A stretch of 64,000 bases of DNA, taken from IMG/VR virus record IMGVR_UViG_3300033149_000928, positions 1 through 64,000 of that record; one strand, given 5' to 3'. Shown one piece after another: positions 1 to 64,000 of this stretch. The position numbers were made by a program, and so were the translations under genes. The notes beneath the pieces were generated by a model. The model was given only the letters and a program-made list of their open reading frames with translations, was not told the DNA's origin and did no database searches. Each line of letters starts with the position of its first letter. Positions within the stretch are counted from its first letter, which is position 1. The DNA comes from a virus.

Positions 1-688
1 CTCCGCATTCCTTAGTGGCAATACCTTCATTCTCTGCAATGAAGCAGGGAATAAATGTTCCGACTCTCTCGCTACTATGAAATGTCCAGGCTTCTCGAAA
101 TCTATCTGCTTTATATTTGAGATACCGAGTTGCATCTGAATAAAGATAGAGTGCAAGGCTCTGTATACGGTATCTTCCATTAATTGATATTTGGTTTGTA
201 TGGTGCCCTTTAATAACTCTTGTTCCAAGTATCTTGGCAACCATTGATAACAGGTCTTTTGAAGCATGGCAGATAGTCGAATGAAAATTTCTACATTGTC
301 CGTTATCTGATATTGAGACTGAACCATCTGCATCAAAAAGTCCTCGGATAAAGTGTCGGATGTAGTCTTCATCGAGGACTGGGAATTGACGTTCGGGTTT
401 TCTAGGCATAGATAACCATTCTGCTCCAAAAAGTACAAGCTCCCCATTATTTGGGATTTTAGTACATTTAATGTCTCTGGCAAATTGTTGTACAAGTTCA
501 ATTTCCTTAACACAAAGCTTACTTCTGTAAGTACCTTTTTGTTTATAGACTGAACCATCTCCATACCAGAACCCAAGCCAATATGCTTTTTGTTCTGTGT
601 CAATACTGTCGAAGTAGTGGGTATCCCAATAGACCCATCTGTTATTAGCATGTGAGCTTGTGTTAAATTCTTTGCTCGGACATGACAT
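1..688 (-). CDS. LAGLIDADG homing endonuclease nested out of frame in the intein (3' end outside window)
   Basis: An independent gene in the -1 frame of the intein. It starts at an ATG at 688, preceded by AGGAG seven bases upstream and by an in-frame TGA two codons before the ATG, so it is not a simple frameshift continuation. It carries two LAGLIDADG-type motifs, AYWLGFWYGDGS and HFIRGLFDADGS, as in monomeric homing endonucleases, followed by a typical recognition-domain context. It would cut intein-less helicase alleles and drive intein spread. Its first ~20 codons overlap intein residues that look functional, so that stretch appears dual-coding. Confidence 0.82.
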   Translation of the reverse strand, partial: MSCPSKEFNTSSHANNRWVYWDTHYFDSIDTEQKAYWLGFWYGDGSVYKQKGTYRSKLCVKEIELVQQFARDIKCTKIPNNGELVLFGAEWLSMPRKPERQFPVLDEDYIRHFIRGLFDADGSVSISDNGQCRNFHSTICHASKDLLSMVAKILGTRVIKGHHTNQISINGRYRIQSLALYLYSDATRYLKYKADRFREAWTFHSSERVGTFIPCFIAENEGIATKECG

Positions 689-918
689 AATTCATCTCCT
701 AGTATAGCTAAAAACAAATGATCTTTACCTACTTTTATATTATGATTATCCACTTTAATATGTATACATTCCATTTCTTTTTCAACAATACGATAAGCTT
801 CAACTGTAATAATATCACCATTTTCATCGTAACAATGCAATCTTGGTTTAGCTCTAGAATTACATTTATACCATGCTTCAATAGAAGCACCATCTACCTC
901 ATAATCACCATCAAGACA
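1..918 (-). other. Intein (N-terminal Hint splicing domain) inserted in the helicase Walker A
   Basis: Right after AEMG the frame reads CLDGDYEVDG, a typical intein block A with nucleophilic Cys1. About 60 residues on comes VGKDHLFL, matching block B with its His, then VRAKNLTQAHML, matching the last strand of the N-terminal Hint fold. ATP-binding loops of helicases are common intein sites. The in-frame sequence after about position 650 does not resemble a homing endonuclease, yet stays open to position 1. The C-terminal splicing motifs must lie outside the window, so splicing competence cannot be judged. Confidence 0.75.
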
Positions 919-1284
919 TCCCATCTCGGCCGCCCAAACACCATAATGAACAGTAAGTCCGTGTTCAACCATTTCAATTTGATGTTTATATAATGAACGG
1001 TCAGTCTTACATACTACAGGATTCTTAGTATAATTATCATAACGCTCATATGGATTCTGACCCATGAGAAAAGAGAGTTGGAAGATATTCCTTCCACTGT
1101 TTTTAATACTCCAAAGTTTACGAGGATTCTCTTTATCATAACCATGCCATTTGGCACCCTCGAAACTTTTTATCTCAGCTATTAATGTTTTATTATAAGG
1201 TGTTTTCAGAAATATCCTACCACCTTCTACTTCCATACCACACCGAACAAACTTACCTTTTGCTATTAACTTTATCTCTTCCAT
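1..1284 (-). CDS. SNF2/HARP-like DNA helicase, N-terminal part, interrupted by an intein (3' end outside window)
   Basis: The frame opens at an ATG at 1284 and has no stop to the window edge. Residues 1-122 look like the start of a SNF2-type superfamily 2 helicase: a HARP-like stretch (FEGAKWHGYDKENPRKLWSI), a Q-motif-like YKHQIEMVEHGL, then GVWAAEMG, the first half of a Walker A (AEMGxGKT). The expected GKT is missing because an intein starts at codon 123 (position 918). The protein would remodel or unwind phage DNA. The helicase core after the intein lies beyond the window. Family from motifs seen; exact role is inference. Confidence 0.7.
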   Translation of the reverse strand, partial: MEEIKLIAKGKFVRCGMEVEGGRIFLKTPYNKTLIAEIKSFEGAKWHGYDKENPRKLWSIKNSGRNIFQLSFLMGQNPYERYDNYTKNPVVCKTDRSLYKHQIEMVEHGLTVHYGVWAAEMGCLDGDYEVDGASIEAWYKCNSRAKPRLHCYDENGDIITVEAYRIVEKEMECIHIKVDNHNIKVGKDHLFLAILGDELCHVRAKNLTQAHMLITDGSIGIPTTSTVLTQNKKHIGLGSGMEMVQSINKKVLTEVSFVLRKLNLYNNLPETLNVLKSQIMGSLYFLEQNGYLCLENPNVNSQSSMKTTSDTLSEDFLMQMVQSQYQITDNVEIFIRLSAMLQKTCYQWLPRYLEQELLKGTIQTKYQLMEDTVYRALHSIFIQMQLGISNIKQIDFEKPGHFIVARESEHLFPASLQRMKVLPLRNAE

Positions 1285-1305
1285 AATTATTTTCCCTCGG
1301 CTGCC

Positions 1306-1803
1306 TTATTTTTCCTTCAAACATACGGTGCCATCTTCAAGATTAACTCTACTATAATTTCCCCATACAGCTTTGAAGTCATGTTCTTCAAAAATACTCA
1401 ATACCAACATAAAGAATATCCTACGATGCTTTTCGTTATCTGAATCCAAGGAAAGGTTGGAGACTATGGTATCTTTCCACTCTCTCAATGTACCTGATAG
1501 CAAAGAGATTTGATTTAGTAAATCAACTTTCTTTATAGACCCATACCATTCAAATTCAATTTCGGAAGCAATAAATACAATCGAGATGGCATCCAAATTA
1601 AGATTACCATCTCTAATGGTTTTAAAAGGTTCTGAGGTTCTTCCGGCTATTTCATTTAAAGTAAGAGCAAAAGTTAATTGCTCATTGAATCTCAATTTAG
1701 ATGCGTCTAAATTACGTGTTGGGGCTTCTCCTAATTTCTCTTTGCAAAAGGACATATACTTAGTCCAATCAATATTAGTGAATCCTATTAACTCAATACG
1801 CAT
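1306..1803 (-). CDS. Hypothetical protein, 165 aa
   Basis: Not recognised. ATG at 1803 is preceded by an AGGA ribosome-binding site. The protein is soluble and mixed alpha/beta in character, with no obvious catalytic motif. It contains a copy of the dispersed palindrome (1510-1526) read as VDLLNQ, just after the string EWYG. It lies 22 bases upstream of the intein-bearing helicase, probably in one transcript. Confidence 0.7.
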   Translation of the reverse strand: MRIELIGFTNIDWTKYMSFCKEKLGEAPTRNLDASKLRFNEQLTFALTLNEIAGRTSEPFKTIRDGNLNLDAISIVFIASEIEFEWYGSIKKVDLLNQISLLSGTLREWKDTIVSNLSLDSDNEKHRRIFFMLVLSIFEEHDFKAVWGNYSRVNLEDGTVCLKEK

Positions 1804-1810
1804 TACTAAT

Positions 1811-1837
1811 CCTATCTACCCTATCTACCCTATCTAC
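1811..1837. repeat. Three tandem copies of CCTATCTAC
   Basis: A 9-bp unit repeated three times exactly, in the leader between the tmRNA terminator and the 165-aa gene. Function unknown. Confidence 0.85.
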
Positions 1838-1840
1838 CCT

Positions 1841-1881
1841 AAAAATACGGGTAAGGGTCATATTCTGCTGAGCATATGACC
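1841..1881 (-). terminator. Probable terminator of the tmRNA gene
   Basis: On the minus strand, an 8-bp stem GGTCATAT/ATATGACC with a 10-base loop starts 19 bases after the tmRNA 3' end and is followed, 10 bases on, by ATTTTTAG. The T-run is short and slightly displaced, so efficiency is uncertain. Confidence 0.5.
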
Positions 1882-1899
1882 ACTACCCTGTTTAATTTT

Positions 1900-2284
1900 T
1901 GGTGGAGACGGCGGGAATCGAACCCGCGTCCTGCGATAAATCTGGTATGAGTTGCTACGTGTGTAGTTGGTGTTCTGTATCCGGCACACCAACAAGCCTC
2001 TCACGTTACTTCCCGTGATTCCAGTCAGATTAATTTCGGTGAGGTACGACCTTGACTTATCATATCCACACCATAGCAGAGTAGTGACCGTACTAACGAT
2101 TACGCTGCCACCTTATCGCTTTCTGGGCTAGGCTTTAAGCAGCCTTAGCAGACTGACCGAAATCAGCATTGATTACGTTATTGGCAGTTAATTTTGTAAT
2201 CGGCTTTTTAACGCGGCCAACCGATCAACCGCGACACGCAACTCAAACTTTTTCTATCCAGTCGATACCTAAAATTTCGTCCCC
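1900..2284 (-). ncRNA. ssrA: Phage transfer-messenger RNA (tmRNA)
   Basis: The 5' end GGGGACG pairs with the 3' CGTCTCC of an acceptor stem followed by an encoded ACCA. The third pair is G-U, the identity element of alanyl-tRNA synthetase. The T-arm reads GGGTTCGATTCCC. Length is 385 nt, normal for tmRNA. The tag frame (2185 down to 2135) starts at a GCC resume codon and reads ANNVINADFGQSAKAA then TAA. It would rescue stalled ribosomes and tag nascent proteins. The tag ends in AKAA rather than the usual LAA. Confidence 0.93.
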
Positions 2285-2462
2285 AAATTAAATAAATCAG
2301 TCTCGGCATACTGACATGACCCTTTAATACCAACTGCCACTTTATATCATTTAAACATCCTAAACCTGAGTGGCACGTAGGGCTTTTCCCCTGATCTTGT
2401 ATACTGGGCTCGCGAACCAGATCAAAAGACTAGCGAGTTCATACTGGTACTACTGTACCTAC

Positions 2463-3113
2463 CTATCGTTCACGCTCACTTTCGGGTGCAGCCTCCGCAG
2501 CTTCCGTCGAAGCTACATTAGCAAACTTCATTGCTTGGGCTTTGATTTCTTCTGGATCGGGAATATCAAAAGCAGTACTACAAGGAATAATCAAAGGCCC
2601 ATGCCAACTGTACTTTCCCTTCTCAATATAATGAGTCTTGAAAGTAGCAGCCTTCCGAACTAACTTTATGATATTCTTAGACTCCCGCCTTGAGGTAGCA
2701 CTAGAACAAAGATACGTAGCGAAAGCCTTAACACTATCAACATACAAAAGAAACTCTGGTCCCCACATACATCCAGAATCCCTAACCTTGGACTCCTCTT
2801 CAATACGCTTAAACTCAGCGCTGTCACGCACATGATTGAAAACCGGTGCGTCGCCATCGCTGAAGTCCAAAGCAGTAAAACGCATATGAACCACAAGAAC
2901 GTCGATTTGATTTGTTAAATCAACCACATCATCTTCCGCCCTTATTAATGCGTAATTACCTGCTTTGGCCAAGTCTTTCTTACAGACTTTTGAAGAGGAA
3001 TCCACAACCTGCAACCGAGGGAGATAATCTCCACCAACAATTTCTTTAAACTCTTTCTCGGATACTGGAAGTGTAGGCATTCCATCCATTGGTACAAGTT
3101 CATTTTCTGGCAT
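2463..3113 (-). CDS. Hypothetical protein, 216 aa
   Basis: Not recognised with certainty. ATG at 3113 follows GGAGAGAAGT. Acidic N-terminus, globular middle, low-complexity acidic/basic tail (residues ~197-216, EAAEAAPESERER). A dispersed palindrome variant at 2907 is read as VDLTNQ. It lies just downstream of the ParB-like gene. Its size and acidic tail would suit a single-strand-DNA-binding or accessory replication protein, but I see no specific motif. Confidence 0.7.
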   Translation of the reverse strand: MPENELVPMDGMPTLPVSEKEFKEIVGGDYLPRLQVVDSSSKVCKKDLAKAGNYALIRAEDDVVDLTNQIDVLVVHMRFTALDFSDGDAPVFNHVRDSAEFKRIEEESKVRDSGCMWGPEFLLYVDSVKAFATYLCSSATSRRESKNIIKLVRKAATFKTHYIEKGKYSWHGPLIIPCSTAFDIPDPEEIKAQAMKFANVASTEAAEAAPESERER

Positions 3114-3153
3114 ACTTCTCTCCTAAAATGTTTGTGTAGATGTTAGTGATTGA

Positions 3154-4110
3154 TTAAGCGGGATTTCCCGCTGCCGCCGCTTTCTCTGCCGCATCCTTCT
3201 CTTTCTTCGCATCCCGTTCAGCCTTACGCTTAGCCTTAGCTTCTATGAGTTCAGCCTTACGCTGTTCCCACTTAGCTTGATCCACCGCAATACTATCAGG
3301 ATCAACCTGAAGGAGCCACTTGATAGCCATATCAAAACCTTCTTCGGCTGTCCCAAGGGAATGCTTATTACAAAGAGACTTACCAACTTCACCCTTCAAC
3401 AGTTCATCCTTAACCTGCGACACCTTACGGACGCGCGGATTCGGCTGGAACTCTTCGGGCTTGGGGTCTCTACCTTCACGCTTGGCTGAACGAATCTCTC
3501 CCAAACGAGTAGTAACTTCAGGGATAAACTTCTGAGGGGTATCTGTCTGAGCACGATCCGAGAAGTTAGCCTGCTCTTCAGGAGGGAGCTTGGCAAGATG
3601 GTTAGCATTCGTCACGCAAATGTCTCCATCATCTACCATCTTCGCAATGCTATCTGTCAACTTGACCAGACCCAACCGTTCACTCAACCATGCCGGACTA
3701 ATAGACAGATTCTCCGACAGGGCTGACATCGTGAGAAACGGACTGAGAGCCAACAAACGATTAAGCTGCTTTGCATACTCCGCAGGGCGCGTCTCAATCT
3801 TATGCAGGTTCGTTGCCAACTGAGCTTCCAATACTTGCCCCTCGTCCATGTCCTTGAGAAGCATCGGAATCTCTTCGAGTCCTGCATCCTTCGCAGCATT
3901 GAATCGCTGCAACCCGTCAATCAGACCAATGTACTCCTCACCAGTCTGCGGGTCTTGACAAACACGGCCAAGAGGCGGGTTCAAAATTCCTTTCGCCTTG
4001 ATTGAACCAACAAGCTCTTGGTACTTCGGGCTATCCCGCTTAACATCTCGGAGCGCGGCGGGGTTCTCGCGAATCTCTCCCAATTTCACAATCTTCACTT
4101 CTTGACCCAT
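3154..4110 (-). CDS. parB: ParB/Spo0J-like DNA-binding protein
   Basis: Residues 8-110 form a ParB N-terminal domain with the motif LIDGLQRF (~63-70; cellular ParBs have GERR-type motifs here) and NLHKIETRPAEY (~101-112). A helix-turn-helix follows at about 125-150 (MSALSENLSISPAWLSERLG). The C-terminus is Lys/Ala/Glu-rich and probably helical. ParB proteins bind short palindromic parS sites and may spread using CTP. No ParA partner is visible in the window, and the many dispersed palindromes are candidate binding sites. The ATG at 4110 follows GAGGAAGG. Confidence 0.88.
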   Translation of the reverse strand: MGQEVKIVKLGEIRENPAALRDVKRDSPKYQELVGSIKAKGILNPPLGRVCQDPQTGEEYIGLIDGLQRFNAAKDAGLEEIPMLLKDMDEGQVLEAQLATNLHKIETRPAEYAKQLNRLLALSPFLTMSALSENLSISPAWLSERLGLVKLTDSIAKMVDDGDICVTNANHLAKLPPEEQANFSDRAQTDTPQKFIPEVTTRLGEIRSAKREGRDPKPEEFQPNPRVRKVSQVKDELLKGEVGKSLCNKHSLGTAEEGFDMAIKWLLQVDPDSIAVDQAKWEQRKAELIEAKAKRKAERDAKKEKDAAEKAAAAGNPA

Positions 4111-4163
4111 TACACCTTCCTCCTATGAGAAAGCCAATGCACCATTGCATTGGCAAAAGGTTT

Positions 4164-4291
4164 TTGATTTACTAAATCAAGAGTCAGGGATACAAGTCTA
4201 TAGTCTGCCGTAGGGGGAGTTATGTCATCAGGCGATCCGGTCCACACGGGGCAGGAAGGGGAGTACCCTGACTCTTGATTTAGTAAATCAA
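4164..4291. repeat. Exact 26-bp inverted repeat enclosing 76 bp, each arm containing the dispersed palindrome
   Basis: Arms 4164-4189 and 4266-4291 are exact reverse complements: the 17-bp palindrome plus GAGTCAGGG on the inner side. The 76-bp middle is richer in G and C than its surroundings. It lies directly upstream of the ParB-like gene. It could be a structured leader RNA, an operator pair or a small transposon-like element. A 69-codon frame crosses it but is not convincing as a gene. Confidence 0.85.
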
Positions 4292-4319
4292 ACATAAACA
4301 CTATCATCCATACACTCAA

Positions 4320-4780
4320 ATTGATTTGATTTTATTGATTTGATTTTGTACAACTGTGTCCGTATAATTCTGGACCTTCTCGCCTATCTCTATTATACGT
4401 CAATTTTGCTCGGAAAGATAGGCTTTTTTCAGAATAATTTATTACTACTTTGTAATGAAATGTTACACTTACTAACTACTACTTTTCTCAGTTACCTTGT
4501 ATATTATTGTATTGTATTTATACTACTATATAGGTAACTCAAACTATTAGTAGTTAGTAAGGAAAATAGTATAAGTCTATATACAGTAAGGACTTACAGG
4601 ATTTCTTACCTTACTATTCTGGTAAGTCGTTGCCATATAAGGACTTACCCGATTCCCGAAAAATGACTATCTTTTTGGTCGTTTTTTGCGTATAATAAGG
4701 GGAACGAAGATATCGGAACAAAATCAATTTATTAAATCAAATCAAAGAAAGTTGATTTACTAAATCAAAAGGAGGAAAGT
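4320..4780. promoter_or_regulatory. Divergent intergenic control region between the ParB-like gene and the plus-strand early genes
   Basis: No gene is supported here. The region is AT-rich and has repeated strings such as TAAGGACTTAC and GTAAGTCGTTG. A TATAAT at 4691-4696 is a -10 candidate for the rightward genes, without a convincing -35. A stretch at 4628-4651 (CGTTGCCATATAAGGACTTA) resembles sequences at 45.35, 45.52 and 46.56 kb, so promoters or origin elements are likely. An exact dispersed palindrome (4752-4768) lies just before the ribosome-binding site of the first gene. Confidence 0.5.
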
Positions 4781-5011
4781 ATGAGTGTGATGGCATGTAG
4801 TAGAAGAGGATGTGAACATGTAATGTGTGATAGGTATTCATCTAAACATGGATATATTTGTGGTGATTGTTTCAGTGAGTTATTAGAGTCTGGACTTGAT
4901 ACAAATATTAAAGAGTTTATGGATAGTGAACCTGGCTCAACAATCTTAGAAGAAAGTATTGATCGTTATCTAAAAGAATTTCCTATGCCTAAACCTGAAC
5001 TTCCCTATTAA
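4781..5011 (+). CDS. Small cysteine-rich protein, 76 aa
   Basis: ATG at 4781 follows AGGAGGAAAGT. Paired cysteines in CSRRGCEHVMC and YICGDC look like a zinc-binding fold, followed by an acidic helix. First gene of the rightward cluster, bracketed by dispersed palindromes at 4752 and 5012. Function unknown. Confidence 0.75.
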   Translation: MSVMACSRRGCEHVMCDRYSSKHGYICGDCFSELLESGLDTNIKEFMDSEPGSTILEESIDRYLKEFPMPKPELPY

Positions 5012-5042
5012 TTGATTTAGTAAATCAAAGAAAGGAATGAAC

Positions 5043-5246
5043 ATGAAATTACATGCTACACCAGAAGCAGCATCGTCAAGTGGAGACATCCCTAAGTTCC
5101 TCCCAAAGAAATGTCCTTATACTGGTACTTTGGAAGAAGGTCGAATATGTGGAAATTGGTGTCCACACTTTATATTCCCTAAACAAGGGAGCACCGTAAA
5201 GTTGACTTGTGGTGGTCAAGAGAATGTTATTATGTTGGAGGACTGA
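5043..5246 (+). CDS. Small cysteine-containing protein, 67 aa
   Basis: Start placed at the ATG at 5043, which has AAGGA at proper spacing; the ATG at 5037 is too close to it. Cysteines at KKCPYTG, RICGNWCPHF and LTCGG suggest metal binding. Its TGA overlaps the ATG of the next gene by one base, implying translational coupling. Function unknown. Confidence 0.7.
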   Translation: MKLHATPEAASSSGDIPKFLPKKCPYTGTLEEGRICGNWCPHFIFPKQGSTVKLTCGGQENVIMLED

Positions 5247-5515
5247 TGGAAAAATATGATGAATCAAAATTACGGGAACTGGGGTTTGTGGATAGGAAAA
5301 CTCCTTGGGTTTCTGGATTAGAGAAAGATATAGGTGGAGGTCTTCGAATAGTTGCAGTCTCGGAAGGTATGTATAGCGACCTCCTTCTTATGGTACATTG
5401 TAATCTTGTAAGTAGCTTTAAACTAGAAAGTATAAATAAAGAAGAAATCAATAAAAATATCAACGAGTCAGTTGATAGTATGAAAGTAGCACTAAATGAA
5501 GTAGAGGGGATATAA
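5246..5515 (+). CDS. Hypothetical protein, first of three tandem paralogues
   Basis: ATG at 5246 overlaps the preceding TGA. It has the pattern LRELGF near the N-terminus and SINKEEINKNI near the C-terminus, shared with the next two genes. About 89 residues, soluble. Function unknown; the tandem copies imply local duplication and divergence. Confidence 0.7.
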   Translation: MEKYDESKLRELGFVDRKTPWVSGLEKDIGGGLRIVAVSEGMYSDLLLMVHCNLVSSFKLESINKEEINKNINESVDSMKVALNEVEGI

Positions 5516-5516
5516 C

Positions 5517-5795
5517 ATGAACTATAAAGAAGTCCTTAGATCATTAGGATTCACACAATGTGTTAGTCCTTATGAAATGGAATTAACATTAAAAAATGGG
5601 TACACATTATACTGTATCTATAAACCGCATACAAGTGATATTGAGTTTCGATTAAAAATAATACTCCAAGGGTGTTTTCCTTGTGATGCAATGGATATAA
5701 ATAAAGAAAACCTCAACAAAAGATTAAGTTATATTATGGAGATTATACGTGAATTAATTGATGAACCTTTACCTGAGATTAAGGAGAAACAATGA
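5517..5795 (+). CDS. Hypothetical protein, second of three tandem paralogues
   Basis: Starts MNYKEVLRSLGF and carries DINKENLNKRL late in the protein, matching its neighbours in length and layout. It follows the previous stop by one base and overlaps the next ATG by four bases. Function unknown. Confidence 0.72.
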   Translation: MNYKEVLRSLGFTQCVSPYEMELTLKNGYTLYCIYKPHTSDIEFRLKIILQGCFPCDAMDINKENLNKRLSYIMEIIRELIDEPLPEIKEKQ

Positions 5796-6067
5796 GTAAA
5801 ATCAATAAAGAAGCACTATTAGCTTTAGGCTTTATACAGGACAAAGAAGGAGTAATGAAGAAATTAATAAATGAAGAGTTAGGTTTAATAGTCTCATGGG
5901 ATAGTCTTAATAAAAAATATCGCTTTACCTTGGACACTTGGATGCAAGTCGATTTCCTCTCAGCAGAAGTAAATAAAGAAGAGATTGATAACAATACTAT
6001 CTTAGGTCTGGAAGCAATGGTAAAAGTATTGGTTAGCACACTTAAAGGACTCAAGGATGCCTCCTGA
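5792..6067 (+). CDS. Hypothetical protein, third of three tandem paralogues
   Basis: Starts MSKINKEALLALGF and has EVNKEEIDNN near the end, the same framework as the two upstream genes. Its stop overlaps the start of the primase-helicase gene by 11 bases, so it belongs to the replication operon. Function unknown. Confidence 0.72.
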   Translation: MSKINKEALLALGFIQDKEGVMKKLINEELGLIVSWDSLNKKYRFTLDTWMQVDFLSAEVNKEEIDNNTILGLEAMVKVLVSTLKGLKDAS

Positions 6068-8774
6068 TAGTAGCCCAACTAAAACCGAAGCAATAAAACG
6101 TTTTCTTATGGCTAAGGCTCCTAAGGACTTAGCTGAAGCATATAATATCGGTATGGAATGTCAAGTAAACGTTGCTCAAGATGATGGTGAACGTGTCGAA
6201 GATTCATATAAAGGTAGACAGTGGCATGGTTGGACTAATGGTATGGAAATGTGGAAGTCATTCCGTATTCCATATAAGGCTAACTCTGCTCCTGAATATG
6301 AAGATAAGAAAATGAGTTTTGATTTAGTAAATCATGCTGAGGGTATTGGCATGACTGGATGGGATTGGAAGAACTTAGTCAGTAAATGGGTGGCTTATGA
6401 TTTCGATGCCATTGTCGGGCATCACGAAAAACACAATAATAAACTCTCACCACAACAACTTGAGGAGGTTAAAAATGCTGCAATGGATGTGGATTGGATT
6501 ACAATACGGAAAAGTACTTCGGGGAAAGGGCTTCACTTATATGTCTATCTTGAAAATATATCTACAGCTAATCACACTGAGCATTCAGCGTTGGCTCGAT
6601 CAATCTTAGGTAAACTCAGTGCTATGACAGGTTTCGACTTCGGAACGAAAGTAGATGCCTGTGGGGGTAATATGTGGATATGGCATCGGAAGATGGAGGG
6701 TACTGATGGTCTTTCAATTATTAAAGAAGGTGGAGTATTAAAAGATATCCCTCCAAACTGGAAAGACCATGTGAAAGTAGTATCTGGAACACGGCGGCGT
6801 GTAGACATCGTAAACGTCGATAACATTAATAGTTTTGAAGAATTAGCAGGGCAATGTAATCGAGTACCATTAGACGAGGAACATAAGAAACTGATTAAAT
6901 TCCTCCAAGATAAAGAAGCTTTCCATTGGTGGGATGCTGACCATCATATGTTAGTATGTCATACTAAAGACCTTGAAGAAGCACATGATGCTTTGAATAT
7001 GCAAGGAATATTTAAAACTAATAGTGAAGGTACTGATCGTAATGAACAAAACGCCTTTGCTTTTGTTATGCGTAAAGGAGCATGGAATGTTAGACGTTAT
7101 ACTCGCGGAATACAGGAAGACCTTTCCTGGGAACAAGATGGTCAAGGATGGACAAAGTGTTATTTAAATCGTATCCCTAACCTCAAAGTAGCCGCGTTGA
7201 GTTCCGAGGGCTTAGAACATGAGAATGGTTCATATATTTTCCAACACGCTTCCTCCGCAGCGAATGCAGCTTTAAAGCTTAAAGCTAATATTGATTTACC
7301 AAATCAAGTTTTAGGGCGTAGTGCTGCACTTAAACAACATAAGGACGGTAGACGTATTATAATGACAATGGAACATCGTCCTCAAGACTCGAATATACCA
7401 GGATGGTTATTTGAAAAAGGTAAATGGAAACGTATCTTTGATGTTGTAGCCTCAGACCCTATCGAAGCTGAGATGTCAAATTTCGATGAACTATCTAGGC
7501 ATCTCATTTCGGAGGGTTTAGAAGATGCGGGATGGTTAATACGTTCAGGACAGGAGTGGAAACAAGAACCCTTAGCCCATGTCCGGGTAGCCTTAGAGAG
7601 TATGGGTTTGAAACCTATTGAAGTAAAAGGCGTACTAGGATCAAGTGTTCTTAAACCTTGGAAACTCGTTAATAGACCTTTCCAACCAGAGTATATTGGT
7701 GATAGACAATGGAATCGTAATGCACCACAATATCGTTTTGTACCTTCCCTTGATAAAGAGGGACTAGAATATCCTACTTGGCTTAGTATTTTAAATCATA
7801 TAGGAACTAGTTTAGATATTGGAGTCCAAAGAAATGGATGGGCAAAAGCTAATGGAATACTTACCGGTTCCGACTACCTCAAATGTTGGATTGCTTCTTT
7901 ACTCCAAGAACCCCTGGAACCGCTTCCATATCTCTTTTTCTATGGGCCTCAAAACAGCGGAAAATCAATTTTCCATGAAGCTTTGAGTCTCCTCATTACT
8001 GCTGGATACACAAGGGCTGATCAGGCTCTTAAAAACCAACAGGGTTTTAATGGTGAACTAGAGAACGCTGTCCTCTGTGTTGTTGAGGAGACAAACCTAA
8101 GACAAAATAAACAAGCGGAGTTAAGGATAAAAGATTGGGTCACTGCAAGGATGTTACCAATACATAAGAAACGTAGAACACCATTTCTTATACCGAACAC
8201 AACCCATTGGTGTCAGGCAGATAATAGTTATGATGCTTGTCCAGTATTCCCAGGCGATACTAGGATAACAATGTTTAATGTTGATGCTCTTGAACCAATG
8301 GCATTAATACCGAAGAAGAAATTGATTCCTCTACTTGAGAAGGAAGCACCAGACTTCCTTGCGACATGTTTAAATCTTGAAATACCGGAATCCCCAGATA
8401 GACTCAACATTCCTGTTATTATCACTGACGAGAAACTACGTCTACAACAAGAGAATCGTACCGTATTAGAAATCTTCATTGAAGAGAATTATAAATATTA
8501 TCCTGGGAAGTGTATTAAGTTTGGTACTCTATATGATAGATTTCGAGAATGGCTTGATACAACAGAAATAATGAACTGGAGTAAAATTAAGTTTGGTCAT
8601 TACTTTACTGCTAATGCAAAGACTTTCCCGAAAGGTAGATCAACGAAGAACGGACAATGGTATATTGGAAATATCCATTCATCTGCACCGGAAACCCGTA
8701 ATAATGCAGATAAACTTATTCTTGAAGAGGATAAGTTAGTCCGTGCTGATGGAGCTAAGCTTAATTATGATTAA
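6057..8774 (+). CDS. Replicative primase-helicase (archaeo-eukaryotic primase plus superfamily 3 helicase)
   Basis: 905 residues. The N-terminal half holds primase-type residues: the acidic pair in WVAYDFDAI (~residues 112-118) and KGLHLYVYLE further on. The C-terminal half has a superfamily 3 / D5-like ATPase: Walker A GPQNSGKS near residue 630, Walker B AVLCVVEE, then NTTHWCQADN as the sensor segment. Such fusions prime and unwind DNA at the phage origin. Two palindrome copies are coded within it (DLVNH at 6319, DLPNQ at 7291). This is the main replication gene in the window; no DNA polymerase is seen. Confidence 0.88.
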   Translation: MPPDSSPTKTEAIKRFLMAKAPKDLAEAYNIGMECQVNVAQDDGERVEDSYKGRQWHGWTNGMEMWKSFRIPYKANSAPEYEDKKMSFDLVNHAEGIGMTGWDWKNLVSKWVAYDFDAIVGHHEKHNNKLSPQQLEEVKNAAMDVDWITIRKSTSGKGLHLYVYLENISTANHTEHSALARSILGKLSAMTGFDFGTKVDACGGNMWIWHRKMEGTDGLSIIKEGGVLKDIPPNWKDHVKVVSGTRRRVDIVNVDNINSFEELAGQCNRVPLDEEHKKLIKFLQDKEAFHWWDADHHMLVCHTKDLEEAHDALNMQGIFKTNSEGTDRNEQNAFAFVMRKGAWNVRRYTRGIQEDLSWEQDGQGWTKCYLNRIPNLKVAALSSEGLEHENGSYIFQHASSAANAALKLKANIDLPNQVLGRSAALKQHKDGRRIIMTMEHRPQDSNIPGWLFEKGKWKRIFDVVASDPIEAEMSNFDELSRHLISEGLEDAGWLIRSGQEWKQEPLAHVRVALESMGLKPIEVKGVLGSSVLKPWKLVNRPFQPEYIGDRQWNRNAPQYRFVPSLDKEGLEYPTWLSILNHIGTSLDIGVQRNGWAKANGILTGSDYLKCWIASLLQEPLEPLPYLFFYGPQNSGKSIFHEALSLLITAGYTRADQALKNQQGFNGELENAVLCVVEETNLRQNKQAELRIKDWVTARMLPIHKKRRTPFLIPNTTHWCQADNSYDACPVFPGDTRITMFNVDALEPMALIPKKKLIPLLEKEAPDFLATCLNLEIPESPDRLNIPVIITDEKLRLQQENRTVLEIFIEENYKYYPGKCIKFGTLYDRFREWLDTTEIMNWSKIKFGHYFTANAKTFPKGRSTKNGQWYIGNIHSSAPETRNNADKLILEEDKLVRADGAKLNYD

Positions 8775-8961
8775 AGAAATTCTTAGCGCGCTTCAGCCGG
8801 AACAATACAAACAACTTATGTATGCTTTCGAGCAGGAGTTCTCGCAGATAATCATTTATGAACCGGGTAAATTTATCGGGGTCAATATCGGTAGTATTGG
8901 TAATCTTGATTTACTAAATCAAGAAGGGGTTTGGTCTATAGGAAGGGTGAAAGATGAATAA
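8767..8961 (+). CDS. Small hypothetical protein, 64 aa
   Basis: Start chosen at the ATG at 8767, which overlaps the end of the primase-helicase gene. A palindrome copy at 8906 is read as LDLLNQ. The stop overlaps the next start by 8 bases. No recognisable domain. Confidence 0.6.
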   Translation: MIKEILSALQPEQYKQLMYAFEQEFSQIIIYEPGKFIGVNIGSIGNLDLLNQEGVWSIGRVKDE

Positions 8962-9706
8962 GTGTGAATGCGGAGAAGAAATTAACCCTCTTCAAAATGT
9001 AAGAGTAGGGTATGGTTTTAAATGTAAATGTAATCGTATATACACCAAACAAAATGGAGAATGGGTTTTAACTAAAGATGATAGTGAAAAGACAGTGCAC
9101 GATAAAGAATATTTCTTCATATGTAAATTCTGTGGAGTTAAAAATACACTTGAATATGAAGTATATGCAGGAGCAGAACTTAGGTGTGGAAGTTGTGATG
9201 AATTAGGGGTATATGAGAAAGGACTTAGACCAGGACCAGATATAGTCAAATGTGAATGTGGTAAAGAACACGATGCTAAAGAAGTAGGTGCATTCTACAC
9301 TTGTGCCTGCGGTAAAATATATACCTTTGCCTATGGAGAATGGATGTGGGATTCAGAACCACAAACCGATCCAACAGAAGGTAGGAAGTTCGATCAAGAG
9401 AAACAGCGTTGGGATTTAGTGCCTATGGGTACATTCCGTCAGATTGTTCGAGTCTTAACTCATGGGGCAGGGAAATATGCCCCTGAGAACTGGAAACATG
9501 TTAAGGATGCAAGAAATAGATATTACGCTGCGGCCAAAAGACATATTGAAGATTGGTGGGAAGGTGGTACTAACGATGAAGAAACAGGTATCCACCTTCT
9601 TGCTCATGCTTGTTGTTGTTTACTTTTTCTTATGTGGTTTGATTTAACAAATCAAAAGGAGCATAAGCCTCGAAAGACAAGTGGAGATACTAATGAACAA
9701 ACATAA
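8954..9706 (+). CDS. Zinc-ribbon protein with C-terminal dATP/dGTP diphosphohydrolase-like domain
   Basis: The first ~115 residues hold repeated CxC/CxxC pairs (CECGEE, CKCNRIY, CKFCG, CGSCD, CECGK, CACGK), suggesting several zinc ribbons. From about residue 140 the sequence GRKFDQEKQRWDLVPMGTFR followed by HGAGKYAPENW and RHIEDWW resembles the phage DUF5664 / dATP-dGTP diphosphohydrolase N-terminal family, which adjusts purine nucleotide pools. DLTNQ near the C-terminus is a palindrome copy (9639). The fusion of ribbons to this domain is unusual. The family assignment is from memory of motifs. Confidence 0.65.
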   Translation: MNKCECGEEINPLQNVRVGYGFKCKCNRIYTKQNGEWVLTKDDSEKTVHDKEYFFICKFCGVKNTLEYEVYAGAELRCGSCDELGVYEKGLRPGPDIVKCECGKEHDAKEVGAFYTCACGKIYTFAYGEWMWDSEPQTDPTEGRKFDQEKQRWDLVPMGTFRQIVRVLTHGAGKYAPENWKHVKDARNRYYAAAKRHIEDWWEGGTNDEETGIHLLAHACCCLLFLMWFDLTNQKEHKPRKTSGDTNEQT

Positions 9707-9908
9707 AACATTAGGTAAAACATTAGGTAAAACATTACCAGTAGTTAATGGTAAACTCGTTTGTGGACATCAACGACCACTCGATAGAAGACAGCGAGGA
9801 GGAATCATTAGACAACTACGAAGAATCAATGGTTTCCCGACCAGACGAAGTAGTGTGAAGGTTCAATGTTTTGTTTGTGGTTTCAAGTCTAAAGGGTTTA
9901 GGCTATAG
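9693..9908 (+). CDS. Small basic zinc-binding-like protein, 71 aa
   Basis: Start placed at MNKHKTLGK (9693), overlapping the previous gene. It opens with the repeat LGKTLGKTL from a short DNA duplication. CGHQRP and CFVCGF give a possible metal site, and the middle is Arg-rich (RRQRGGIIRQLRR), compatible with nucleic-acid binding. Function unknown. Confidence 0.65.
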   Translation: MNKHKTLGKTLGKTLPVVNGKLVCGHQRPLDRRQRGGIIRQLRRINGFPTRRSSVKVQCFVCGFKSKGFRL

Positions 9909-9923
9909 AAAGGTTTTAGAATT

Positions 9924-10532
9924 ATGAACATCACTGATACACATGGACATCTTCTCTGTGCTGTGGATACCGAGACTACTGGCCTCGACCCAAAGAAGCA
10001 TGATGTTATTCAATTAGCAATATTACCATTAGGTCCAGACATGAAACCTAATAAACATTACATGCCATTTAATATGCATATAAGACCTGCGCATCCTGAG
10101 AATGTTGACCGCAAGGCTATGAGTGTTAATAAGATTGATTTGAATTGGATTATGCAACATGGTATCGACTGCTATCAAGCTGCCGATCTATTGGATGAAT
10201 GGTTTGAGAAATTGAAACTACCCATTAACAAGAGACTTATGGTAATTGGTCAGAATTATTGTTTCGATAAAGCTTTTCTACAAGAATGGCTTGGCCCTCT
10301 AAGTTATGACCATCTCTTCCATTATCATTATCGTGATACTATGGTTACAGCATTCTACCTAAATGATAGGGCGGCGCTCTTTGGAGAGACACCGCCCTTT
10401 AACTCAGTAAGTTTAGGTAGACTTGCAAATAAACTTAAAGTCGAGAATCTTAAAGCACATGATGCTTTGGAAGATTGCAAAATGAGTGCTGAATGTTACC
10501 GCCTCATGTTGCAGATTTATCCTGGTCTGTAG
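9924..10532 (+). CDS. DnaQ-like 3'-5' exonuclease (DEDDh)
   Basis: Exo I motif AVDTETTGLD (Asp15, Glu17), Exo II region GQNYCFDKAFL and Exo III HDALEDC with the His and Asp of the DEDDh class. About 202 residues, a normal length for a stand-alone exonuclease. Likely proofreading or DNA processing during replication. It converges tail-to-tail with the leftward glycosyltransferase gene, sharing 29 bases at the 3' ends. Confidence 0.9.
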   Translation: MNITDTHGHLLCAVDTETTGLDPKKHDVIQLAILPLGPDMKPNKHYMPFNMHIRPAHPENVDRKAMSVNKIDLNWIMQHGIDCYQAADLLDEWFEKLKLPINKRLMVIGQNYCFDKAFLQEWLGPLSYDHLFHYHYRDTMVTAFYLNDRAALFGETPPFNSVSLGRLANKLKVENLKAHDALEDCKMSAECYRLMLQIYPGL

Positions 10533-11799
10533 ACAAGACAATAAATTCATGTGGAATCTTCTTTAACTGTCTAATAACAATATCCTTTTGCCGGATGAAT
10601 CGTTTAGGATCACCACCCTTGGAAGAAGGATACCCAATACTCTCAGCGTAATCGGTATTACCATTTGTACAAGCATCGAAGGCTATAAGTTTTACTTCCT
10701 TACAACCCCATAGTCTCGCGAACTCAATCGCAACTTGAACTGTAAGGGAAGCATCTCTTAGACCTAAATCTACTGGTCTATATAAGAAACGATTCTCATG
10801 GTCCTTTGCACATTTCCCAGAGAGATACGAAACTAATAATTTCGTATCTTTCTTTGTTGGTTGACAACTATCCTTTAAATGGGCATCTTGTTGAACAACG
10901 AAGAGTGGGTGCTTATCCTTACTCAACCCTAACTTCTCAACCTTATGTATGGCTTCATTCAAAGCAATCACTGGACCTTCACCCTTAATATCTTTTTGAT
11001 TTAGTAAATCAAGTGACGGACCCTTCCCTACAATCGTACATACCTGCCCCTTAAATAAATCTTTAAATACATTAACCTCAGCACCTTCTAATTCAGGGAA
11101 CCAAAGACGTTCTCTTGGTCCACCACTTCTTTTTAGATGTTCATCCATATACTTCTCAATAGTTCTATTTGCGCGTACTAAACAATAAGTTCCATTCGCT
11201 AATATCCTAACCCCAACTGGCAATTCAAAGTCACTCATTGGTAATCTCCTTATCTCAGTGTTATCTTTATATTTCCTCGAAGCCTGATGATGCAGTACAA
11301 CTGCATTCTCTACATGCTTCATTAAGTCAAAGATTTTGATATACTCTTTTGGTAATGCTCTGACATCTAAGTTACCCCTAACGGCTTCAATAGCTCTTGC
11401 CATTGTCTCTTGATCGAAAACCGTTGGATGTTGCTTTTGTATCTCGATCCATATTCTAACAAACTTTTTAACCCTTTCAGTATTCTTAAAGAATATTGTA
11501 CCGCTAAGGGCTTCTCTACCCTTGAACTTGTAATAATGGAGTTCACCTTTGAAGAGTTCATAGTTAGGGGCTTGAAGGAACTCAGCATCGGCATCTACAT
11601 AAAGGATATCTTCGTCTAACTCTTCTAAACAATGAAGAATGAACTCTGGTTTTATAGCACAATTCTTTACCCATGCTCCACGACTCTCATAACCTTTAAC
11701 GTAATTTGGTACTCTGTACTTAATCATTGATCCTTGGAGCTTTTGGATCACATCTTCATACGGCGTATCTTTAGTGTAAAATGCTACAACCTTATACAT
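10504..11799 (-). CDS. Two-domain protein: nucleotide-sugar transferase-like plus DUF115-like domain
   Basis: 431 residues. The N-terminal ~200 resemble a GT-A nucleotide-diphospho-sugar transferase, with the metal-binding DAD at about 69-71 (ILYVDADAEF). The C-terminal part (VCTIVGKGPSLDLLNQ, VIALNEAIH, VKLIAFDACTNG) resembles the DUF115 / 6-hydroxymethylpterin pyrophosphokinase-like fold found in glycan-linked proteins. A palindrome copy (10996) codes DLLNQ right after the GKGPS loop. It heads a three-gene sugar/radical-SAM cluster, perhaps modifying host surface, virion or DNA; the target is unknown. Confidence 0.7.
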   Translation of the reverse strand: MYKVVAFYTKDTPYEDVIQKLQGSMIKYRVPNYVKGYESRGAWVKNCAIKPEFILHCLEELDEDILYVDADAEFLQAPNYELFKGELHYYKFKGREALSGTIFFKNTERVKKFVRIWIEIQKQHPTVFDQETMARAIEAVRGNLDVRALPKEYIKIFDLMKHVENAVVLHHQASRKYKDNTEIRRLPMSDFELPVGVRILANGTYCLVRANRTIEKYMDEHLKRSGGPRERLWFPELEGAEVNVFKDLFKGQVCTIVGKGPSLDLLNQKDIKGEGPVIALNEAIHKVEKLGLSKDKHPLFVVQQDAHLKDSCQPTKKDTKLLVSYLSGKCAKDHENRFLYRPVDLGLRDASLTVQVAIEFARLWGCKEVKLIAFDACTNGNTDYAESIGYPSSKGGDPKRFIRQKDIVIRQLKKIPHEFIVLSTDQDKSAT

Positions 11800-11822
11800 A
11801 CATGTATCTCCTTATGTACCCC

Positions 11823-12776
11823 TTAAATAAACTCTTTATGTTTCAATGGGCAAATTAAATTATTTAGTGTGCGATTATAATCATCATAATAACAACGTGA
11901 ACATTTCCTTCCATCAAAAGAATTAGTATGCTTGAACTCTCTCCAAGTACCCATTCTAAAGTCCTCTGGGAGTTTCCTCAACTCTGTACTTGCATACTGG
12001 ACACCACAACATGGATAGATATATCCATCAGCCCCGATAGTTGGTTTCAATAAAGATATGAGGCATTGTTCATGGCCAAGAGTAAAGATATTTCGATATT
12101 GGAAAATAGCCTTATGAGTAATAATTTTACAAATTTTCTTTATGGTATCCATCGCCTCTATATTATATTCCTCAGTAGCATTAAAGATATCTTGTACAAA
12201 ACGAATATGTGTAATATTCGGTATTATAGCTGCAACCTCACATACTTGTCTTGCTATATCCATATCACTCTTGGTTGTAACTGTAAAACTGATCCCAATA
12301 TCTACATTAGGTAACATACCACATATCTCTTCAATCATTCTAATATCATAAATATTCTCAGTATCGAAAACAGATATCCTTAACCAAGTTAAAGCATTAT
12401 TAATGATACTCATATCGAGTTTATTATTTATAAAATTAAGACCATTAGTTACCAAACCACAACGTATATTTAATCTTGCTGCGGCTATTAATATACTAAG
12501 AAAATCCTTATGTACTGTAGGTTCTCCACCACCAGATATTGTAACGGCTTCGGTACCAAGTGACGAGAACTCTTCAAAGATAGCTCTTATCTCTGTTATC
12601 GGTAACTCCAATGTACGGTCCACAGCAGAACAAGAACACCAAGTACAATTTCGATTGCACTTATTTGTTGGGATAAGCTGAAGGTGTATGGGTTTAATAC
12701 TTCCATCTACGATAGCTCCTTTATGTTGTAAGAGTTTCCAAGGCATAGTACCAGCAGCCGTATAACTATTAATCAT
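11823..12776 (-). CDS. Radical SAM/SPASM enzyme
   Basis: Start chosen at the ATG at 12776, behind GGGGAAGG. The radical SAM cluster motif CNRNCTWC (Cys40, 44, 47) is followed by ISGGGEPTVH and LVTNG, standard SAM-binding strands. C-terminal cysteines in YPCCGV and RKCSRCYYDDY plus a last Cys (NLICPLKH) form a SPASM-like auxiliary cluster site. Members modify peptides or sugars by radical chemistry. It sits between two glycosyltransferase-type genes, so glycan or nucleotide-sugar modification is a reasonable inference. Confidence 0.88.
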   Translation of the reverse strand: MINSYTAAGTMPWKLLQHKGAIVDGSIKPIHLQLIPTNKCNRNCTWCSCSAVDRTLELPITEIRAIFEEFSSLGTEAVTISGGGEPTVHKDFLSILIAAARLNIRCGLVTNGLNFINNKLDMSIINNALTWLRISVFDTENIYDIRMIEEICGMLPNVDIGISFTVTTKSDMDIARQVCEVAAIIPNITHIRFVQDIFNATEEYNIEAMDTIKKICKIITHKAIFQYRNIFTLGHEQCLISLLKPTIGADGYIYPCCGVQYASTELRKLPEDFRMGTWREFKHTNSFDGRKCSRCYYDDYNRTLNNLICPLKHKEFI

Positions 12777-13509
12777 TAGGTGTCCTTCCCCAATCTTTAC
12801 CAATATTTCTTTTGACGATCCCTTGTCTAGCTAGGAAGAGTCTTTCATTGTATTTTAATGAGTTCCGGTTACGATTACGATAACTACGCTTATGGTATAG
12901 GTGAACACATTGAGCTTTTGTTTGCTTATAACTGCATCCATAAGCTAAGAGTCTACCTACGAAATCATTATCATCATAAGCTTGACCTGTAAAGTCCTCG
13001 TCATATCCACCTATCTCCATATATATACTACGGCGCATCGCAAAGAGGAAAGGTAACTTTACATTGAGGTCTTTAGCTCTATCATATAAATCAGAGTAAT
13101 GTTTATTTGTACGGGAGATACAATCTAAATATTCCCCTGAATCATCTTTACCTTCTGGTATCCCAAGTGAGAGAGTCCCCTTCATAACTGGTATTGAAAT
13201 TTGATTTATTAAATCACCAATATGATACATCTCCGCACAAGAAATAATAATAATATCTCCTGTAGCTGAGCGTACACCAATATTAAGGGCATACCCTGGT
13301 ACTCTCCACTTCATCGCATTATTAACATTACGTTGTCCTGTGAATATATAATTACACCCATACTCTTTTGCTATTTGTTCAGTACCATCTGGAGTACCAT
13401 CGTTGATAATTATAATTTCATCTGCCCTACGTTGATTTACTATATTCGGTAGTGTAAGTCTAAGTAAATGGTCACGTTGGAACGATGTTATTATCAGGCT
13501 GATTCTCAT
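12769..13509 (-). CDS. Family 2 glycosyltransferase
   Basis: Start chosen at MRISLIITSFQR (13509). Classic GT2 layout: ITSFQRDHLLRLTLPNI, then DEIIIINDGTPDGT, a later GYDEDFTGQAYDDNDFVGRL acceptor segment and HLYHKRS near the end. GT-A fold enzymes of this family transfer sugars from nucleotide donors. It overlaps the radical SAM gene by 8 bases, showing one operon. A palindrome variant (13201) is read as DLINQ. Substrate unknown. Confidence 0.88.
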   Translation of the reverse strand: MRISLIITSFQRDHLLRLTLPNIVNQRRADEIIIINDGTPDGTEQIAKEYGCNYIFTGQRNVNNAMKWRVPGYALNIGVRSATGDIIIISCAEMYHIGDLINQISIPVMKGTLSLGIPEGKDDSGEYLDCISRTNKHYSDLYDRAKDLNVKLPFLFAMRRSIYMEIGGYDEDFTGQAYDDNDFVGRLLAYGCSYKQTKAQCVHLYHKRSYRNRNRNSLKYNERLFLARQGIVKRNIGKDWGRTPND

Positions 13510-13747
13510 TGTTACACTCCATACAAAGTATACATATCTTAGCATTTATCTCTTTATCGTCACGTTTACACCAAGTAACTACACGATCATTCCTACAACA
13601 TTTCTGAGGGGTTCTTTTCTCCCCACGATATTCACAAGGTTCAAGTATCGGATAGAAAACAAAAGGATCACCTTTCGATCTAACATAACCATCGGGGCAA
13701 GCTGGAGGCTTACCCCGATGGGGAGCAAATTTAGTTCCATTACTCAT
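13472..13747 (-). CDS. Small cysteine-rich protein, 91 aa
   Basis: Start chosen at MSNGTKFAPHRG (13747). About ten cysteines, including PACPDGY, EPCEY, KCCRND and ICILCMEC, suggest zinc binding or disulphides. The C-terminus overlaps the glycosyltransferase start by 38 bases. Function unknown. Confidence 0.65.
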   Translation of the reverse strand: MSNGTKFAPHRGKPPACPDGYVRSKGDPFVFYPILEPCEYRGEKRTPQKCCRNDRVVTWCKRDDKEINAKICILCMECNNENQPDNNIVPT

Positions 13748-14063
13748 TGTTCTTAGCCGCATCAACTAAACCTTTTAAGTCTGCTGCTCCAATCGCATAC
13801 ATGCCGCCTAAGTCTTTCTTAGTTGATACATCAGTCATACCACTGATAGTGATAGGGATAGGTTTATTTGTTGCTATCCTTATTGCCCCTTTCGCTTCTA
13901 TTGGCTCTTGATAGAGTTGAGAGTAGACAATACGAACCTTCTCTTTAACCCCTATCGAGCATCCCATATTTACTAATGAGATCATCAGTAGAAGTAGCAA
14001 TAACGGGAACAGTCCCTTCCGCTTTCTCAACACTTGTCTCAATAGCAGGGGTCTTGAGAACAT
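13740..14063 (-). CDS. Putative outer-membrane lipoprotein, spanin-like
   Basis: 107 residues. A basic start (RQVLRKRKG), a long hydrophobic run of leucines and SLVNMGCS fit a lipoprotein signal, although the residue three before Cys is Asn rather than the usual hydrophobic one. The ATG at 14063 has GGGGAGG upstream. It overlaps the preceding 63-aa gene out of frame, like Rz1 inside Rz. If a spanin subunit, it would disrupt the outer membrane at lysis. No endolysin is evident nearby. Confidence 0.45.
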   Translation of the reverse strand: MFSRPLLLRQVLRKRKGLFPLLLLLLMISLVNMGCSIGVKEKVRIVYSQLYQEPIEAKGAIRIATNKPIPITISGMTDVSTKKDLGGMYAIGAADLKGLVDAAKNNE

Positions 14064-14136
14064 CTTTTAATACCTCCCCTAAAACATTACTGATAATATT
14101 ACTTAGTACACCTAGAATCATAGATAAAATAGTCAT
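13945..14136 (-). CDS. Small hydrophobic-N-terminus protein, 63 aa
   Basis: ATG at 14136 follows GGAGATAGGT. The first ~27 residues (MTILSMILGVLSNIISNVLG) are hydrophobic or amphipathic, the remainder polar. It overlaps the lipoprotein gene by 119 bases in another frame. A lysis or membrane role is possible but not shown. Confidence 0.5.
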   Translation of the reverse strand: MTILSMILGVLSNIISNVLGEVLKDVLKTPAIETSVEKAEGTVPVIATSTDDLISKYGMLDRG

Positions 14137-14151
14137 ACCTATCTCCGATTG

Positions 14152-14277
14152 CTACCCTTTCCGATTGCTACCCTTTCCGGTTGATTGTGTAGAAGAACAT
14201 CCTCCCCGACCACGATTCGCTCGTCGCCCTTTACCAGACCCATCTCATTTTGGCACTCCGGGTTTGAATTTTGCCAT
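14152..14277 (-). pseudogene. Glycine-rich small gene interrupted by an in-frame TGA
   Basis: ATG at 14277 overlaps the upstream stop (TAATG). It reads MAKFKPGVPK, then TGA (14247-14245), then in the same frame DGSGKGRRANRGRGGCSST and on to TAG at 14152. The Gly/Arg/Cys pattern after the TGA looks like a real small phage protein. Either a decayed gene, a sequence error or readthrough. Confidence 0.4.
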
Positions 14278-14417
14278 TATCTTTTCCCTTTCCTATTTCT
14301 ACTATGTTCTGCAATCCTAATGGCTACCCAAGCTTTCTCAGCCCTTTCCTTGGTATCATAGACGCACCTACCACTACCGATACGCCATTTCCCATTTGGG
14401 CATTTTGATACTGGCAT
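14277..14417 (-). CDS. Small conserved-type phage protein, 46 aa
   Basis: Reads MPVSKCPNGKWRIGSGRCVY followed by a basic helix. The pattern CPNGKWRIGSGRC with a downstream AEKAWVAI is reminiscent of short tails and stand-alone peptides in phage morphogenesis operons. Start ATG at 14417. Function unknown. Confidence 0.6.
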   Translation of the reverse strand: MPVSKCPNGKWRIGSGRCVYDTKERAEKAWVAIRIAEHSRNRKGKR

Positions 14418-14434
14418 AATACTATTCCCTATAG

Positions 14435-14830
14435 CTACTTCCGTCCTTTGTACTTAGCAAGTAATTGCTTAATAAAAGAACTAACTTGTCCTTTAGTCCA
14501 ATTAAGAACAACATCTTTAGCTGGACCTGTAGCAATTTCCTTGGCAACTTCCCAAGCCGCACCTTCAAGACTCCTTGCCTCTTCTTTCGTAATCTTATTA
14601 TCAGCAGTTGCTTTCTTAATACCATTTGCAATAGGTTGCTGCTCTGCCATACCAACTAACAAAGCATCAATAGCTTTTTTCTCTGCTTCGGAAACTCCCA
14701 TCTTATCCAAAATAGTCTTAACAAATTTCCTTAATAGAAACCAGAAACCACCTAACATTGCTACGATGATCGTGCCAAGAAGTCCAACCCACCATCCACT
14801 TGCCAATGTTTCTGCTACTTCATTCATCAT
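14435..14830 (-). CDS. Small membrane protein, possible holin, 131 aa
   Basis: Start chosen at 14830 behind AAGGAGAGT, just after the end of the Kelch gene. One strong membrane segment (WWVGLLGTIIVAMLGGFWFL, residues ~13-32), then a cationic amphipathic region and an Ala-rich helical tail. Position after the tail fibre genes and one transmembrane segment would suit a holin or a tail-associated membrane protein; undecided. Confidence 0.5.
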   Translation of the reverse strand: MMNEVAETLASGWWVGLLGTIIVAMLGGFWFLLRKFVKTILDKMGVSEAEKKAIDALLVGMAEQQPIANGIKKATADNKITKEEARSLEGAAWEVAKEIATGPAKDVVLNWTKGQVSSFIKQLLAKYKGRK

Positions 14831-14879
14831 ACTCTCCTTACCTGAACATACCTCAAAATAATAGTCAGACCATTCTGAC

Positions 14880-17800
14880 CTAAGCAATATAAATTTTACT
14901 CACAGTACTTAGTGTGCTCCCATTATATCCCCCTATAATATATAATTCATTATTATATATTATAGCAGCATGATCCTTAACAGAGAAATTAGCAGGAGTA
15001 AATAGTGTATATGTATCTAAAACAGTATCATAAATATAAGTAGTATCAACTTGTGCCCCATTTAATGTTGCCGCTCCACCGTGGAAAATTATCTTATCCC
15101 CAAGTACTGAGGCAGTATGATTATACCTATTAACTGGTGGCGCGGCTCCAGAACCCCAAGAGTCACCAGCTATATTATATATATCCATAGTACCACCAAA
15201 CCAAATATATATAACGCCATTAACTACTGCTGCTGCCGCTTGTTGTTGTTTATTTGCGGAAGGTGTTCTTACATTTAACCATACATCCCCACTAATATTA
15301 TAATCATAAATCTCTTTTCCTTCTTCTGAGAAAGCAACCTCACCCCATGTGAATATATGTCCAGCGTTGGCAACTGCAATCGGACCTTCTCTATATCCAT
15401 TCATCACTGTACCCGGACCATTTACAGCATTAGTAAAGGTATTAGTTACTGTATTATATATCCAAAGATCAGTTTGACGATTGGAAGACCCATCATTTCC
15501 GCCTATCAAATATACTCTAGTGCCCCATAAAGCAGAAGCAGCCTCTATTCTTGCCTCTCCACCTGCTGCTCCATTTGTCCATGTATCGGAAGCAATATCA
15601 TAAATTCTTGTTGTATTAGTTATACCTGATGTTCTGCCCCAAATAGCATATATCTTTCCTCCTGCTGTTTGTGCTATGTGTTGTTTCCGTGCTTCTGGTA
15701 ATGAAGCAAGAGTAATCCATATTTCTGTTACAATTTCATCGTTGAACTGAGCTTCCTTACCTACGATCTCTCCAGTGATTCGGATACCATTTGTCGCGCC
15801 GGGGATATCTAATCGTACACCATTGAAGGACCATTCTCCATTCACAATACTAGCATAAACGAAACCCCCATAGTTACTAGCATTAGGACCAATAGCCAAC
15901 CAATCTAATCTACCACCGCCCGTGTAATCATAAGCTTCTAAACGTAGAGTCTCATTATAAGACGTAGCTACTGATCCATCGGATTGTAAAATAGCACCAG
16001 CCAACTCGAACTCAATATCATCGAGTATTGGCCCTTCTTTCGATAATTGTAGATAATCAGCATTAGCCTGGACTGACTCTGTGAAGATAATATCAGATAC
16101 AACTCCAATAGAAGAAAGTCCAGAAATCGTGAACTGACTACTTTGTTTATCATCATATTTCTCAAGGACATCATCAGCAGTAAAAGTACCGAAGTCGTCA
16201 CCTTGACCGCCATTGATATATGTACCTGAGAAAGTATATGAACCTCCTGCATCTAAAGTAACTTGAGTTATTTCCGTACCTGTAGAATCATATAATTTAT
16301 CAAGAGGATCAGCACTATTAAGTAGTATATCAATGACCTCACCAAATAACCCACCGGATAAAGTATAATCAGGTATTGTTGCTACACGTGTTACTATCGC
16401 AGGTGTTGAGGCCCATGAGAGACTATCTACTTTCGGAGCGATGATATCGAACTCCTTGGTATTATCTCCAGTATACCCACTAGCAGCTACGCTAATAATA
16501 CCTGTCTTCGATCCACTACCCCCAGTAATTTGATTTGTAGTTCCTGTCCATGTACCATTTACTATACTAATATTTGAAGTATTAAGACTCTCAGCCCCAG
16601 GAGGAGATACTACTAAACCAAGGGTAGCTGAAACATTCTTTGAAATTTTATTATTTTGATAGTCCCATGTCTCTACAGTTAAAGTAAAGTTTACACCGCG
16701 TTGTACTTCATTCGGCTCCACAGTAAATTTTAAATAGAAAGTAGGATCACTACCAGTAGTTGTACCACTGGAACTCGACGCTGGATCAGAATTAGGATCA
16801 GAGTCCGTCTGTCCTTGTGTTGGGACTTCATATTCTACTTCCTCAAGACCCTCACCTACATCCTCTGGCATCGGGTTTGAGGGATTAACAGGATTACCAG
16901 GATCACCAGTAAAATAATTAGAATCTTCATCAGGATTATTACCTCCATCTACATCTCCAGCTTTTGATGCTAATTCTGATTCAAGGTGGATGACATTATC
17001 TACAGCATTGTGATTTACTAAATCAAGAATACCGATTAGGGTGTTTGAGCTTAACACATTAAGATCATAATCTACTGCATCGAAATTCTCTAAAGCAAGT
17101 GTTACAAGTGGAGTATCAAGTGCAATCTTCCTCCAGGAGTTCGAGTATCTATACCCCCAAAAACCTGCACTGAGTATTATAAGAGATTCAATATTATATA
17201 TCGTAAACTCCCTATTGAACTCCCTCAATCCATAATTCGCAATATTATTTGAGTAAATATAATCACGTTCGACATTCTCTTCTTCGGAGTAGTTCTTCTT
17301 CCATGTAGCATTGATACGAGTATAGATATCCTCAGTAGAAGTAAATCCCAACCGTATTGTTTTAAGAAGGACTTCACTCTCTATTAATGTCTCATTGATA
17401 CTTGGTTCGATGGAGAGATATTTAATATATACAGTACCATTCTTTATGAATAAAGCACAACGAGATTGCCATGCTATATCTTCACATATTGCAAGGGCAT
17501 CTGGTTGATCGAAAACCGTAAAGTTCGCAGGGTATTTCTCTAGGGCTTCACTTACAGAAGCAAAAGAAGTAGCATCAATAGAGAAAGATGTATATGTCTC
17601 TAGTAAATATTGAATTATATTAGCAGCATTTGGCCCTATGGTGGACCTCGAAGAAACATATACATCACCCTCCCATTCTTCACCGATATAATCTTCGAGC
17701 GCAATCGGGAACTCAAGCGTAGTAGGACTCTCAGTACCCAAGGTATCAGATAGATTCTTAATATAATAACTCTTTGGTATCGGAGCAAATATCCGTTCAC

Positions 17801-19022
17801 CATCAAAATTACGATAGCCATATACATCTAGTATCTCAATGCTCGGTATCAAATTAACCACATAGAGATTTGTATAGGATACCTCTTGATTAACAGGTGT
17901 TCCAGCACGTATATTCCAATGATCCGCTAATATAACAGTTAAGGAACGGACCTCATTATGCTCATGGGATGTTAGTGTCTCATAATACCAAGCAATATTT
18001 TCAATAACAAAAGTCTCAGCCCATGATCCACGGGGTATTGGAGCAGTCTCAGCAATAACACTACTACTATCAATCTGGACTTCCAGGATAGTATCAGCCG
18101 GTCGCCACGGTTTAAGGAACCGACATTTCCTTCCATCTTGTGCTATGCATTTATTAACCATCCACCCATAAACACCATGATTAATAATACAATATAAGCC
18201 CTTGAGATTAGAGGTCTCACCGTACTCTAACCAAAGTACGCTTGCATCGAACCGATCACTATCTGCTACTGGTCTATCTCCCAATCCAAGGGTAGTATGA
18301 TAAGCATCATTCTGTGTGGAGATAGTGAAGGTTTCACCACTAAACGTACCAGTATATTTAATCTGCCCTATAAGGAGATTAATACTTGTACTCTGTGGGA
18401 ACTCTTCACCGCCTTCAACCTCGAATGTCGCGAAGTTTTGATTGATTCCATAAAGAAGTTTACCTATAGGACGGTTCTTAACCCGGAGAGCAGGGGTATT
18501 TAAAGTAGTACCAAAAGAAAAAGGCCATGTTACTCCTTCTGCTTCGGACCAAAGATCAGAGAAATCCCCGGCTTCCGCAGCATAACCAATATTCTCTACT
18601 TCGACATATGATTCGATATCGAAGTCAAGTGTCCTCTCTCCTTCAAGCCAGAGGGTATCCCCTGCGATACGACCTTTCAATATGACGGTTGCATCAGATT
18701 GGGCGTTACCTTCATAATGATGGTAAACGGTACAAGACTTCCCTTCGATGATCTCCGTGTCTACCTTGGTTTTCAAAGAGCCGTCACTATCATCGAGAGT
18801 AACACTGACACTGGAAACCTCTCCAGTGACATCTTGTTTACCTTGGCTGGATATGGCTGAGAATTCCGTGATACTACCTTGCACAGTCCATGCGCCAAGA
18901 GTAAAGGTTTTATATCCGTAATACTCCGTGCCACCAGTCCAATCAATTTGGATAATTATAATTGGCTCAGTAGCCAAAAGAGTATCAGCTTTAGCTTGTG
19001 CTGCTACTGTTAGTGTACGCAC
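14880..19022 (-). CDS. Large tail protein with C-terminal Kelch beta-propeller, receptor-binding candidate
   Basis: 1380 residues. The N-terminal third (IIIIQIDWTGGTEYYGYKTF onward) is beta-rich and resembles baseplate/tail-tip proteins. A linker near 690-730 is Asp/Pro/Ser/Gly-rich. An Ig-like stretch follows, then from about residue 1110 several Kelch repeats with IYDIASDTW, LWIYNTVTNTF, TYIYDTVLDTY and YNNELYIIGGYNG. Kelch propellers bind proteins or glycans, so this may contact the host. A palindrome at 17010 is read as DLVNH. Second-longest gene of the late operon. Confidence 0.75.
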   Translation of the reverse strand: MRTLTVAAQAKADTLLATEPIIIIQIDWTGGTEYYGYKTFTLGAWTVQGSITEFSAISSQGKQDVTGEVSSVSVTLDDSDGSLKTKVDTEIIEGKSCTVYHHYEGNAQSDATVILKGRIAGDTLWLEGERTLDFDIESYVEVENIGYAAEAGDFSDLWSEAEGVTWPFSFGTTLNTPALRVKNRPIGKLLYGINQNFATFEVEGGEEFPQSTSINLLIGQIKYTGTFSGETFTISTQNDAYHTTLGLGDRPVADSDRFDASVLWLEYGETSNLKGLYCIINHGVYGWMVNKCIAQDGRKCRFLKPWRPADTILEVQIDSSSVIAETAPIPRGSWAETFVIENIAWYYETLTSHEHNEVRSLTVILADHWNIRAGTPVNQEVSYTNLYVVNLIPSIEILDVYGYRNFDGERIFAPIPKSYYIKNLSDTLGTESPTTLEFPIALEDYIGEEWEGDVYVSSRSTIGPNAANIIQYLLETYTSFSIDATSFASVSEALEKYPANFTVFDQPDALAICEDIAWQSRCALFIKNGTVYIKYLSIEPSINETLIESEVLLKTIRLGFTSTEDIYTRINATWKKNYSEEENVERDYIYSNNIANYGLREFNREFTIYNIESLIILSAGFWGYRYSNSWRKIALDTPLVTLALENFDAVDYDLNVLSSNTLIGILDLVNHNAVDNVIHLESELASKAGDVDGGNNPDEDSNYFTGDPGNPVNPSNPMPEDVGEGLEEVEYEVPTQGQTDSDPNSDPASSSSGTTTGSDPTFYLKFTVEPNEVQRGVNFTLTVETWDYQNNKISKNVSATLGLVVSPPGAESLNTSNISIVNGTWTGTTNQITGGSGSKTGIISVAASGYTGDNTKEFDIIAPKVDSLSWASTPAIVTRVATIPDYTLSGGLFGEVIDILLNSADPLDKLYDSTGTEITQVTLDAGGSYTFSGTYINGGQGDDFGTFTADDVLEKYDDKQSSQFTISGLSSIGVVSDIIFTESVQANADYLQLSKEGPILDDIEFELAGAILQSDGSVATSYNETLRLEAYDYTGGGRLDWLAIGPNASNYGGFVYASIVNGEWSFNGVRLDIPGATNGIRITGEIVGKEAQFNDEIVTEIWITLASLPEARKQHIAQTAGGKIYAIWGRTSGITNTTRIYDIASDTWTNGAAGGEARIEAASALWGTRVYLIGGNDGSSNRQTDLWIYNTVTNTFTNAVNGPGTVMNGYREGPIAVANAGHIFTWGEVAFSEEGKEIYDYNISGDVWLNVRTPSANKQQQAAAAVVNGVIYIWFGGTMDIYNIAGDSWGSGAAPPVNRYNHTASVLGDKIIFHGGAATLNGAQVDTTYIYDTVLDTYTLFTPANFSVKDHAAIIYNNELYIIGGYNGSTLSTVSKIYIA

Positions 19023-19035
19023 ACCGGCTCCTAAA

Positions 19036-19425
19036 CTATATTACTGCACCCTTGAATTGTAAAACAAAGGTTTTTACTTCTACACATGTACCGTTGATTA
19101 TCTTGGTTTCAGTTGCGGTTTCAACGGGATCACTAACTATATATCCCCGCCAGATTACAGCATGGTAATCCGTGTACTTCACTTCCTCACCAGCGGAAGC
19201 TAATACGAAATCAAATAGTTCCGCAGCAATGGCTTTCGTAATATTCTTAAAAGCCAATACCAGTGTCTTATTCTCTGGTGTTCTTCTATGACTATATACA
19301 CTCCCATCCATTGTAATCTGGAACTGAGTCTTAATATCTAACCCTTCGGAGTCTCCCAGTTCTGGATTCCGAAGGGTAAGAGTTAAGGTTGGAGTAGTAT
19401 ATGGATGTTGGAAAGTTATGCTCAA
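19036..19425 (-). CDS. Minor tail protein, paralogue of the 27013-27453 gene
   Basis: 129 residues, beta-rich. Shares LRNPELGD near the N-terminus, ASAGE(E/Q)(V/I)K(Y/I)TD in the middle and a W-G-(I/V)-(V/I)-S-(D/N)-P segment with the gene at 27.0 kb, so the two derive from one ancestor. Likely a tail-tip or distal tail component. Confidence 0.65.
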   Translation of the reverse strand: MSITFQHPYTTPTLTLTLRNPELGDSEGLDIKTQFQITMDGSVYSHRRTPENKTLVLAFKNITKAIAAELFDFVLASAGEEVKYTDYHAVIWRGYIVSDPVETATETKIINGTCVEVKTFVLQFKGAVI

Positions 19426-19474
19426 AGTAATAGTCCTTTGTTTAAGTTATATTACCTATTATTACCTATTCTTT

Positions 19475-19888
19475 TTACTCCGGCTCAGTGGGCCAAGTCA
19501 AAGCTTCATATTCAGTTTTCGTGTCGGTGCCGGTGTGATCTTCCGGCATATCGCGGAGGGCTTGCATATAATCATACACATCGCCCATCTTACTCGCATC
19601 ATCTGAAGGCGTATCGCTATTTGTTACCTGCTGATAATTACGGTGAACACGCCAATCTGCTGCCTTGAGCCTTATATCTCGCTCAACACGCATCATCTCC
19701 ATGTAGTCGATGGTATCTGCGGCATCAGCGTCGTTCTCTTCTTCCCATACAAGATATTCATCATAATCCCTATCACCAACTACTGCCGGAATACAAGCAC
19801 CCTCTGGGAGCGTCGGGTGAGTACCATCATTTACAATAACATCAGTAACATTTAAATCTACATCCTTAATTAATTTATAACGACTCAT
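19475..19888 (-). CDS. Tail fibre assembly chaperone-like protein, 137 aa
   Basis: The C-terminal half has MRVERDIRLKAADWRVHRNY and YMQALRDMPE, the R-x-x-L/DW...Y-x-x-LRD-x-P layout of phage tail fibre assembly proteins. It lies directly after the fibre gene at 19898, as fibre chaperones usually do. Likely helps the fibre trimerise. Family from motif memory. Confidence 0.65.
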   Translation of the reverse strand: MSRYKLIKDVDLNVTDVIVNDGTHPTLPEGACIPAVVGDRDYDEYLVWEEENDADAADTIDYMEMMRVERDIRLKAADWRVHRNYQQVTNSDTPSDDASKMGDVYDYMQALRDMPEDHTGTDTKTEYEALTWPTEPE

Positions 19889-19897
19889 TATTACTCC

Positions 19898-21310
19898 TTA
19901 AAGTTCCGCATTAAAAGTAGCATGAACAGCGCATAAATTATCAGCTGTAGCATTATCTGAATTTGAGAAAATTGTAGTTCCCATTTCATTTGTATTACTA
20001 GCGGCTGCATTTCTATCTGTAGAGCCACCTACATCTCTATATTTTCCAGATGCATTTAATGTAGAAGGGGAATAAGGGGTTATAGTCGGAGCTATACGCA
20101 TAGGAGGATTAAATCTAATACTTTGAGCATAAGAAGCAACTCCTCCAGCAGTTGATCCAGCGTGTTCATATAAAGCTCCACTATTTGTTACCGTTCCAGC
20201 AGATACTCCAAGAGCATATGTTTGTCTCCAATATCTTCGACATTGTAATAATTCAGTACCGAAATCCATATGTTCAAAATTAGTTACTACAGCACCAGCC
20301 TCTAATTGAATCCCTGTGACCTGAAACCTCTCCCCAACTTGAGCATCAGTATCATCTAACCAAATTATAATAGCAACATTCTCTGCATTTGAAGTATCAA
20401 TACTGATATTTTCAATTGTTTGACGTACCCATCCACTTGTCAAGGCAATATTTTCTGGTGTATTTTCTGCAGTCCAATTTGTTGCCCAAGTTGGATTTGA
20501 ACCAGAACTATTCCATGCACTTACAACATCAGAAGTAACAGAATCTGCTGTACTGTCCCATGCAAGTACAGCTGCTCTTACATTTGCTAAATTACCATCC
20601 CCTTTAATATAAAAAGATAAACTCGCTACTCCTCCAATAATTTCCTGTGCATTTTTCGCTTCAATAATTTTACATAATCCCATTTTTTTACTAGCAGTTT
20701 CAATATCAAATTTCCAACTATATCTAAATCCAGTTGGAGCATCAGTATCTTGAGTAATATCTGAGATATCATTCCCATCACTCAGAAGAATTGTTCTATC
20801 TAACAAGTAAGTATCATCATTATTTGCAGGAGTTGTTGTAGAATCAAAAATTGTTCCTTGTTGCGCTACCTGCATAGCACCGTTAATAAGAATATTCCCA
20901 CCTACACCCTTAGTATTAAGAGTATTCAAGGCATCAGATACAAAAGCACCAGATACATTTGAATCATTATCTACTTGACTCGCATCATAATCAGAGGCCA
21001 CAGCTACTACTGCTCCTGTCCTAGTGAAAACACTAGATACTGCGGTGGTAGCTATCGTTTCCCAACTATCCCCATCATCAACATATAATGTACTATTATC
21101 TGTTGCCCAATAAAATCGGCCTGACTCCCCGGCAGAAGGCCGGGAAGCCAGTGTACCGACAAGACACCTTCCAGCGATAAGATTACCTGCCCCATCGCCA
21201 ACGAATAGCTCTTTGGTGTCCGTGGTAAATCCAAGCTCGCCAGCGGCAAGGGTAATGCCATCTAACTGAGCCTTTGTTCCACGGCGAACTTGAATATCCA
21301 CGGCCATCAT
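19898..21310 (-). CDS. Tail fibre protein, 470 aa
   Basis: The N-terminal module IQVRRGTKAQLDGITLAAGE, then LGFTTDTKELFVGDG, is shared with the next upstream fibre gene and looks like a structural anchor. The remainder is beta-rich with a carbohydrate-module-like stretch (SFYIKGDG, GERFQVTGIQLEAG, CRRYWRQTYALG), a C-terminal pattern common in phage fibres. A dispersed palindrome lies in its leader (21330). Confidence 0.78.
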   Translation of the reverse strand: MMAVDIQVRRGTKAQLDGITLAAGELGFTTDTKELFVGDGAGNLIAGRCLVGTLASRPSAGESGRFYWATDNSTLYVDDGDSWETIATTAVSSVFTRTGAVVAVASDYDASQVDNDSNVSGAFVSDALNTLNTKGVGGNILINGAMQVAQQGTIFDSTTTPANNDDTYLLDRTILLSDGNDISDITQDTDAPTGFRYSWKFDIETASKKMGLCKIIEAKNAQEIIGGVASLSFYIKGDGNLANVRAAVLAWDSTADSVTSDVVSAWNSSGSNPTWATNWTAENTPENIALTSGWVRQTIENISIDTSNAENVAIIIWLDDTDAQVGERFQVTGIQLEAGAVVTNFEHMDFGTELLQCRRYWRQTYALGVSAGTVTNSGALYEHAGSTAGGVASYAQSIRFNPPMRIAPTITPYSPSTLNASGKYRDVGGSTDRNAAASNTNEMGTTIFSNSDNATADNLCAVHATFNAEL

Positions 21311-21377
21311 AAGCTCCTTGTGTAACCCATTGATTTAGTAAATCAAAGTGGTGAGTATACTTCCTCGCCACTCTAAA

Positions 21378-22985
21378 TTAGAATGAACCACCATCAACCG
21401 CAGCAACGGAAAGCGTTCCAGCAGCATGAGTAAGAGAATCATTGTCAATGGTAAGACCAACACCATTAGCACCAACAGTAACTTGACATACAGTTGCACC
21501 AGTTGTATCATCAGGATCGACTGAGAGTGTACTTCCACCACCACCTGCAATACCATTGCCTTGTGTTGCCAACTGCAACTGTGCTGAGCCATCAGCCTCG
21601 ATACCGACACCATCAATCGCAGCCACATCTACCGCAACACCATTAGCTCCTACACTGACAGGAACCAAATCACCACCAGACTCTGAGTCAGGATCAACAG
21701 AAAGTGTTGAACCATTACCACCAGCAATACCATTACCTTGAACAGCTAGACGGAGATTAGCTGAACCATCAGCCTCGACACCAGTACCGGCAATCGCTCC
21801 AATATCAACACCGACACCATTGGCTGTGATATTAGCTGGCTGGATATCTGAACCCGTTTCCGAGTCGGCATCAACGCTAAGCGTGGAACCATTACCACCG
21901 GCAATACCATTACCCTGTGTTGCAAGGCGGAGATTAGCTGACCCATCAGCTTCAACACCAGTACCAGCAATCGCTGAAATATCAACACCAGCACCATTAG
22001 CAGTAAGATTTACAGGTTGGACATTTCCGCCAGTCTCAGAATCAGCATCAACACTCACGATATTCGTGGTGATGTCGATACCGTTACCAGCACTAAGGCC
22101 CCCACCTTGGTTAATAAGTACCCAAGCACCAGTAGGTACAGTACCATCGAAGGCATACTGATTATTATCGTAATAGCCCTCTTGAACCATTATAGCATTG
22201 CCTTCAACTGCATCTCCTGAGGCAACACCAGTTAATGATGTTCCATCGAAGTCAACTACCTTACTATTATCCGTATTATCCGTATATGGAGAGATAAGTG
22301 CCGTACCAGTATCGGGGGCTAAAGCGGCTCTTACACCATCAGCAACAAAACCACCAGCACCAGTGGTAATTTTGACCCATGCTGATCCACTATATTCCCA
22401 GATATCACCAATTGCTGCCGCTGCCATACCTGCCGCACCATCAGCAGTTGAAACCGTATAGGCGTCACCAGTATTAGTTAAGACTTCGATAACCGATGCC
22501 GCAGCGTTACCAACGAGATTCAGAACATCAATCGGCTCTTTCCAACTTGTACCGGCAACCGCAGCATTAATAGCGGTCTGAATCTTAGAGGCAGTCCAAA
22601 GTTCAGAGGTCGTAGTTCCGCCATCATCGACAGCTTTCCCTGAGTCCTGACCTTTACCGTTGGCATCAAGACTTACGAGGTTATCTTCAGTACCGCCGAT
22701 ATCCGAAGTGATCTCGTCCCACGTTGCACCGTTATCCACAAACAACTCGTCAGTATCAGTAGCATAGAATAACCTACCAGCGACTGCCGCTGAGGGGATA
22801 CTACCAATAGCAGCCATAATAACACGACCAACGAGTAGATTAGATGCACCATCACCTACCCATAGTTCTTTTTGGTCATCGGTAGTGAAACCAAGTTCAC
22901 CCGATGCTAATGTAATTCCATCGAGAGCAGCCTTTGTACCTTTTCGTACTATGATAGTAACACCATACCAATTGCGGATTCTCAT
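21378..22985 (-). CDS. Tail fibre protein with about 53-residue internal repeats
   Basis: Starts MRIRNWYGVTIIVRKGTKA, combining the R-x-W-Y-G start seen in other structural genes with the anchor module of the neighbouring fibre. The second half has three to four repeats of the type ANGVGVDIGAIAGTGVEADG ... GNGIAGGNGSTLSVD, predicting a regular beta structure in the shaft. Ends in AAVDGGSF, echoed by LDGGSF in the following small gene. Confidence 0.78.
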   Translation of the reverse strand: MRIRNWYGVTIIVRKGTKAALDGITLASGELGFTTDDQKELWVGDGASNLLVGRVIMAAIGSIPSAAVAGRLFYATDTDELFVDNGATWDEITSDIGGTEDNLVSLDANGKGQDSGKAVDDGGTTTSELWTASKIQTAINAAVAGTSWKEPIDVLNLVGNAAASVIEVLTNTGDAYTVSTADGAAGMAAAAIGDIWEYSGSAWVKITTGAGGFVADGVRAALAPDTGTALISPYTDNTDNSKVVDFDGTSLTGVASGDAVEGNAIMVQEGYYDNNQYAFDGTVPTGAWVLINQGGGLSAGNGIDITTNIVSVDADSETGGNVQPVNLTANGAGVDISAIAGTGVEADGSANLRLATQGNGIAGGNGSTLSVDADSETGSDIQPANITANGVGVDIGAIAGTGVEADGSANLRLAVQGNGIAGGNGSTLSVDPDSESGGDLVPVSVGANGVAVDVAAIDGVGIEADGSAQLQLATQGNGIAGGGGSTLSVDPDDTTGATVCQVTVGANGVGLTIDNDSLTHAAGTLSVAAVDGGSF

Positions 22986-23068
22986 TACATTTCTCCTATG
23001 TGTAAATTGATTTACTAAATCAAAATCTAAAGCCAGTAATTAAAAAGCTCCCATTAACTAAAGTCTCA

Positions 23069-23233
23069 CTAGAAACTCCCACCATCCAACGTGTCTACGT
23101 CAAGTTTCCCCTTTATCCAAGTGTAAATTGCCAAGAAAGTAATATTATAGGAGGTAAGCGCCTTGACAAAATACGCTATACTCGCATCCGTTATTGTACT
23201 CGTACCTAACGCAGACAGTTTCTGATCAGCCAT
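23069..23233 (-). CDS. Small tail-associated protein, 54 aa
   Basis: Reads MADQKLSALGTSTITDASIA and ends LDVDTLDGGSF. ATG at 23233 follows GGAGG. Similar openings (MADLTAG) and endings (VDGGSF) in neighbouring fibre genes suggest a fibre-derived fragment or accessory subunit. Confidence 0.65.
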   Translation of the reverse strand: MADQKLSALGTSTITDASIAYFVKALTSYNITFLAIYTWIKGKLDVDTLDGGSF

Positions 23234-23246
23234 GTTTAATCCTCCT

Positions 23247-23423
23247 TTAGTCTTCTAATAGTAATCTATCACCAGATTCTAAAAGTAAATTGTCCCCTGT
23301 TTCAAGCAATAAAGCATTGATAGCACCAGTAGGCTCCTCTCCTAGTACCGTGGTTAAGATATCCTGAACAATAGATAATCGGAGAACTGATCTCATACCT
23401 CTAATAACCCTACGTCCCATCAT
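23247..23423 (-). CDS. Small protein with LLLE-G-D repeats, 58 aa
   Basis: Start chosen at 23423 behind GGAGA. The C-terminus carries three 7-8 residue repeats, LLLETGDN, LLLESGDR, LLLED, often seen at the ends of phage structural proteins. Overlaps the upstream membrane protein stop. Function unknown. Confidence 0.65.
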   Translation of the reverse strand: MMGRRVIRGMRSVLRLSIVQDILTTVLGEEPTGAINALLLETGDNLLLESGDRLLLED

Positions 23424-23782
23424 ATTCTCCTTTGCTGCCAGAACATAGCACCTATAGGTATACCGATTAATACCCAAATAATTGGGTACATATAGATATG
23501 CTCATTATTAGTGACATGAAGGATAACGTCTCCAATAAGAGAGATGACAGCTAAAGTAACAAGTATGAAAGGTTTCTGTATTGCTTTCTCTTTTACAGGA
23601 ACAAAGAAATGTCCCATTAATACACCTATCACAAGTGGCAACGTTAAACAACGTAAACCGTAGAACATAATAACTTCGGATATTGTATCTCCACGTTCGG
23701 GATTCATGAAAGGTACAATATCCCAAACTATTAGTCCGAGTGCCACTACTATTAGAATAATTTTAGTTATTTTTCTTAGCAT
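23420..23782 (-). CDS. Membrane protein with three to four transmembrane segments, possible holin
   Basis: 120 residues with hydrophobic segments near 6-22 (ITKIILIVVALGLIVWDIV), 43-62, 75-92 and 100-116, and a basic C-terminus WQQRRI. Size and topology would fit a holin, but the position among tail genes leaves other roles open. Confidence 0.55.
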   Translation of the reverse strand: MLRKITKIILIVVALGLIVWDIVPFMNPERGDTISEVIMFYGLRCLTLPLVIGVLMGHFFVPVKEKAIQKPFILVTLAVISLIGDVILHVTNNEHIYMYPIIWVLIGIPIGAMFWQQRRI

Positions 23783-23790
23783 CTTTAGCC

Positions 23791-23913
23791 CTAGCTTTTT
23801 CCTTTAGCCCTAGCCTTAGCATCTTTAGCCTTCTGTTTGAGTTCCTTATTACTCTTAAATTCTGGTACAACAATTGCTACTTCTTCCTTAATTTTTTTTA
23901 TCTTCTTAGCCAC
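23791..23913 (-). CDS. Small lysine-rich protein, 40 aa
   Basis: GTG start at 23913 with AGGAGATAAA upstream. The sequence begins VAKKIKKIKEE and ends in a Lys/Ala-rich tail with repeated AKDAKARAK. Probably helical and basic. Short, but the ribosome-binding site and tight packing support it. Confidence 0.5.
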   Translation of the reverse strand: MAKKIKKIKEEVAIVVPEFKSNKELKQKAKDAKARAKGKS

Positions 23914-23933
23914 TTTATCTCCTATGGTAGTTC

Positions 23934-24593
23934 TTATGGACAAGTACGCAGAATATGTATTAACTTAATATTAACATCAACAGAACCTATAGACTCATAA
24001 CGAAATCTAACATAGATACCAGCAGGAATAAGTTTTGCATCTGAACAACAACACTCAAACTCCCAATTAGCCCATACATAATTAGTAGCTGCGAATTGTC
24101 CTAATACAAAATCTGCTCCATAGCCAAGAATATTATCGACATCAACCATTTCCACTTCAACATAATCCCCATCCTCTGGGTTCGCATCTAATTTAAATCC
24201 TATTCCTTGTAACATCATATTTTCAGTGTATTTTACTTCATGTTCTAATGTTTCCTCAGCCGTAGCTGTAATATTATATCCTTTACGGAAAATATTATAA
24301 CCTGTAAGTTCCTGGAAACCATTCACTTGAACAGGTGCAGGTATATCCTCTGGATTAGGTACACCTGTATGGGCCTCTACAATTGCTTGGAGAGTTGTTT
24401 GGTCTCCAGAGGACAATACATCTTTAAACCATATGTCTACGGTATCTCCATCCATATCAATATAGTCAACCGCTATTGATATCGAGGATGCGGATATCTC
24501 CTCTTGCAATGTCGTTAAATCTGGTGTTGCTTCTGTTAAACCCGTAAAATCAGTAGTTATTGATTTCGCGTATTTAGTTGGGGTTGGCATCAA
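23934..24593 (-). CDS. Hypothetical virion-associated protein, 219 aa
   Basis: Beta-rich, with an acidic PNPEDIPAPVQ segment mid-protein and CCCSDAK near residue 180. It overlaps the upstream fibre gene's stop by four bases (ATGA type). Location among fibre genes suggests a tail or fibre accessory protein. Confidence 0.65.
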   Translation of the reverse strand: MMPTPTKYAKSITTDFTGLTEATPDLTTLQEEISASSISIAVDYIDMDGDTVDIWFKDVLSSGDQTTLQAIVEAHTGVPNPEDIPAPVQVNGFQELTGYNIFRKGYNITATAEETLEHEVKYTENMMLQGIGFKLDANPEDGDYVEVEMVDVDNILGYGADFVLGQFAATNYVWANWEFECCCSDAKLIPAGIYVRFRYESIGSVDVNIKLIHILRTCP

Positions 24594-26206
24594 TTAATCC
24601 TCCACAATACAAGTCTAACTCTACGTATACTTACTTGCTTACCAGATGTAGCTGATGCATAGTCTATATCAAAAGTATGTGCTGCATTAGTTAATGTCCT
24701 AATAGCGAAACCAGCCGTAGCCTCATAGCTATTAGTATCTGTTTGAATATTTTGATTCGCTAAATCAGTAGAATTATCTTCTTGTACACGAAAAGCAACA
24801 TCAGTGCTAGTACCATTTCTAGCTACCTCAACCGACCATCCAACATAGTAATCTCCAGCTGGAATAACACTTGTAAGCATCGTAGCTTTCGTTTGCCAAC
24901 TTACACTTGTAGTTGATGATACGCCTTCAGACTTAGCTTCGTGAAATTGTGAACCAAATATAGCGTCTATAGCTGTATTGAGATTACCAAGTTGTACCCG
25001 TTTCTTTGCGTTTGCTACAGCGGAGTCCTCAATAACTATAAGATCAGTTGCTATTGGTGTGGACTTCTCAACAATAGAAACAATCTCACCTGATATATTG
25101 TCATGTATAGCAGTTGCATCAGCACCATCATCTACTGAAGGATTTGGATATGTTCCATTTAAATCCCCACCTGCTGTTCCAGTTGGTATACGGGGTGTAG
25201 TAGTATCATCAAGTGTCGCATCTGTAATCTTAGTATTTAGATTTGCAAGAGTATCTGCTATATGTGCCGACCCACCAAGCGCATGTGTAATACCTGTACT
25301 TAAAGTACTAAGTAAAGCTTTCTTTTTACTATAAGAATCCGCACTATCTTCAATAATAATAATATCTGCATTAACAGGGGTACCCTTCGCACTAATAGCA
25401 TTAATCTCACCAGGTATATTATCATGGATAGCTACATGATCGTCGCCATCTGGTAGACCAAGAGTACCTCCACCAGTTATTGAGGTAGTACCAGATACTT
25501 CCGTAGCAGTAAGATATAACGTACCAGTATCCACATCATAAGCTGTAGATGCCTCAAGTATCGAAGTAACTACGGATACCGTACCAGTACCATCAACCTC
25601 AATACCAGTACCACTAGGAGCTTCAATATGTTCTACTGTAACAATAATACTACCAGTATCATCAACATATAATGCTGTACCTGCTCCGCTAACCTCAATA
25701 TGATTAAACTTAGCGAAGATTTTACCAGTTGTAGCTGCGTCTCCAATAGCGATACCAGTATCAACTAAAGCTTCATGTCCTATGAGTTCAAGTTCACCAG
25801 CAGCACAATGAACACCGTTGGCTCCACTTGTTGCTTCAAGGATTTCAATAAATGCTTTTGCTCTACCTGCTCCAGCAGTTTTTGAAATTACTGTTCCACT
25901 CGCAACTATACACCAATGAGCTAAGAGATATGCTTCATCTCCAAGAATATGATTACCTACAAGCTTAGCAAATGGAGCTTTCAAAACTACATAAGGTGGT
26001 ATTGTTAAATTCTCAGTATATATCCCACCATCGACAACTAAAATACCAATAATATTAGAGGCACTAGGAGTATCGCCACTAGCAGCCGCAAGAGCAGCAG
26101 TAGCTGTTAAGAATGGTTCACTAAGACTTTTGCCTGTATTGGTATCTAAACCATACTTAGCAACATAATATTGCTGTATAGAATCTGGCAATGGAGTATA
26201 CGCCAT
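24590..26206 (-). CDS. Tail fibre/spike-like protein, 538 aa
   Basis: Starts with YYVAKYGLDTNTGKSLSEPF, the opening of many phage right-handed beta-helix proteins (glycan-binding or cleaving). The middle has regular Gly/Thr/Val-rich rungs. Two copies of a DGDDHVAIHDNIPGEI-type segment are followed by PxxxDxIxIEDSA. C-terminal beta-sandwich-like region. A palindrome variant (24752) is read as DLANQ. Confidence 0.72.
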   Translation of the reverse strand: MAYTPLPDSIQQYYVAKYGLDTNTGKSLSEPFLTATAALAAASGDTPSASNIIGILVVDGGIYTENLTIPPYVVLKAPFAKLVGNHILGDEAYLLAHWCIVASGTVISKTAGAGRAKAFIEILEATSGANGVHCAAGELELIGHEALVDTGIAIGDAATTGKIFAKFNHIEVSGAGTALYVDDTGSIIVTVEHIEAPSGTGIEVDGTGTVSVVTSILEASTAYDVDTGTLYLTATEVSGTTSITGGGTLGLPDGDDHVAIHDNIPGEINAISAKGTPVNADIIIIEDSADSYSKKKALLSTLSTGITHALGGSAHIADTLANLNTKITDATLDDTTTPRIPTGTAGGDLNGTYPNPSVDDGADATAIHDNISGEIVSIVEKSTPIATDLIVIEDSAVANAKKRVQLGNLNTAIDAIFGSQFHEAKSEGVSSTTSVSWQTKATMLTSVIPAGDYYVGWSVEVARNGTSTDVAFRVQEDNSTDLANQNIQTDTNSYEATAGFAIRTLTNAAHTFDIDYASATSGKQVSIRRVRLVLWRIN

Positions 26207-26227
26207 GTCATTCCCCTATAATATTAC

Positions 26228-26977
26228 TTAGAGTACCCACCATTCTGTACCATCACAGAATACATCTAAGGATTCATATTGTGCTGTGATATCTTTGGTT
26301 AAAGAATCATCAATAGTCTCAGTACCATTACCATCGAGAGTCACATTATTTGCACTGGCATTTAACTTCTTAACTCGATACAGTACTCCAGAAGAGGAGG
26401 CTACTGCTGGTAAATTAATAGTTATAGCTCCACCTGTTGTATCGCAAAGTATAATACCCTCACCACCTGGAGTATATGGACTATCGGTATTATCAATATG
26501 TACGAAAGTACCATTTCCAGGAGTTACCCACTCTAATCCAGTTGCTTTAGAATTATTAGCAGCAAGTTGCTGTCCATTTATTCCTACTGGAAGTCGAGAT
26601 ATCGCATCATCTCCAGTACCTGCTAGGAGATCACCTTTCGCATCAACGGTGGAAACCATTAATGCACCAGCACTAGCTACATTAGTAGGGTCAGTGATAT
26701 CTGCTAGAGCCTCAATGCCATCTAACTTAGCGATCTGAGCAGCAGTCGCTACTCCCTTTTGTACTGCCGTGGCATCCTGGATATCATCAGTACCATCTGT
26801 ATGGTCAGTAGCATGTAAGAGTTCAGCTTTGGTATCTGCAATATCCCGTACTGCTTTCTCTGTAGCTAATGAAGTATCAACACCTGGAGTACCAATAGAT
26901 GTTGCTACATCATATCCATCTTCAATATGATTTCCATCAGCAGCCTTTGGGATTTTTCCTGCTGTGAGATCAGCCAT
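26228..26977 (-). CDS. Tail fibre-like protein, 249 aa
   Basis: Starts MADLTAGKIPKAADGNHIED and ends with a beta-rich domain containing DGNGTETIDDSLTKDI and DVFCDGTEWWVL, the usual C-terminal pattern of short phage fibre or collar proteins. An exact palindrome lies in its leader (26988). Confidence 0.72.
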   Translation of the reverse strand: MADLTAGKIPKAADGNHIEDGYDVATSIGTPGVDTSLATEKAVRDIADTKAELLHATDHTDGTDDIQDATAVQKGVATAAQIAKLDGIEALADITDPTNVASAGALMVSTVDAKGDLLAGTGDDAISRLPVGINGQQLAANNSKATGLEWVTPGNGTFVHIDNTDSPYTPGGEGIILCDTTGGAITINLPAVASSSGVLYRVKKLNASANNVTLDGNGTETIDDSLTKDITAQYESLDVFCDGTEWWVL

Positions 26978-27012
26978 ATCATTTCCTTTGATTTACTAAA
27001 TCAAATTGTAAT

Positions 27013-27453
27013 TTAGATAGCATATACCGGCTCTTCATCAGTATTATAAATTTGCTCTTCATCCGTATTGAAAAGTCCTTCGGGAGCACCAAGATTCACT
27101 CCCATTAATTCAAAGCTAACCTCATAAGAACCACAGTTAGTATCTCTCTGTGTTATAATATCCATAGGGTTGGAGATAACAACTCCTTCCCAAACTTCAT
27201 TGTTATGATCTGTTATTTTAATCTGTTCACCAGCAGAGGCTATCAAAATAGCTTCAAAATCCTCTTTTGTGGTTTTCTTTAAATTACTAAAGGAGAAAGT
27301 ACGCATCTCCTTATTAGGCCAACCTGCATCTTTAACACTTTTAACCTCTCCACCTATAGTTTCACGGTTAACTGCGTAAGTCCTGAGACTATGGGTATCT
27401 CCCAATTCTGGGTTTCGTAAAGCAACATAACCACCATCGTAATAAAAGATCAT
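27013..27453 (-). CDS. Minor tail protein, paralogue of the 19036-19425 gene
   Basis: 146 residues. ALRNPELGDTHSLR, IASAGEQIKITDHN and VWEGVVISNP match the 19.0-kb gene. The C-terminus has the near-repeat FNTDEEQIYNTDEEPVY. Overlaps the next gene upstream by four bases. Likely distal tail or tail-tip structure. Confidence 0.65.
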   Translation of the reverse strand: MIFYYDGGYVALRNPELGDTHSLRTYAVNRETIGGEVKSVKDAGWPNKEMRTFSFSNLKKTTKEDFEAILIASAGEQIKITDHNNEVWEGVVISNPMDIITQRDTNCGSYEVSFELMGVNLGAPEGLFNTDEEQIYNTDEEPVYAI

Positions 27454-27950
27454 CCTGCCGCTCCAGAAACCGTATAAGTAATATTAAGGGTATCACTCGC
27501 AACAGCAGAGACATTCCCATCAAGGAAAAGTCCAGTTGCCCAAAGTGTTCCCGTTGATCCACCTTTAGCACTATCACTAGTAAGGAAAAGTCCAGAAATT
27601 GTAGTTGTTCCATTTATATTGAATACAACAAAAGAACTATTAGTAATCTCTTTACTGGCGGCGGCATCCGGTCCCCATGCTTGACGTACAGCTTCTGTGT
27701 AGGTCTGATCTTCGGTCCATCCTGGGTGGCTAGCCATCGTATCGGCAGCAGCAAGATCACCGATAACCGCATCATTGATTAAACCTAGATACCATGCGGC
27801 GATTTGAGTATCATTATGGAACTGAATACCAAGGATGCTGTCGATACCCACATCGACAACACCATTCTTGAATTCATAATTCCCGATAACTTTCCCATCG
27901 CGTATATGTTCTAACTTGAAGGTTCCTTTAAAATTAATGCCGGTTTTCAT
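27450..27950 (-). CDS. Tail protein, 166 aa
   Basis: Starts MKTGINFKGTFKLEHIRDGK. The opening GTFKLEHIRDGKVIGNYEFK and a later beta-sandwich pattern are common in small phage structural proteins encoded after tape measures. Leader has an exact palindrome (27965) beside a GCGGC-GCCGC hairpin. Confidence 0.65.
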   Translation of the reverse strand: MKTGINFKGTFKLEHIRDGKVIGNYEFKNGVVDVGIDSILGIQFHNDTQIAAWYLGLINDAVIGDLAAADTMASHPGWTEDQTYTEAVRQAWGPDAAASKEITNSSFVVFNINGTTTISGLFLTSDSAKGGSTGTLWATGLFLDGNVSAVASDTLNITYTVSGAAG

Positions 27951-28000
27951 GGGTACTGTCTCCTTTGATTTAGTAAATCAAAGCGGCGAAGCCGCCTCCC

Positions 28001-31000
28001 TCAAAACCTAAGTGTCTTTCTACGGATTTGTCTCTGTAAGAGTTTCCCAACCTTAGTAACGTCATAAGCTTCATTGCCACTGGACTGCATATTGATATTC
28101 ACATCACCAACATTGGTTACAGAGCCGCCACCTTGGAATGGTTGGATACCGGCATTCATAGCTACGAGTTGCGTATGGAACTTCCTAGCTGATCTTGCGT
28201 TCATCACGAACTCACCAGGAGTAAGCATAGCGGGTACGGTGTCTGTACTTCCTGGGACATCTCCTCCTGCTGCTCTACCTAATGGACCGACTTTATCTCT
28301 AATTTGAGCTAATAAAGCTGGAATATCTACTGTTTGTGCTTTCTCAATCTTCTTTAAGTGGTCGTTCCTATCTCTATCCGCTTGTTCAGTGAGGCCAAAG
28401 GTTTTATCGAATGCTTTTCGAGATTCCTCTACTTGCTTTTTCGATGCCTCAGTTAATTTCTTTAGTTCACTAACTGCATTATTATCTCTAGTAATTCTAA
28501 ATAACCTCAATACCGCATCTTCAAAAGTACTAATTGCAGCGACACCTTCTTCCGATCTTTGGCCTCTAAAGAAAGGAGCTAGTTCTTGTTGTGATCTCTC
28601 GAAATCTTCAATAGTTTTTATTAATACTGCTGCACCCTTAGCTGTTGGGTCTTTTAAGAACGGAGCTAAATCAGCTCTGAATTTAGCAAAATCTGGTCCT
28701 AATTTTGCAAAAGTACTTATAAGATCAGTTCTAGCCGCAGGTTCTGATCCTCTTAATTTAAGTTCTGCTTCCTTTTGTACTTTTATTCTATTCTTAAGCC
28801 CTTCTTCCTGGAGTTTGATTGTCTTTCTTACAGTTTCTAGTTCTTGTTCCAAAAGTTTCTTTTTAAGGGTTTCCTCTATCTGTGCTTCTTTCTTAGCTAA
28901 TTGCTCTTGAGCAACTATGGCAGTTTTAGGGTCTTTTACACTGGCCTTTTCAATGGTCTCTCTTGCTTTATCAACATCTTTTAAGGCTTTTAATAAATTA
29001 ACTATTTGTTCATCAACATCATCTACCCCGATTAAATCTTTAACTTTGAGTTTACTTATTTCTCTTGACTGCTCTTGTATAAGTTTAAGATTCTTTTCCC
29101 GTCTTTCTGTTTCTTCTTTTGCCTCCTTTGTGGCTTGTTTTGCTGCTTCCGCTAATTCCTTTTCAAATTCAATTCTCTGTTTTATAAGTGCATTTTGTGC
29201 TTTTGAAATTTCAAGTTGTTCAATCTCAATAGGTTGACGTTCTTTGATCTCTTGAGTAATATTTGCTGTTACTGTTAATAATTTTCTAATACGTTCGTTA
29301 TTTTCTCTTTCAAAACGTTCTTGATCTCGTTGAGCTTTAAGTACTGCCTTATCTTTGCTTTGTATACTCTTAATCTCACCATTTACACTAGTAATACTTA
29401 TTCGTGCACCGGCTCTTATTCTAGCATCAATCTTATTTTCAAAAGTCAATCTCTTATCAGCCGCTTTAAGACGTAAATTTTCTAAATCTGTAGCGGCTTT
29501 CTTTCCCCGTTCCCGTAATTTATTAACTTCCTTCTCATTAGATTCATTCTTCTCCGCTGTATCTGATTGGAGTTTAGCTGCTTCCTCAAGTAATTTCTTT
29601 GTTATATCAAAAGCTGCCCTTGCATTACGTTGAGATTGTTGGTCAGTACCCGTTATTGAGATAGCAGCAACAAATTGTTTTTGAGCTTCAGCTATAAGTA
29701 ATCGTTGTTTTGCTTGAACATCTACTGCACTATCTAATTGTTCTCTAAGTATATTACTAGCTAATTCTCTTTTGAGGTCAGCAATATTCTTAGTAGTTTG
29801 TTCAATAGTCTTTTCTGAGTCCTTAAGAATATCATTAAGGTCTTTAATGCCTGCTTGTATTGACTTAATAACATCTTGGTATGCGAGTTTAAGTCCATTT
29901 GCTAATTCTTTATCTAGTCCGACTTGAGTATCTAATTGTTTACTTAATACACTTTGGACTTGAGCTATAGCCGCTTTAGCTAAGCGAAACTCTACTTCAT
30001 ATCCACTCTCGATAATTTTGAGTCGTGCTGTAGTTTGATCTTTAAGTTTCTTAACAGATTCATTATAGAAATCATCTGCTTCTTTAATAGCTTCATCATA
30101 GGAATTAGTGACTGAATCAAAGGCTAATTTGAGTCCTATACCTGCCGCTGTCAGTCCCGCAACAAGAGCGCCGAAGGGAGTGACAATGATAGCTAAATTT
30201 AGACTCACAAGTGCAGCAGCCGCTAAACCAATAGCTGGGGCTAAGAAAACAGTAATAACACTAGCAAAGAGCTTAACACTATCAGATAAAGATAAAACAT
30301 TATCATTAACAAATTTAATTGTATCAATAAGGTCTCTACCAATTTCCTCAGTAAAGAAGTTCTTAATCTTATTTACTTCGATACGGATTTCTCTACCCGT
30401 ATTAGTTAAGGTTTCTTTAAGAGCCACTTCATAAGATGCTTGAGCCTCTTGGAGTTCTTTCCAGTTATTTTCAAAAGTCTTGAGACCTCTACCGGCAAAG
30501 ACCATTGCGCCACTGATAGCACGAATACGTCCAAAGATTTTACCTAATTCAGAAGAACTACCCTTAGTACGTTCTTCAATTTTCGCAAGTACACCACCAA
30601 ATCCGAAAGCAGCAATTGCAGCTTCACCAGATACAACACCCCATTCTCTAAAGAGTTTAGTCATTTCCGCAGTTGGGCGGATTAATTTTAACAAAATGTT
30701 GCGAATTGCTGTTTGGGCCTTTTCGAATGGCACACCACGTATTGTAACTGTAGTAATAGCAGCGGCAAGGTCTGTAAATGAAAGCCCTAAATTAGCTGCC
30801 GGAACAGCACTTTGTCCTATAGTATTTGCCATTTCATCAAGACGCACACGACCAAGTTCAATCGTCTTAAATGTTTGTGCTGCTATATTTGCAGTATCAT
30901 CAAGGGTAAGATTAAAAGCATTCTGTACAGCAGAAAGAAACTGTACTGAAGCAGCGGCATCTGAAACACCAACAAGTGCTAATTCATTAGCAGATTTTAA

Positions 31001-32062
31001 GAAACCAAAGGCTTCCGCACCTTTAGCTACTTGGTTAGATAAAGTTTGATATGCAGCTTCAGCTTGATCTAATAAATCAAAACCAAAGGCATCACTTAGT
31101 TCACGTAATCCTTCTGCCCATCTATCGGTAGTGAGTTGATTCTGTTGAGAAATCGTTCGGATTTCTGAGATACGTATACTAAACTCAATCGCATCTTCCG
31201 TTGCTCTTTTCACTTCTTGAATAAATTTACTTACTGCTCTATGGATAACTTGCACAACGACAACACGTAAGAATGTTTGCCATGAGAGAGTAAGTTTTTG
31301 TACCCGATCTTTAGCAGTATCTAAACTTTCATTTAATGGTTTAGTTGAAGATGCGACTCCAATAAGCTGACCATTGACACTGGTTAAAGTTGCAGTAAGT
31401 TTTTGTCCATCTGTAGTTGTAGCATTCCAGATTTCTTGAGTACGATTTGATGCCGTATTTATTTTCTTTGATATTATAAGTCCTTCTAATTGACCTTTAT
31501 TCTTTTGTTGTTGTAAAAGATTAAGTTCATTTTGTGCTCTCTTCATTTGATCGGCAAGTTTATTTTCAGCGCGTATTCTTGCTTCCGTTGTTTGTGCTTG
31601 CTTGATCCTAACACTAAGTAAATTATTCTCTGCATCTGCAACAACTTGCACTGTATTACCAGTGGCATCTAAACCCGACCTAACTAATTTTTGTAATTTA
31701 CCATTCTTATCAAGTACAGTATTAATTCTTAAGAGTGTTTTAATACGTTGATTAGCTACTTCATCAGCACGTAATCCTGCTTTAGTACCTTCTTTTAAAG
31801 GAGGAATAACTCCTTCTTGAGCCGCTATGTAATCCTCAAGTTGTTTTATTAATTGACCTAATCCCTTAAATGACCCTACCTCAGTATTAAATTTACTCAT
31901 ACTCTCAGTAAATGCTGCTACACCTTTATTTAAATCTAAGAATGCATCTCTTAATTTATTTATTTCTGCAATAGAATCCCTAGTGTCGAAGACAATATCT
32001 CCGCCAAACTCTTCGCCACCATACCATTTACGATTTTTGATTTGGTAAATCAAACTGTCCAC
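28001..32062 (-). CDS. Tail tape measure protein, 1353 aa
   Basis: The longest complete protein apart from the Kelch gene: long Lys/Glu/Gln coiled coils, a hydrophobic patch around residues ~595-640 (LFASVITVFLAPAIGLAAAA) and a TMP-like GVPFEKAQTAIRNILL segment. As a rule of thumb of ~0.15 nm per residue, it predicts a tail near 200 nm. Start GTG at 32062 overlaps the previous stop. The first residues, SLIYQIKNRKWYG, come from a centre-altered palindrome read in a second frame. Confidence 0.88.
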   Translation of the reverse strand: MDSLIYQIKNRKWYGGEEFGGDIVFDTRDSIAEINKLRDAFLDLNKGVAAFTESMSKFNTEVGSFKGLGQLIKQLEDYIAAQEGVIPPLKEGTKAGLRADEVANQRIKTLLRINTVLDKNGKLQKLVRSGLDATGNTVQVVADAENNLLSVRIKQAQTTEARIRAENKLADQMKRAQNELNLLQQQKNKGQLEGLIISKKINTASNRTQEIWNATTTDGQKLTATLTSVNGQLIGVASSTKPLNESLDTAKDRVQKLTLSWQTFLRVVVVQVIHRAVSKFIQEVKRATEDAIEFSIRISEIRTISQQNQLTTDRWAEGLRELSDAFGFDLLDQAEAAYQTLSNQVAKGAEAFGFLKSANELALVGVSDAAASVQFLSAVQNAFNLTLDDTANIAAQTFKTIELGRVRLDEMANTIGQSAVPAANLGLSFTDLAAAITTVTIRGVPFEKAQTAIRNILLKLIRPTAEMTKLFREWGVVSGEAAIAAFGFGGVLAKIEERTKGSSSELGKIFGRIRAISGAMVFAGRGLKTFENNWKELQEAQASYEVALKETLTNTGREIRIEVNKIKNFFTEEIGRDLIDTIKFVNDNVLSLSDSVKLFASVITVFLAPAIGLAAAALVSLNLAIIVTPFGALVAGLTAAGIGLKLAFDSVTNSYDEAIKEADDFYNESVKKLKDQTTARLKIIESGYEVEFRLAKAAIAQVQSVLSKQLDTQVGLDKELANGLKLAYQDVIKSIQAGIKDLNDILKDSEKTIEQTTKNIADLKRELASNILREQLDSAVDVQAKQRLLIAEAQKQFVAAISITGTDQQSQRNARAAFDITKKLLEEAAKLQSDTAEKNESNEKEVNKLRERGKKAATDLENLRLKAADKRLTFENKIDARIRAGARISITSVNGEIKSIQSKDKAVLKAQRDQERFERENNERIRKLLTVTANITQEIKERQPIEIEQLEISKAQNALIKQRIEFEKELAEAAKQATKEAKEETERREKNLKLIQEQSREISKLKVKDLIGVDDVDEQIVNLLKALKDVDKARETIEKASVKDPKTAIVAQEQLAKKEAQIEETLKKKLLEQELETVRKTIKLQEEGLKNRIKVQKEAELKLRGSEPAARTDLISTFAKLGPDFAKFRADLAPFLKDPTAKGAAVLIKTIEDFERSQQELAPFFRGQRSEEGVAAISTFEDAVLRLFRITRDNNAVSELKKLTEASKKQVEESRKAFDKTFGLTEQADRDRNDHLKKIEKAQTVDIPALLAQIRDKVGPLGRAAGGDVPGSTDTVPAMLTPGEFVMNARSARKFHTQLVAMNAGIQPFQGGGSVTNVGDVNINMQSSGNEAYDVTKVGKLLQRQIRRKTLRF

Positions 32063-32571
32063 CTAGTAGTCGAGATTAGATTTTTATTTAAATATTTTCT
32101 AATTATAGGAAAAATATTCTCTACTATATATTTTTCTGTTTGCAATCCTGCTTCTTCGATAGTTCTCCAAGGTGTATTGGGTATTGCAGTAGCATCGTAT
32201 TCATTCTCTTCCCAGTAATTAACTCCTGGTGCTTTGTTAAGATCAGCTACAGTAGAAGAGAAACCAAAAATATATAAACCTCTTTCTATTACCCAAAAAG
32301 CTTTACCTTGGTCTACTCCTGTACCTACATTCTTACCTTCTCGATTCGGTTCTTCTGCATCATCATAATTAATTGTCAACCCAAATTCAATAGCAGCGGC
32401 AGTTAAAGATGCTCTTGCTTGTCCAGTCCATGCAGGTACTGAATCCTTTCCTATCATACCTTGAATAAAATATTGAGCGGCCTTATAAAGCATACCTTTC
32501 ATAAGATCATCAATATCCCGTTCGATAGTTTTCTTAATATAAGGCATCTTAATTTTAGCTACAAATTTCAT
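32050..32571 (-). CDS. Small tail-region protein upstream of tape measure, 173 aa
   Basis: ATG at 32571 overlaps the TGA of the frameshifted chaperone (ATGA). Contains YFIQGMIGKDSVPAWTGQAR, reminiscent of phage head-tail or tail-completion proteins, but it sits in the chaperone to tape-measure interval. Its own stop TGA is supplied by a palindrome (32037-32053). Confidence 0.6.
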   Translation of the reverse strand: MKFVAKIKMPYIKKTIERDIDDLMKGMLYKAAQYFIQGMIGKDSVPAWTGQARASLTAAAIEFGLTINYDDAEEPNREGKNVGTGVDQGKAFWVIERGLYIFGFSSTVADLNKAPGVNYWEENEYDATAIPNTPWRTIEEAGLQTEKYIVENIFPIIRKYLNKNLISTTRWTV

Positions 32572-33235
32572 GTTAATTTTGCTCCAAGCATTGCCGCTTG
32601 CCGTTCGTCATCTTCGATCTCACGAATCTGATTATATGATATAAGGAGAGCTTGTGTCCATACATTACACTCGTCCCAAGCCTTATCTGCACCTTCTGGT
32701 ACAATCCCCATACGTTCACAAGCTCTCCATATAGAATATAACTCCGTGCGGAAACGGGGAAGTACTATTTTTCTGACCCCGCCTCCTGAGAAGCTAAAAA
32801 ACGTTTCCGTGCCTCTTCAATCTTATCACTATTAAGTCCTTGGGCATTCGTGACACCCATTATAACTCTCAATACTTCCGCCTCAGAAAGCCAAGTACCT
32901 AATTCCTTTTCATAGTTCTTCCATGTATCGGGCTTACCCATATCAATGGTATCCCACTCAAGACCTTCAGTTGCTTCAAGGGACTTGAGAACTTGCCATG
33001 CGTACTTCGCAGTACCATATTCATCAATAGCTTTAAGGAACTTCGGGTCATCAACATTTAGTTCCTTACGTCCACCAGGGAACATCTTCTCCGGTGGGGT
33101 AGGTCTTGGAAACATGTTATTGAAATCACTATAATCCAAAACAGCTTGTGCTTTAATGATAATCGTATCTTCACCACGAATGATCGGAATAATTTCAACA
33201 GCAGGACCATTAAGTACCACACCTTGAATCTTCAT
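32568..33235 (-). CDS. Tail assembly chaperone, -1 frameshift fusion (gpGT-like)
   Basis: A -1 slip at TTTTTTA (32801-32795) carries translation from the 147th codon into a frame open for 75 more codons (through ARKRFL, then SFSGGGVRKIVLPRF ... LGAKLT) to TGA at 32568, giving about 222 residues. The downstream frame has no start with a ribosome-binding site, and its stop overlaps the next ATG. This is the conserved G/GT arrangement of long-tailed phages; shift efficiency unknown. Confidence 0.8.
32765..33235 (-). CDS. Tail assembly chaperone, short form (gpG-like)
   Basis: 156 residues, located between the tail-tube candidate and the tape measure, where gpG-type chaperones lie. Near the 3' end the codons cgT TTT TTA form the slippery heptamer TTTTTTA (32801-32795), allowing a -1 shift into the next frame. 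Without the shift it ends at TAG at 32765. It would coat the tape measure before tube assembly. Confidence 0.8.
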   Translation of the reverse strand: MKIQGVVLNGPAVEIIPIIRGEDTIIIKAQAVLDYSDFNNMFPRPTPPEKMFPGGRKELNVDDPKFLKAIDEYGTAKYAWQVLKSLEATEGLEWDTIDMGKPDTWKNYEKELGTWLSEAEVLRVIMGVTNAQGLNSDKIEEARKRFLASQEAGSEK

Positions 33236-33260
33236 TACAAACCCTTTCTTCCCTCAAACT

Positions 33261-33299
33261 TGCTCCACGGTTTGATTTACTAAATCAAACCGTGGAGCA
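33261..33299. repeat. 39-bp perfect palindrome centred on a dispersed 17-bp copy
   Basis: TGCTCCACGG and its complement flank TTTGATTTA-C-TAAATCAAA symmetrically, so the RNA could form a 19-bp stem with a one-base centre. It lies between the tail-tube candidate and the chaperone genes. It may attenuate transcription or fix the tube:chaperone mRNA ratio. No long T-run follows, so it is not a textbook terminator. Confidence 0.85.
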
Positions 33300-33307
33300 A
33301 CAAAAAT

Positions 33308-33829
33308 CTACTGACGCACAATCAGAGCATCAGTGGCATTACACTGACCTGTAACCGCAACAGTACCAGCAGAAAGATCATGTGCAAGACTCGTATAACG
33401 GAAGTCAGGGAGCGTGATAATTTCATCAAGCTCACCACCACAAGGTGGCACATAATCCACTTCAATATCAACCGCGTAGGGTTCACATGGGTCAGAAGAA
33501 CTTGATACCCAACCCGATGCTTCACCACGCTGCTTCAATGCATCTTCAACAGTCGGTGTACCTGCCGCCGTTGTGGACACAGCCTGGAGGAACTCCCAGG
33601 TAAAATCAAAACGAACGTCAATCGGCTCTTCGTCACCTTCCTTAACGGTGTCAAGGAGTCCACGGTCACGAACATACTCGATATTCTTTCGTTCATCATA
33701 AGTGAGAGTACCCTCACCAATCTTCACTTCAAGACTTTGCTGCGCAGACCCAACACCACCATCTTTAAGCCAGATGGTGGCATTTTTGAGATCAATCTGT
33801 GCACCATACCATCTACGATCTCGAAACAT
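33308..33829 (-). CDS. Probable major tail tube protein, 173 aa
   Basis: Assigned by position: last gene before the G/GT chaperone pair. Beta-rich, starting MFRDRRWYGAQIDLKNATIW and containing EVKIGEGTLTYDERKNIEYV. The start shares the R-x-W-Y-G motif with the capsid, scaffold, tape measure and a fibre. Followed by the 39-bp palindrome. Confidence 0.62.
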   Translation of the reverse strand: MFRDRRWYGAQIDLKNATIWLKDGGVGSAQQSLEVKIGEGTLTYDERKNIEYVRDRGLLDTVKEGDEEPIDVRFDFTWEFLQAVSTTAAGTPTVEDALKQRGEASGWVSSSSDPCEPYAVDIEVDYVPPCGGELDEIITLPDFRYTSLAHDLSAGTVAVTGQCNATDALIVRQ

Positions 33830-33832
33830 ATC

Positions 33833-34567
33833 TTACTCCTCAGCAAGTTCCATTGTATAGTGACGTTCTACACCTGCCTGTAAGACTTCAGCGGCAGGTT
33901 GTAGCTGACCAAAATGACTTACCTGAAGGTTCTTACGTTTACCATCTTGTGCTTGTAAGCAACCTAAGAAAGTATCATCATCCTGGATTTCCTTCCCATA
34001 ACGATAAGTGAGGATATTATTCGTGAACAACGATGTAACGAAATCTGTCTGTAAACGAATATTATGGAAATCCTTATCACTTTTCGGTACGGTAATGATC
34101 GCGTTCACTTCCACAATTAATTTCCACCAGCCCTTTGAAAATTGCTGAAAGAAAGGACCGTCTACACGAAGCTCAAAAAATTCTAATTGATCTTGAGTCT
34201 CGCGATGTTCTCCTTCGAGGAACATGAAAAGCCCTGATCTCAAGTCCTCGAAGTGTTGACAAATAGAAGCATAAATCCAACGCCCCCAGTTGGCATTTAC
34301 GCCTCCGCTCGGTGACGCCCCCGTCACTGAGAAATCTACACTATCTGATACGGTTCCTGTAGAGCCGATTGACATGACCCTGCCAGTATAATCTCCAGGA
34401 GCTACACCTTCTATCTCGATTGTTCCGTTGCCAATAATTGAATTAATGGTATGCCATCTATTGTTATTACGGGTAGTGAAGACGAGAACATTAATTGATC
34501 CCGCTTCCGCACCCGTTATAGTTGCTGTTGAACCAACGATATTAAGCGTTGGGATAGCTGTTGGCAT
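33833..34567 (-). CDS. Tail or head-tail protein with N-terminal Ig-like domain, 244 aa
   Basis: Residues 1-85 look like an Ig/fibronectin-type beta sandwich (GSTATITGAEAGSINVLVFT). The rest (WGRWIYASICQHFEDL, RYGKEIQDDDTFLGCLQ) is mixed. Position immediately upstream of the tail-tube candidate suggests a tail terminator or completion role. It overlaps the receiver-domain gene by 26 bases. Confidence 0.6.
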   Translation of the reverse strand: MPTAIPTLNIVGSTATITGAEAGSINVLVFTTRNNNRWHTINSIIGNGTIEIEGVAPGDYTGRVMSIGSTGTVSDSVDFSVTGASPSGGVNANWGRWIYASICQHFEDLRSGLFMFLEGEHRETQDQLEFFELRVDGPFFQQFSKGWWKLIVEVNAIITVPKSDKDFHNIRLQTDFVTSLFTNNILTYRYGKEIQDDDTFLGCLQAQDGKRKNLQVSHFGQLQPAAEVLQAGVERHYTMELAEE

Positions 34568-35003
34568 TAGTTATTCCTAAAGCATTCAATAGTATTTGGA
34601 TGTTATTACGTCCCTTAATAGCCACATTAATATGTGGATATTTCCGTTTGAGTTGACTCTCTCGTACCGTATCTCCAGTATAAACTACGTATGGAATATT
34701 ACGGTGGTTACTCTCGAATTCTTCAACTATTTTCTTACCGCTATCTTTTTGTTCTAGATTCAAATCAATAATAGCGCAAATTATTGATATGTTCTCTTCA
34801 TGTAAAATATCTAACGCATCTATCGAATTATCAATGACTTTTGATTTAATATGTTTTGATTCAAGTATCTTCTGTAGATACTGAGCTACATGAGCGTCAT
34901 CTTCAATAACAAGACAGAAACCATCAGGACAAGTTGCTTGCCTCAATGCAACACGGGTATGTTGCGAACTTGAGAAGAAGTCTGAGATTGTTTTCTTATT
35001 CAT
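34542..35003 (-). CDS. Response-regulator receiver domain protein, 153 aa
   Basis: Numbered from the ATG at 35003 (an ATG at 35006 is equally possible). All receiver-domain landmarks are present: acidic pair Asp35-Asp36 (CLVIEDDAHVA), phospho-acceptor Asp80 (AIIDLNL), Thr109 (VVYTGD) and Lys130 (VAIKGR). There is no output domain; ~25 extra residues precede the domain. Coupled by overlap to genes on both sides in the morphogenesis operon. It might intercept host phospho-signalling or be packaged. Confidence 0.85.
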   Translation of the reverse strand: MNKKTISDFFSSSQHTRVALRQATCPDGFCLVIEDDAHVAQYLQKILESKHIKSKVIDNSIDALDILHEENISIICAIIDLNLEQKDSGKKIVEEFESNHRNIPYVVYTGDTVRESQLKRKYPHINVAIKGRNNIQILLNALGITNANSYPNA

Positions 35004-35226
35004 CATCAGATTTACCAGCCTTGTAATTCTGAAGAGCATCCTTGACCTCTACCATTAGACTATTAGAAGTCCGTATTAACTCTGCTAGGCCACCCATTAA
35101 TTCTTTACATTCTGAAATCAAGGACTCGACCTGTCCTTGCTGGTTTATATTTTGTTTATAGAGTACCCCTATGGCTGCTGCGAGAGCACCTATAACACCG
35201 ATGATAACTGAAAGAGGGATTTCCAT
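34996..35226 (-). CDS. Small membrane-anchored coiled-coil protein, 76 aa
   Basis: Starts with MEIPLSVIIGVIGALAAAIG, a membrane segment, followed by a helical region (QQGQVESLISECKELM). Its stop overlaps the start of the receiver-domain gene. The paired arrangement (membrane anchor plus receiver) is worth noting. Function unknown. Confidence 0.65.
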   Translation of the reverse strand: MEIPLSVIIGVIGALAAAIGVLYKQNINQQGQVESLISECKELMGGLAELIRTSNSLMVEVKDALQNYKAGKSDDE

Positions 35227-35253
35227 ATTTTTCCTTTGTACTTATGCTTGTGT

Positions 35254-35541
35254 TTACTGACTAATACGCACTAAAGCTGTACCACTACCATAATCACCTA
35301 CTTTAAAACCAATACGATAGTAGATATTTTTCTCAGGATCATCGCCTACTTTTTGGTCATTTAATGTGAAAGCTTCAACATCAAACCAATCTTGCCCATT
35401 AAAAGAACGTTGAAGAGTAACAGTACCCGTCCAAGTTCCAGAGATGGACATATTAAAGACTTCATTCCTTAAACGTATTACTGCGAAGTCATCTGCTTGT
35501 GATATACTCTTTTCAGTTGCAGCTATCGCATCGGTAGTCAT
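35254..35541 (-). CDS. Small beta-sandwich virion protein, 95 aa
   Basis: Contains ISGTWTGTVTLQRSFNGQDW and DVEAFTLNDQ, a pattern found in small head-decoration or joining proteins. The ATG overlaps the upstream stop by four bases. Role inferred from position. Confidence 0.6.
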   Translation of the reverse strand: MTTDAIAATEKSISQADDFAVIRLRNEVFNMSISGTWTGTVTLQRSFNGQDWFDVEAFTLNDQKVGDDPEKNIYYRIGFKVGDYGSGTALVRISQ

Positions 35542-36041
35542 ACTGTACCCTCCACTTCCTCAAAGAATTCGATTTGGGCACTTACTTCTTTATTGTGCCA
35601 TTCAAAAGGTAATTGTTGAACAGTTTGTTTAGCTACAATATACATTGCTAATCCATCAGCATAAGAGTTTACCTCTTTTAGATTATAACGCTTATGCTGA
35701 TAGATTAAGTGCCATTGTAAATCAACCTTTACAGTATCTCTAACTGCACGTGGGAGGTCTTTTGTCTCTATGATGTAATCCCTAATTCCCATATCATAAT
35801 AAGCACCATACTGGAAATTCTTATTAGCAGCAAGGAAAGTAAGGTCATATGCAAATTTCCGCATTAATTGTTTAGGTAGTGGTATCCCTCTTTTGATTTT
35901 ATAAACATTATAATCCATAACTATCTCACCAGTTTTAACATTATTGCTACTACTGGTGACTTGATATAAATACATACGATCACCATACTGTCTTTTCAGA
36001 CGGTATAGTAATCTCTTCATTTGTGCTTTAATGGTGTACAT
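35538..36041 (-). CDS. Head-tail region protein, 167 aa
   Basis: Starts MYTIKAQMKRLLYRLKRQYG, basic N-terminus then mixed alpha/beta. Lies just after the major capsid gene, where head completion or connector proteins are encoded. The leader has an exact palindrome (36056). No specific family recognised. Confidence 0.6.
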   Translation of the reverse strand: MYTIKAQMKRLLYRLKRQYGDRMYLYQVTSSSNNVKTGEIVMDYNVYKIKRGIPLPKQLMRKFAYDLTFLAANKNFQYGAYYDMGIRDYIIETKDLPRAVRDTVKVDLQWHLIYQHKRYNLKEVNSYADGLAMYIVAKQTVQQLPFEWHNKEVSAQIEFFEEVEGTV

Positions 36042-36114
36042 TTTGTTTATTTCTTTTGATTTAGTAAATCAATTTGGCTCAGCCAGTGGCGTAGCCAGTG
36101 GCGCAGCAGAGGGT

Positions 36115-36147
36115 GGGGTGAGTGAGCCACAGTAGCTCACTCACCCC
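36115..36147. terminator. Strong hairpin after the major capsid gene
   Basis: A 13-bp perfect stem GGGGTGAGTGAGC / GCTCACTCACCCC with a 7-base loop, 15 bases downstream of the capsid stop. No T-run follows on the minus strand, so it more likely protects or attenuates the abundant capsid mRNA than terminates cleanly. Next to it are direct repeats of AGCCAGTGGCG. Confidence 0.6.
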
Positions 36148-36161
36148 AGAGCAAGGCGACA

Positions 36162-37556
36162 CTACCCAAGCAACACCGCACCCAAGTTCGTATCAAGAAC
36201 CTTCACACCACAAAGGAGGTCCACGGTCACTAAGTGACCCTGAGACGTACCATTGTAAGTGATCGTAACGCGAATCGCGACACCATTAGCACTCGCCACG
36301 GCACTCAAAGCACCAGTACCGGCTCTCGGAAGAGCAAGAGGACGCGAAACAAAAGTAATAGCATTCCGATGGAAAGCAAAGTTATAGCTTCCAGCGGGAC
36401 CAATACACACATCGTCATTATTGGCAATAGCAGCACCAAGAGGACGATCCAACGTGATACCGATAAGAGCATTAACCGCAATGATCGTATAGATATCAGT
36501 TGTGGTGGAATCACCGAAGGTCACGAACTGACCAACCTGCGGGGCGACCGTGAAGCCATCAATCACGATTTCCTTGGCGTAACCAGCCGCGTAATCACCG
36601 ACCTTATTGACTTCACCAGGAGTATAAACCGTGATATCAGCATCATCCACGACAGCCGTAGAAAGACCAGGAGCAAGAACCGTGATAGTAGTCGGCGTAG
36701 CACCGACAACCGCTGAGACGACCCGAAGAGGAGTCATATCCCCTTCAATGGTAATCCATGAGCCAGCCGCGATTGCAGCACTGAAACCATCAACCGTAAA
36801 CACGGTTGAACCAGCCGCATAACCAGCGCCAAAATTAATCTCGCCAGCCGTAACGGTATTACCCACAGCGACCGAGGACATATGCTGATCCATGTAGTTA
36901 TCAAAGCCAAGCTTACGGCCCATGCTAGCTTCACGGAGAGCAGTACCTTCGTCACCAACGGTATTTGCGGTTAAGAAAATCTCAGTATCTAGAGCCTGAG
37001 TCTCACCATCAGGGTTCCAAACGAGATTCCTTCCCTGAGCATATGCCAGATTCTCGTTCATGACCTTACGAGTCTGGAGCATATACTGCTTAGCGGTCGT
37101 ACCACTGAGACCACCAATCATTCCAGCTTCATTAGCCAGGAACTGGGGCCATTGACCAAGGATAACCTTATCGGTTGCCTGGGCAATGGAGAGAACCGCA
37201 GGACCAAGATGGACTTCGATCAAGTCCTTCATGGACTTCGACAGTTCGCCATCCTTAATGGTAAAAGATGTATGGAAGTGCTGATCCAGAGGAACCTGGA
37301 TATTCGTGAGACTCGCATCCTGTACCGTCACATCATCATTATCGGTCTTCCTCTCAGCCGTAAATGTACCGGGCTGACGAGTATTGACGAGATCGCCTTG
37401 ACTCGCAATTTCCATCGAGAAATCCCGATGAACGAGATTAGCAGCGACCATATTTTCGGTTAAGATAGCGACAGACTCATTAGCCCAGACTTCCGGGATA
37501 AGTGCATCGTTATCATTGACACCGTACCAACTTCTACTTCTAACGTATCGAAACAT
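36162..37556 (-). CDS. Major capsid protein (P22 coat-like), 464 aa
   Basis: ATG at 37556 after GGAGATAGTCC. After MFRYVRSRSWYG, the text VWANESVAILTENMVAANLV, then FSMEIASQGDLVNTRQPGTF, matches the P22-coat-like HK97-fold family. About 464 residues, usual for that group, with an inserted beta domain around 240-370. Flanked by scaffold upstream and connector genes downstream. Confidence 0.85.
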   Translation of the reverse strand: MFRYVRSRSWYGVNDNDALIPEVWANESVAILTENMVAANLVHRDFSMEIASQGDLVNTRQPGTFTAERKTDNDDVTVQDASLTNIQVPLDQHFHTSFTIKDGELSKSMKDLIEVHLGPAVLSIAQATDKVILGQWPQFLANEAGMIGGLSGTTAKQYMLQTRKVMNENLAYAQGRNLVWNPDGETQALDTEIFLTANTVGDEGTALREASMGRKLGFDNYMDQHMSSVAVGNTVTAGEINFGAGYAAGSTVFTVDGFSAAIAAGSWITIEGDMTPLRVVSAVVGATPTTITVLAPGLSTAVVDDADITVYTPGEVNKVGDYAAGYAKEIVIDGFTVAPQVGQFVTFGDSTTTDIYTIIAVNALIGITLDRPLGAAIANNDDVCIGPAGSYNFAFHRNAITFVSRPLALPRAGTGALSAVASANGVAIRVTITYNGTSQGHLVTVDLLCGVKVLDTNLGAVLLG

Positions 37557-37582
37557 GGACTATCTCCTATTTCCTTGTTTGT

Positions 37583-38527
37583 TTACTTCACTTCGTCTAA
37601 AATGTTTTTGCCATCTTTCTTCAGTTTCTCTCTTCTTGCAATGTATTGCTCCGTGGTTAAGTTCCCCACGTCAACACTACCACCAGAGCCTTGGACTCCG
37701 GCTGCATCCCCTAACCCACCAGTGACGTTAGCCTTGAAGAGATTCCCGTACTGCTGTGGGATATCCTTCATCTTTGCTACGGCTTCCGCAACCGGGAGAT
37801 CAAGTGTAACAGGTTTACCATCACCATCCACACCAGCTAATTTGGTTCGAGGAATCAAATTACCTGTGGCCTTACCCTCTCCATCCAATTCCTCGGATAG
37901 AGTAGTATTCGGAATTAACAGAGTAACGATTTGTGGGGGCGAAAACGCATCGTTAGCTACTGCGGCATCCAAGATAGCTCTACTAATTGTCTCGTTTGTA
38001 TACCGCTCTTGAAGAGCGTTGAGTTGATTTTGTAAATCAGTTACCTGTGTTGCATTCTCATTCTTGATTCGATCTTGTTCCTGTTTTGCAAGTTCCTCCT
38101 TTGTTTTAAGTTGATCGTTGAGTTCTTTGACTTTACCAGTGAGTTTAACTTTTTCTTCAGCCGTTAGACTGCCAGATTGAAGAGCTATGACTGTATCTTC
38201 AAGCTCAGTAACTTTAGATTGGAGTCCACGCTTATTATTAGCAAGCATCTTATTCACTTGTTCTTGCGTGAAGGTTTTAGGTTTAGTTCCACCTTCTCCG
38301 CCACCTTCTCCGCCAATACCGTCACCAGCACCATCGCCATCACCTGCTCCAGCGCCATCTCCTGCTCCAGCACCATCTCCAGCACCATCTCCAGTACCAT
38401 CTCCGCCACCTTCTCCGCCACCTTCTCCTTCACCATACCAACTACGATCTTTGATTTTGTAAATCAAAGATGCTGGTACACACATACTAACCACATCACT
38501 CATACTAACCACATCACACTCAAACAT
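37583..38527 (-). CDS. Capsid scaffold protein
   Basis: Start chosen at ATG 38527. A Gly/Asp/Ala-rich low-complexity stretch (GDGAGDGAGAGDG) near the N-terminus is followed by a long coiled coil (~residues 90-190) and an acidic/basic C-terminus, typical of scaffolds. It lies between connector and capsid genes. Its N-terminus holds direct repeats and LIYKIKDRSWYG, from a centre-altered palindrome (38451). A second copy (38024) is read as DLQNQ. Confidence 0.75.
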   Translation of the reverse strand: MFECDVVSMSDVVSMCVPASLIYKIKDRSWYGEGEGGGEGGGDGTGDGAGDGAGAGDGAGAGDGDGAGDGIGGEGGGEGGTKPKTFTQEQVNKMLANNKRGLQSKVTELEDTVIALQSGSLTAEEKVKLTGKVKELNDQLKTKEELAKQEQDRIKNENATQVTDLQNQLNALQERYTNETISRAILDAAVANDAFSPPQIVTLLIPNTTLSEELDGEGKATGNLIPRTKLAGVDGDGKPVTLDLPVAEAVAKMKDIPQQYGNLFKANVTGGLGDAAGVQGSGGSVDVGNLTTEQYIARREKLKKDGKNILDEVK

Positions 38528-38538
38528 CTCCACTCCTT

Positions 38539-38988
38539 CTATGTAGCCCTATTGACCTCTAATGACTGAGGGTCTACTAAGTATGGCTTCAAGTATTGCC
38601 AAGCTAAAGTGCTTGGTATACCGGCCTGTAGATGCTCAGGTACAAAAGATCGGTCATAGGTAGACCTCGCCGATGCGAGTCCTTGAGACTTCATCCCAAG
38701 CAATTCAATTTCTTTATCGGGATCAACATCATCTAATAATACAAGTGCGAGTTCCGCACATGCATTCTGGATATCTTCTGGTATAGTCGTATCATCATAG
38801 CGTGGGAACTGCTGTTCTTGATCGGCGGCATTCTTCTCACCAATGAAATTTAATCTATCAATACGCAAAGTGGCCTCTTTAAGGGCAACAAGTTGGGTAT
38901 CCGAATCTTCATCATCCCATGCGCCAGTATTAAGACGTTCAGCGAAATGAGCATCGGCATCGGCTACGGTTATGTAGGGAATAGTCAT
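38539..38988 (-). CDS. Head-tail connector (adaptor) protein, 149 aa
   Basis: Starts MTIPYITVADADAHFAERLN and carries WDDEDSDTQLVALKEATLRI, the recognisable pattern of phage DnaT-like / head-tail adaptor proteins. It overlaps the portal stop by four bases. It would join portal and tail. Confidence 0.75.
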   Translation of the reverse strand: MTIPYITVADADAHFAERLNTGAWDDEDSDTQLVALKEATLRIDRLNFIGEKNAADQEQQFPRYDDTTIPEDIQNACAELALVLLDDVDPDKEIELLGMKSQGLASARSTYDRSFVPEHLQAGIPSTLAWQYLKPYLVDPQSLEVNRAT

Positions 38989-40769
38989 TTCTGCCCTCCA
39001 CGCGTTTTATCTTTAACATCAATATCCATATCTTTATTATTTTGAGTCTTATTCTTCTCGTCATCTGCACTATCAAGTTCAGTATCGAGGTCATTTACTC
39101 CTCTTGCGCCTGCGCCTGCGCTTGCGCCAGCCATTTCTGAGGCTTTTGTCTGTGCAATTACGATACGTGCAGCACGTTCTGCGTGTTCTTCCTTGGCTTT
39201 CTCGACCTCGCCCTTTGGATATCCCTTAGCTTCGGATGCTGTCTCCACAGATAGTAACCCATCCTCAATATCCTGGTGGATCGTATTACTGTCTTGTACT
39301 GGAATCTTACTCGCGTCGATCTCCCTATAAACCTTAGTTAATGTCTCTAATTCCACCTTATCAGAGAGAAGAGTAGTTGCAATTTGCTTCGATATCTCTT
39401 TTTTATAGGTCATACTAGCGACATCTCCACGCAAATCTGATAATTTCTCTGATTCCTCTAATCTTTGTTTATCATCTTTCAGAGAATAATTTGATGGATA
39501 TTTCACTGTAGCTTGTTTAGTGGCTTTCTCGTACATAGCCCAAAAACCTGCGACTTTCAGTTCGCCATGCTCAAGTTCTTGACCGATATATGATAAACCT
39601 GCCTCTAATGACTGATCTGTAACCGCTAGGGCTTCCCCAACGGTGTTCCGTGGGACTAGATTCTCGACTGCGAGGTTAATTAACTCCTTTATATCGCGTT
39701 TTAACTGTTCTTGCTTCTTCATTGAGATTTCAAGTGGCTCAGAAGAGGGGTGGATATATGACGGACGTTCAGTACCTTTAGGATATTTGCGCCCTCTAGT
39801 GGCTCCAGTAACGATTTCCTGAGTTTTACTCGTTGCAGCGGCTCCAGCGGTACCTGGGAGGTCAGAAGATGAAGTTACCTCTCCTGTTGCACCTGTTGCT
39901 CCTGCATTATTCTGTCTTAGATGGCCACTAACGATTCTTGGGTCATATTGTTCCGTATAGAACGGGAAATTACTCTTAAAGGAGTAGTTCATATCAGCGG
40001 AAGCTAGATTTAGGAGAGAGACTTGGATATCTGCGACATCCACTAATAAAGATTGGGATAACTCAAAGACCACAAAGGGAATCTTAGGGATATTAAGTTC
40101 TGTGGTAGCTGTCTCTGCCCCTTCTTCATTATAAATAGTTACTAAAACTGTTCCCTCTGGTGTTAAGCGGAAATATCTATATTCCTCTGCCACATCAACA
40201 GGTAGAAGTGTGATGGGGTCGATAACATTAACGAACTTCCTCAATAATAATGCTGCAAATTCATCTGGCTCGACATCAGTACGCATAGTCCATGAACGGA
40301 TATCTTCACGACGGTAAATATATGTGTAAGGGTTCTTCCCTACTTGTTCAAACTGGGATTCCCCGATATCTTTAGGCATATCAACGAAAACACCGACCTT
40401 ACCCATTGAGATCAGTTCCGGGAGGACCGTACAGCCAATGAAATTATTCATTGTGCTGTTCTCACGGTCAACACCTTTATCTCTGCCCTCGATGGCATTC
40501 ATATAGCTCGGAGTGCCACCTTTACGTGTGATGTCCTGCATACGCTGGAAAATGGAGTTCTTAATCTCATTAAGTGAGGACTTCGCAAAGGAGGGACTAT
40601 ATGAGATATCTTTCCTATCTTCGTAATCACTTTTGTTTTCCCTAGTAGAGAAATACTTCAAGTACTTATTTAAGAAGGCTTGACCACCAGTATATGTAAG
40701 TCTCCACTTCTCCCATTCTGGGACAAGTATATCATATGCTGGATGTGTGATTGTAGTGATATCAGCCAT
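38985..40769 (-). CDS. Portal protein, 594 aa
   Basis: Large, mixed alpha/beta protein right after the large terminase. WEKWRLTYTGGQAFLNKYLK and the later TYIYRREDIRSW are typical of the portal-like family seen with GpA-type terminases. Ala/Gly-rich, charged C-terminal tail. It forms the DNA entry ring. Confidence 0.82.
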   Translation of the reverse strand: MADITTITHPAYDILVPEWEKWRLTYTGGQAFLNKYLKYFSTRENKSDYEDRKDISYSPSFAKSSLNEIKNSIFQRMQDITRKGGTPSYMNAIEGRDKGVDRENSTMNNFIGCTVLPELISMGKVGVFVDMPKDIGESQFEQVGKNPYTYIYRREDIRSWTMRTDVEPDEFAALLLRKFVNVIDPITLLPVDVAEEYRYFRLTPEGTVLVTIYNEEGAETATTELNIPKIPFVVFELSQSLLVDVADIQVSLLNLASADMNYSFKSNFPFYTEQYDPRIVSGHLRQNNAGATGATGEVTSSSDLPGTAGAAATSKTQEIVTGATRGRKYPKGTERPSYIHPSSEPLEISMKKQEQLKRDIKELINLAVENLVPRNTVGEALAVTDQSLEAGLSYIGQELEHGELKVAGFWAMYEKATKQATVKYPSNYSLKDDKQRLEESEKLSDLRGDVASMTYKKEISKQIATTLLSDKVELETLTKVYREIDASKIPVQDSNTIHQDIEDGLLSVETASEAKGYPKGEVEKAKEEHAERAARIVIAQTKASEMAGASAGAGARGVNDLDTELDSADDEKNKTQNNKDMDIDVKDKTRGGQK

Positions 40770-40874
40770 CTTATATTGTCCTTCTGTTTAATAACTTATA
40801 TTTAGTAACTATGCTTCTTTTGATTTACTAAATCACAACCTCATTTGACTCACCTGAGCCGCGTAGCGGCTCCC

Positions 40875-42533
40875 TTAGTCAGTAATATCATGGCTCCCAG
40901 ACATCTCCGCAGCGAAGTTCAGTGCTAATTCATTATATACACGTGCATGTGCATGGTGGTCAGCATCGGAACCACATACATATTTGGCTGTGGGATTACC
41001 ATGTTGATTACGCTCATATATACGTACAGGTGATTTAATATGATCGCGATACTCTATACCCGTGTCTACCGGGAGACTGATAGTGCGGTTGCGGAACCGA
41101 CTCAGTGCCATATCTAACCAGGAAGTCCTATCAACGGTGATGGAATGTTCGATCTCCTGTCCAACCGCGATGGCTTTGCCCTGTATACCTGGACCATAGA
41201 AACATATCTTCACGTAACCGAGGAAACGTTGCGCGAACTCGAAAGACTTTCGTCTTTCGGGCTGAGCATCAATAACTGCATATTGAATCTGGTAGGCATT
41301 CATTAATAGGTCTAGTTCCTCGAAATTCCTGACCTTACCTTGTTTAAGTATACGCACGTGTGCCTCAATATTAAGGTCAGAGGTCATGCGTGTGGATGGG
41401 AAGCCCCATTCACCAATCTCATAATGTAACCATGTGCCAACGTCAATACCCATTGTACGCATCTTATGTGTGGCAGGAGCACCGTTCTTATATTCCTTAA
41501 TGCATTGGTCAATCTCAGGATCGGTGACACGTGCGCCATCGACGATGTGGGGTAGACCGAGTTTGGAATTATAGAACTCCTGTTCATCAGCCGCATTGCT
41601 CAAGCCATTTATATATGACTTAGCCAACATTGCTGGGTGTACTGTCATCGAGTACATTTGGTTAATATAGAAGCCTCTGTTGTCGCTGTCCCTTTTAGTA
41701 CTATCAGCTTGAGGTATCCAGTAGCCACCCTGTAGATAATGGACCTTATCTTCATGTGACAATTCACGTTTACACTCTGTACAGATGAGATGTGAGACTT
41801 TATAATTTTCCTCATTAATAACAATAGACTCAGGATATATTAGCTCAATGGCCTTCGCACAATGTGGACATGGGAAGAAGAAATGTTCTTGTGTGGACTC
41901 ATTGAAGTATTTGTTGATACCGGCGTTATTAATACTAGGAGTGGATATACCCCACACCTGCCATATTAATTGTCCTGATGTACGCTCGAAGACTAGGGGT
42001 ATATGTTCTTGTGTCATTTCTTCGAGTTCATCAAGTACGATTAGACCTGCTGGCACGGACTTTAACCCAGCGCGGGAGCGACTCCCTCTAATGTATAAGT
42101 TCGCTGATCCTGCTCTCTTATGCCCGACGTTCTTCGTCTCAGTGAATAGTCTTTGGAGATAGGGTGATAGCTCCACCGCAGGATCAAATCTTGCCGCAGA
42201 GAAATCGCTTGCATCAGGGGTTTTCGCTGGTAGTACATATAAGCAAGACACCCCGTTCACGTCGATCTCAAAGAATACTTTATTAAGGACAGTCTCCGTA
42301 TATCCCATCTGTGCGGCTTTTTGTCCCCACACGAAGGTTGTATCGGCATCATGCATAGCCTTGAGCCAAGGATGGTGGAGAAAGGTCCACGCTCCGGGGA
42401 ATGGCTTACCCATGACCCTGTAGTTCTCAGCCCATTGTGAGCATCTCTTAATAGAGCGTCTGTTCAAGCCAGTGGCTAGACGCTCTAAGAAGATGGCTTC
42501 TATGCTACTATTTTTTGGTTCTGTTGCCACCAT
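40875..42533 (-). CDS. Terminase large subunit (GpA-like), 552 aa
   Basis: Residues 29-60 (IKRCSQWAENYRVMGKPFPG) open the GpA family domain. The ATP-loop is the non-classical GQKAAQMGYTE (70-80). Walker B is GLIVLDELEEM. Nuclease-like aspartates lie in MGIDVGTW and VIDAQPERR. A zinc-like CPHCAK...CTECKR lies mid-protein. It packages and cuts phage DNA. A GAGCCGC hairpin and palindrome (40820) separate it from the portal. Confidence 0.92.
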   Translation of the reverse strand: MVATEPKNSSIEAIFLERLATGLNRRSIKRCSQWAENYRVMGKPFPGAWTFLHHPWLKAMHDADTTFVWGQKAAQMGYTETVLNKVFFEIDVNGVSCLYVLPAKTPDASDFSAARFDPAVELSPYLQRLFTETKNVGHKRAGSANLYIRGSRSRAGLKSVPAGLIVLDELEEMTQEHIPLVFERTSGQLIWQVWGISTPSINNAGINKYFNESTQEHFFFPCPHCAKAIELIYPESIVINEENYKVSHLICTECKRELSHEDKVHYLQGGYWIPQADSTKRDSDNRGFYINQMYSMTVHPAMLAKSYINGLSNAADEQEFYNSKLGLPHIVDGARVTDPEIDQCIKEYKNGAPATHKMRTMGIDVGTWLHYEIGEWGFPSTRMTSDLNIEAHVRILKQGKVRNFEELDLLMNAYQIQYAVIDAQPERRKSFEFAQRFLGYVKICFYGPGIQGKAIAVGQEIEHSITVDRTSWLDMALSRFRNRTISLPVDTGIEYRDHIKSPVRIYERNQHGNPTAKYVCGSDADHHAHARVYNELALNFAAEMSGSHDITD

Positions 42534-42536
42534 TTC

Positions 42537-43085
42537 CTACTCCGCTACCGTTATCCGAGCCATAGCCGAATTAATTTGCGCCGCTATATTTTTGATACGT
42601 TCTTCATCATCCACTTCTGCCGTGATGATTTGGATCAATTCGTCAGCAAGTTGGATCGCTTTATTCTTATCTAGGAGTTGTCCGAGATTGATCTCAAGTT
42701 TGTGACAACTCGCGACTAGTTTCTCGATGCTTAACACCAGTCCAGAGATGGCGGTCGAGCGCATCATTAAATCGCCTTCATCATTACAGGCATTAATTTG
42801 CGCCTCTAATAACATCCTTAGGACGCCGATCTCTTCACGGAGTCCCTTAATAGCGGGATTAGTTGTGAAGTCTGAGAACCGCTGTTTAAATTTCCGTAGG
42901 TTATACATAAACTTTTGTTTTTCATCTTGTACCTTCATAACTAATGCCCCTGTATGTGCTTCACAGTAGTTTGCCCCTGGGACTGCTTTATACCTGCATT
43001 GATTATTATTATGTATAGCCTGACAGCGCCGAGGGTCGTCATCACGCAATATTAATTGTCTTTCACTGTTGGGGTTCTCTGGCAT
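42537..43085 (-). CDS. Probable terminase small subunit, 182 aa
   Basis: Directly upstream of the large subunit (3 bases apart). N-terminal Cys/His cluster CQAIHNNNQCRYKAVPG...YCEAH suggests a zinc-binding DNA-recognition motif; the C-terminal ~110 residues are helical and could oligomerise. Assignment rests on position and build, not on a recognised family. Confidence 0.6.
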   Translation of the reverse strand: MPENPNSERQLILRDDDPRRCQAIHNNNQCRYKAVPGANYCEAHTGALVMKVQDEKQKFMYNLRKFKQRFSDFTTNPAIKGLREEIGVLRMLLEAQINACNDEGDLMMRSTAISGLVLSIEKLVASCHKLEINLGQLLDKNKAIQLADELIQIITAEVDDEERIKNIAAQINSAMARITVAE

Positions 43086-43385
43086 ATTAATTATTCTTTG
43101 TTTTAGTCTTTACTATTGTTGTATACTTCGTCGAAGAGTAAATACTCCACACTTTATTATACGCTAAATCGCAAGAAAAAGCTAGGCTTTATTTATTATT
43201 TTATTTCGACGAAGAGGGTGTCTTTTAGTTGTAATAAACCTTTACCCTCCCAAAAAAATATGAAATTTCTTTGGGTCGAAATTAGAAAACACCCTCTTAT
43301 TTTTTCGTGTATATGGAGGTACTTATTTAACTTTGTTTTATCCACCCCTCCTTCTTTGATTTAGTAAATCAAGATTCTTATGGGT
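43086..43385. promoter_or_regulatory. Leader region upstream of the late morphogenesis operon
   Basis: No gene is supported. Contains CTTCGTCGAAG and TTTCGACGAAGAGGGTGTC repeats and a string TATTATACGCTAAATCGC ... TAGGCTTT that resembles 4395-4430 in the other control region. An exact palindrome (43356) borders it. Likely contains the late promoter. Confidence 0.45.
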
Positions 43386-43484
43386 GGGTATAGGGTATAG
43401 GGTATAGGGTATAGGGTATAGGGTATAGGGTATAGGGTATAGGGTATAGGGTATTGGTATAGGGTATAGGGTATAGGGTATTGG
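43386..43484 (+). repeat. GGGTATA heptamer array, about 13 GGG units
   Basis: Ten GGG units at exact 7-base spacing from 43386, then a short variation (GGTATTGGTATA) and three more. The pattern G3-N4 satisfies the usual G-quadruplex rule on the plus strand and looks telomere-like. No gene overlaps it convincingly. Confidence 0.92.
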
Positions 43485-43667
43485 TCCTTGAGTCACTTGG
43501 ACTGAGGGTTTTAGGTGCTTGTTAGTAATTGTTGGCTAAAAATACAGGAGTGTGGGATAGTGGTGGGGAGTGGGGGGGTTGTTCTAAGGTCATGCCGAGA
43601 TTTCTTCCGATTTAACCCTCCCACCGGGCAAAGCTGTCAAGCCTCCCGGTGGGGTCGCGTCTTGAGC

Positions 43668-43952
43668 CTAGCAACCCGGCAAGCTGCGGCGTATCAACCG
43701 CTGAAGATTGTACGCTTCTCCGAGTGTGATCTTGTCACGCGCAAAAGCTTCATCCAACAATTCGACAAGGGCTTCCCTCATTCTGTCCGTGTGCTCCTGG
43801 CCCTTGCCGTGCGTCTGTTTGGCTTGTGCTTCGATAAACTTGTGAAAGGTGAGAGAGTAATCGGGGCGGGTCGGGGTTGAAATGGCGGCAATGTTCTTTG
43901 CGGCTATTCTCTCGGCTATTGACAGTCGTGGTCCGTGGTAAGTGAAAATCAT
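43668..43952 (-). CDS. Hypothetical protein, 94 aa, GC-rich
   Basis: ATG at 43952 behind GGAGGAACG. Helical, with HKFIEAQAKQTHGKGQEHTD and a basic end. Codons end in G/C far more than in the rest of the phage, like the next gene, suggesting a shared foreign origin. Function unknown. Confidence 0.6.
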   Translation of the reverse strand: MIFTYHGPRLSIAERIAAKNIAAISTPTRPDYSLTFHKFIEAQAKQTHGKGQEHTDRMREALVELLDEAFARDKITLGEAYNLQRLIRRSLPGC

Positions 43953-43999
43953 TTCTCGTTCCTCCGGTCAACGGGTTTGATTTAGTAAGTCAAAACAAT

Positions 44000-44036
44000 C
44001 CCCTTGCATCCATACAATTTGTATAGATGCAAGGGG
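44000..44036 (-). terminator. Terminator after the second ParB-domain gene
   Basis: Stem CCCCTTGCATC / GATGCAAGGGG with an AT-rich inner part, 15 bases after the stop and followed on the minus strand by ATTGTTTTGA. Looks Rho-independent. Confidence 0.7.
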
Positions 44037-44050
44037 CAAGGGTCAAGTGT

Positions 44051-45001
44051 TTACTGACGGCTCGCGCAAGTCGCATCAAGCTCGGCAAGCTCGGCCAAGG
44101 CGTCCCGTTCCTCTTCTCCTTCCCCTGGCTTATCGAACAAGGCTCCGAGAGCCTTGAAAACGTCGCTACTGAAAGTCAGCTTCCGATCAGCGATAAGCTT
44201 CCCGGTCAATTTGTTCGGGGCTTTCTGCTCGGCGGGGTCGGCTTTCTCTTCGACCGCTTTGACATGGGCCGAGAAGATTGCTTCGACCTCTTCGGGGGTC
44301 TTGGCGTTGCTCATTTTGCTGACAACGTCGTTGGGATACATCTTGGCCTTGCGTGTTCCGGCGTTGCGTTCGTCGTATACACCCTCTTGATGCTTGGTGG
44401 GTAGCTTGGCAATTTTGGCAACGGCTTGCAATGCGCCGCGAGATGCTTTCTGCGCTTCCTGAACGCTGTCGGCATTTTTGCTCGCGGGGGAAATGCGGTG
44501 GAGAATTTCCCTTGACCGTGACCACAAGAAGCTGACCACTGTGTGGTCGGTCAAGCCCAAATCGGTCATAATGCCGACTAAGGCGCGGGTGATATCTCCG
44601 AGTCCCTTCTCCACGATACCAGTGCCGGTATCGTTCAAGGCAAGGAGCATCGCTCCGGCATTGTCGCCAGTGTAAACAAGGCATGGCACCTTGCTTTCGC
44701 CATCGACATACTGCAAGCGCCGATTGCCTTGGATGGTCTTACCATCGGGGAAGATCACAGCCGGAAATTGTGGGTTCCAGCCGGTCGCCATGCTGTCGGA
44801 CAAGGCGGCATCCCCGAAGGCATCAGGGGTGAGGGTGCGGGGGTTGTCGTCCCAGATTGAAAGCGTGTTGGCTTTCCGGTATTCGATCTTTTGACCGTTG
44901 ACCGTGGGGATGGCTGAGGCCGCTTTCTCCCCTGCTTCCTGCTTCTCGGCTTCACGCTTCTCGGCTGCGGCTTTCTTCTCTTCATCAGACATTTTCGCCA
45001 T
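44051..45001 (-). CDS. ParB-like nuclease-domain protein, 316 aa
   Basis: Start chosen at 45001 (MAKMSDEEKKAAAEKREAEK). Upstream in-frame sequence is Gln/Asn low complexity from TTTTGG repeats and probably not translated. LSIWDDNPRTL, AVIFPDGKTIQGNRRLQYVD and VPCLVYTGDNAGAML form a ParB/sulfiredoxin-like domain, with GNRR in place of the usual GERR motif. GC-rich relative to the genome. A second possible binder of the dispersed palindromes. Confidence 0.7.
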   Translation of the reverse strand: MAKMSDEEKKAAAEKREAEKQEAGEKAASAIPTVNGQKIEYRKANTLSIWDDNPRTLTPDAFGDAALSDSMATGWNPQFPAVIFPDGKTIQGNRRLQYVDGESKVPCLVYTGDNAGAMLLALNDTGTGIVEKGLGDITRALVGIMTDLGLTDHTVVSFLWSRSREILHRISPASKNADSVQEAQKASRGALQAVAKIAKLPTKHQEGVYDERNAGTRKAKMYPNDVVSKMSNAKTPEEVEAIFSAHVKAVEEKADPAEQKAPNKLTGKLIADRKLTFSSDVFKALGALFDKPGEGEEERDALAELAELDATCASRQ

Positions 45002-45289
45002 GATATCGGTTCTCCATTTCGGGTTTGTGGTCCTTGTGCCGTCCATACGGCGCAAGGATGTAGCGTTCTCTATGCTATAGGCTTTTCCTCCGTCTGCGAG
45101 TCTTTGATTTGATAAATCAAAATTTGCTCTTGCTTGCGGGTCAAGGTGGTCAACATATCGGGCATTCTCCCAACATAGGACAAGGCTACAAGCCGTATCA
45201 CTATTTTTGATTTGATTTTCTTGATTTGATTTTTGGTTTTGGTTTTGGTTTTGCTTTTGGTTTTGGTTCATGGTTTTATCCTTTCAAGA

Positions 45290-47170
45290 CACTATAATAG
45301 AAGCATATCCCATGCCAGACTCTAGGAATTTTGTGCATTATTGTTACTCGTTGATATGTATAGACTTACCGGATCGACTATGCCTATTTCTTGTAAGTCC
45401 CTTAAAAGTCCCGATACTACAAGATATCTTGTAAGTCCTTATGTGACAACGACTTATGAGTGCAACATTTCATTACCTTTGTGGGATTTCCCCACAGTCT
45501 CGATTTTTACTTCTAACCTGTTGATATATAAGGCTTTACCGAGTCTTAAAATCCGACATTGATTCTTGATTTCCTACACTTTTTGTGTAACGATATGTTA
45601 AGTCTATATATGATAAAAGGTTATGGGGTATGGGTCGCTCAGAATACTATCATATGCTATCATGCCTGATATGGGCTTATATAATGTATTAAAGCAAGTA
45701 TTGTTCCAGTTTTGATAATTTCCGATATTAGTTGACCTTATTTTTGATTTTGGTTTATGATTTGATAAACCAAAACCAAGTGTCGGATTTTCCTACGGCA
45801 CTTTCTGCCGCATCATTTTGACACGGCAATTTCTGCCGCTGTAACAAAAGCTTACTTTTGTAACATATTTTTGCGTTTTGTAACAAAAGTTTACTTTTCG
45901 ACCGATTTTCGTATATCCTAGTTTATGCCGGACCCGGTTCGTGATAGATATTCCGGGAAAATTATTGATTTAATAAATCATTTTCACTTTTACAGGGCGG
46001 GTTTCATGTTTTCGGACATCGAACTCTGATAGCGGATAATTCATTTGGACACTTTAATTTTGGTACATTATTCTCTGAGTATTGGTCATGGATGTGGAAT
46101 ATGGATATTTGGGTGAATTGTAGGTTATTTGGGTGTGGATTATAGGGTGTTTAAAGATGATTTTCACGCATCGGATCTCGGCCAGACAAAACAACAAGAC
46201 TATGGTTTTCGGTTTCGGTTCTCGATTGATGGTTTACACGTTTTCGTGTAAGAGACAGAATCGAGGTTATGGGTTTCTCAGACCCCATATCCCTTTACGT
46301 AGCAACAACTTACTACTTTCCTATATCCCGTAAGTTTTATGTAAGTCTTGATTTCCTACACATAATTAATTTCACTCAGATTATTACATAACCTGTAAAG
46401 TCCTAATAGAGCTACAAAGCCCTCCACATGTAAAAGCCTTTACACGAAAAGCTGATATTTTCACTCCTTATCTTTTGTTTAGCTTATCGACGAAATAAAA
46501 GTACTTATGAGAGTATATGAGAGTATATGAGAAAGTGTAGGATTCCACCACACTTCTCGTAAGTCGTTGATATGTATATATATATATGTACCTAAAAACG
46601 TGTATTTAATATAAGTCGTTTTCACAAATGCCTTTACCGAATCCCCATTACGTTTTCCTCAGTTTAGACGCAAGCCTTTTGAGGTCAAGGACTTACTACT
46701 TCTACTTACTGACTGTTTTCTGAGTCACCCATATGGAACAATTATATAATATCTTTTATATGGGGTTAACTGAAAACCATCCAGTTAGTAAGCCCCCGAT
46801 CCACGGCTCTCGACCCCTCTAAGCCTACCCACCAGCAAAGTGCTGAGCATGGGTATACTCCATCCTAAGCCGCTTTGTCAACTTTCCGGGGGCATTGGAC
46901 CTTGAGCCAAGGCAAGCCCTTAGAATCGACGACTAACTTAGTCGTAAAGCAAAACGTAAAGAAATGAAAAGAGTAAAAGCACCTGACAGAAAGAGTAAAG
47001 CAATGGTAACGATACATTACACACTGAGAAAGGTAAAGGGAAAGGTAAGGTAATGTTACATAGTAACGTATCGTTACACTAAGGGACCAAATAAAATAGC
47101 CCAGGAACATATGTCCCTGGACCACTAGCCAATACCATATTAATTTTAGCCACAATCACAACTCTTGATT
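45290..47170. promoter_or_regulatory. Large non-coding region with hairpins and repeats, origin/promoter candidate
   Basis: About 1.9 kb without a convincing gene. It has CGGCA-TTTCTGCCG hairpins near 45800-45835, repeats of TAACAAAAG(C/T)TTACTTT at 45843-45896, GTTGATATGTATA-type elements at 45349, 45519 and 46564 shared with 4.6 kb, a TGAGAGTATA duplication near 46505, an AT alternation near 46570-46590, and spaced GTAAAG repeats at 46935-47045. Palindromes at 45964 and 47165. This combination suits a replication origin or divergent promoters. Confidence 0.4.
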
Positions 47171-47177
47171 TACTAAA

Positions 47178-47375
47178 TCACGTAACCACTGTCACATTCA
47201 TATAGGATAATACACACCCATCAATAACATCTCGGTCTGAACCACTAATCTGTGGTGTAGTAGATAATATACGATGGACCTCGGCTAAGGCAACATCAGA
47301 GAGGGCTGCTGGAACACGTACATCAGTACCACTAACCTTAACTACATTAATATTAACAGTAAGAGCAACATTCAC
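47178..47375 (-). CDS. Hypothetical protein, 65 aa
   Basis: Begins MNVALTVNINVVKVSGTDVR. ATG at 47375 after AAGGAGG. Its stop TGA is the first part of a dispersed palindrome (47165-47181). Last gene of the leftward early cluster. Function unknown. Confidence 0.6.
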   Translation of the reverse strand: MNVALTVNINVVKVSGTDVRVPAALSDVALAEVHRILSTTPQISGSDRDVIDGCVLSYMNVTVVT

Positions 47376-47387
47376 GGCTACGCCTCC

Positions 47388-47600
47388 TTAACTAGTAACC
47401 TTACCCAACGTCCCAGACACACGGTCCACGACTATTTGAGCACAAGCCTTACAAACAGGTAGTCCAGTCCCATCTAACAAGTAATGCACCGCATGACCAA
47501 TACTCTCATAGCAAGGTAAAGAAGTGACATCCTTCCCACATACAGACAAATTACCTTCTGACCAGATATCACGTATACACAAAGAGGGCTGTTTCATCAA
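47388..47600 (-). CDS. Small cysteine-containing protein, 70 aa
   Basis: Cysteines at SLCIRD, SVCGKD, LPCYES and VCKACA suggest a zinc site. Starts at ATG 47600. Function unknown. Confidence 0.6.
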   Translation of the reverse strand: MMKQPSLCIRDIWSEGNLSVCGKDVTSLPCYESIGHAVHYLLDGTGLPVCKACAQIVVDRVSGTLGKVTS

Positions 47601-47621
47601 TCATCCTCCGGCTGCGCCACC

Positions 47622-47834
47622 CTAACGACCCAATGTCCCACCCAACGTATTCTCCACTTGCGTCAATGCCTTATCGAGATCACTTACAGGCATGGCGTCA
47701 ACAATGGCATCAAGGTCCAGACTAAGCTGACCACCAGAATACACACGCTTGAAACGGAACTGCTGACCCTCAGTACAAGTAGTTAAACCCTCTTTAATAG
47801 TCTGCCTAGCAAACGCCTCAATAGTTTTATTCAT
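47622..47834 (-). CDS. Hypothetical protein, 70 aa
   Basis: Begins MNKTIEAFARQTIKEGLTTC; C-terminal half acidic and helical (DLDAIVDAMPVSDLDKAL). Overlaps the upstream gene by 8 bases. Function unknown. Confidence 0.6.
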   Translation of the reverse strand: MNKTIEAFARQTIKEGLTTCTEGQQFRFKRVYSGGQLSLDLDAIVDAMPVSDLDKALTQVENTLGGTLGR

Positions 47835-48036
47835 GGGCTACGCCCTCCGGCTGAACTGTTAAATGTATCCTATGCTTTACCTCACATTTCGAGCATAAAT
47901 GTATTGTCCCACATTCACAATCATGTCCATCCCAATAACAAGGATACTTACTACCACACTCTGGACATGTGAACCAAGAATTATAATGCCAGAAAGTAGG
48001 ACATTTAAATAGATAATGGAATAGCTTCTTAATCAT
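47827..48036 (-). CDS. Zinc-ribbon protein, 69 aa
   Basis: CPECGSKYPC, CECGTIHLC and SKCEVKH give several CxxC/CxC pairs. The ATG at 48036 overlaps the TGA of the preceding 24-aa gene. Possibly an RNA polymerase or host-factor binder, but no specific family recognised. Confidence 0.65.
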   Translation of the reverse strand: MIKKLFHYLFKCPTFWHYNSWFTCPECGSKYPCYWDGHDCECGTIHLCSKCEVKHRIHLTVQPEGVAHE

Positions 48037-48107
48037 ACCGTCCCTCCATCATAAACCTCAACCCGTTCACTACTACACTTAGGGCATATGTCTGGAAGCA
48101 GCCTCAT
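48033..48107 (-). CDS. Very small coupled gene, 24 aa
   Basis: Reads MRLLPDICPKCSSERVEVYD and four more residues, ending in a TGA that overlaps the next ATG by four bases. The CPKC knuckle and the coupling support it despite its size. Function unknown. Confidence 0.45.
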   Translation of the reverse strand: MRLLPDICPKCSSERVEVYDGGTV

Positions 48108-48109
48108 TA

Positions 48110-48523
48110 TTATCCCGATACCCACCCAATAGCCTGTCCTATTTCCGCTAGGGTAAGGTCCAAAGGATCACCACTGTCACAACCGGAACCATCGACCTCG
48201 GCTCCAGGACAAAGGCGATTAAGCAAAGAATGAATAGCCTTTTGCCACCGTCCCTGCTCCTTAGCCACTGGACCTTCATCCTCACCCATTTGATTTAGTA
48301 AATCAGAGAGTGTAATACGTAAAGCCCAATAATCTTCACGTTTAATCCATTCTCCAATACGAATACTTGATCCACTATCATCCTCAACCTCAACAAAATG
48401 TGGAGAATTATTATCTGGTGGACCATCGAAAATTATATTAATGGCCTGTGGAGGAGTAGAGGCAAAAATAGTAAGAGGAGCAGGTTGATTACTAGACATA
48501 GGCTCAATAGTCCTATCCTTCAT
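48110..48523 (-). CDS. Hypothetical protein, 137 aa
   Basis: Start chosen at MKDRTIEPMSSNQ (48523), inside the previous gene's end. Contains WALRITLSDLLNQ, a palindrome copy (48290), and a C-terminus with CPGAEVDGSGCDSGD. Function unknown. Confidence 0.6.
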   Translation of the reverse strand: MKDRTIEPMSSNQPAPLTIFASTPPQAINIIFDGPPDNNSPHFVEVEDDSGSSIRIGEWIKREDYWALRITLSDLLNQMGEDEGPVAKEQGRWQKAIHSLLNRLCPGAEVDGSGCDSGDPLDLTLAEIGQAIGWVSG

Positions 48524-48695
48524 ACATACATACTCTAAAGTAAGTATACGTCCCAGCCTCACCCTCTATAGACATCTCAATATCTTCATCCCGCATAGCG
48601 AGATTCAATTCCCTACCCTCCTTAGTCCGAAGAGTAAGGCCACGATAGACTTCCTCCAAAACGATACAGCCAAGCTCATTAACGTCAATCTTCAT
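48513..48695 (-). CDS. Hypothetical protein, 60 aa
   Basis: MKIDVNELGCIVLEEVYRGL, small beta-rich protein. Overlaps the next gene by 11 bases. Function unknown. Confidence 0.6.
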   Translation of the reverse strand: MKIDVNELGCIVLEEVYRGLTLRTKEGRELNLAMRDEDIEMSIEGEAGTYTYFRVCMYEG

Positions 48696-48705
48696 AAGTA
48701 CTCCT

Positions 48706-48912
48706 TCAACACCGATAATGTATTGGATCGCGTAAATCTAAACCACAAGCCTTACAAGAATCATCCTGTGGGCTACCTTCCTTAGCCACATGAATATGTC
48801 CGAAGGTCTTTCTTAGACTTGCTATTTCAAGACCCATATTATCATTTGCCCTTGGACTATACTCTTTAATCAAACCCTCAATCCAATCTTGAGACTCTGT
48901 TATTTTATCCAC
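48706..48912 (-). CDS. Hypothetical protein, 68 aa
   Basis: GTG start at 48912 chosen because GGAGGGAAGG lies just upstream; an earlier GTG at 48942 lacks one. Contains CKACGLDLRDPIHYRC, a probable zinc knuckle. Overlaps the previous stop. Function unknown. Confidence 0.55.
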   Translation of the reverse strand: MDKITESQDWIEGLIKEYSPRANDNMGLEIASLRKTFGHIHVAKEGSPQDDSCKACGLDLRDPIHYRC

Positions 48913-49228
48913 TATGACCTTCCCTCCAGTCCCTAAGTACACTCTCCAAACCCGTATGAACCCTATCCACCATATTCCAACTCCGTTTCCATCGTGCCTC
49001 AGCTAGAAGATTAACACTCTTCTCTATAGTGCTAATTAGCTTCGAGGTCAGTTGTCTTTGAGTGATAGTACCCCAAATCTCCTCACTTACCTTTGTAGTC
49101 GTTTGATGATCTATTGGATTTTGATTTGCTGAATCATTATCCTGTAGCCCCATACTACTACGAACAGCCTTATTACAACAAGGCTGAGGTCCAGTGAATC
49201 CATGTTCATTACAATGCCACATACTCAT
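48905..49228 (-). CDS. Hypothetical protein, 107 aa
   Basis: N-terminal CNEHG...CCNK cluster, then a helical, basic region. A diverged palindrome (49121) is read as DSANQ. Overlaps its upstream gene by four bases. Function unknown. Confidence 0.6.
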   Translation of the reverse strand: MSMWHCNEHGFTGPQPCCNKAVRSSMGLQDNDSANQNPIDHQTTTKVSEEIWGTITQRQLTSKLISTIEKSVNLLAEARWKRSWNMVDRVHTGLESVLRDWREGHSG

Positions 49229-49518
49229 ATGTCTAATCCTCTCTTCTTTAGTCGAGCAGCTAAAGCTGCACCGCTAGGAATATCTATCCCAGGATTCATT
49301 TTACGTATCGCACGTAGAGAAACATTAGCCTTAGCCCTCTCCCTCTCCCTATACTCTTCAGTTACCCTCGCAGACTCAATACGCTCAGCCTCAGTCGGAG
49401 TACCATTATTCTCATAAGCACGACACTGGGGATCACAAGTCCCAAGAGAAGGATGGCAATTTACTGGGATTGATTCCTTTGTATTGAACCACTTACAACT
49501 TCTCTCGCCCCATGACAT
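49225..49518 (-). CDS. Hypothetical protein, 97 aa
   Basis: N-terminal cysteines (SCKWFN, VNCHPSLGTCDPQCRAY) followed by a charged helical region. The Cys/His spacing resembles a small iron-sulphur or zinc fold. Function unknown. Confidence 0.6.
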   Translation of the reverse strand: MSWGERSCKWFNTKESIPVNCHPSLGTCDPQCRAYENNGTPTEAERIESARVTEEYRERERAKANVSLRAIRKMNPGIDIPSGAALAARLKKRGLDI

Positions 49519-49519
49519 C

Positions 49520-49992
49520 TCAATCCTCCGTTGCGCCGCTTTGATTTAGTAAATCAACAATCTGATCTTGATAATCAACCCAAGCCATAATATATCTACG
49601 CTTCCTTTCGATTGGCTCTTCATTTCCAGGATAAGAACAACTCTCACTGTCACTGTCCATACGTTTGGGGTTAGCAACGAACTCCCTACAAGCTATAGGC
49701 CGATGGCGTTCTTCCTTAATCTTACACCCTGTATCCGTTAATAACGTACATATCCCTGCGCCCGTTGTATTCACGATCTCCCTTGGATCATGTGTAACCC
49801 TTGGTCGCATGAAATAGCAACGTGAGAGTCTATCTACTAGAGCTATATCACCATCCCTTGGATCACCGACCCACCAATCGAAGATGAAGTCTCCTTTAAC
49901 AGCGGCTAGGAAGTCTCCAGCAGGAACATCCTCTGGAAATGCTGACAACATTGCCCGCCACACTCAGCACATACATGAATAGGGTCACTCAT
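49520..49992 (-). pseudogene. YkgJ-family cysteine-cluster protein with an apparent -1 frameshift
   Basis: From ATG 49992, behind AGGAG, the frame gives MSDPIHVCAECGGQCCQ, the CxxCGGxCC start of YkgJ proteins, but stops 28 codons in. The -1 frame continues the family: FPEDVPAGDF ... GICTLLTDTGCKI ... RHRPIACREF. A shift just after the CC codons rejoins them. A GTG at 49963 opens the second frame but has no ribosome-binding site. Broken gene, sequence error or recoding. Palindrome copy at 49541 (VDLLNQ). Confidence 0.6.
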
Positions 49993-49994
49993 AC

Positions 49995-50375
49995 TTATCT
50001 CCTAATCAAGAAATCTCGCTCAATATCCTTTTGATTTAGTAAATCATTATATAGATGCCAGTTCTCAAAGGATGTAGGTTTACCTTCATCTGTTAAGAGA
50101 TTACCATGATAGGCTAACATGAGTGCATCTAAACGGTGTTCTCCATAATGACTGGGGTTAGCTCCTGCTTCTTTAATAAATTTACCTAACTCACCCTGCA
50201 TCAATACCGACCCGCGTGGATCACAAGGTAATTTGCTATTAGGTACTTCATATTGAAAACAATCCTCACCCATAGCCCACCAACAGGTATTCATAGCCCA
50301 TGTGACAATTGTCTCAGGGGCATTAATACTAATCTCTTTAATCTCATTCCATGTTCGGTAACACACTATTTTCAT
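49995..50375 (-). CDS. Hypothetical protein, 126 aa
   Basis: Start chosen at MKIVCYRTWNEIK (50375), behind AGGAGG. Contains CWWAMGEDC and a C-terminal YNDLLNQKDIERDFLI with a palindrome copy (50031). Resembles no family I can name. Confidence 0.65.
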   Translation of the reverse strand: MKIVCYRTWNEIKEISINAPETIVTWAMNTCWWAMGEDCFQYEVPNSKLPCDPRGSVLMQGELGKFIKEAGANPSHYGEHRLDALMLAYHGNLLTDEGKPTSFENWHLYNDLLNQKDIERDFLIRR

Positions 50376-50492
50376 ACTAAACCTCCTATACTTATCTCCT
50401 AAACAAACACTACGGAGTACAAACAAAATAACATTTCTTCTGTGTTGCATGATCCATGTACCCTATAACCTTTAAATAAGACATCTCCTTAT

Positions 50493-50633
50493 CTAACAGA
50501 CGCGCCGAGTGAACTCGTCAATTTCATCATCCGATCTTATATCTCCTATGACAAGTAACTCTTCCATCAGAGTCTGGAGTTTAACCCCTCCATTATGTCG
50601 CATAATTATACCGTGGATACGGTCCTGTATCAT
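50493..50633 (-). CDS. Small hypothetical protein, 46 aa
   Basis: Begins MIQDRIHGIIMRHNGGVKLQ; its ATG overlaps the TGA of the gene upstream (ATGA). Helical, acidic C-terminus. Coupling supports it. Confidence 0.5.
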   Translation of the reverse strand: MIQDRIHGIIMRHNGGVKLQTLMEELLVIGDIRSDDEIDEFTRRVC

Positions 50634-50803
50634 AAGTTAAGCTCCCGCGCCGTCCACTTAGTCTCGAAAGCAAGTCCTCTTGTCCCGATAGCCCCGCACT
50701 TCGGACACCATAATATCTGTACTGGTCTAAGAAGATTACTTCCCTTATGTCCCATGAATACTGAGTCCTTATGCTTACACTTTTTATGTTTCTTCTTACC
50801 CAT
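50630..50803 (-). CDS. Small basic zinc-knuckle protein, 57 aa
   Basis: MGKKKHKKCKHKD start, then ILWCPKCGAIG. ATG at 50803 follows AAGGAG. CPKC plus a Lys/His-rich tail suggests nucleic-acid binding. Function unknown. Confidence 0.55.
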   Translation of the reverse strand: MGKKKHKKCKHKDSVFMGHKGSNLLRPVQILWCPKCGAIGTRGLAFETKWTARELNL

Positions 50804-50805
50804 GA

Positions 50806-50934
50806 CTATTTCTCCTTAGGTACATTACCTTTAAACACAAGACTACGCATATCCAACAGGTGCGCTTCCATAGCCTCTAAACACCCTCGCTCATAACTCT
50901 TACCAGCAGGTAGCCCACACTCCTGGATCGCCAT
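50806..50934 (-). CDS. Small hypothetical protein, 42 aa
   Basis: MAIQECGLPAGKSYERGCLE; the CxxPAG-S-Y-x-x-x-C pattern echoes CSQPAGTAWSENYC in the next gene upstream, so the two may be related. GGGAGG lies unusually close to the ATG. Tentative. Confidence 0.4.
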   Translation of the reverse strand: MAIQECGLPAGKSYERGCLEAMEAHLLDMRSLVFKGNVPKEK

Positions 50935-51145
50935 CCTCCCGATGACTACGTGCCACAACTCCATCTAGTAGCCCATCTATCCTCTGCATACGCTTAATAT
51001 TGCAATTAAAGCAATAATTCTCACTCCAAGCAGTCCCGGCAGGCTGAGAGCAACCCTCAGTAACGCAAAGCTTACCAGTCCGATAGCGAGGATTATTACC
51101 TTCGGAATCGGGGTTGAGATAATTATCTCTAGCGTCAGTCATCAT
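50900..51145 (-). CDS. Hypothetical protein, 81 aa
   Basis: Contains CVTEGCSQPAGTAWSENYCF and CNIKRMQRI, a small zinc-type cluster. Its ATG overlaps the upstream TGA by four bases. Function unknown. Confidence 0.6.
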   Translation of the reverse strand: MMTDARDNYLNPDSEGNNPRYRTGKLCVTEGCSQPAGTAWSENYCFNCNIKRMQRIDGLLDGVVARSHREDGDPGVWATCW

Positions 51146-51945
51146 TCGCCCTCCATGATAATGTTAATCTCGGCCTGTAGGTGCTTCCCGCCGTAGAAGT
51201 CGTCGTGCTCACGCATGATTCGGATTGCCTTCGCTTGTGCCTCTACGATCTTCGCAAGCCTCAACCGGTCGGCGACAACCTCCCTGTGATAATCTATACT
51301 TGGCATCGGGTCGCATGTCTTCCCTCGCGCTATCAGCTTCTCTACTGGGGATTGGGGTTGGTCATGGTTCTCAAGGAACGGTATCCCGGTGGGGCCAAGC
51401 TCGACTTCTTTAGGTTTTATATCCTCGTTCAAGTCGCCGTCATATTCTATCTTTGGCTCCACTTCCGGCATCTTCTTGCCGTCCTTGAGTTTGATACGAT
51501 AAAACTTTAATTTTCTTTGCGCCTCGAAAGGTCCGTGCTTAACATTTACAGTATGCCAATCAAATTTGGTATGACTATCCCAATGATATTCCTCTTGAAT
51601 ACATCCCTGCGGCGCTAGGTTGCGGAGTAACTGACGTACCCATTCCTCTACATCCTCATGTGATAGCCGTGGCTTCAAGGAATATGGGATTTCATCAGCA
51701 CAACAATAACCTTCTTCCCTTAACTCCATACCCTCTCGCTTATAGATTTCTGTGACACTTTGTGTATCTGAGTTTTGATTTACGGCTACGCCATTTTGAT
51801 TTACTAAATCACTTTTACCTTTCCACCCACAACCGATTTCTTTGTCCTTTCGATTCGCACATACTAGAATCCCACCCTCTATAGCTGTAAAGAAAACACC
51901 TTCACACCCAGGACATTTGAATAGTGATTTGAAGTCAGACATCAT
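51142..51945 (-). CDS. Zinc-ribbon protein, paralogue of the 52461 gene, 267 aa
   Basis: N-terminal ribbon FKCPGCEG...LVCANR...GCGWKGK, then DLVNQNGVAVNQ from a palindrome (51796) plus a shortened copy. The central LLRNLAPQGCIQ and FYRIKLKDGKKMPEVE match LLHDLAPQGCVE and FRIKLENGKLPKVE in the 52.5-kb gene, so they are duplicates. C-terminus coiled. Function unknown. Confidence 0.65.
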   Translation of the reverse strand: MMSDFKSLFKCPGCEGVFFTAIEGGILVCANRKDKEIGCGWKGKSDLVNQNGVAVNQNSDTQSVTEIYKREGMELREEGYCCADEIPYSLKPRLSHEDVEEWVRQLLRNLAPQGCIQEEYHWDSHTKFDWHTVNVKHGPFEAQRKLKFYRIKLKDGKKMPEVEPKIEYDGDLNEDIKPKEVELGPTGIPFLENHDQPQSPVEKLIARGKTCDPMPSIDYHREVVADRLRLAKIVEAQAKAIRIMREHDDFYGGKHLQAEINIIMEGE

Positions 51946-52238
51946 TACTCCTTGTAATCAGGTAACAGTCTCTTCGCCTCTCTACATGCATCAACCATAA
52001 CATTATAATCATCAACCTCGTCCTCACAAGCATGGACGAGTTTATCTAGTGCTGCTTGTAGTATGGGTATAGAGGAAGGTACTGTTTTCTTACAGGTTAA
52101 TACCCCACCTTCACTGAAATTAGAACAACACATAGGATCGCAGTCTGGTCCCCTTTTATGTCCCTCAAAATGTGGACAGTCTTCTGTCGTACATCCTTTC
52201 TCTACACCTTCACAGTATAGTAGATCATCAGTCATCAT
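51945..52238 (-). CDS. Cysteine-rich protein, 97 aa
   Basis: About eight cysteines: LYCEGVEKGCTTEDC, PDCDPMCCSN, LTCKK, then a helical C-terminus. The ATG overlaps the upstream TGA. Function unknown. Confidence 0.6.
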   Translation of the reverse strand: MMTDDLLYCEGVEKGCTTEDCPHFEGHKRGPDCDPMCCSNFSEGGVLTCKKTVPSSIPILQAALDKLVHACEDEVDDYNVMVDACREAKRLLPDYKE

Positions 52239-52458
52239 GACCCCTCCATAACCTCAAGCATATCCCGGATACATTCCACAAGAACCTGTATTCTATCCTC
52301 AGTAGTCAGTTGAAGAATTCTATGTGAATCAGCGAACTCCAACGCTTGTTTTGCTTTAATATCCTTGGATCAGTTGAGGTCGTAAGTGGTATAAATGGCA
52401 CGGGTACTGGCTCCAAGGGCATCGGTACTTTCTTCGGTGCTGGTTGTGGTAGTGACAT
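52235..52458 (-). pseudogene. Proline-rich small protein with an apparent -1 frameshift
   Basis: ATG at 52458 after AAAAGGAG gives MSLPQPAPKKVPMPLEPVPV and stops at 52306. From about 52370 the -1 frame reads KDIKAKQALEFADSHRILQL and on to a TGA that overlaps the next ATG, a well-formed helical tail without its own start. A lost base near GATCCAAGG would join them. Decay, error or recoding. Confidence 0.45.
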
Positions 52459-52460
52459 AG

Positions 52461-53288
52461 TTACTCCTTTTCTTTTTGATTATCCTTCCCGAATATCTTC
52501 TTTATATCTTCTAGTGACTTCTCTACATCTTCTGGAGATACACCCTCCATCATCTTAGCTTCACGTTCCTCACTATACATATGGTCCCAATTCGATTTCC
52601 TCACCTGTCTCCAACCATAACCACAAGTACATATCCCATCCGTGGGGCTATTATTTATAAGAGAAGCATAAATAGTACAATCACCATCATGTCCATCGCG
52701 ATGGATTGGCCCTGCTCTCCGCTCTTCTTTCTTAGGTTCTTTGAGTCTTTCATTAAGAGAAGGATCAACTTTTATTCTTCTCTCCACTTTCGGTAGTTTA
52801 CCATTCTCTAGTTTAATACGGAAATCAGATAAACTATGTCGTGTGTCTGGATTCCTTGTAACACCCCACACTTCATGTTCTGGTATCCCACTCATATATT
52901 CCACACATCCTTGCGGTGCAAGGTCATGTAGTAGCTGACGGGTAATTCTCTCTTCCGGTACCCACATATCTTTTGAGTGTAGTCCTTTGAGGTAATTTAC
53001 TCGTTCATCACCACAAACATAACCTGGATATCGTTCTTGATTTACGGCTGTGCCATTTTGATTTACTAAATCACCCATCCGATGCTCCAAACATCCAAGT
53101 TTCCCACATTGATCACATACCTTCGTCCCACCAACTAGTACTCCTTTATCCTCACCATACTCATTACGCTCTGACTCTTCGAGTACAAGTACAATATGAT
53201 CTCGCTCCAATGATTTTGGTTGTTGTTTTAGCCATGCTAAATCTTCTTCAATCACCTTCCCGTACGCGTGTCGTGTTAGTTTAGTCAC
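52461..53288 (-). CDS. Zinc-type protein, paralogue of the 51142 gene, about 275 aa
   Basis: GTG start at 53288 chosen, behind GGGAGG and overlapping the previous stop. CDQCGKLGCLEH ribbon, then DLVNQNGTAVNQ (palindrome at 53059), LLHDLAPQGCVE and a later CTIYAS...CTCGYGW. Shares framework with the 51.1-kb gene. Function unknown. Confidence 0.62.
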   Translation of the reverse strand: MTKLTRHAYGKVIEEDLAWLKQQPKSLERDHIVLVLEESERNEYGEDKGVLVGGTKVCDQCGKLGCLEHRMGDLVNQNGTAVNQERYPGYVCGDERVNYLKGLHSKDMWVPEERITRQLLHDLAPQGCVEYMSGIPEHEVWGVTRNPDTRHSLSDFRIKLENGKLPKVERRIKVDPSLNERLKEPKKEERRAGPIHRDGHDGDCTIYASLINNSPTDGICTCGYGWRQVRKSNWDHMYSEEREAKMMEGVSPEDVEKSLEDIKKIFGKDNQKEKE

Positions 53289-53571
53289 GCCTAGTCCTCC
53301 CATTCTCACAATAAGGACAATTAATAGTCTTACACATCGCCGCTGGATGATCCTTGTAATCAACAGAGGCCTCTAACTTGTCCCCTATGAGTACAACCTT
53401 CCTACCCGTACCGTTACACTTCCCACAAAGTCTCACTTCCCCGAATAGCCCTCTAATGTTCTCAAGGAAGTGATCTAAATGAGCCATCTCCCCTTCATTC
53501 ATATATCGCCCCGCTATGAAGCGTATACCTTTCAAGTAAATCTCCACTTGATCCATTATGTGGCCATTCAT
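53281..53571 (-). CDS. DnaJ-type zinc-knuckle protein, 96 aa
   Basis: Start chosen at MNGHIMDQVEIYLK (53571), behind GGAGGA. CGKCNGTGRKV and CPYCENGRT are CxxCxGxG-like knuckles as in DnaJ-type zinc domains. Function unknown. Confidence 0.6.
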   Translation of the reverse strand: MNGHIMDQVEIYLKGIRFIAGRYMNEGEMAHLDHFLENIRGLFGEVRLCGKCNGTGRKVVLIGDKLEASVDYKDHPAAMCKTINCPYCENGRTRRD

Positions 53572-53612
53572 AGCTATAGTCCTCCAGAGCCGCGTAGTGA
53601 ATACATAGCGGC

Positions 53613-53900
53613 TCACCAATTCCCTCCAGCCGTATCCGCCTCCCCAAACGTACAAGGACCACACATCCTAGTAGTCGGTACTGTAGGTTTCTCTCCACAT
53701 ATAATACAAGGCTCAGTCCAATCTGGCTCAATAACTACTGCCTCAATAGCATATTTATGGCGCTCAAGGATAGCGATTGCTCGCTTAAATTCATTTATCA
53801 TACCATTGAGGTCTACTGTACGACGGACATCAGCCATTTTTGTTCGGAGCTTTGCTTGTATATCTTTAGGGAGTCGTACCCATTCTCCATGTTCAGCCAT
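53613..53900 (-). CDS. Hypothetical protein, 95 aa
   Basis: Helical N-terminal part (MAEHGEWVRLPKDIQAKLRT), then CIICGEKPTV and RMCGPCTFG, a zinc knuckle. Function unknown. Confidence 0.6.
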   Translation of the reverse strand: MAEHGEWVRLPKDIQAKLRTKMADVRRTVDLNGMINEFKRAIAILERHKYAIEAVVIEPDWTEPCIICGEKPTVPTTRMCGPCTFGEADTAGGNW

Positions 53901-53915
53901 AATAATATGCCCTTT

Positions 53916-54335
53916 CTATCCCTCCTCCAAGCCCGTAATAGGAATAATCTTCTTAACAGCCGTTAGGAAGGCATGATAATCTTTACTCTCACTATTTTGG
54001 AGACCATCCCAGATATCAACTACCTGAGCCAAGGTTATATATTGTGCTGCAAGTATCTCAGTATGGTCATCCTCAAGATTCTCGTCACACCATTTAACCC
54101 CTTTAAGGAAAAGAACCTTTTCTAACTCTAATAATCGTTTCTTTTTATCCATAACAGTACCACCTGATTCAGATTTTTCATGTATTGCATGGTCAAGAGC
54201 AGATTTACATTGTTCATATTCTTTATATTCAGGTTCATCGAAAATATAAATAATCCAAAGATTTGCTTCAGTAGCAGTCATCAGGGCATGACAACCACCA
54301 ATCAAACCTACAGGGTAACGTTGGTTATCTTTCAT
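53916..54335 (-). CDS. Hypothetical protein, 139 aa, paralogue of the next gene upstream
   Basis: GGCHALMTATEANLWIIYI parallels GGYNTVLTCKEANAWHEYI in the 54325 gene, and GVKWCDENLED parallels KAKAWCKDN. Tandem duplication. Function unknown. Confidence 0.62.
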   Translation of the reverse strand: MKDNQRYPVGLIGGCHALMTATEANLWIIYIFDEPEYKEYEQCKSALDHAIHEKSESGGTVMDKKKRLLELEKVLFLKGVKWCDENLEDDHTEILAAQYITLAQVVDIWDGLQNSESKDYHAFLTAVKKIIPITGLEEG

Positions 54336-54771
54336 TATTTATCCCTTTAACAGTAATAGTAGTTTCAACGATCTTTTCAAACATCTCCAAAGTCATTCCA
54401 TTAAGATACTCTTTCATATCTTCAAATATCACTTTGAGTTCAGGCTCTGTAATATATCGCTTGATGCCGAAGGGAGGCTCAACGTTATCTTTACACCATG
54501 CTTTGGCCTTCTCATAAAGACGTTTAGTTATTTCCTGATGCTCTTCACGAAGTTTAATTATTTTACTTGGAGCACTCGATTGAGTATAGGGATTAGCATT
54601 GTTTGCTAATTGACACTCCAAGATATCTACACCCATTACAATTACCCCTCTACGTATATAATCTGGATCATTTTCTATATACTCATGCCAAGCGTTTGCT
54701 TCCTTACAAGTGAGTACAGTATTGTATCCACCACAAAGTTCTCTTGGTTGCCCTAAATCTACATTTTTCAC
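54325..54771 (-). CDS. Hypothetical protein, 148 aa, paralogue of the next gene downstream
   Basis: Same framework as the neighbouring gene (see GGYNTVLTCKEANAWHEYI and KAKAWCKDNVE), helical. Overlaps it by 11 bases. Function unknown. Confidence 0.62.
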   Translation of the reverse strand: MKNVDLGQPRELCGGYNTVLTCKEANAWHEYIENDPDYIRRGVIVMGVDILECQLANNANPYTQSSAPSKIIKLREEHQEITKRLYEKAKAWCKDNVEPPFGIKRYITEPELKVIFEDMKEYLNGMTLEMFEKIVETTITVKGINNER

Positions 54772-54773
54772 GG

Positions 54774-55148
54774 CTATTCCTCCGGGTTATCATTTAGAGT
54801 AAAATCACTACTTACCTCACAATCTACACGTTCCTTAATGAAGGGATGGGCACCCATATTAGTTTTATCCCCAATAATTTTGATTTGATAAATCACACAA
54901 GGCTGGAACTTCCCAAAAAATACCGAAGAGCCTAAACGATGATTATTCATTATCTGGAACCCACCATAGATACGCCGTAGCCTTTTAACACGCTTCAGTG
55001 CCCCTGATATTGACCTACCATATTTGACTTTGATCTCCGGTTCATCATCCTCGGTCCATGTAATAACGAAACGAGTACCCTCAATCTGTCCTTGTATGAA
55101 TCCTCTTGGTCCATGCCATTTGCCTTTAGTGTCTTGTAAGTACATCAC
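54774..55148 (-). CDS. Hypothetical protein, 124 aa
   Basis: Beta-rich N-terminal half and a basic KRVKRLRRIYGG segment. A centre-altered palindrome (54881) is read as VIYQIK, the second permitted frame. Overlaps its upstream gene by four bases. Function unknown. Confidence 0.58.
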   Translation of the reverse strand: MMYLQDTKGKWHGPRGFIQGQIEGTRFVITWTEDDEPEIKVKYGRSISGALKRVKRLRRIYGGFQIMNNHRLGSSVFFGKFQPCVIYQIKIIGDKTNMGAHPFIKERVDCEVSSDFTLNDNPEE

Positions 55149-55834
55149 TCCTCCTTAAACAGTGATCCAGATTCCCAGTCTTTATACTTAGGCTGCACTC
55201 CAGCCCAATGTATCTTTAATAAAATATCAACCCTCCCATATTTAAAACATCCATCCCTACAAACTGCACAGTGACCAGTCTTATGCTCAAAGGTCTTAGG
55301 ACAGCGAAAACGTTTCTCTTTACGTTGTGGCTCTCCAATCCGTACTGTTGACCATTTCTGCTTAACTAATAAACAATATTCTTCCCAAGTAGTAGATGGG
55401 TCTATAGAAGCTAGTACCCTGGCATTACGTCGTGGCATAATAAATTGCCTAATATAACGATCTATTTCAACATCTCTCCATCCTCTTGTTGGTATCCAGA
55501 ATAACACTTCTGGATTATATTGAAGGAGATCAAACACCTTATAGACATCTAAGATTGTAGCAAACGCTTCTCCTCTTGTACAGAGTCTAATGCGTTTAAC
55601 CTGTTTCTTCTTTCTTTTAAGAATAACATTTAAAATTAATCCATCTAAATGCTGTCAGAATTTATCATTAATCTTATCGCGAGTCAGCATTCTTTTACCT
55701 CGATAATTATAGATAGGTATATTATAACAATATAATTTACAGAAATCTGACTGATGCTTACACGATCCACGGCCACGATCAATAGCCCATAATCCTATCT
55801 CTTTACAATATCTAATCGACCCGTAACTCGGCAT
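55145..55834 (-). pseudogene. GP88-like phage protein interrupted by an in-frame TGA
   Basis: From ATG 55834, behind AAGGAAGAGAAGG, the frame reads MPSYGSIRYCKEIGLWAIDR, a CKHQSDFCKLYC cluster and ends at TGA (55657-55655) after 59 codons. The same frame then runs 169 codons to 55145 with RLCTRGEAFAT, DLLQYNPEVLFWIPTRGWRD and CPKTFEHKTGHCAVC. The parts together look like one gene of the Gene-product-88 type. TGA works as a stop elsewhere, so this is decay, an error or readthrough. Confidence 0.6.
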
Positions 55835-56222
55835 CCTTCTCTTCCTTCCATTGATTTTGTAAATCAGAAGCTAATTCTAATAGATCATTAGCATATATAG
55901 ATTGGGCCATTCTACCTTCACTAAGAGTCATAAGTGCTTGAATAATTCTTTGTCGCTTAATCTTGGTATCATGATGCTTTTTACCTCTTCGTTTAAGTTT
56001 ATTCTTTCTATTAGTAGTAGGATACTTTTCACAAAGTTCTTGATACCATTTTGGATTCGTATTATTAATAACCCTGACACTATGATTACTGTGCTTAGAC
56101 TCTGGTGCTTTACCTAAACCTACTTCCAGTTTATTCTTTTTCAATTGAGTTAACATTATAGATAGAGTTAAACGCAAGTGTTTTGGAGCAATAATCCGTG
56201 ACCATTTCTGATCCTTATTCAT
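55812..56222 (-). CDS. Hypothetical basic protein, 136 aa
   Basis: A strongly basic middle (RKNKLKRRGKKHHDTKIKRQ) between helical segments; a palindrome variant (55851) is read as DLQNQ. The tail overlaps the GP88-like gene's start by 23 bases. Perhaps nucleic-acid binding. Confidence 0.58.
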   Translation of the reverse strand: MNKDQKWSRIIAPKHLRLTLSIMLTQLKKNKLEVGLGKAPESKHSNHSVRVINNTNPKWYQELCEKYPTTNRKNKLKRRGKKHHDTKIKRQRIIQALMTLSEGRMAQSIYANDLLELASDLQNQWKEEKDAELRVD

Positions 56223-56234
56223 TATGGTCCCTTA

Positions 56235-56390
56235 CTACTCTCCCTTAATGCGATGAACAACACGTACTTTTACTACTACAGTCGTACCATTAGGAACACT
56301 ATCCCCATCCTCATGGACAATAGGTATATCCATCCATACCATTCCTCTTTTATTTGTGAACTTATCTTTCTTCTTAATTAACCAACGCAT
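56235..56390 (-). CDS. Small basic protein, 51 aa
   Basis: MRWLIKKKDKFTNKRGMVWM, then a beta-like stretch. Start at 56390 overlaps the preceding TAA. Function unknown. Confidence 0.55.
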   Translation of the reverse strand: MRWLIKKKDKFTNKRGMVWMDIPIVHEDGDSVPNGTTVVVKVRVVHRIKGE

Positions 56391-56647
56391 TATTCTCCTC
56401 CAAGATTCATATCGTCATCACTCTCGGTTTTCCTCCATACAGTTAGGATATCATCCTTAACCTTATCTAAAGCACCAAGTAACCAATTCCCACTGTAGTT
56501 TCCTGTATCAAAGTCTACTGTGAATGGTGGACTATGTTTACTTTGATCTGTATTATTCGGATCAATAGCAACTATTGCAAAAGGTATCCTCCTGCGTCTT
56601 AACTCCATACAGATTTCATCTACCGTGGCTAGTCTTAAATCATTCAT
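56390..56647 (-). CDS. Hypothetical protein, 85 aa
   Basis: Start chosen at MNDLRLATVDEICMELRRRR (56647), behind GGAGGATC. That opening is a common phage pattern (a helix followed by RIPFAIVAI). Ends in NLGGE. Function unknown. Confidence 0.62.
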   Translation of the reverse strand: MNDLRLATVDEICMELRRRRIPFAIVAIDPNNTDQSKHSPPFTVDFDTGNYSGNWLLGALDKVKDDILTVWRKTESDDDMNLGGE

Positions 56648-56649
56648 GG

Positions 56650-56823
56650 TCACTGATCCTCCGGCCAAATAAAACAATCAGCTTTACCAATAAGGACTGC
56701 CCATGCCTCACGTAGACATTGAAGATATGTCCTATAAGGTATAGGTCTAGCAGGTACCCATTTACCGTTGATTTCTGTCTGAGTTTCTGATGCACATTTC
56801 ATTAAGTCTTTCAGTATCCACAT
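56650..56823 (-). CDS. Small phage protein, 57 aa
   Basis: MWILKDLMKCASETQTEING then WVPARPIPY, a short sequence type common in phages. ATG at 56823 behind AAGGAG. Function unknown. Confidence 0.6.
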   Translation of the reverse strand: MWILKDLMKCASETQTEINGKWVPARPIPYRTYLQCLREAWAVLIGKADCFIWPEDQ

Positions 56824-56827
56824 ACCC

Positions 56828-57133
56828 TTACTCCTTATGGAAGAAGTGCCTATTCCCTTTATTGATAGAACGTAGAACTGGTGTCCTTACTTCCCTTGGC
56901 CTTGACTCTTTAACCACCACCCATGATTCCCTAGTCCTTATATTATTTTGTATCTTCTTTAATTGTTCTGCTGCCCATTCATTTGCTGCCCATTCATCTT
57001 GATAAGGTTTTATGTCCACACTATCATGTTCAACCTGCACTCCCCATTGACAGTTTTGACAATCTGTATCAGAACAGGTAGGGCTATATTCAGTATAGTT
57101 ACTCCAAGGTTTTGTACAAGTAAAATGTATCAT
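56828..57133 (-). CDS. Hypothetical protein, 101 aa
   Basis: N-terminal CTKPWSNYTEYSPTC...CQNC cluster, then NEWAAEQLKKIQ duplicated in part (DEWAANEWAAEQ). Overlaps the upstream gene by four bases. Function unknown. Confidence 0.58.
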   Translation of the reverse strand: MIHFTCTKPWSNYTEYSPTCSDTDCQNCQWGVQVEHDSVDIKPYQDEWAANEWAAEQLKKIQNNIRTRESWVVVKESRPREVRTPVLRSINKGNRHFFHKE

Positions 57134-57360
57134 TTACTATCCTTCGCAGCCTCGCCGTTTTGATTTACTAAATCATTATCTTTATCAAATTCTGCAAGCT
57201 TCTTATTCAATTGTTTAAGTTCCAGTTCCTGTTGCTTCTGAATTATCTGCATTTTAAGCGTGGGAGGATAAGTCCTAGATTTCCAATAAGAGAGCAAACA
57301 AATAACAAGGAAGATAGCTAAAGTATATCTAAACCAATTCTCTTTAATATTTTCAAACAT
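57130..57360 (-). CDS. Single-pass membrane protein with coiled coil, 76 aa
   Basis: Start chosen at MFENIKENWFRYTLAIFLVI (57360), behind AAGGAGG. One transmembrane segment near residues 11-27, then a coiled coil (KQQELELKQLNKKL) and DLVNQNGEAA from a palindrome (57160). Type II topology like an inner-membrane spanin, but far from any lysis cassette; unproven. Confidence 0.55.
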   Translation of the reverse strand: MFENIKENWFRYTLAIFLVICLLSYWKSRTYPPTLKMQIIQKQQELELKQLNKKLAEFDKDNDLVNQNGEAAKDSK

Positions 57361-57634
57361 CAATAGCCTCCTTATCAACTTCCACACTAAGAGTAAACTT
57401 CCTCACAGCATCTTCCTTATATTGAATACCCATAGCCCTAAGTAAATCACTAGGGTAGAGTCTCCAGGTTATATCCCCACTAGCGACTCCATCTTTCTTC
57501 ATTTCATCTTGGACTTCTCTTTCCATTAACCAAGGGTCTCTACCGCAGATTCTAATGTATTCTTCCTCAGTGACATCCCAACAGAAGCACTCATTATCTC
57601 CACTCCATGATCCAGTTATCGTTATCTCTTTCAT
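57353..57634 (-). CDS. Hypothetical protein, 93 aa
   Basis: MKEITITGSWSGDNECFCWD start, acidic, mixed alpha/beta. Small phage proteins of this opening are common. Function unknown. Confidence 0.6.
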   Translation of the reverse strand: MKEITITGSWSGDNECFCWDVTEEEYIRICGRDPWLMEREVQDEMKKDGVASGDITWRLYPSDLLRAMGIQYKEDAVRKFTLSVEVDKEAIDV

Positions 57635-57674
57635 CTTGGCTCCTTAAACATACACATTGATTTAGTAAATCACT

Positions 57675-58362
57675 CTATAGTACAGTATAAAACTACACCT
57701 TACCTTCACACAACCTTACTATACACAACTATGCAATACCTTTACATAACAAGACAGCACGGTATAAGACCATACCCTTACTTTACTTTACCTCGCGGTA
57801 CTGTACTTTACTGCACCTTCACAACACGTTACTAGAGGCCACTACACAATACCCTCACCTTACCCTCACCTAACAAAACACAACATGACAAGACTATACC
57901 ATTACCAGACAGTACACTACCATGCGCTACGGTGCCTCACCTAACTTCACCTTTACCCAACACTATGGGACAGTACACTACCTTGACAATACCACACAGT
58001 ATTTTACGTAACACTACTACACCATCGCGATACTTCGCCAGACTATACCATAACCACACAGTACCATAACCGTACCGGACAAGATATGACCTTACCATAC
58101 CATTACCCTACGTAACCTAACTATACCTTTACTGCACAAAACGAACTAGACCCAACATCGCCATAACGGGACTACGCGTGACTACGCGTGACTACGCGTG
58201 ACTACACCATTACTCGACCCAACCGAACCCCACAGTACCATACCTTTACATCACCTAACCCAACCGCACCATTACAAGACTTCACACCAGATAACTATGC
58301 CTTACCATTACTCTACCCAACACCACCCCTCTACACCATTACTAAACCAAACGTGACCGTAC
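57675..58362. repeat. Degenerate array with the dinucleotide AC every 5-6 bases, non-coding
   Basis: About 690 bp with few G on the plus strand. ACNNN and ACNNNN units dominate (ACCATACC, ACCTTACC, CTTTACTTTACC), a near-5-base rhythm without exact tandem repeats except three copies of ACTACGCGTG at 58171-58200. No gene on either strand is convincing. A dispersed palindrome borders it (57657). Function unknown; candidate binding array, origin or structured RNA. Confidence 0.6.
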
Positions 58363-58364
58363 CA

Positions 58365-58997
58365 TCACTTCTTCTCTTTCTCGCCACCCTTCTCTCCCAC
58401 AATCTCATAACTGATCCGACCCTTACCACTATTATGCCACTGTCCAAGGGCATTGCGCTTACCATAGTCAAGCCACTCAATGATGTTTGGCCTTAGTTTC
58501 TCGTCATAGGTTTTAATAGTGAATACCAATATATTACCAGCCGGAACGGTTTCGCTACGTGCTAGCGCAACACGCTCACCCTTTGGACCTTGTATCCTTA
58601 GTGGACGTATGCAGATACCCATAACAGGAGGATTACCATCAGGCCCGATAATCATAATCTTTCTCGGAGCGATGAAAATTAATCCATCAATGATCTTCTT
58701 GTAAGCAGTCATTCCTTTACTCTTCGTACCCTCTACCCTACGCAAAGCACTACAGGCATTCTTGAAGAACCCCTTAATCAGATAATCATAGATGAAAGGC
58801 TGACCGTTATCATCACGATGGAAAACTGTTGTCTGCTTCTTTACTTCGTCCTCGACTTCGGGTAAGGTTGACACTTCATCTGGATCAACACCCTCAGGAC
58901 GTTTTGAGGCGATGAACTCTTCATAGAGTTCTGGATTCGCACTGGCTGTCCCAAGCATCTCCTCAATCAAGGTCGCTTTGATCTGCATCTCAAACAT
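58365..58997 (-). CDS. Hypothetical protein with Gly-rich C-terminal loop, 210 aa
   Basis: FFKNACSALRRVEG, then a beta-rich core, RSETVPAGNILVFTIKTYDE and a C-terminal RNALGQWHNSGKGRISYEI. The G-x-G-x-x-x-x-G-x-G loop and the layout recall RRM-fold RAMP proteins, but similarity is weak and no processing residues are clear. Lies next to the AC array. Function unknown. Confidence 0.62.
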   Translation of the reverse strand: MFEMQIKATLIEEMLGTASANPELYEEFIASKRPEGVDPDEVSTLPEVEDEVKKQTTVFHRDDNGQPFIYDYLIKGFFKNACSALRRVEGTKSKGMTAYKKIIDGLIFIAPRKIMIIGPDGNPPVMGICIRPLRIQGPKGERVALARSETVPAGNILVFTIKTYDEKLRPNIIEWLDYGKRNALGQWHNSGKGRISYEIVGEKGGEKEKK

Positions 58998-59050
58998 GGT
59001 TTCTCCTTCAAAAGAAACACAAACAAACGGCTACGCCACATATTGATTTA

Positions 59051-59320
59051 CTAAATCAAAATTTCAAACACATGAACTACTAAAGTGCCCTTCATCATTT
59101 GGAAAGTACCAATATACTTCTTTATATCTGTATGGTTAACTTCATGTCCAGTACCGTGTAATGCAAAGGTTCTTCTTTCATTTTCCTTTGAGTCATCAAC
59201 TAAAACCCAAAGACAAGGTATACCATTCTGCATTTGAACAGTAAGAATTTTAGAATTCTTTGGCATTAGGATATCTAAAGTGTCATTTGTTTCTAGTGGA
59301 TATTTCCATATTGTTTTCAT
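59051..59320 (-). CDS. DUF7352-like small protein, 89 aa
   Basis: MKTIWKYPLETNDTLDILMP and VQMQNGIPCLWVLVDDS are hallmarks of a small, widespread phage/bacterial family of unknown role. Its C-terminal residues LI and the TAG stop come from an exact palindrome (59043-59059). Confidence 0.72.
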   Translation of the reverse strand: MKTIWKYPLETNDTLDILMPKNSKILTVQMQNGIPCLWVLVDDSKENERRTFALHGTGHEVNHTDIKKYIGTFQMMKGTLVVHVFEILI

Positions 59321-59541
59321 CAGTATCGTCCCTCCCGCGAGTGAGAATGACTATATACAAATTCCTCAAGTTTTCTTACTCTTTCCTCCATTGTTAAAGC
59401 ATCAATAGCCTCAAAATATTCATTATGTTTTTCTTTATTGGTCTCTGCCTTACAATTAAAACACATATCACTTCGTGGTCGGACTGAATGATGTGTCTCC
59501 TCACACCCTATACATGTCCAGTGTGTTATATATGCCATCAA
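59320..59541 (-). CDS. Small zinc-finger-like protein, 73 aa
   Basis: CIGCEETHH and CFNCKAET, then an acidic helix. Function unknown. Confidence 0.6.
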   Translation of the reverse strand: MMAYITHWTCIGCEETHHSVRPRSDMCFNCKAETNKEKHNEYFEAIDALTMEERVRKLEEFVYSHSHSREGRY

Positions 59542-59547
59542 TATCTC

Positions 59548-59718
59548 CTAACCAATTGAGTAACCAATGTAATGTGGCCACGTGAAAAACAGAACAGCAT
59601 AATGAGCTATTCTATGTTTCTCTTTGACTGTATCACACGTAGATTGATTCATACCACAAGCAATTAACCATCCAATGATCCATATGAAGATCATTAGTAG
59701 TTGTAGATCACTTAGCAT
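59548..59718 (-). CDS. Small membrane protein, 56 aa
   Basis: Start chosen at MLSDLQLLMIFIWIIGWLIA (59718), behind AAAGGAACC. One clear transmembrane segment at the start and a weaker one near the end (YAVLFFTWPHYIG). Function unknown. Confidence 0.55.
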   Translation of the reverse strand: MLSDLQLLMIFIWIIGWLIACGMNQSTCDTVKEKHRIAHYAVLFFTWPHYIGYSIG

Positions 59719-59729
59719 TATGGTTCCTT

Positions 59730-59957
59730 TCACTTCAAATATACAAACTCCTTAACCTTCCCTTGCCATCTGTATTCAAGAATACCCACACCCTCCATAG
59801 CGTTGAGAGAGTCAAACAGAACACAGACCTCAAGTTTCTCCTCTCCGATCTTCACTAATTCCGCATATAACTCCGTGACAAGACCTACCATCTTCATACC
59901 ACCGGAATGCTTATTCAGTATCTCCTTTATTAATTTCTGGACTTGTTTTGATATCAT
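59730..59957 (-). CDS. Hypothetical protein, 75 aa
   Basis: Helical N-terminus (MISKQVQKLIKEILNKHSGG) and a C-terminal GVGILEYRWQGKVKEFVYLK resembling a winged-helix wing. Could be a small DNA-binding regulator; weak. Confidence 0.55.
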   Translation of the reverse strand: MISKQVQKLIKEILNKHSGGMKMVGLVTELYAELVKIGEEKLEVCVLFDSLNAMEGVGILEYRWQGKVKEFVYLK

Positions 59958-59978
59958 GTAGTGTCCCTCCCTACTGTC

Positions 59979-60941
59979 CTATCGTTCTCTACCCATCCCA
60001 GGTATATCCTCTGGATTCATCGGACCTGTATCCAGGAAATCACACCTTGCCTTATTATCCTCTAGTGATAACCCCGTAAAGAAGTGTCCACTATGACAAC
60101 GCTCCCAGATTTTACAAGCATGATTGAATAGCTCTGTCTGATAACGCTGACTCACGGTACAACGATGCTGTGCTATACCATATACGTTTTGATTACCACA
60201 GATAATCTGGTCGATGGCTACGATGAAGTCACTCCCCACTTCCTCCCCTAACAACCAACCATAGATTGCCAACTGCCTACCCCAGTCCTTATTCACTAGC
60301 TCAAGGGTATGTGTTAAATTAATTTTGATACCATGTAGGAAACCCTCAAACACATCCTTATGCTGCCGTCTCTTATATGTGAGGGCATCAGCTAGGATAT
60401 TAAGATAGCCCTTACATGGGGAAGGCTTCTTCTTACTAAAGTATCCATTGACCTTCCAATCCAGGATCACTCGACCACCATCCTTGTGCGTGAAGTACAA
60501 GTCAGGCTTACCGAGTAGAGTAGGTGGACCTCCCACTTGATTTGTTAAATCACAGAACTGACTACTAATAGCTCCTTCAAGTTTGAACTCAAACTTAGCA
60601 TCAGTGCAATCACCAAGCATAATCAAGAGATCAGCAGCCGCACCATACTTAACATAGAAGTCGAAAACCTTCTTCCCGATCTTCCATGCTTCATCCCGAT
60701 GCTGTTCTTCAACTTGATCCTCGAAAATTGTTCTACGCTCGAATTGTGGGTCGTCACCCATCTTTAGCTCTTTATACAGATAGCTTTTGATGAAGGCATC
60801 GAATGCACTACCAACAGCCATAACTAATAGCTGTGGGTCACGTGGGGTTTTCGTATCAGCAAGATACCTTTCATAGAAGTCCTCTTCATTTGTATCGAAA
60901 CACTTGATACCACTTGGCGACAGGTACGGGATAGTTCTCAT
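59979..60941 (-). CDS. PD-(D/E)XK nuclease, RecB/Cas4-like, 320 aa
   Basis: YLSPSGIKCFDTNEEDFYER is the typical start of this nuclease family; core residues are GKPDLYF (Asp147) and VILDWKVNGYF (Asp161, Lys163). A conserved Q-x-x-x-Y-like helix follows (GRQLAIYGWLL). Likely exonuclease in recombination or end-processing. DLTNQ at 60537 is a palindrome copy. Confidence 0.85.
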   Translation of the reverse strand: MRTIPYLSPSGIKCFDTNEEDFYERYLADTKTPRDPQLLVMAVGSAFDAFIKSYLYKELKMGDDPQFERRTIFEDQVEEQHRDEAWKIGKKVFDFYVKYGAAADLLIMLGDCTDAKFEFKLEGAISSQFCDLTNQVGGPPTLLGKPDLYFTHKDGGRVILDWKVNGYFSKKKPSPCKGYLNILADALTYKRRQHKDVFEGFLHGIKINLTHTLELVNKDWGRQLAIYGWLLGEEVGSDFIVAIDQIICGNQNVYGIAQHRCTVSQRYQTELFNHACKIWERCHSGHFFTGLSLEDNKARCDFLDTGPMNPEDIPGMGRER

Positions 60942-61120
60942 TATAGCTCTCCTATAGACCGATTGATCTTTTCCAAAGACGTTTCAATATTATGCAAACT
61001 AGTAATTAATTCCACCATAAGGATTTGATTTACTAAATCAACAGGTTCAATATCATCAGGTATTCCATCAAGGTCTACCTCTGTTTTATACATCTTTTTT
61101 AGTCTGTCCAGACTCTTCAT
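60941..61120 (-). CDS. Small hypothetical protein, 59 aa
   Basis: Start chosen at MKSLDRLKKMYKTEVDL (61120), behind GGAGG. Contains EPVDLVNQILMVE from an exact palindrome (61025), then a coiled-coil-like end. Just upstream of the nuclease. Confidence 0.58.
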   Translation of the reverse strand: MKSLDRLKKMYKTEVDLDGIPDDIEPVDLVNQILMVELITSLHNIETSLEKINRSIGEL

Positions 61121-61373
61121 CCTTTTCCTCCATAAGTAATTCAAGTAACTCCATAATAGGGAACGTATAACTCCTTTCCTCCATCATCTTCACTCGATGC
61201 TCACGTATTGCTTCACTGATCCCAGGATACGTAGCCAGTAGCTCGCTCTCGGCTTCCGCCATATGACCACAAGCTAAGTACCAGTGACTAGGATAACCCA
61301 GGCGCGATTCGTCCATCAACACACTGGCCTGTGCTAAATGTTTCAGGCCACAGTTCAAGCAACTTTCCCGCAT
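61086..61373 (-). CDS. Small conserved-type phage protein, 95 aa
   Basis: Start chosen at MRESCLNCGLKHLAQASVLM (61373), behind GGGGAG. CLNCGLKHLAQA and GHMAEAESELL are a recognisable small family in phages, helical with one CxxC. Function unknown. Confidence 0.68.
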   Translation of the reverse strand: MRESCLNCGLKHLAQASVLMDESRLGYPSHWYLACGHMAEAESELLATYPGISEAIREHRVKMMEERSYTFPIMELLELLMEEKDEESGQTKKDV

Positions 61374-61596
61374 CGTGATACTCCCCAACTTTAGCTTTGA
61401 TATGACTCCCATCCTCCAAAGTAACCATCATATAGGCTTCCTCCCCATGTGGAGTAATCCCAAGATCATGGTCACATTCTTCACATCTCACATGATGCGC
61501 GATACGTGTAAACAAGACCGTATGGTGTGGACTCAAGAATGTATGGTGTAGGAATACTGGTTTCACTATATACTCTCCACCACAGTCACATGCCAT
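61288..61596 (-). CDS. Zinc-ribbon protein, 102 aa
   Basis: MACDCGGEY start, HHVRCEECDHDL ribbon and VTLEDGSHIKA beta segment. The last 29 codons overlap the next gene in another frame, an unusually long overlap; the true end may be earlier or an indel may exist. Confidence 0.55.
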   Translation of the reverse strand: MACDCGGEYIVKPVFLHHTFLSPHHTVLFTRIAHHVRCEECDHDLGITPHGEEAYMMVTLEDGSHIKAKVGEYHDAGKLLELWPETFSTGQCVDGRIAPGLS

Positions 61597-61617
61597 TATT
61601 TGCTCCTTTAGCCCTAA

Positions 61618-62133
61618 TTATATATTCCCAAGCTCATTACGGATTTGTTCTTTAGCCTCTTTAACTGCTTCTCCAAAGATATTAGACATCATTGCTTTAG
61701 CCATACTTGGGGCTAATTCCTCAAGTTTCCTATTCAGGTAGTCAGAAGTGAATTCCTCTATACCTTTATTAGAACCATCCCACGTTGTATTTGTTTTGAG
61801 GTTCGAGTTATTTAGAACTTTCTCAATCTCACTTTTAAGATACTCTCGAATCGCTTGCCATACCTCTGCACGGAAAGGTGTAACATGAATTTTTAAAGTC
61901 TCACGATACTCTTTAGGGTTATGATAGTTACTACTGCTATAAGAATGTATCTTTGACTCCCATTCCCATTCTTTTGTGTGCTCAAAGAATGCCTTAACCT
62001 CTTTATTAATCATCTCTTCCCATTGCTCTTGAGGAATAAGCATCCCAAACGTAGATTGTACTGTTTCTGCGATACGAGCTTTTAGTTGTTCAGGATTGAA
62101 TTGAACCACACTCTTATCTTCAGCATCAGACAT
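61618..62133 (-). CDS. Hypothetical helical protein, 171 aa
   Basis: Long charged helices (EQLKARIAETVQSTF, RNELGNI end). No catalytic motif seen. Leader carries an exact palindrome (62148). Confidence 0.62.
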   Translation of the reverse strand: MSDAEDKSVVQFNPEQLKARIAETVQSTFGMLIPQEQWEEMINKEVKAFFEHTKEWEWESKIHSYSSSNYHNPKEYRETLKIHVTPFRAEVWQAIREYLKSEIEKVLNNSNLKTNTTWDGSNKGIEEFTSDYLNRKLEELAPSMAKAMMSNIFGEAVKEAKEQIRNELGNI

Positions 62134-62164
62134 TATTTCTCCTTAAATTGATTTAGTAAATCAA

Positions 62165-62488
62165 TCAACCACTATTAATTGCCCCACCATCAGCCCCAAG
62201 GATATTAGGTTTCTCGAACTCCTTCTGTAACTTCTCCTTCTCAATATCCATATACTTCTGCGCTTTGAGATACGCATTCTCTACATCAGTAGCGTTTGGA
62301 ATATATACTGTCCTCCTTGTCTGTGAACCATCGGGAAATGTGATATCCAAGAAAGTAAAGTAATTCCTCATATCTTCATTGTTAATATTCACATGTTCCT
62401 CAATAATGGCATTCATTTTGAGATACCGATTAATACGGTATGTCGGTATAGCTTTCATTTGGTGGTGTTTATCTATGGGTTTATCCAT
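62165..62488 (-). CDS. Hypothetical protein, 107 aa
   Basis: Central NYFTFLDITFPDGSQTRRTV, with a C-terminal coiled coil. Its ATG overlaps the stop of the ATPase gene upstream, so the two are coupled. Function unknown. Confidence 0.62.
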   Translation of the reverse strand: MDKPIDKHHQMKAIPTYRINRYLKMNAIIEEHVNINNEDMRNYFTFLDITFPDGSQTRRTVYIPNATDVENAYLKAQKYMDIEKEKLQKEFEKPNILGADGGAINSG

Positions 62489-63471
62489 TACGCCTCCCTA
62501 ATACCTAAAGCCACGAGAATATTCTCCAGTTCCTTGACCTCTTCACTACGCAAATAGGATTTATTCTTTGCTATCCAGTCATTTAGACGCTCCTTTGGAC
62601 TTTTCATATAATCATAAACGAAATCAACCATTGACCTTACAGCCTTGGCCAACCAATCTGGGACGATTCTAAATTTCTTTGACTTAATCTTATCTTGTTC
62701 ATTAATACCGATAGGCATAGTATTACCATATCTCGTAGTCCATGCCTTCGCAATTTTCTTATCATTACGAGCGCCATTATAATCAGATACATCAACCTTA
62801 TCACTTTGAGCGATGTCAATGATCTGTTCCCCATCGAGATACTGCCCTGCCACCCACTGGATATCAAAGAGACTTGGTAGACTACGATCTCTTGTTAGTC
62901 CAACATCTTTAGGAGTGAAATTATAACTATATTTGAGCTTCGGGAAACGACAAACATAGAGTCCACCAACATATATCTTGCCACCTTTACCTATTATACC
63001 ATAAGGTGTGGAGCTATCTCTTATGCCCTCAATAATTTTGTTCATTATTTCTTTGTACTCATTATATCTTATCTCCAACTCAACCATCACTTGATCCATG
63101 TTACAGCGAATAACATCAATAGCTAGGACTTCATCCTCATAGATTGTGCTATCAATGATCTTCGGCTCCCATAATTCTGATCCAGTATAAATCCTCACAG
63201 CCCTACCCATACGAGCAAACACCAACATAGCAAACTTAAAGCCCTCACCATATTGGCCGCGCTTATCGCCGCGCTTATTAACATTCTTATCAGTTTTCCC
63301 AAGGAGTAACTTGTCCCGACTGAGGGTGCCGGGATTCATGATACTGAGAGTACCATCCTGGTAACTATGATGGTACTTACCACTATCCATTGCATTCTGG
63401 AAGAACTCTCTCGCACCTTCCCAGATGCCCCAGTGTTTAACATAGTTCTTGTGGATGGGATATTCAAACAT
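62488..63471 (-). CDS. GHKL-type ATPase, 327 aa
   Basis: N-box AREFFQNAMDS (Glu22, Asn26, Asp29) and the glycine lid RGQYGEGFKFAM (~71-82) are those of the Hsp90/gyrase/MutL ATP-binding fold. The usual D-x-G-x-G motif is replaced by NPGTLSRDKLLLGKT. Not a histidine kinase: no His box is seen. Possible chaperone, MORC-like DNA loader or anti-defence role; undetermined. Confidence 0.78.
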   Translation of the reverse strand: MFEYPIHKNYVKHWGIWEGAREFFQNAMDSGKYHHSYQDGTLSIMNPGTLSRDKLLLGKTDKNVNKRGDKRGQYGEGFKFAMLVFARMGRAVRIYTGSELWEPKIIDSTIYEDEVLAIDVIRCNMDQVMVELEIRYNEYKEIMNKIIEGIRDSSTPYGIIGKGGKIYVGGLYVCRFPKLKYSYNFTPKDVGLTRDRSLPSLFDIQWVAGQYLDGEQIIDIAQSDKVDVSDYNGARNDKKIAKAWTTRYGNTMPIGINEQDKIKSKKFRIVPDWLAKAVRSMVDFVYDYMKSPKERLNDWIAKNKSYLRSEEVKELENILVALGIREA

Positions 63472-63515
63472 GATTAATAACCTTTCACTTCCACAAACTG
63501 ATTTAGTAAATCAAA

Positions 63516-63815
63516 CTAAAACGGAACCTCAGCAAACAGAAATTCATCTTCCATCCAACCTTCATCCCACCACCAATCGTAAGATACACAAGTATCAAAT
63601 ATACTGATATAATCATCTGCATTTTGTTGTTTCCTAGCAATAAGCACATCAATAATGACAGCAGCCTCCCCACGTGTAGCGGGAGGTTCCCTGTCCGGGA
63701 GCATCTTCTTTATGTACCTAAGTTGCTTACGTGTTGGTGGTAATTGCTTCCACTCTTCACCGATATCCTCTGGTAGTGTTGGTATTGGTGGTAGTTGTAG
63801 ATGTTCTATATTCAT
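63516..63815 (-). CDS. Small protein with PTxKQLxYI motif, 99 aa
   Basis: LPPTRKQLRYIKKMLPDREP and TRGEAAVIIDVL match a small helical domain (P-T-x-K-Q-L-x-Y-I ... T-x-x-E-A-s-x-x-I) that occurs alone or appended to helicases and nucleases in phages. Trp-rich acidic C-terminus. A near-exact palindrome lies just after its stop (63498). Confidence 0.65.
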   Translation of the reverse strand: MNIEHLQLPPIPTLPEDIGEEWKQLPPTRKQLRYIKKMLPDREPPATRGEAAVIIDVLIARKQQNADDYISIFDTCVSYDWWWDEGWMEDEFLFAEVPF

Positions 63816-63961
63816 ATATCCTCCTTCCTCCTTAAAAGTGGCTTCCTACACACCATCGCGCCCTTCTTTGATGCCGCCTCGGTCAGCCAGAATAGACGGT
63901 GGGGTTTATTCAAGTCGGACCCATACCGACCCCACGACCCCGAACTAGGGGAGGTTATTAT

Positions 63962-64000
63962 TGGTACCCAGGGAGGGACTCGAACCCTCACGCAGCTTAC
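63962..64000 (-). tRNA. Partial tRNA (3' part), identity unclear
   Basis: The minus strand shows a T-arm GAGGGTTCGAGTCCCTC followed by CCTGGGT and an encoded ACCA. The 5' two-thirds, including the anticodon, lie outside the window. The T-arm, the CCA and the spacing make a tRNA secure; GTAAGCTGCGT before the T-arm could be part of a long variable arm. Confidence 0.85.

Follow-up and report, generated by a model that had tools for sequence, protein, structure and literature searches.

Can a homing endonuclease gene lie inside an intein without sharing its reading frame? In the standard picture the intein protein includes the homing endonuclease as one of its domains, and the two are fused in one frame. 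The locus described here does not fit that picture. The window, by which we mean the whole stretch of 64,000 nucleotides that was analysed, is positions 1 to 64,000 of the viral record IMGVR_UViG_3300033149_000928. Its first kilobase has two long ORFs on the minus strand in different frames, one with its ATG at 1284 and the other with its ATG at 688. An initial annotation, made from the letters of the window alone, read these as an intein in which an endonuclease gene is nested in another frame. This reading is supported, and all of its sequence-level predictions held. The out-of-frame endonuclease inside the intein is real. It must be noted that the window locus is one metagenomic contig, and that single-protein and motif scans found no close relatives of it.

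The intein layer of the helicase gene

The record is 84,413 bp long and its last 114 bp are identical to its first 114, which means the circle can be closed. The helicase/intein frame had been described as open from 1284 to the window edge. The minus-strand frame from that ATG is confirmed, and when it is read across the circular join there are 1350 open codons on to the helicase stop. The N-extein (919..1284, minus strand) is residues 1-122 of a SNF2/DEAD-type helicase and ends in ...WAAEMG, the first half of a Walker A motif. Intein 1 follows in the Walker A loop. It is 336 aa long and extends on the minus strand from 918 to 89 bases beyond the edge, in the helicase frame across the join. 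It starts with Cys1 at 918 and ends in TIPKYGNYFTDDGINHQN, after which the helicase resumes with TGKSLAAIE. Excision of intein 1 gives WAAEMGTGKSLAAIE, a normal Walker A motif in which EMG is joined to TGKS again. The spliced extein matches Helicase_C (5.6e-5) and SNF2-rel_dom (0.008) in Pfam. One can imagine that the whole arrangement is an artefact of the assembly edge. This is ruled out because the 114-bp end repeat joins onto an in-frame C-intein and the Walker A motif.

The N-terminal part of the Hint domain is intein residues 1-98 (625..918, minus strand). It has Cys1 (918-916), a GKDH block-B motif and ...HVRAKNLTQAHMLITDGSIG. Intein residues 99-306 are a frame-0 linker that is overprinted and stop-free up to the window edge (1..624, minus strand), and this filler has no domain match in Pfam. 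The part of the Hint past the window edge is 89 bases (L003, 8210-8299). These end in ...KVYDLTIPKYGNYFTDDGINHQN in the helicase frame and are followed by the Thr of TGKSLAAIE, which is the +1 residue. The initial annotation had suggested looking in the adjoining sequence for a C-intein, and one is present in frame, as ...NHQN before the Thr of TGKS; with the ends joined, no helicase-frame stop is seen beyond the edge. The host frame has Cys1, the terminal Asn and Thr+1 without interruption. The intein halves are not on separate ORFs as in a split intein, since a single frame holds them both.

Some residues of intein 1 differ from consensus. Block B is GKDH where the consensus is TxDH/TxxH, which keeps the His and replaces the Thr with Gly, and the penultimate residue is Gln (NHQN), not His. 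Variants of block B and of the penultimate His are known among active inteins. Those in intein 1 can slow splicing. The Pfam Intein_splicing profile matches intein 1 at 2e-6 with 28.1 bits, which is below the curated cut-off of 35.8, and its best stretch is intein residues 46-334, which bridges the filler. Intein 1 can be read as a full Hint domain only when the profile match and the splice-junction evidence are combined. The joined Hint parts gave no useful match in a plain tblastn against phages or with phmmer against the PDB.

There are two inteins in the helicase gene, each of 336 residues, and intein 2 precedes the helicase end. A LAGLIDADG_3 domain lies in frame in intein 2 (9.4e-20), and its two other frames have 30 and 49 stops. 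This in-frame layout with closed off-frames means that the helicase gene carries its own control.

Other features of the window are recorded here as separate observations. A phage-borne tmRNA gene is found near the helicase-intein gene (1900-2284, minus strand; Rfam RF00023, 128.5 bits, full length), and it was missed by ARAGORN. Reading of the translations gave two ParB-like genes, at 3154-4110 and 44051-45271 on the minus strand. The 15-bp palindrome TGATTTRNYAAATCA has 38 exact copies in the 64 kb (0.01 expected), or about 1 per 1.7 kb, with examples at 1511-1525, 4165-4179, 8907-8921 and 63499-63513. It occurs between genes and within them, where it often encodes DLxNQ, and this dispersed sequence looks like a candidate protein-binding site. 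Five minus-strand genes (near 22976, 32032, 33817, 37535 and 38446) have in common a short N-terminal peptide, [RK]xWYG, with similar DNA; they are probably structural.

The nested LAGLIDADG gene

The nested ORF encodes a LAGLIDADG homing endonuclease of 231 aa in the -1 frame (2..688, minus strand) from the ATG at 688. Its last two codons and stop are past the window edge, in the final bases ahead of the circular join, and it ends 7 bases beyond that edge. A Shine-Dalgarno AGGAG lies 7 nt upstream of the ATG, within Hint codons (ILGDEL; 696..700, minus strand). A stop in the endonuclease frame is found two codons upstream of the ATG (692..694, minus strand). The -1 frame, the AGGAG, the ATG and the preceding in-frame stop had all been claimed from the sequence and all are confirmed. 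Because of that stop, an in-frame fusion of the endonuclease to the Hint domain is impossible without frameshifting.

Judged by its motifs, catalytic Asp residues and modelled fold, the nested ORF is a complete two-motif (monomeric) LAGLIDADG protein. The codon of catalytic Asp44 is at 557..559 in the first LAGLIDADG motif (YWLGFWYGDG) and that of Asp121 is at 326..328 in the second (RGLFDADG), both on the minus strand. Each of these columns is invariant across 44 sequences. The Pfam match is to LAGLIDADG_3 (1.9e-10). The AlphaFold2 model has a mean pLDDT of 83, with the second half at ~95, and the fold is confident from about residue 20 to 210. Its best PDB match in Foldseek is the intron-encoded I-AniI (9.8e-8), and the top matches are intron-encoded LAGLIDADG enzymes. 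The poorly modelled segments are residues 1-5, 10-13 and 211-229, which are the parts that overlap Hint-coding DNA. It had been claimed that about 20 endonuclease codons overlap the Hint domain. That figure stands for the N side (~20 residues), and ~30 more must be added at the C side. The C-terminal dual-coded stretch (1..91, minus strand) has the endonuclease tail AWTFHSSERVGTFIP...GVH and its stop over frame-0 Hint ...KVLPLRNAEFIDLP. The tail is unstructured in the AlphaFold2 model.

The nearest sequence relatives are phage genes with ~24-30% identity that are free-standing or within group I introns. Those with names come from crAss-like phages, phiR1-37, Goe21 and Quidividi, and the phage relatives include free-standing and intron genes with their own RBS. 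In several relatives the start codon aligns at residue 15-20 of the nested protein, and for several the location is a phage intron or a split gene (gyrA, recA). The N-half of the nested endonuclease is ~13 residues shorter than in relatives. A regular expression for the intein C-terminus found no candidate for an in-frame intein domain among 159 further relatives from viral and GTDB contigs.

It is worth considering whether two frames could be open here by chance. The initial annotation held that this is unlikely for ~230 codons, and this is borne out with P ~1e-4. The intein frame has 0 stops in the 232 codons over the nested ORF, compared with 8.1 expected from phage codon usage. As a null the endonuclease protein was held fixed and its codons were redrawn from phage usage in 20,000 recodings. 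None of the 20,000 was stop-free over the full ORF, and the fraction was 1e-4 over the core. When the ORF's own usage is taken as the null, which already contains any bias, the fractions are 0.003 for the full ORF and 0.005 for the core. The codon usage of the relatives gives 12.4 expected stops and again 0/20,000 open recodings. In the phage's other genes 0/605 windows of 206 codons are open in the corresponding frame. The 180-codon cores of the 159 relatives mostly have 8-20 stops in that frame. The exceptions with zero stops are two short fragments and the G+C-rich L256, whose open frame is +2; at comparable G+C dual openness is found in 0/159. Chance openness is ruled out by the recoding nulls, by the phage's own genes and by the relatives. 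As far as the openness of both frames goes, the locus qualifies as an overlapping (overprinted) gene pair.

Recurrence in other viruses

Many other viruses have out-of-frame layouts of this kind, in which the endonuclease belongs to one of at least three nuclease families and may lie on either strand. Viral contigs were scanned for C-inteins before TGK, and this gave L078, a terminase intein with an open splicing frame whose nested ORF is an HNH_3/NUMOD4 endonuclease in the +1 frame. An empty-site homologue from the same sample (L110) reads VWARR directly followed by TGKS. L109 is a divergent homologue of L078 with the same nested ORF. The two have 34% identity in the intein frame and 54% in the endonuclease, and both frames are open. 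Given the endonuclease, an open intein frame has a probability of ~1e-4 or less in L078 and likewise in L109. The signal of frame-0 amino-acid selection in this pair is 0.34 vs 0.235 expected, but shared ancestry confounds it and we do not take it as proof. A third nuclease family is seen in Gordonia phage Keitabear. Its terminase (TerL) has an intein (Intein_splicing 1.1e-16) with an Endonuclease_7 ORF in another frame (1.7e-19), and this arrangement is matched in the cultured Gordonia phages Sedona and Affeca.

The HNH endonucleases were surveyed with home-made profiles in motif-selected, partly related sequences, so the rates describe recurrence and not true frequency: of 76 inteins ending [FY]xANGIxVHN, 34 have an HNH in the -1 frame, 2 in the +1 frame, 1 antisense and 10 in frame. 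None was found in the other 29, a class that takes in mini-inteins, split inteins and nuclease families outside the profiles. The -1 count was 24/79 before the model was retrained on hits. There are 0 intein-frame stops in 24/24 examined members of the -1 class vs 2.1-8.5 expected, and Pfam independently supports both layers in L297 and L346. Tetrasphaera phage TJE1 and Rhodobacteraceae phage LS06 are sequenced phages with the same layout in which the hidden ORF is unannotated. The hidden-endonuclease locus in these two and in the Gordonia phages is annotated only as terminase. When 13 nested inteins are aligned, most of the conservation falls at the Hint ends. An AF2 model of one nested HNH intein has both Hint parts at pLDDT ~90 and a filler of low confidence, and the best PDB match of this model is the gp41-1 intein.

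An antisense HNH endonuclease is found in 27/66 non-redundant Walker A inteins, all in one register, and the intein frame is without stops in 10/10 of those examined. Antisense HNH ORFs were seen inside both terminase and helicase inteins (L014, L016, L028, L031, L036, L043, L063, L075 and others). A single lineage may account for the whole -1 HNH class, and the same may hold for the antisense class. When the profile of the window intein was compared with that of the nested HNH inteins, the alignment covered just 19 residues of the C-terminal block, so a common intein ancestor of the window and HNH classes is unsupported. A Ruminococcus phage match (L115) was rejected as an intein, as it looks like a pretoxin-type Hint instead.

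Origin, alternatives and known systems

We argue that the locus is a composite mobile element, made of a splicing intein in the helicase Walker A loop and a free-standing-type LAGLIDADG gene overprinted in the -1 frame. We put the probability of this at roughly 0.84. Any explanation has to account for how the locus is arranged, for motifs that are intact in each layer, for two frames that have both been kept open, and for the return of this arrangement with unrelated nucleases in other viruses. In our scenario translation of the helicase frame would give a precursor. Its two Hint parts would fold across a filler of ~200 residues and splice, which would restore the helicase. From the same mRNA the endonuclease would be made as a separate protein, with translation starting at the internal AGGAG-ATG. 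This protein would cut intein-less helicase alleles, and repair would copy the intein and the endonuclease gene together. The sole constraint on the filler would be to have no stops and no residues that disturb the Hint domain, and that would be why it has no recognisable domain. As to origin, a mini-intein was probably invaded by a free-standing endonuclease gene, which landed where endonucleases usually sit but out of frame. Hint-coding DNA would then have supplied this gene with its start and its unstructured ends.

One can imagine a scenario where this is a decayed classical intein, whose endonuclease was once in frame and was shifted by two compensating indels that are either real or sequencing errors. 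An in-frame endonuclease is usual at this position, intein 2 of the same gene has one, and a locus known from a single contig gives such errors some room. However, an unselected frame 0 would hold ~8-12 stops and there are none, and the endonuclease ORF is not cut short by any stop and is equipped with an SD and ATG of its own. The layout is also seen elsewhere, in sequenced isolates as well as in numerous contigs that are unrelated. A former in-frame fusion is unlikely because the relatives look free-standing or intron-type and a search for in-frame intein domains among them detected none. We consider decay improbable. Our reading also has to be weighed against programmed -1 frameshifting, which would produce a fusion of N-extein, Hint(N) and endonuclease and no free protein. 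There is a C AAA AAG heptamer (586..592, minus strand) just before the first LAGLIDADG motif. By our reading of the sequence it is in the helicase-frame register, where a -1 shift would enter the endonuclease frame, so the direction fits. But a strong SD-ATG exists upstream of this heptamer, the endonuclease frame would terminate before the C-intein, and the sister classes are in +1 or antisense frames that a -1 shift does not reach. It is highly improbable that frameshifting explains the locus. The heptamer is a possible alternative route to endonuclease expression.

Alternatively, the intein could contain a cryptic group I intron that holds the endonuclease; several relatives of this endonuclease sit in phage introns or split gyrA/recA genes. 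The filler would then be removed at the RNA level and the openness of frame 0 would be irrelevant. Yet frame 0 is open throughout the endonuclease, which an intron does not need, and Hint sequence directly flanks it on both sides. No Rfam intron family was found in window positions 1-4000, a search that stops short of the intein's last ~90 bp past the edge. An intron is the least plausible explanation of all, and very unlikely.

With the overprinted gene as the preferred reading, its wider meaning can be considered. Overprinted endonucleases are probably a major unrecognised architecture of viral inteins. The window locus would be its LAGLIDADG form. Many, perhaps most, HNH-bearing phage inteins would belong to it, with the endonuclease in another sense frame or on the opposite strand, and what passes for the endonuclease domain in their splicing frame would be a filler without stops. 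It would also be a stage between mini-inteins with free-standing endonucleases and split inteins. Out-of-frame endonucleases are common in inteins among the surveyed viruses, and this contradicts the picture of a fusion in one frame. When the DNA is shared and the reading frame is not, regulation, loss or exchange can affect splicing without affecting cutting, and the reverse. It also offers a path, open to testing, for the invasion of mini-inteins by endonucleases, and a filler that acquired a stop followed by a restart could turn such an intein into a split one. Many endonucleases will have escaped intein surveys that work from translated ORFs. These loci are natural dual-coding genes of ~200 codons. 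Their Hint scaffolds seem to tolerate filler insertions of 200 residues, which is useful for intein engineers.

Several known systems resemble parts of this arrangement. The ShiLan domain/Pacc40 is a hidden out-of-frame HNH in phage DNA methylases (Arsenault, Gosselin and Gogarten 2025, PMC11855218). No splicing domain was detected in ShiLan, which is neither intein nor intron, its methylase host was judged non-essential, and its HNH has a GTG start without an RBS (PMC11855218). Our locus is like ShiLan in having a homing-type endonuclease in another frame of an insertion, with the host frame kept open and no fixed fusion. It is unlike ShiLan, which has HNH only, in its LAGLIDADG endonuclease, its SD-ATG and its restored Walker A motif, and the Hint blocks and splice-junction residues of a splicing domain are present. 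The phage LAGLIDADG endonucleases that are free-standing or in group I introns are nearest by sequence and have their own start codon, but are not embedded in inteins. Classical large inteins, with LAGLIDADG or HNH in frame, have the same Hint halves at the ends, the same endonuclease position and the same insertion in an ATP-binding loop. Here, however, the endonuclease and splicing domain share neither reading frame nor polypeptide; the ORF is in the -1 frame and the filler has no domain.

Dassa et al. (2009, cited in PMC3229294) are said to have described fractured genes, in which the intein is split and a free-standing endonuclease gene separates its halves. The likeness is an independent endonuclease gene between the parts coding for Hint-N and Hint-C, and the difference is that the window intein is unsplit and its frame 0 is continuous. 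Split-type counterparts were seen. Campylobacter phage WX1 has one in its RNR gene (L117, 2261-3254), a split-type intein with two ORFs between Hint-N and Hint-C. Another is in dnaE of an Acidobacteriota MAG (L256, 2755-3612), where Hint-N ends in a stop and is followed by an out-of-frame LAGLIDADG relative and an in-frame C-intein; as its sequence reads, this is a possible split-intein intermediate. In the openly accessible literature that we searched, we found no paper on a continuous intein whose endonuclease is out of frame or antisense. Overprinted intein endonucleases are best seen as a variant of these known kinds and not as a new category, and the variant is apparently both widespread and undescribed.
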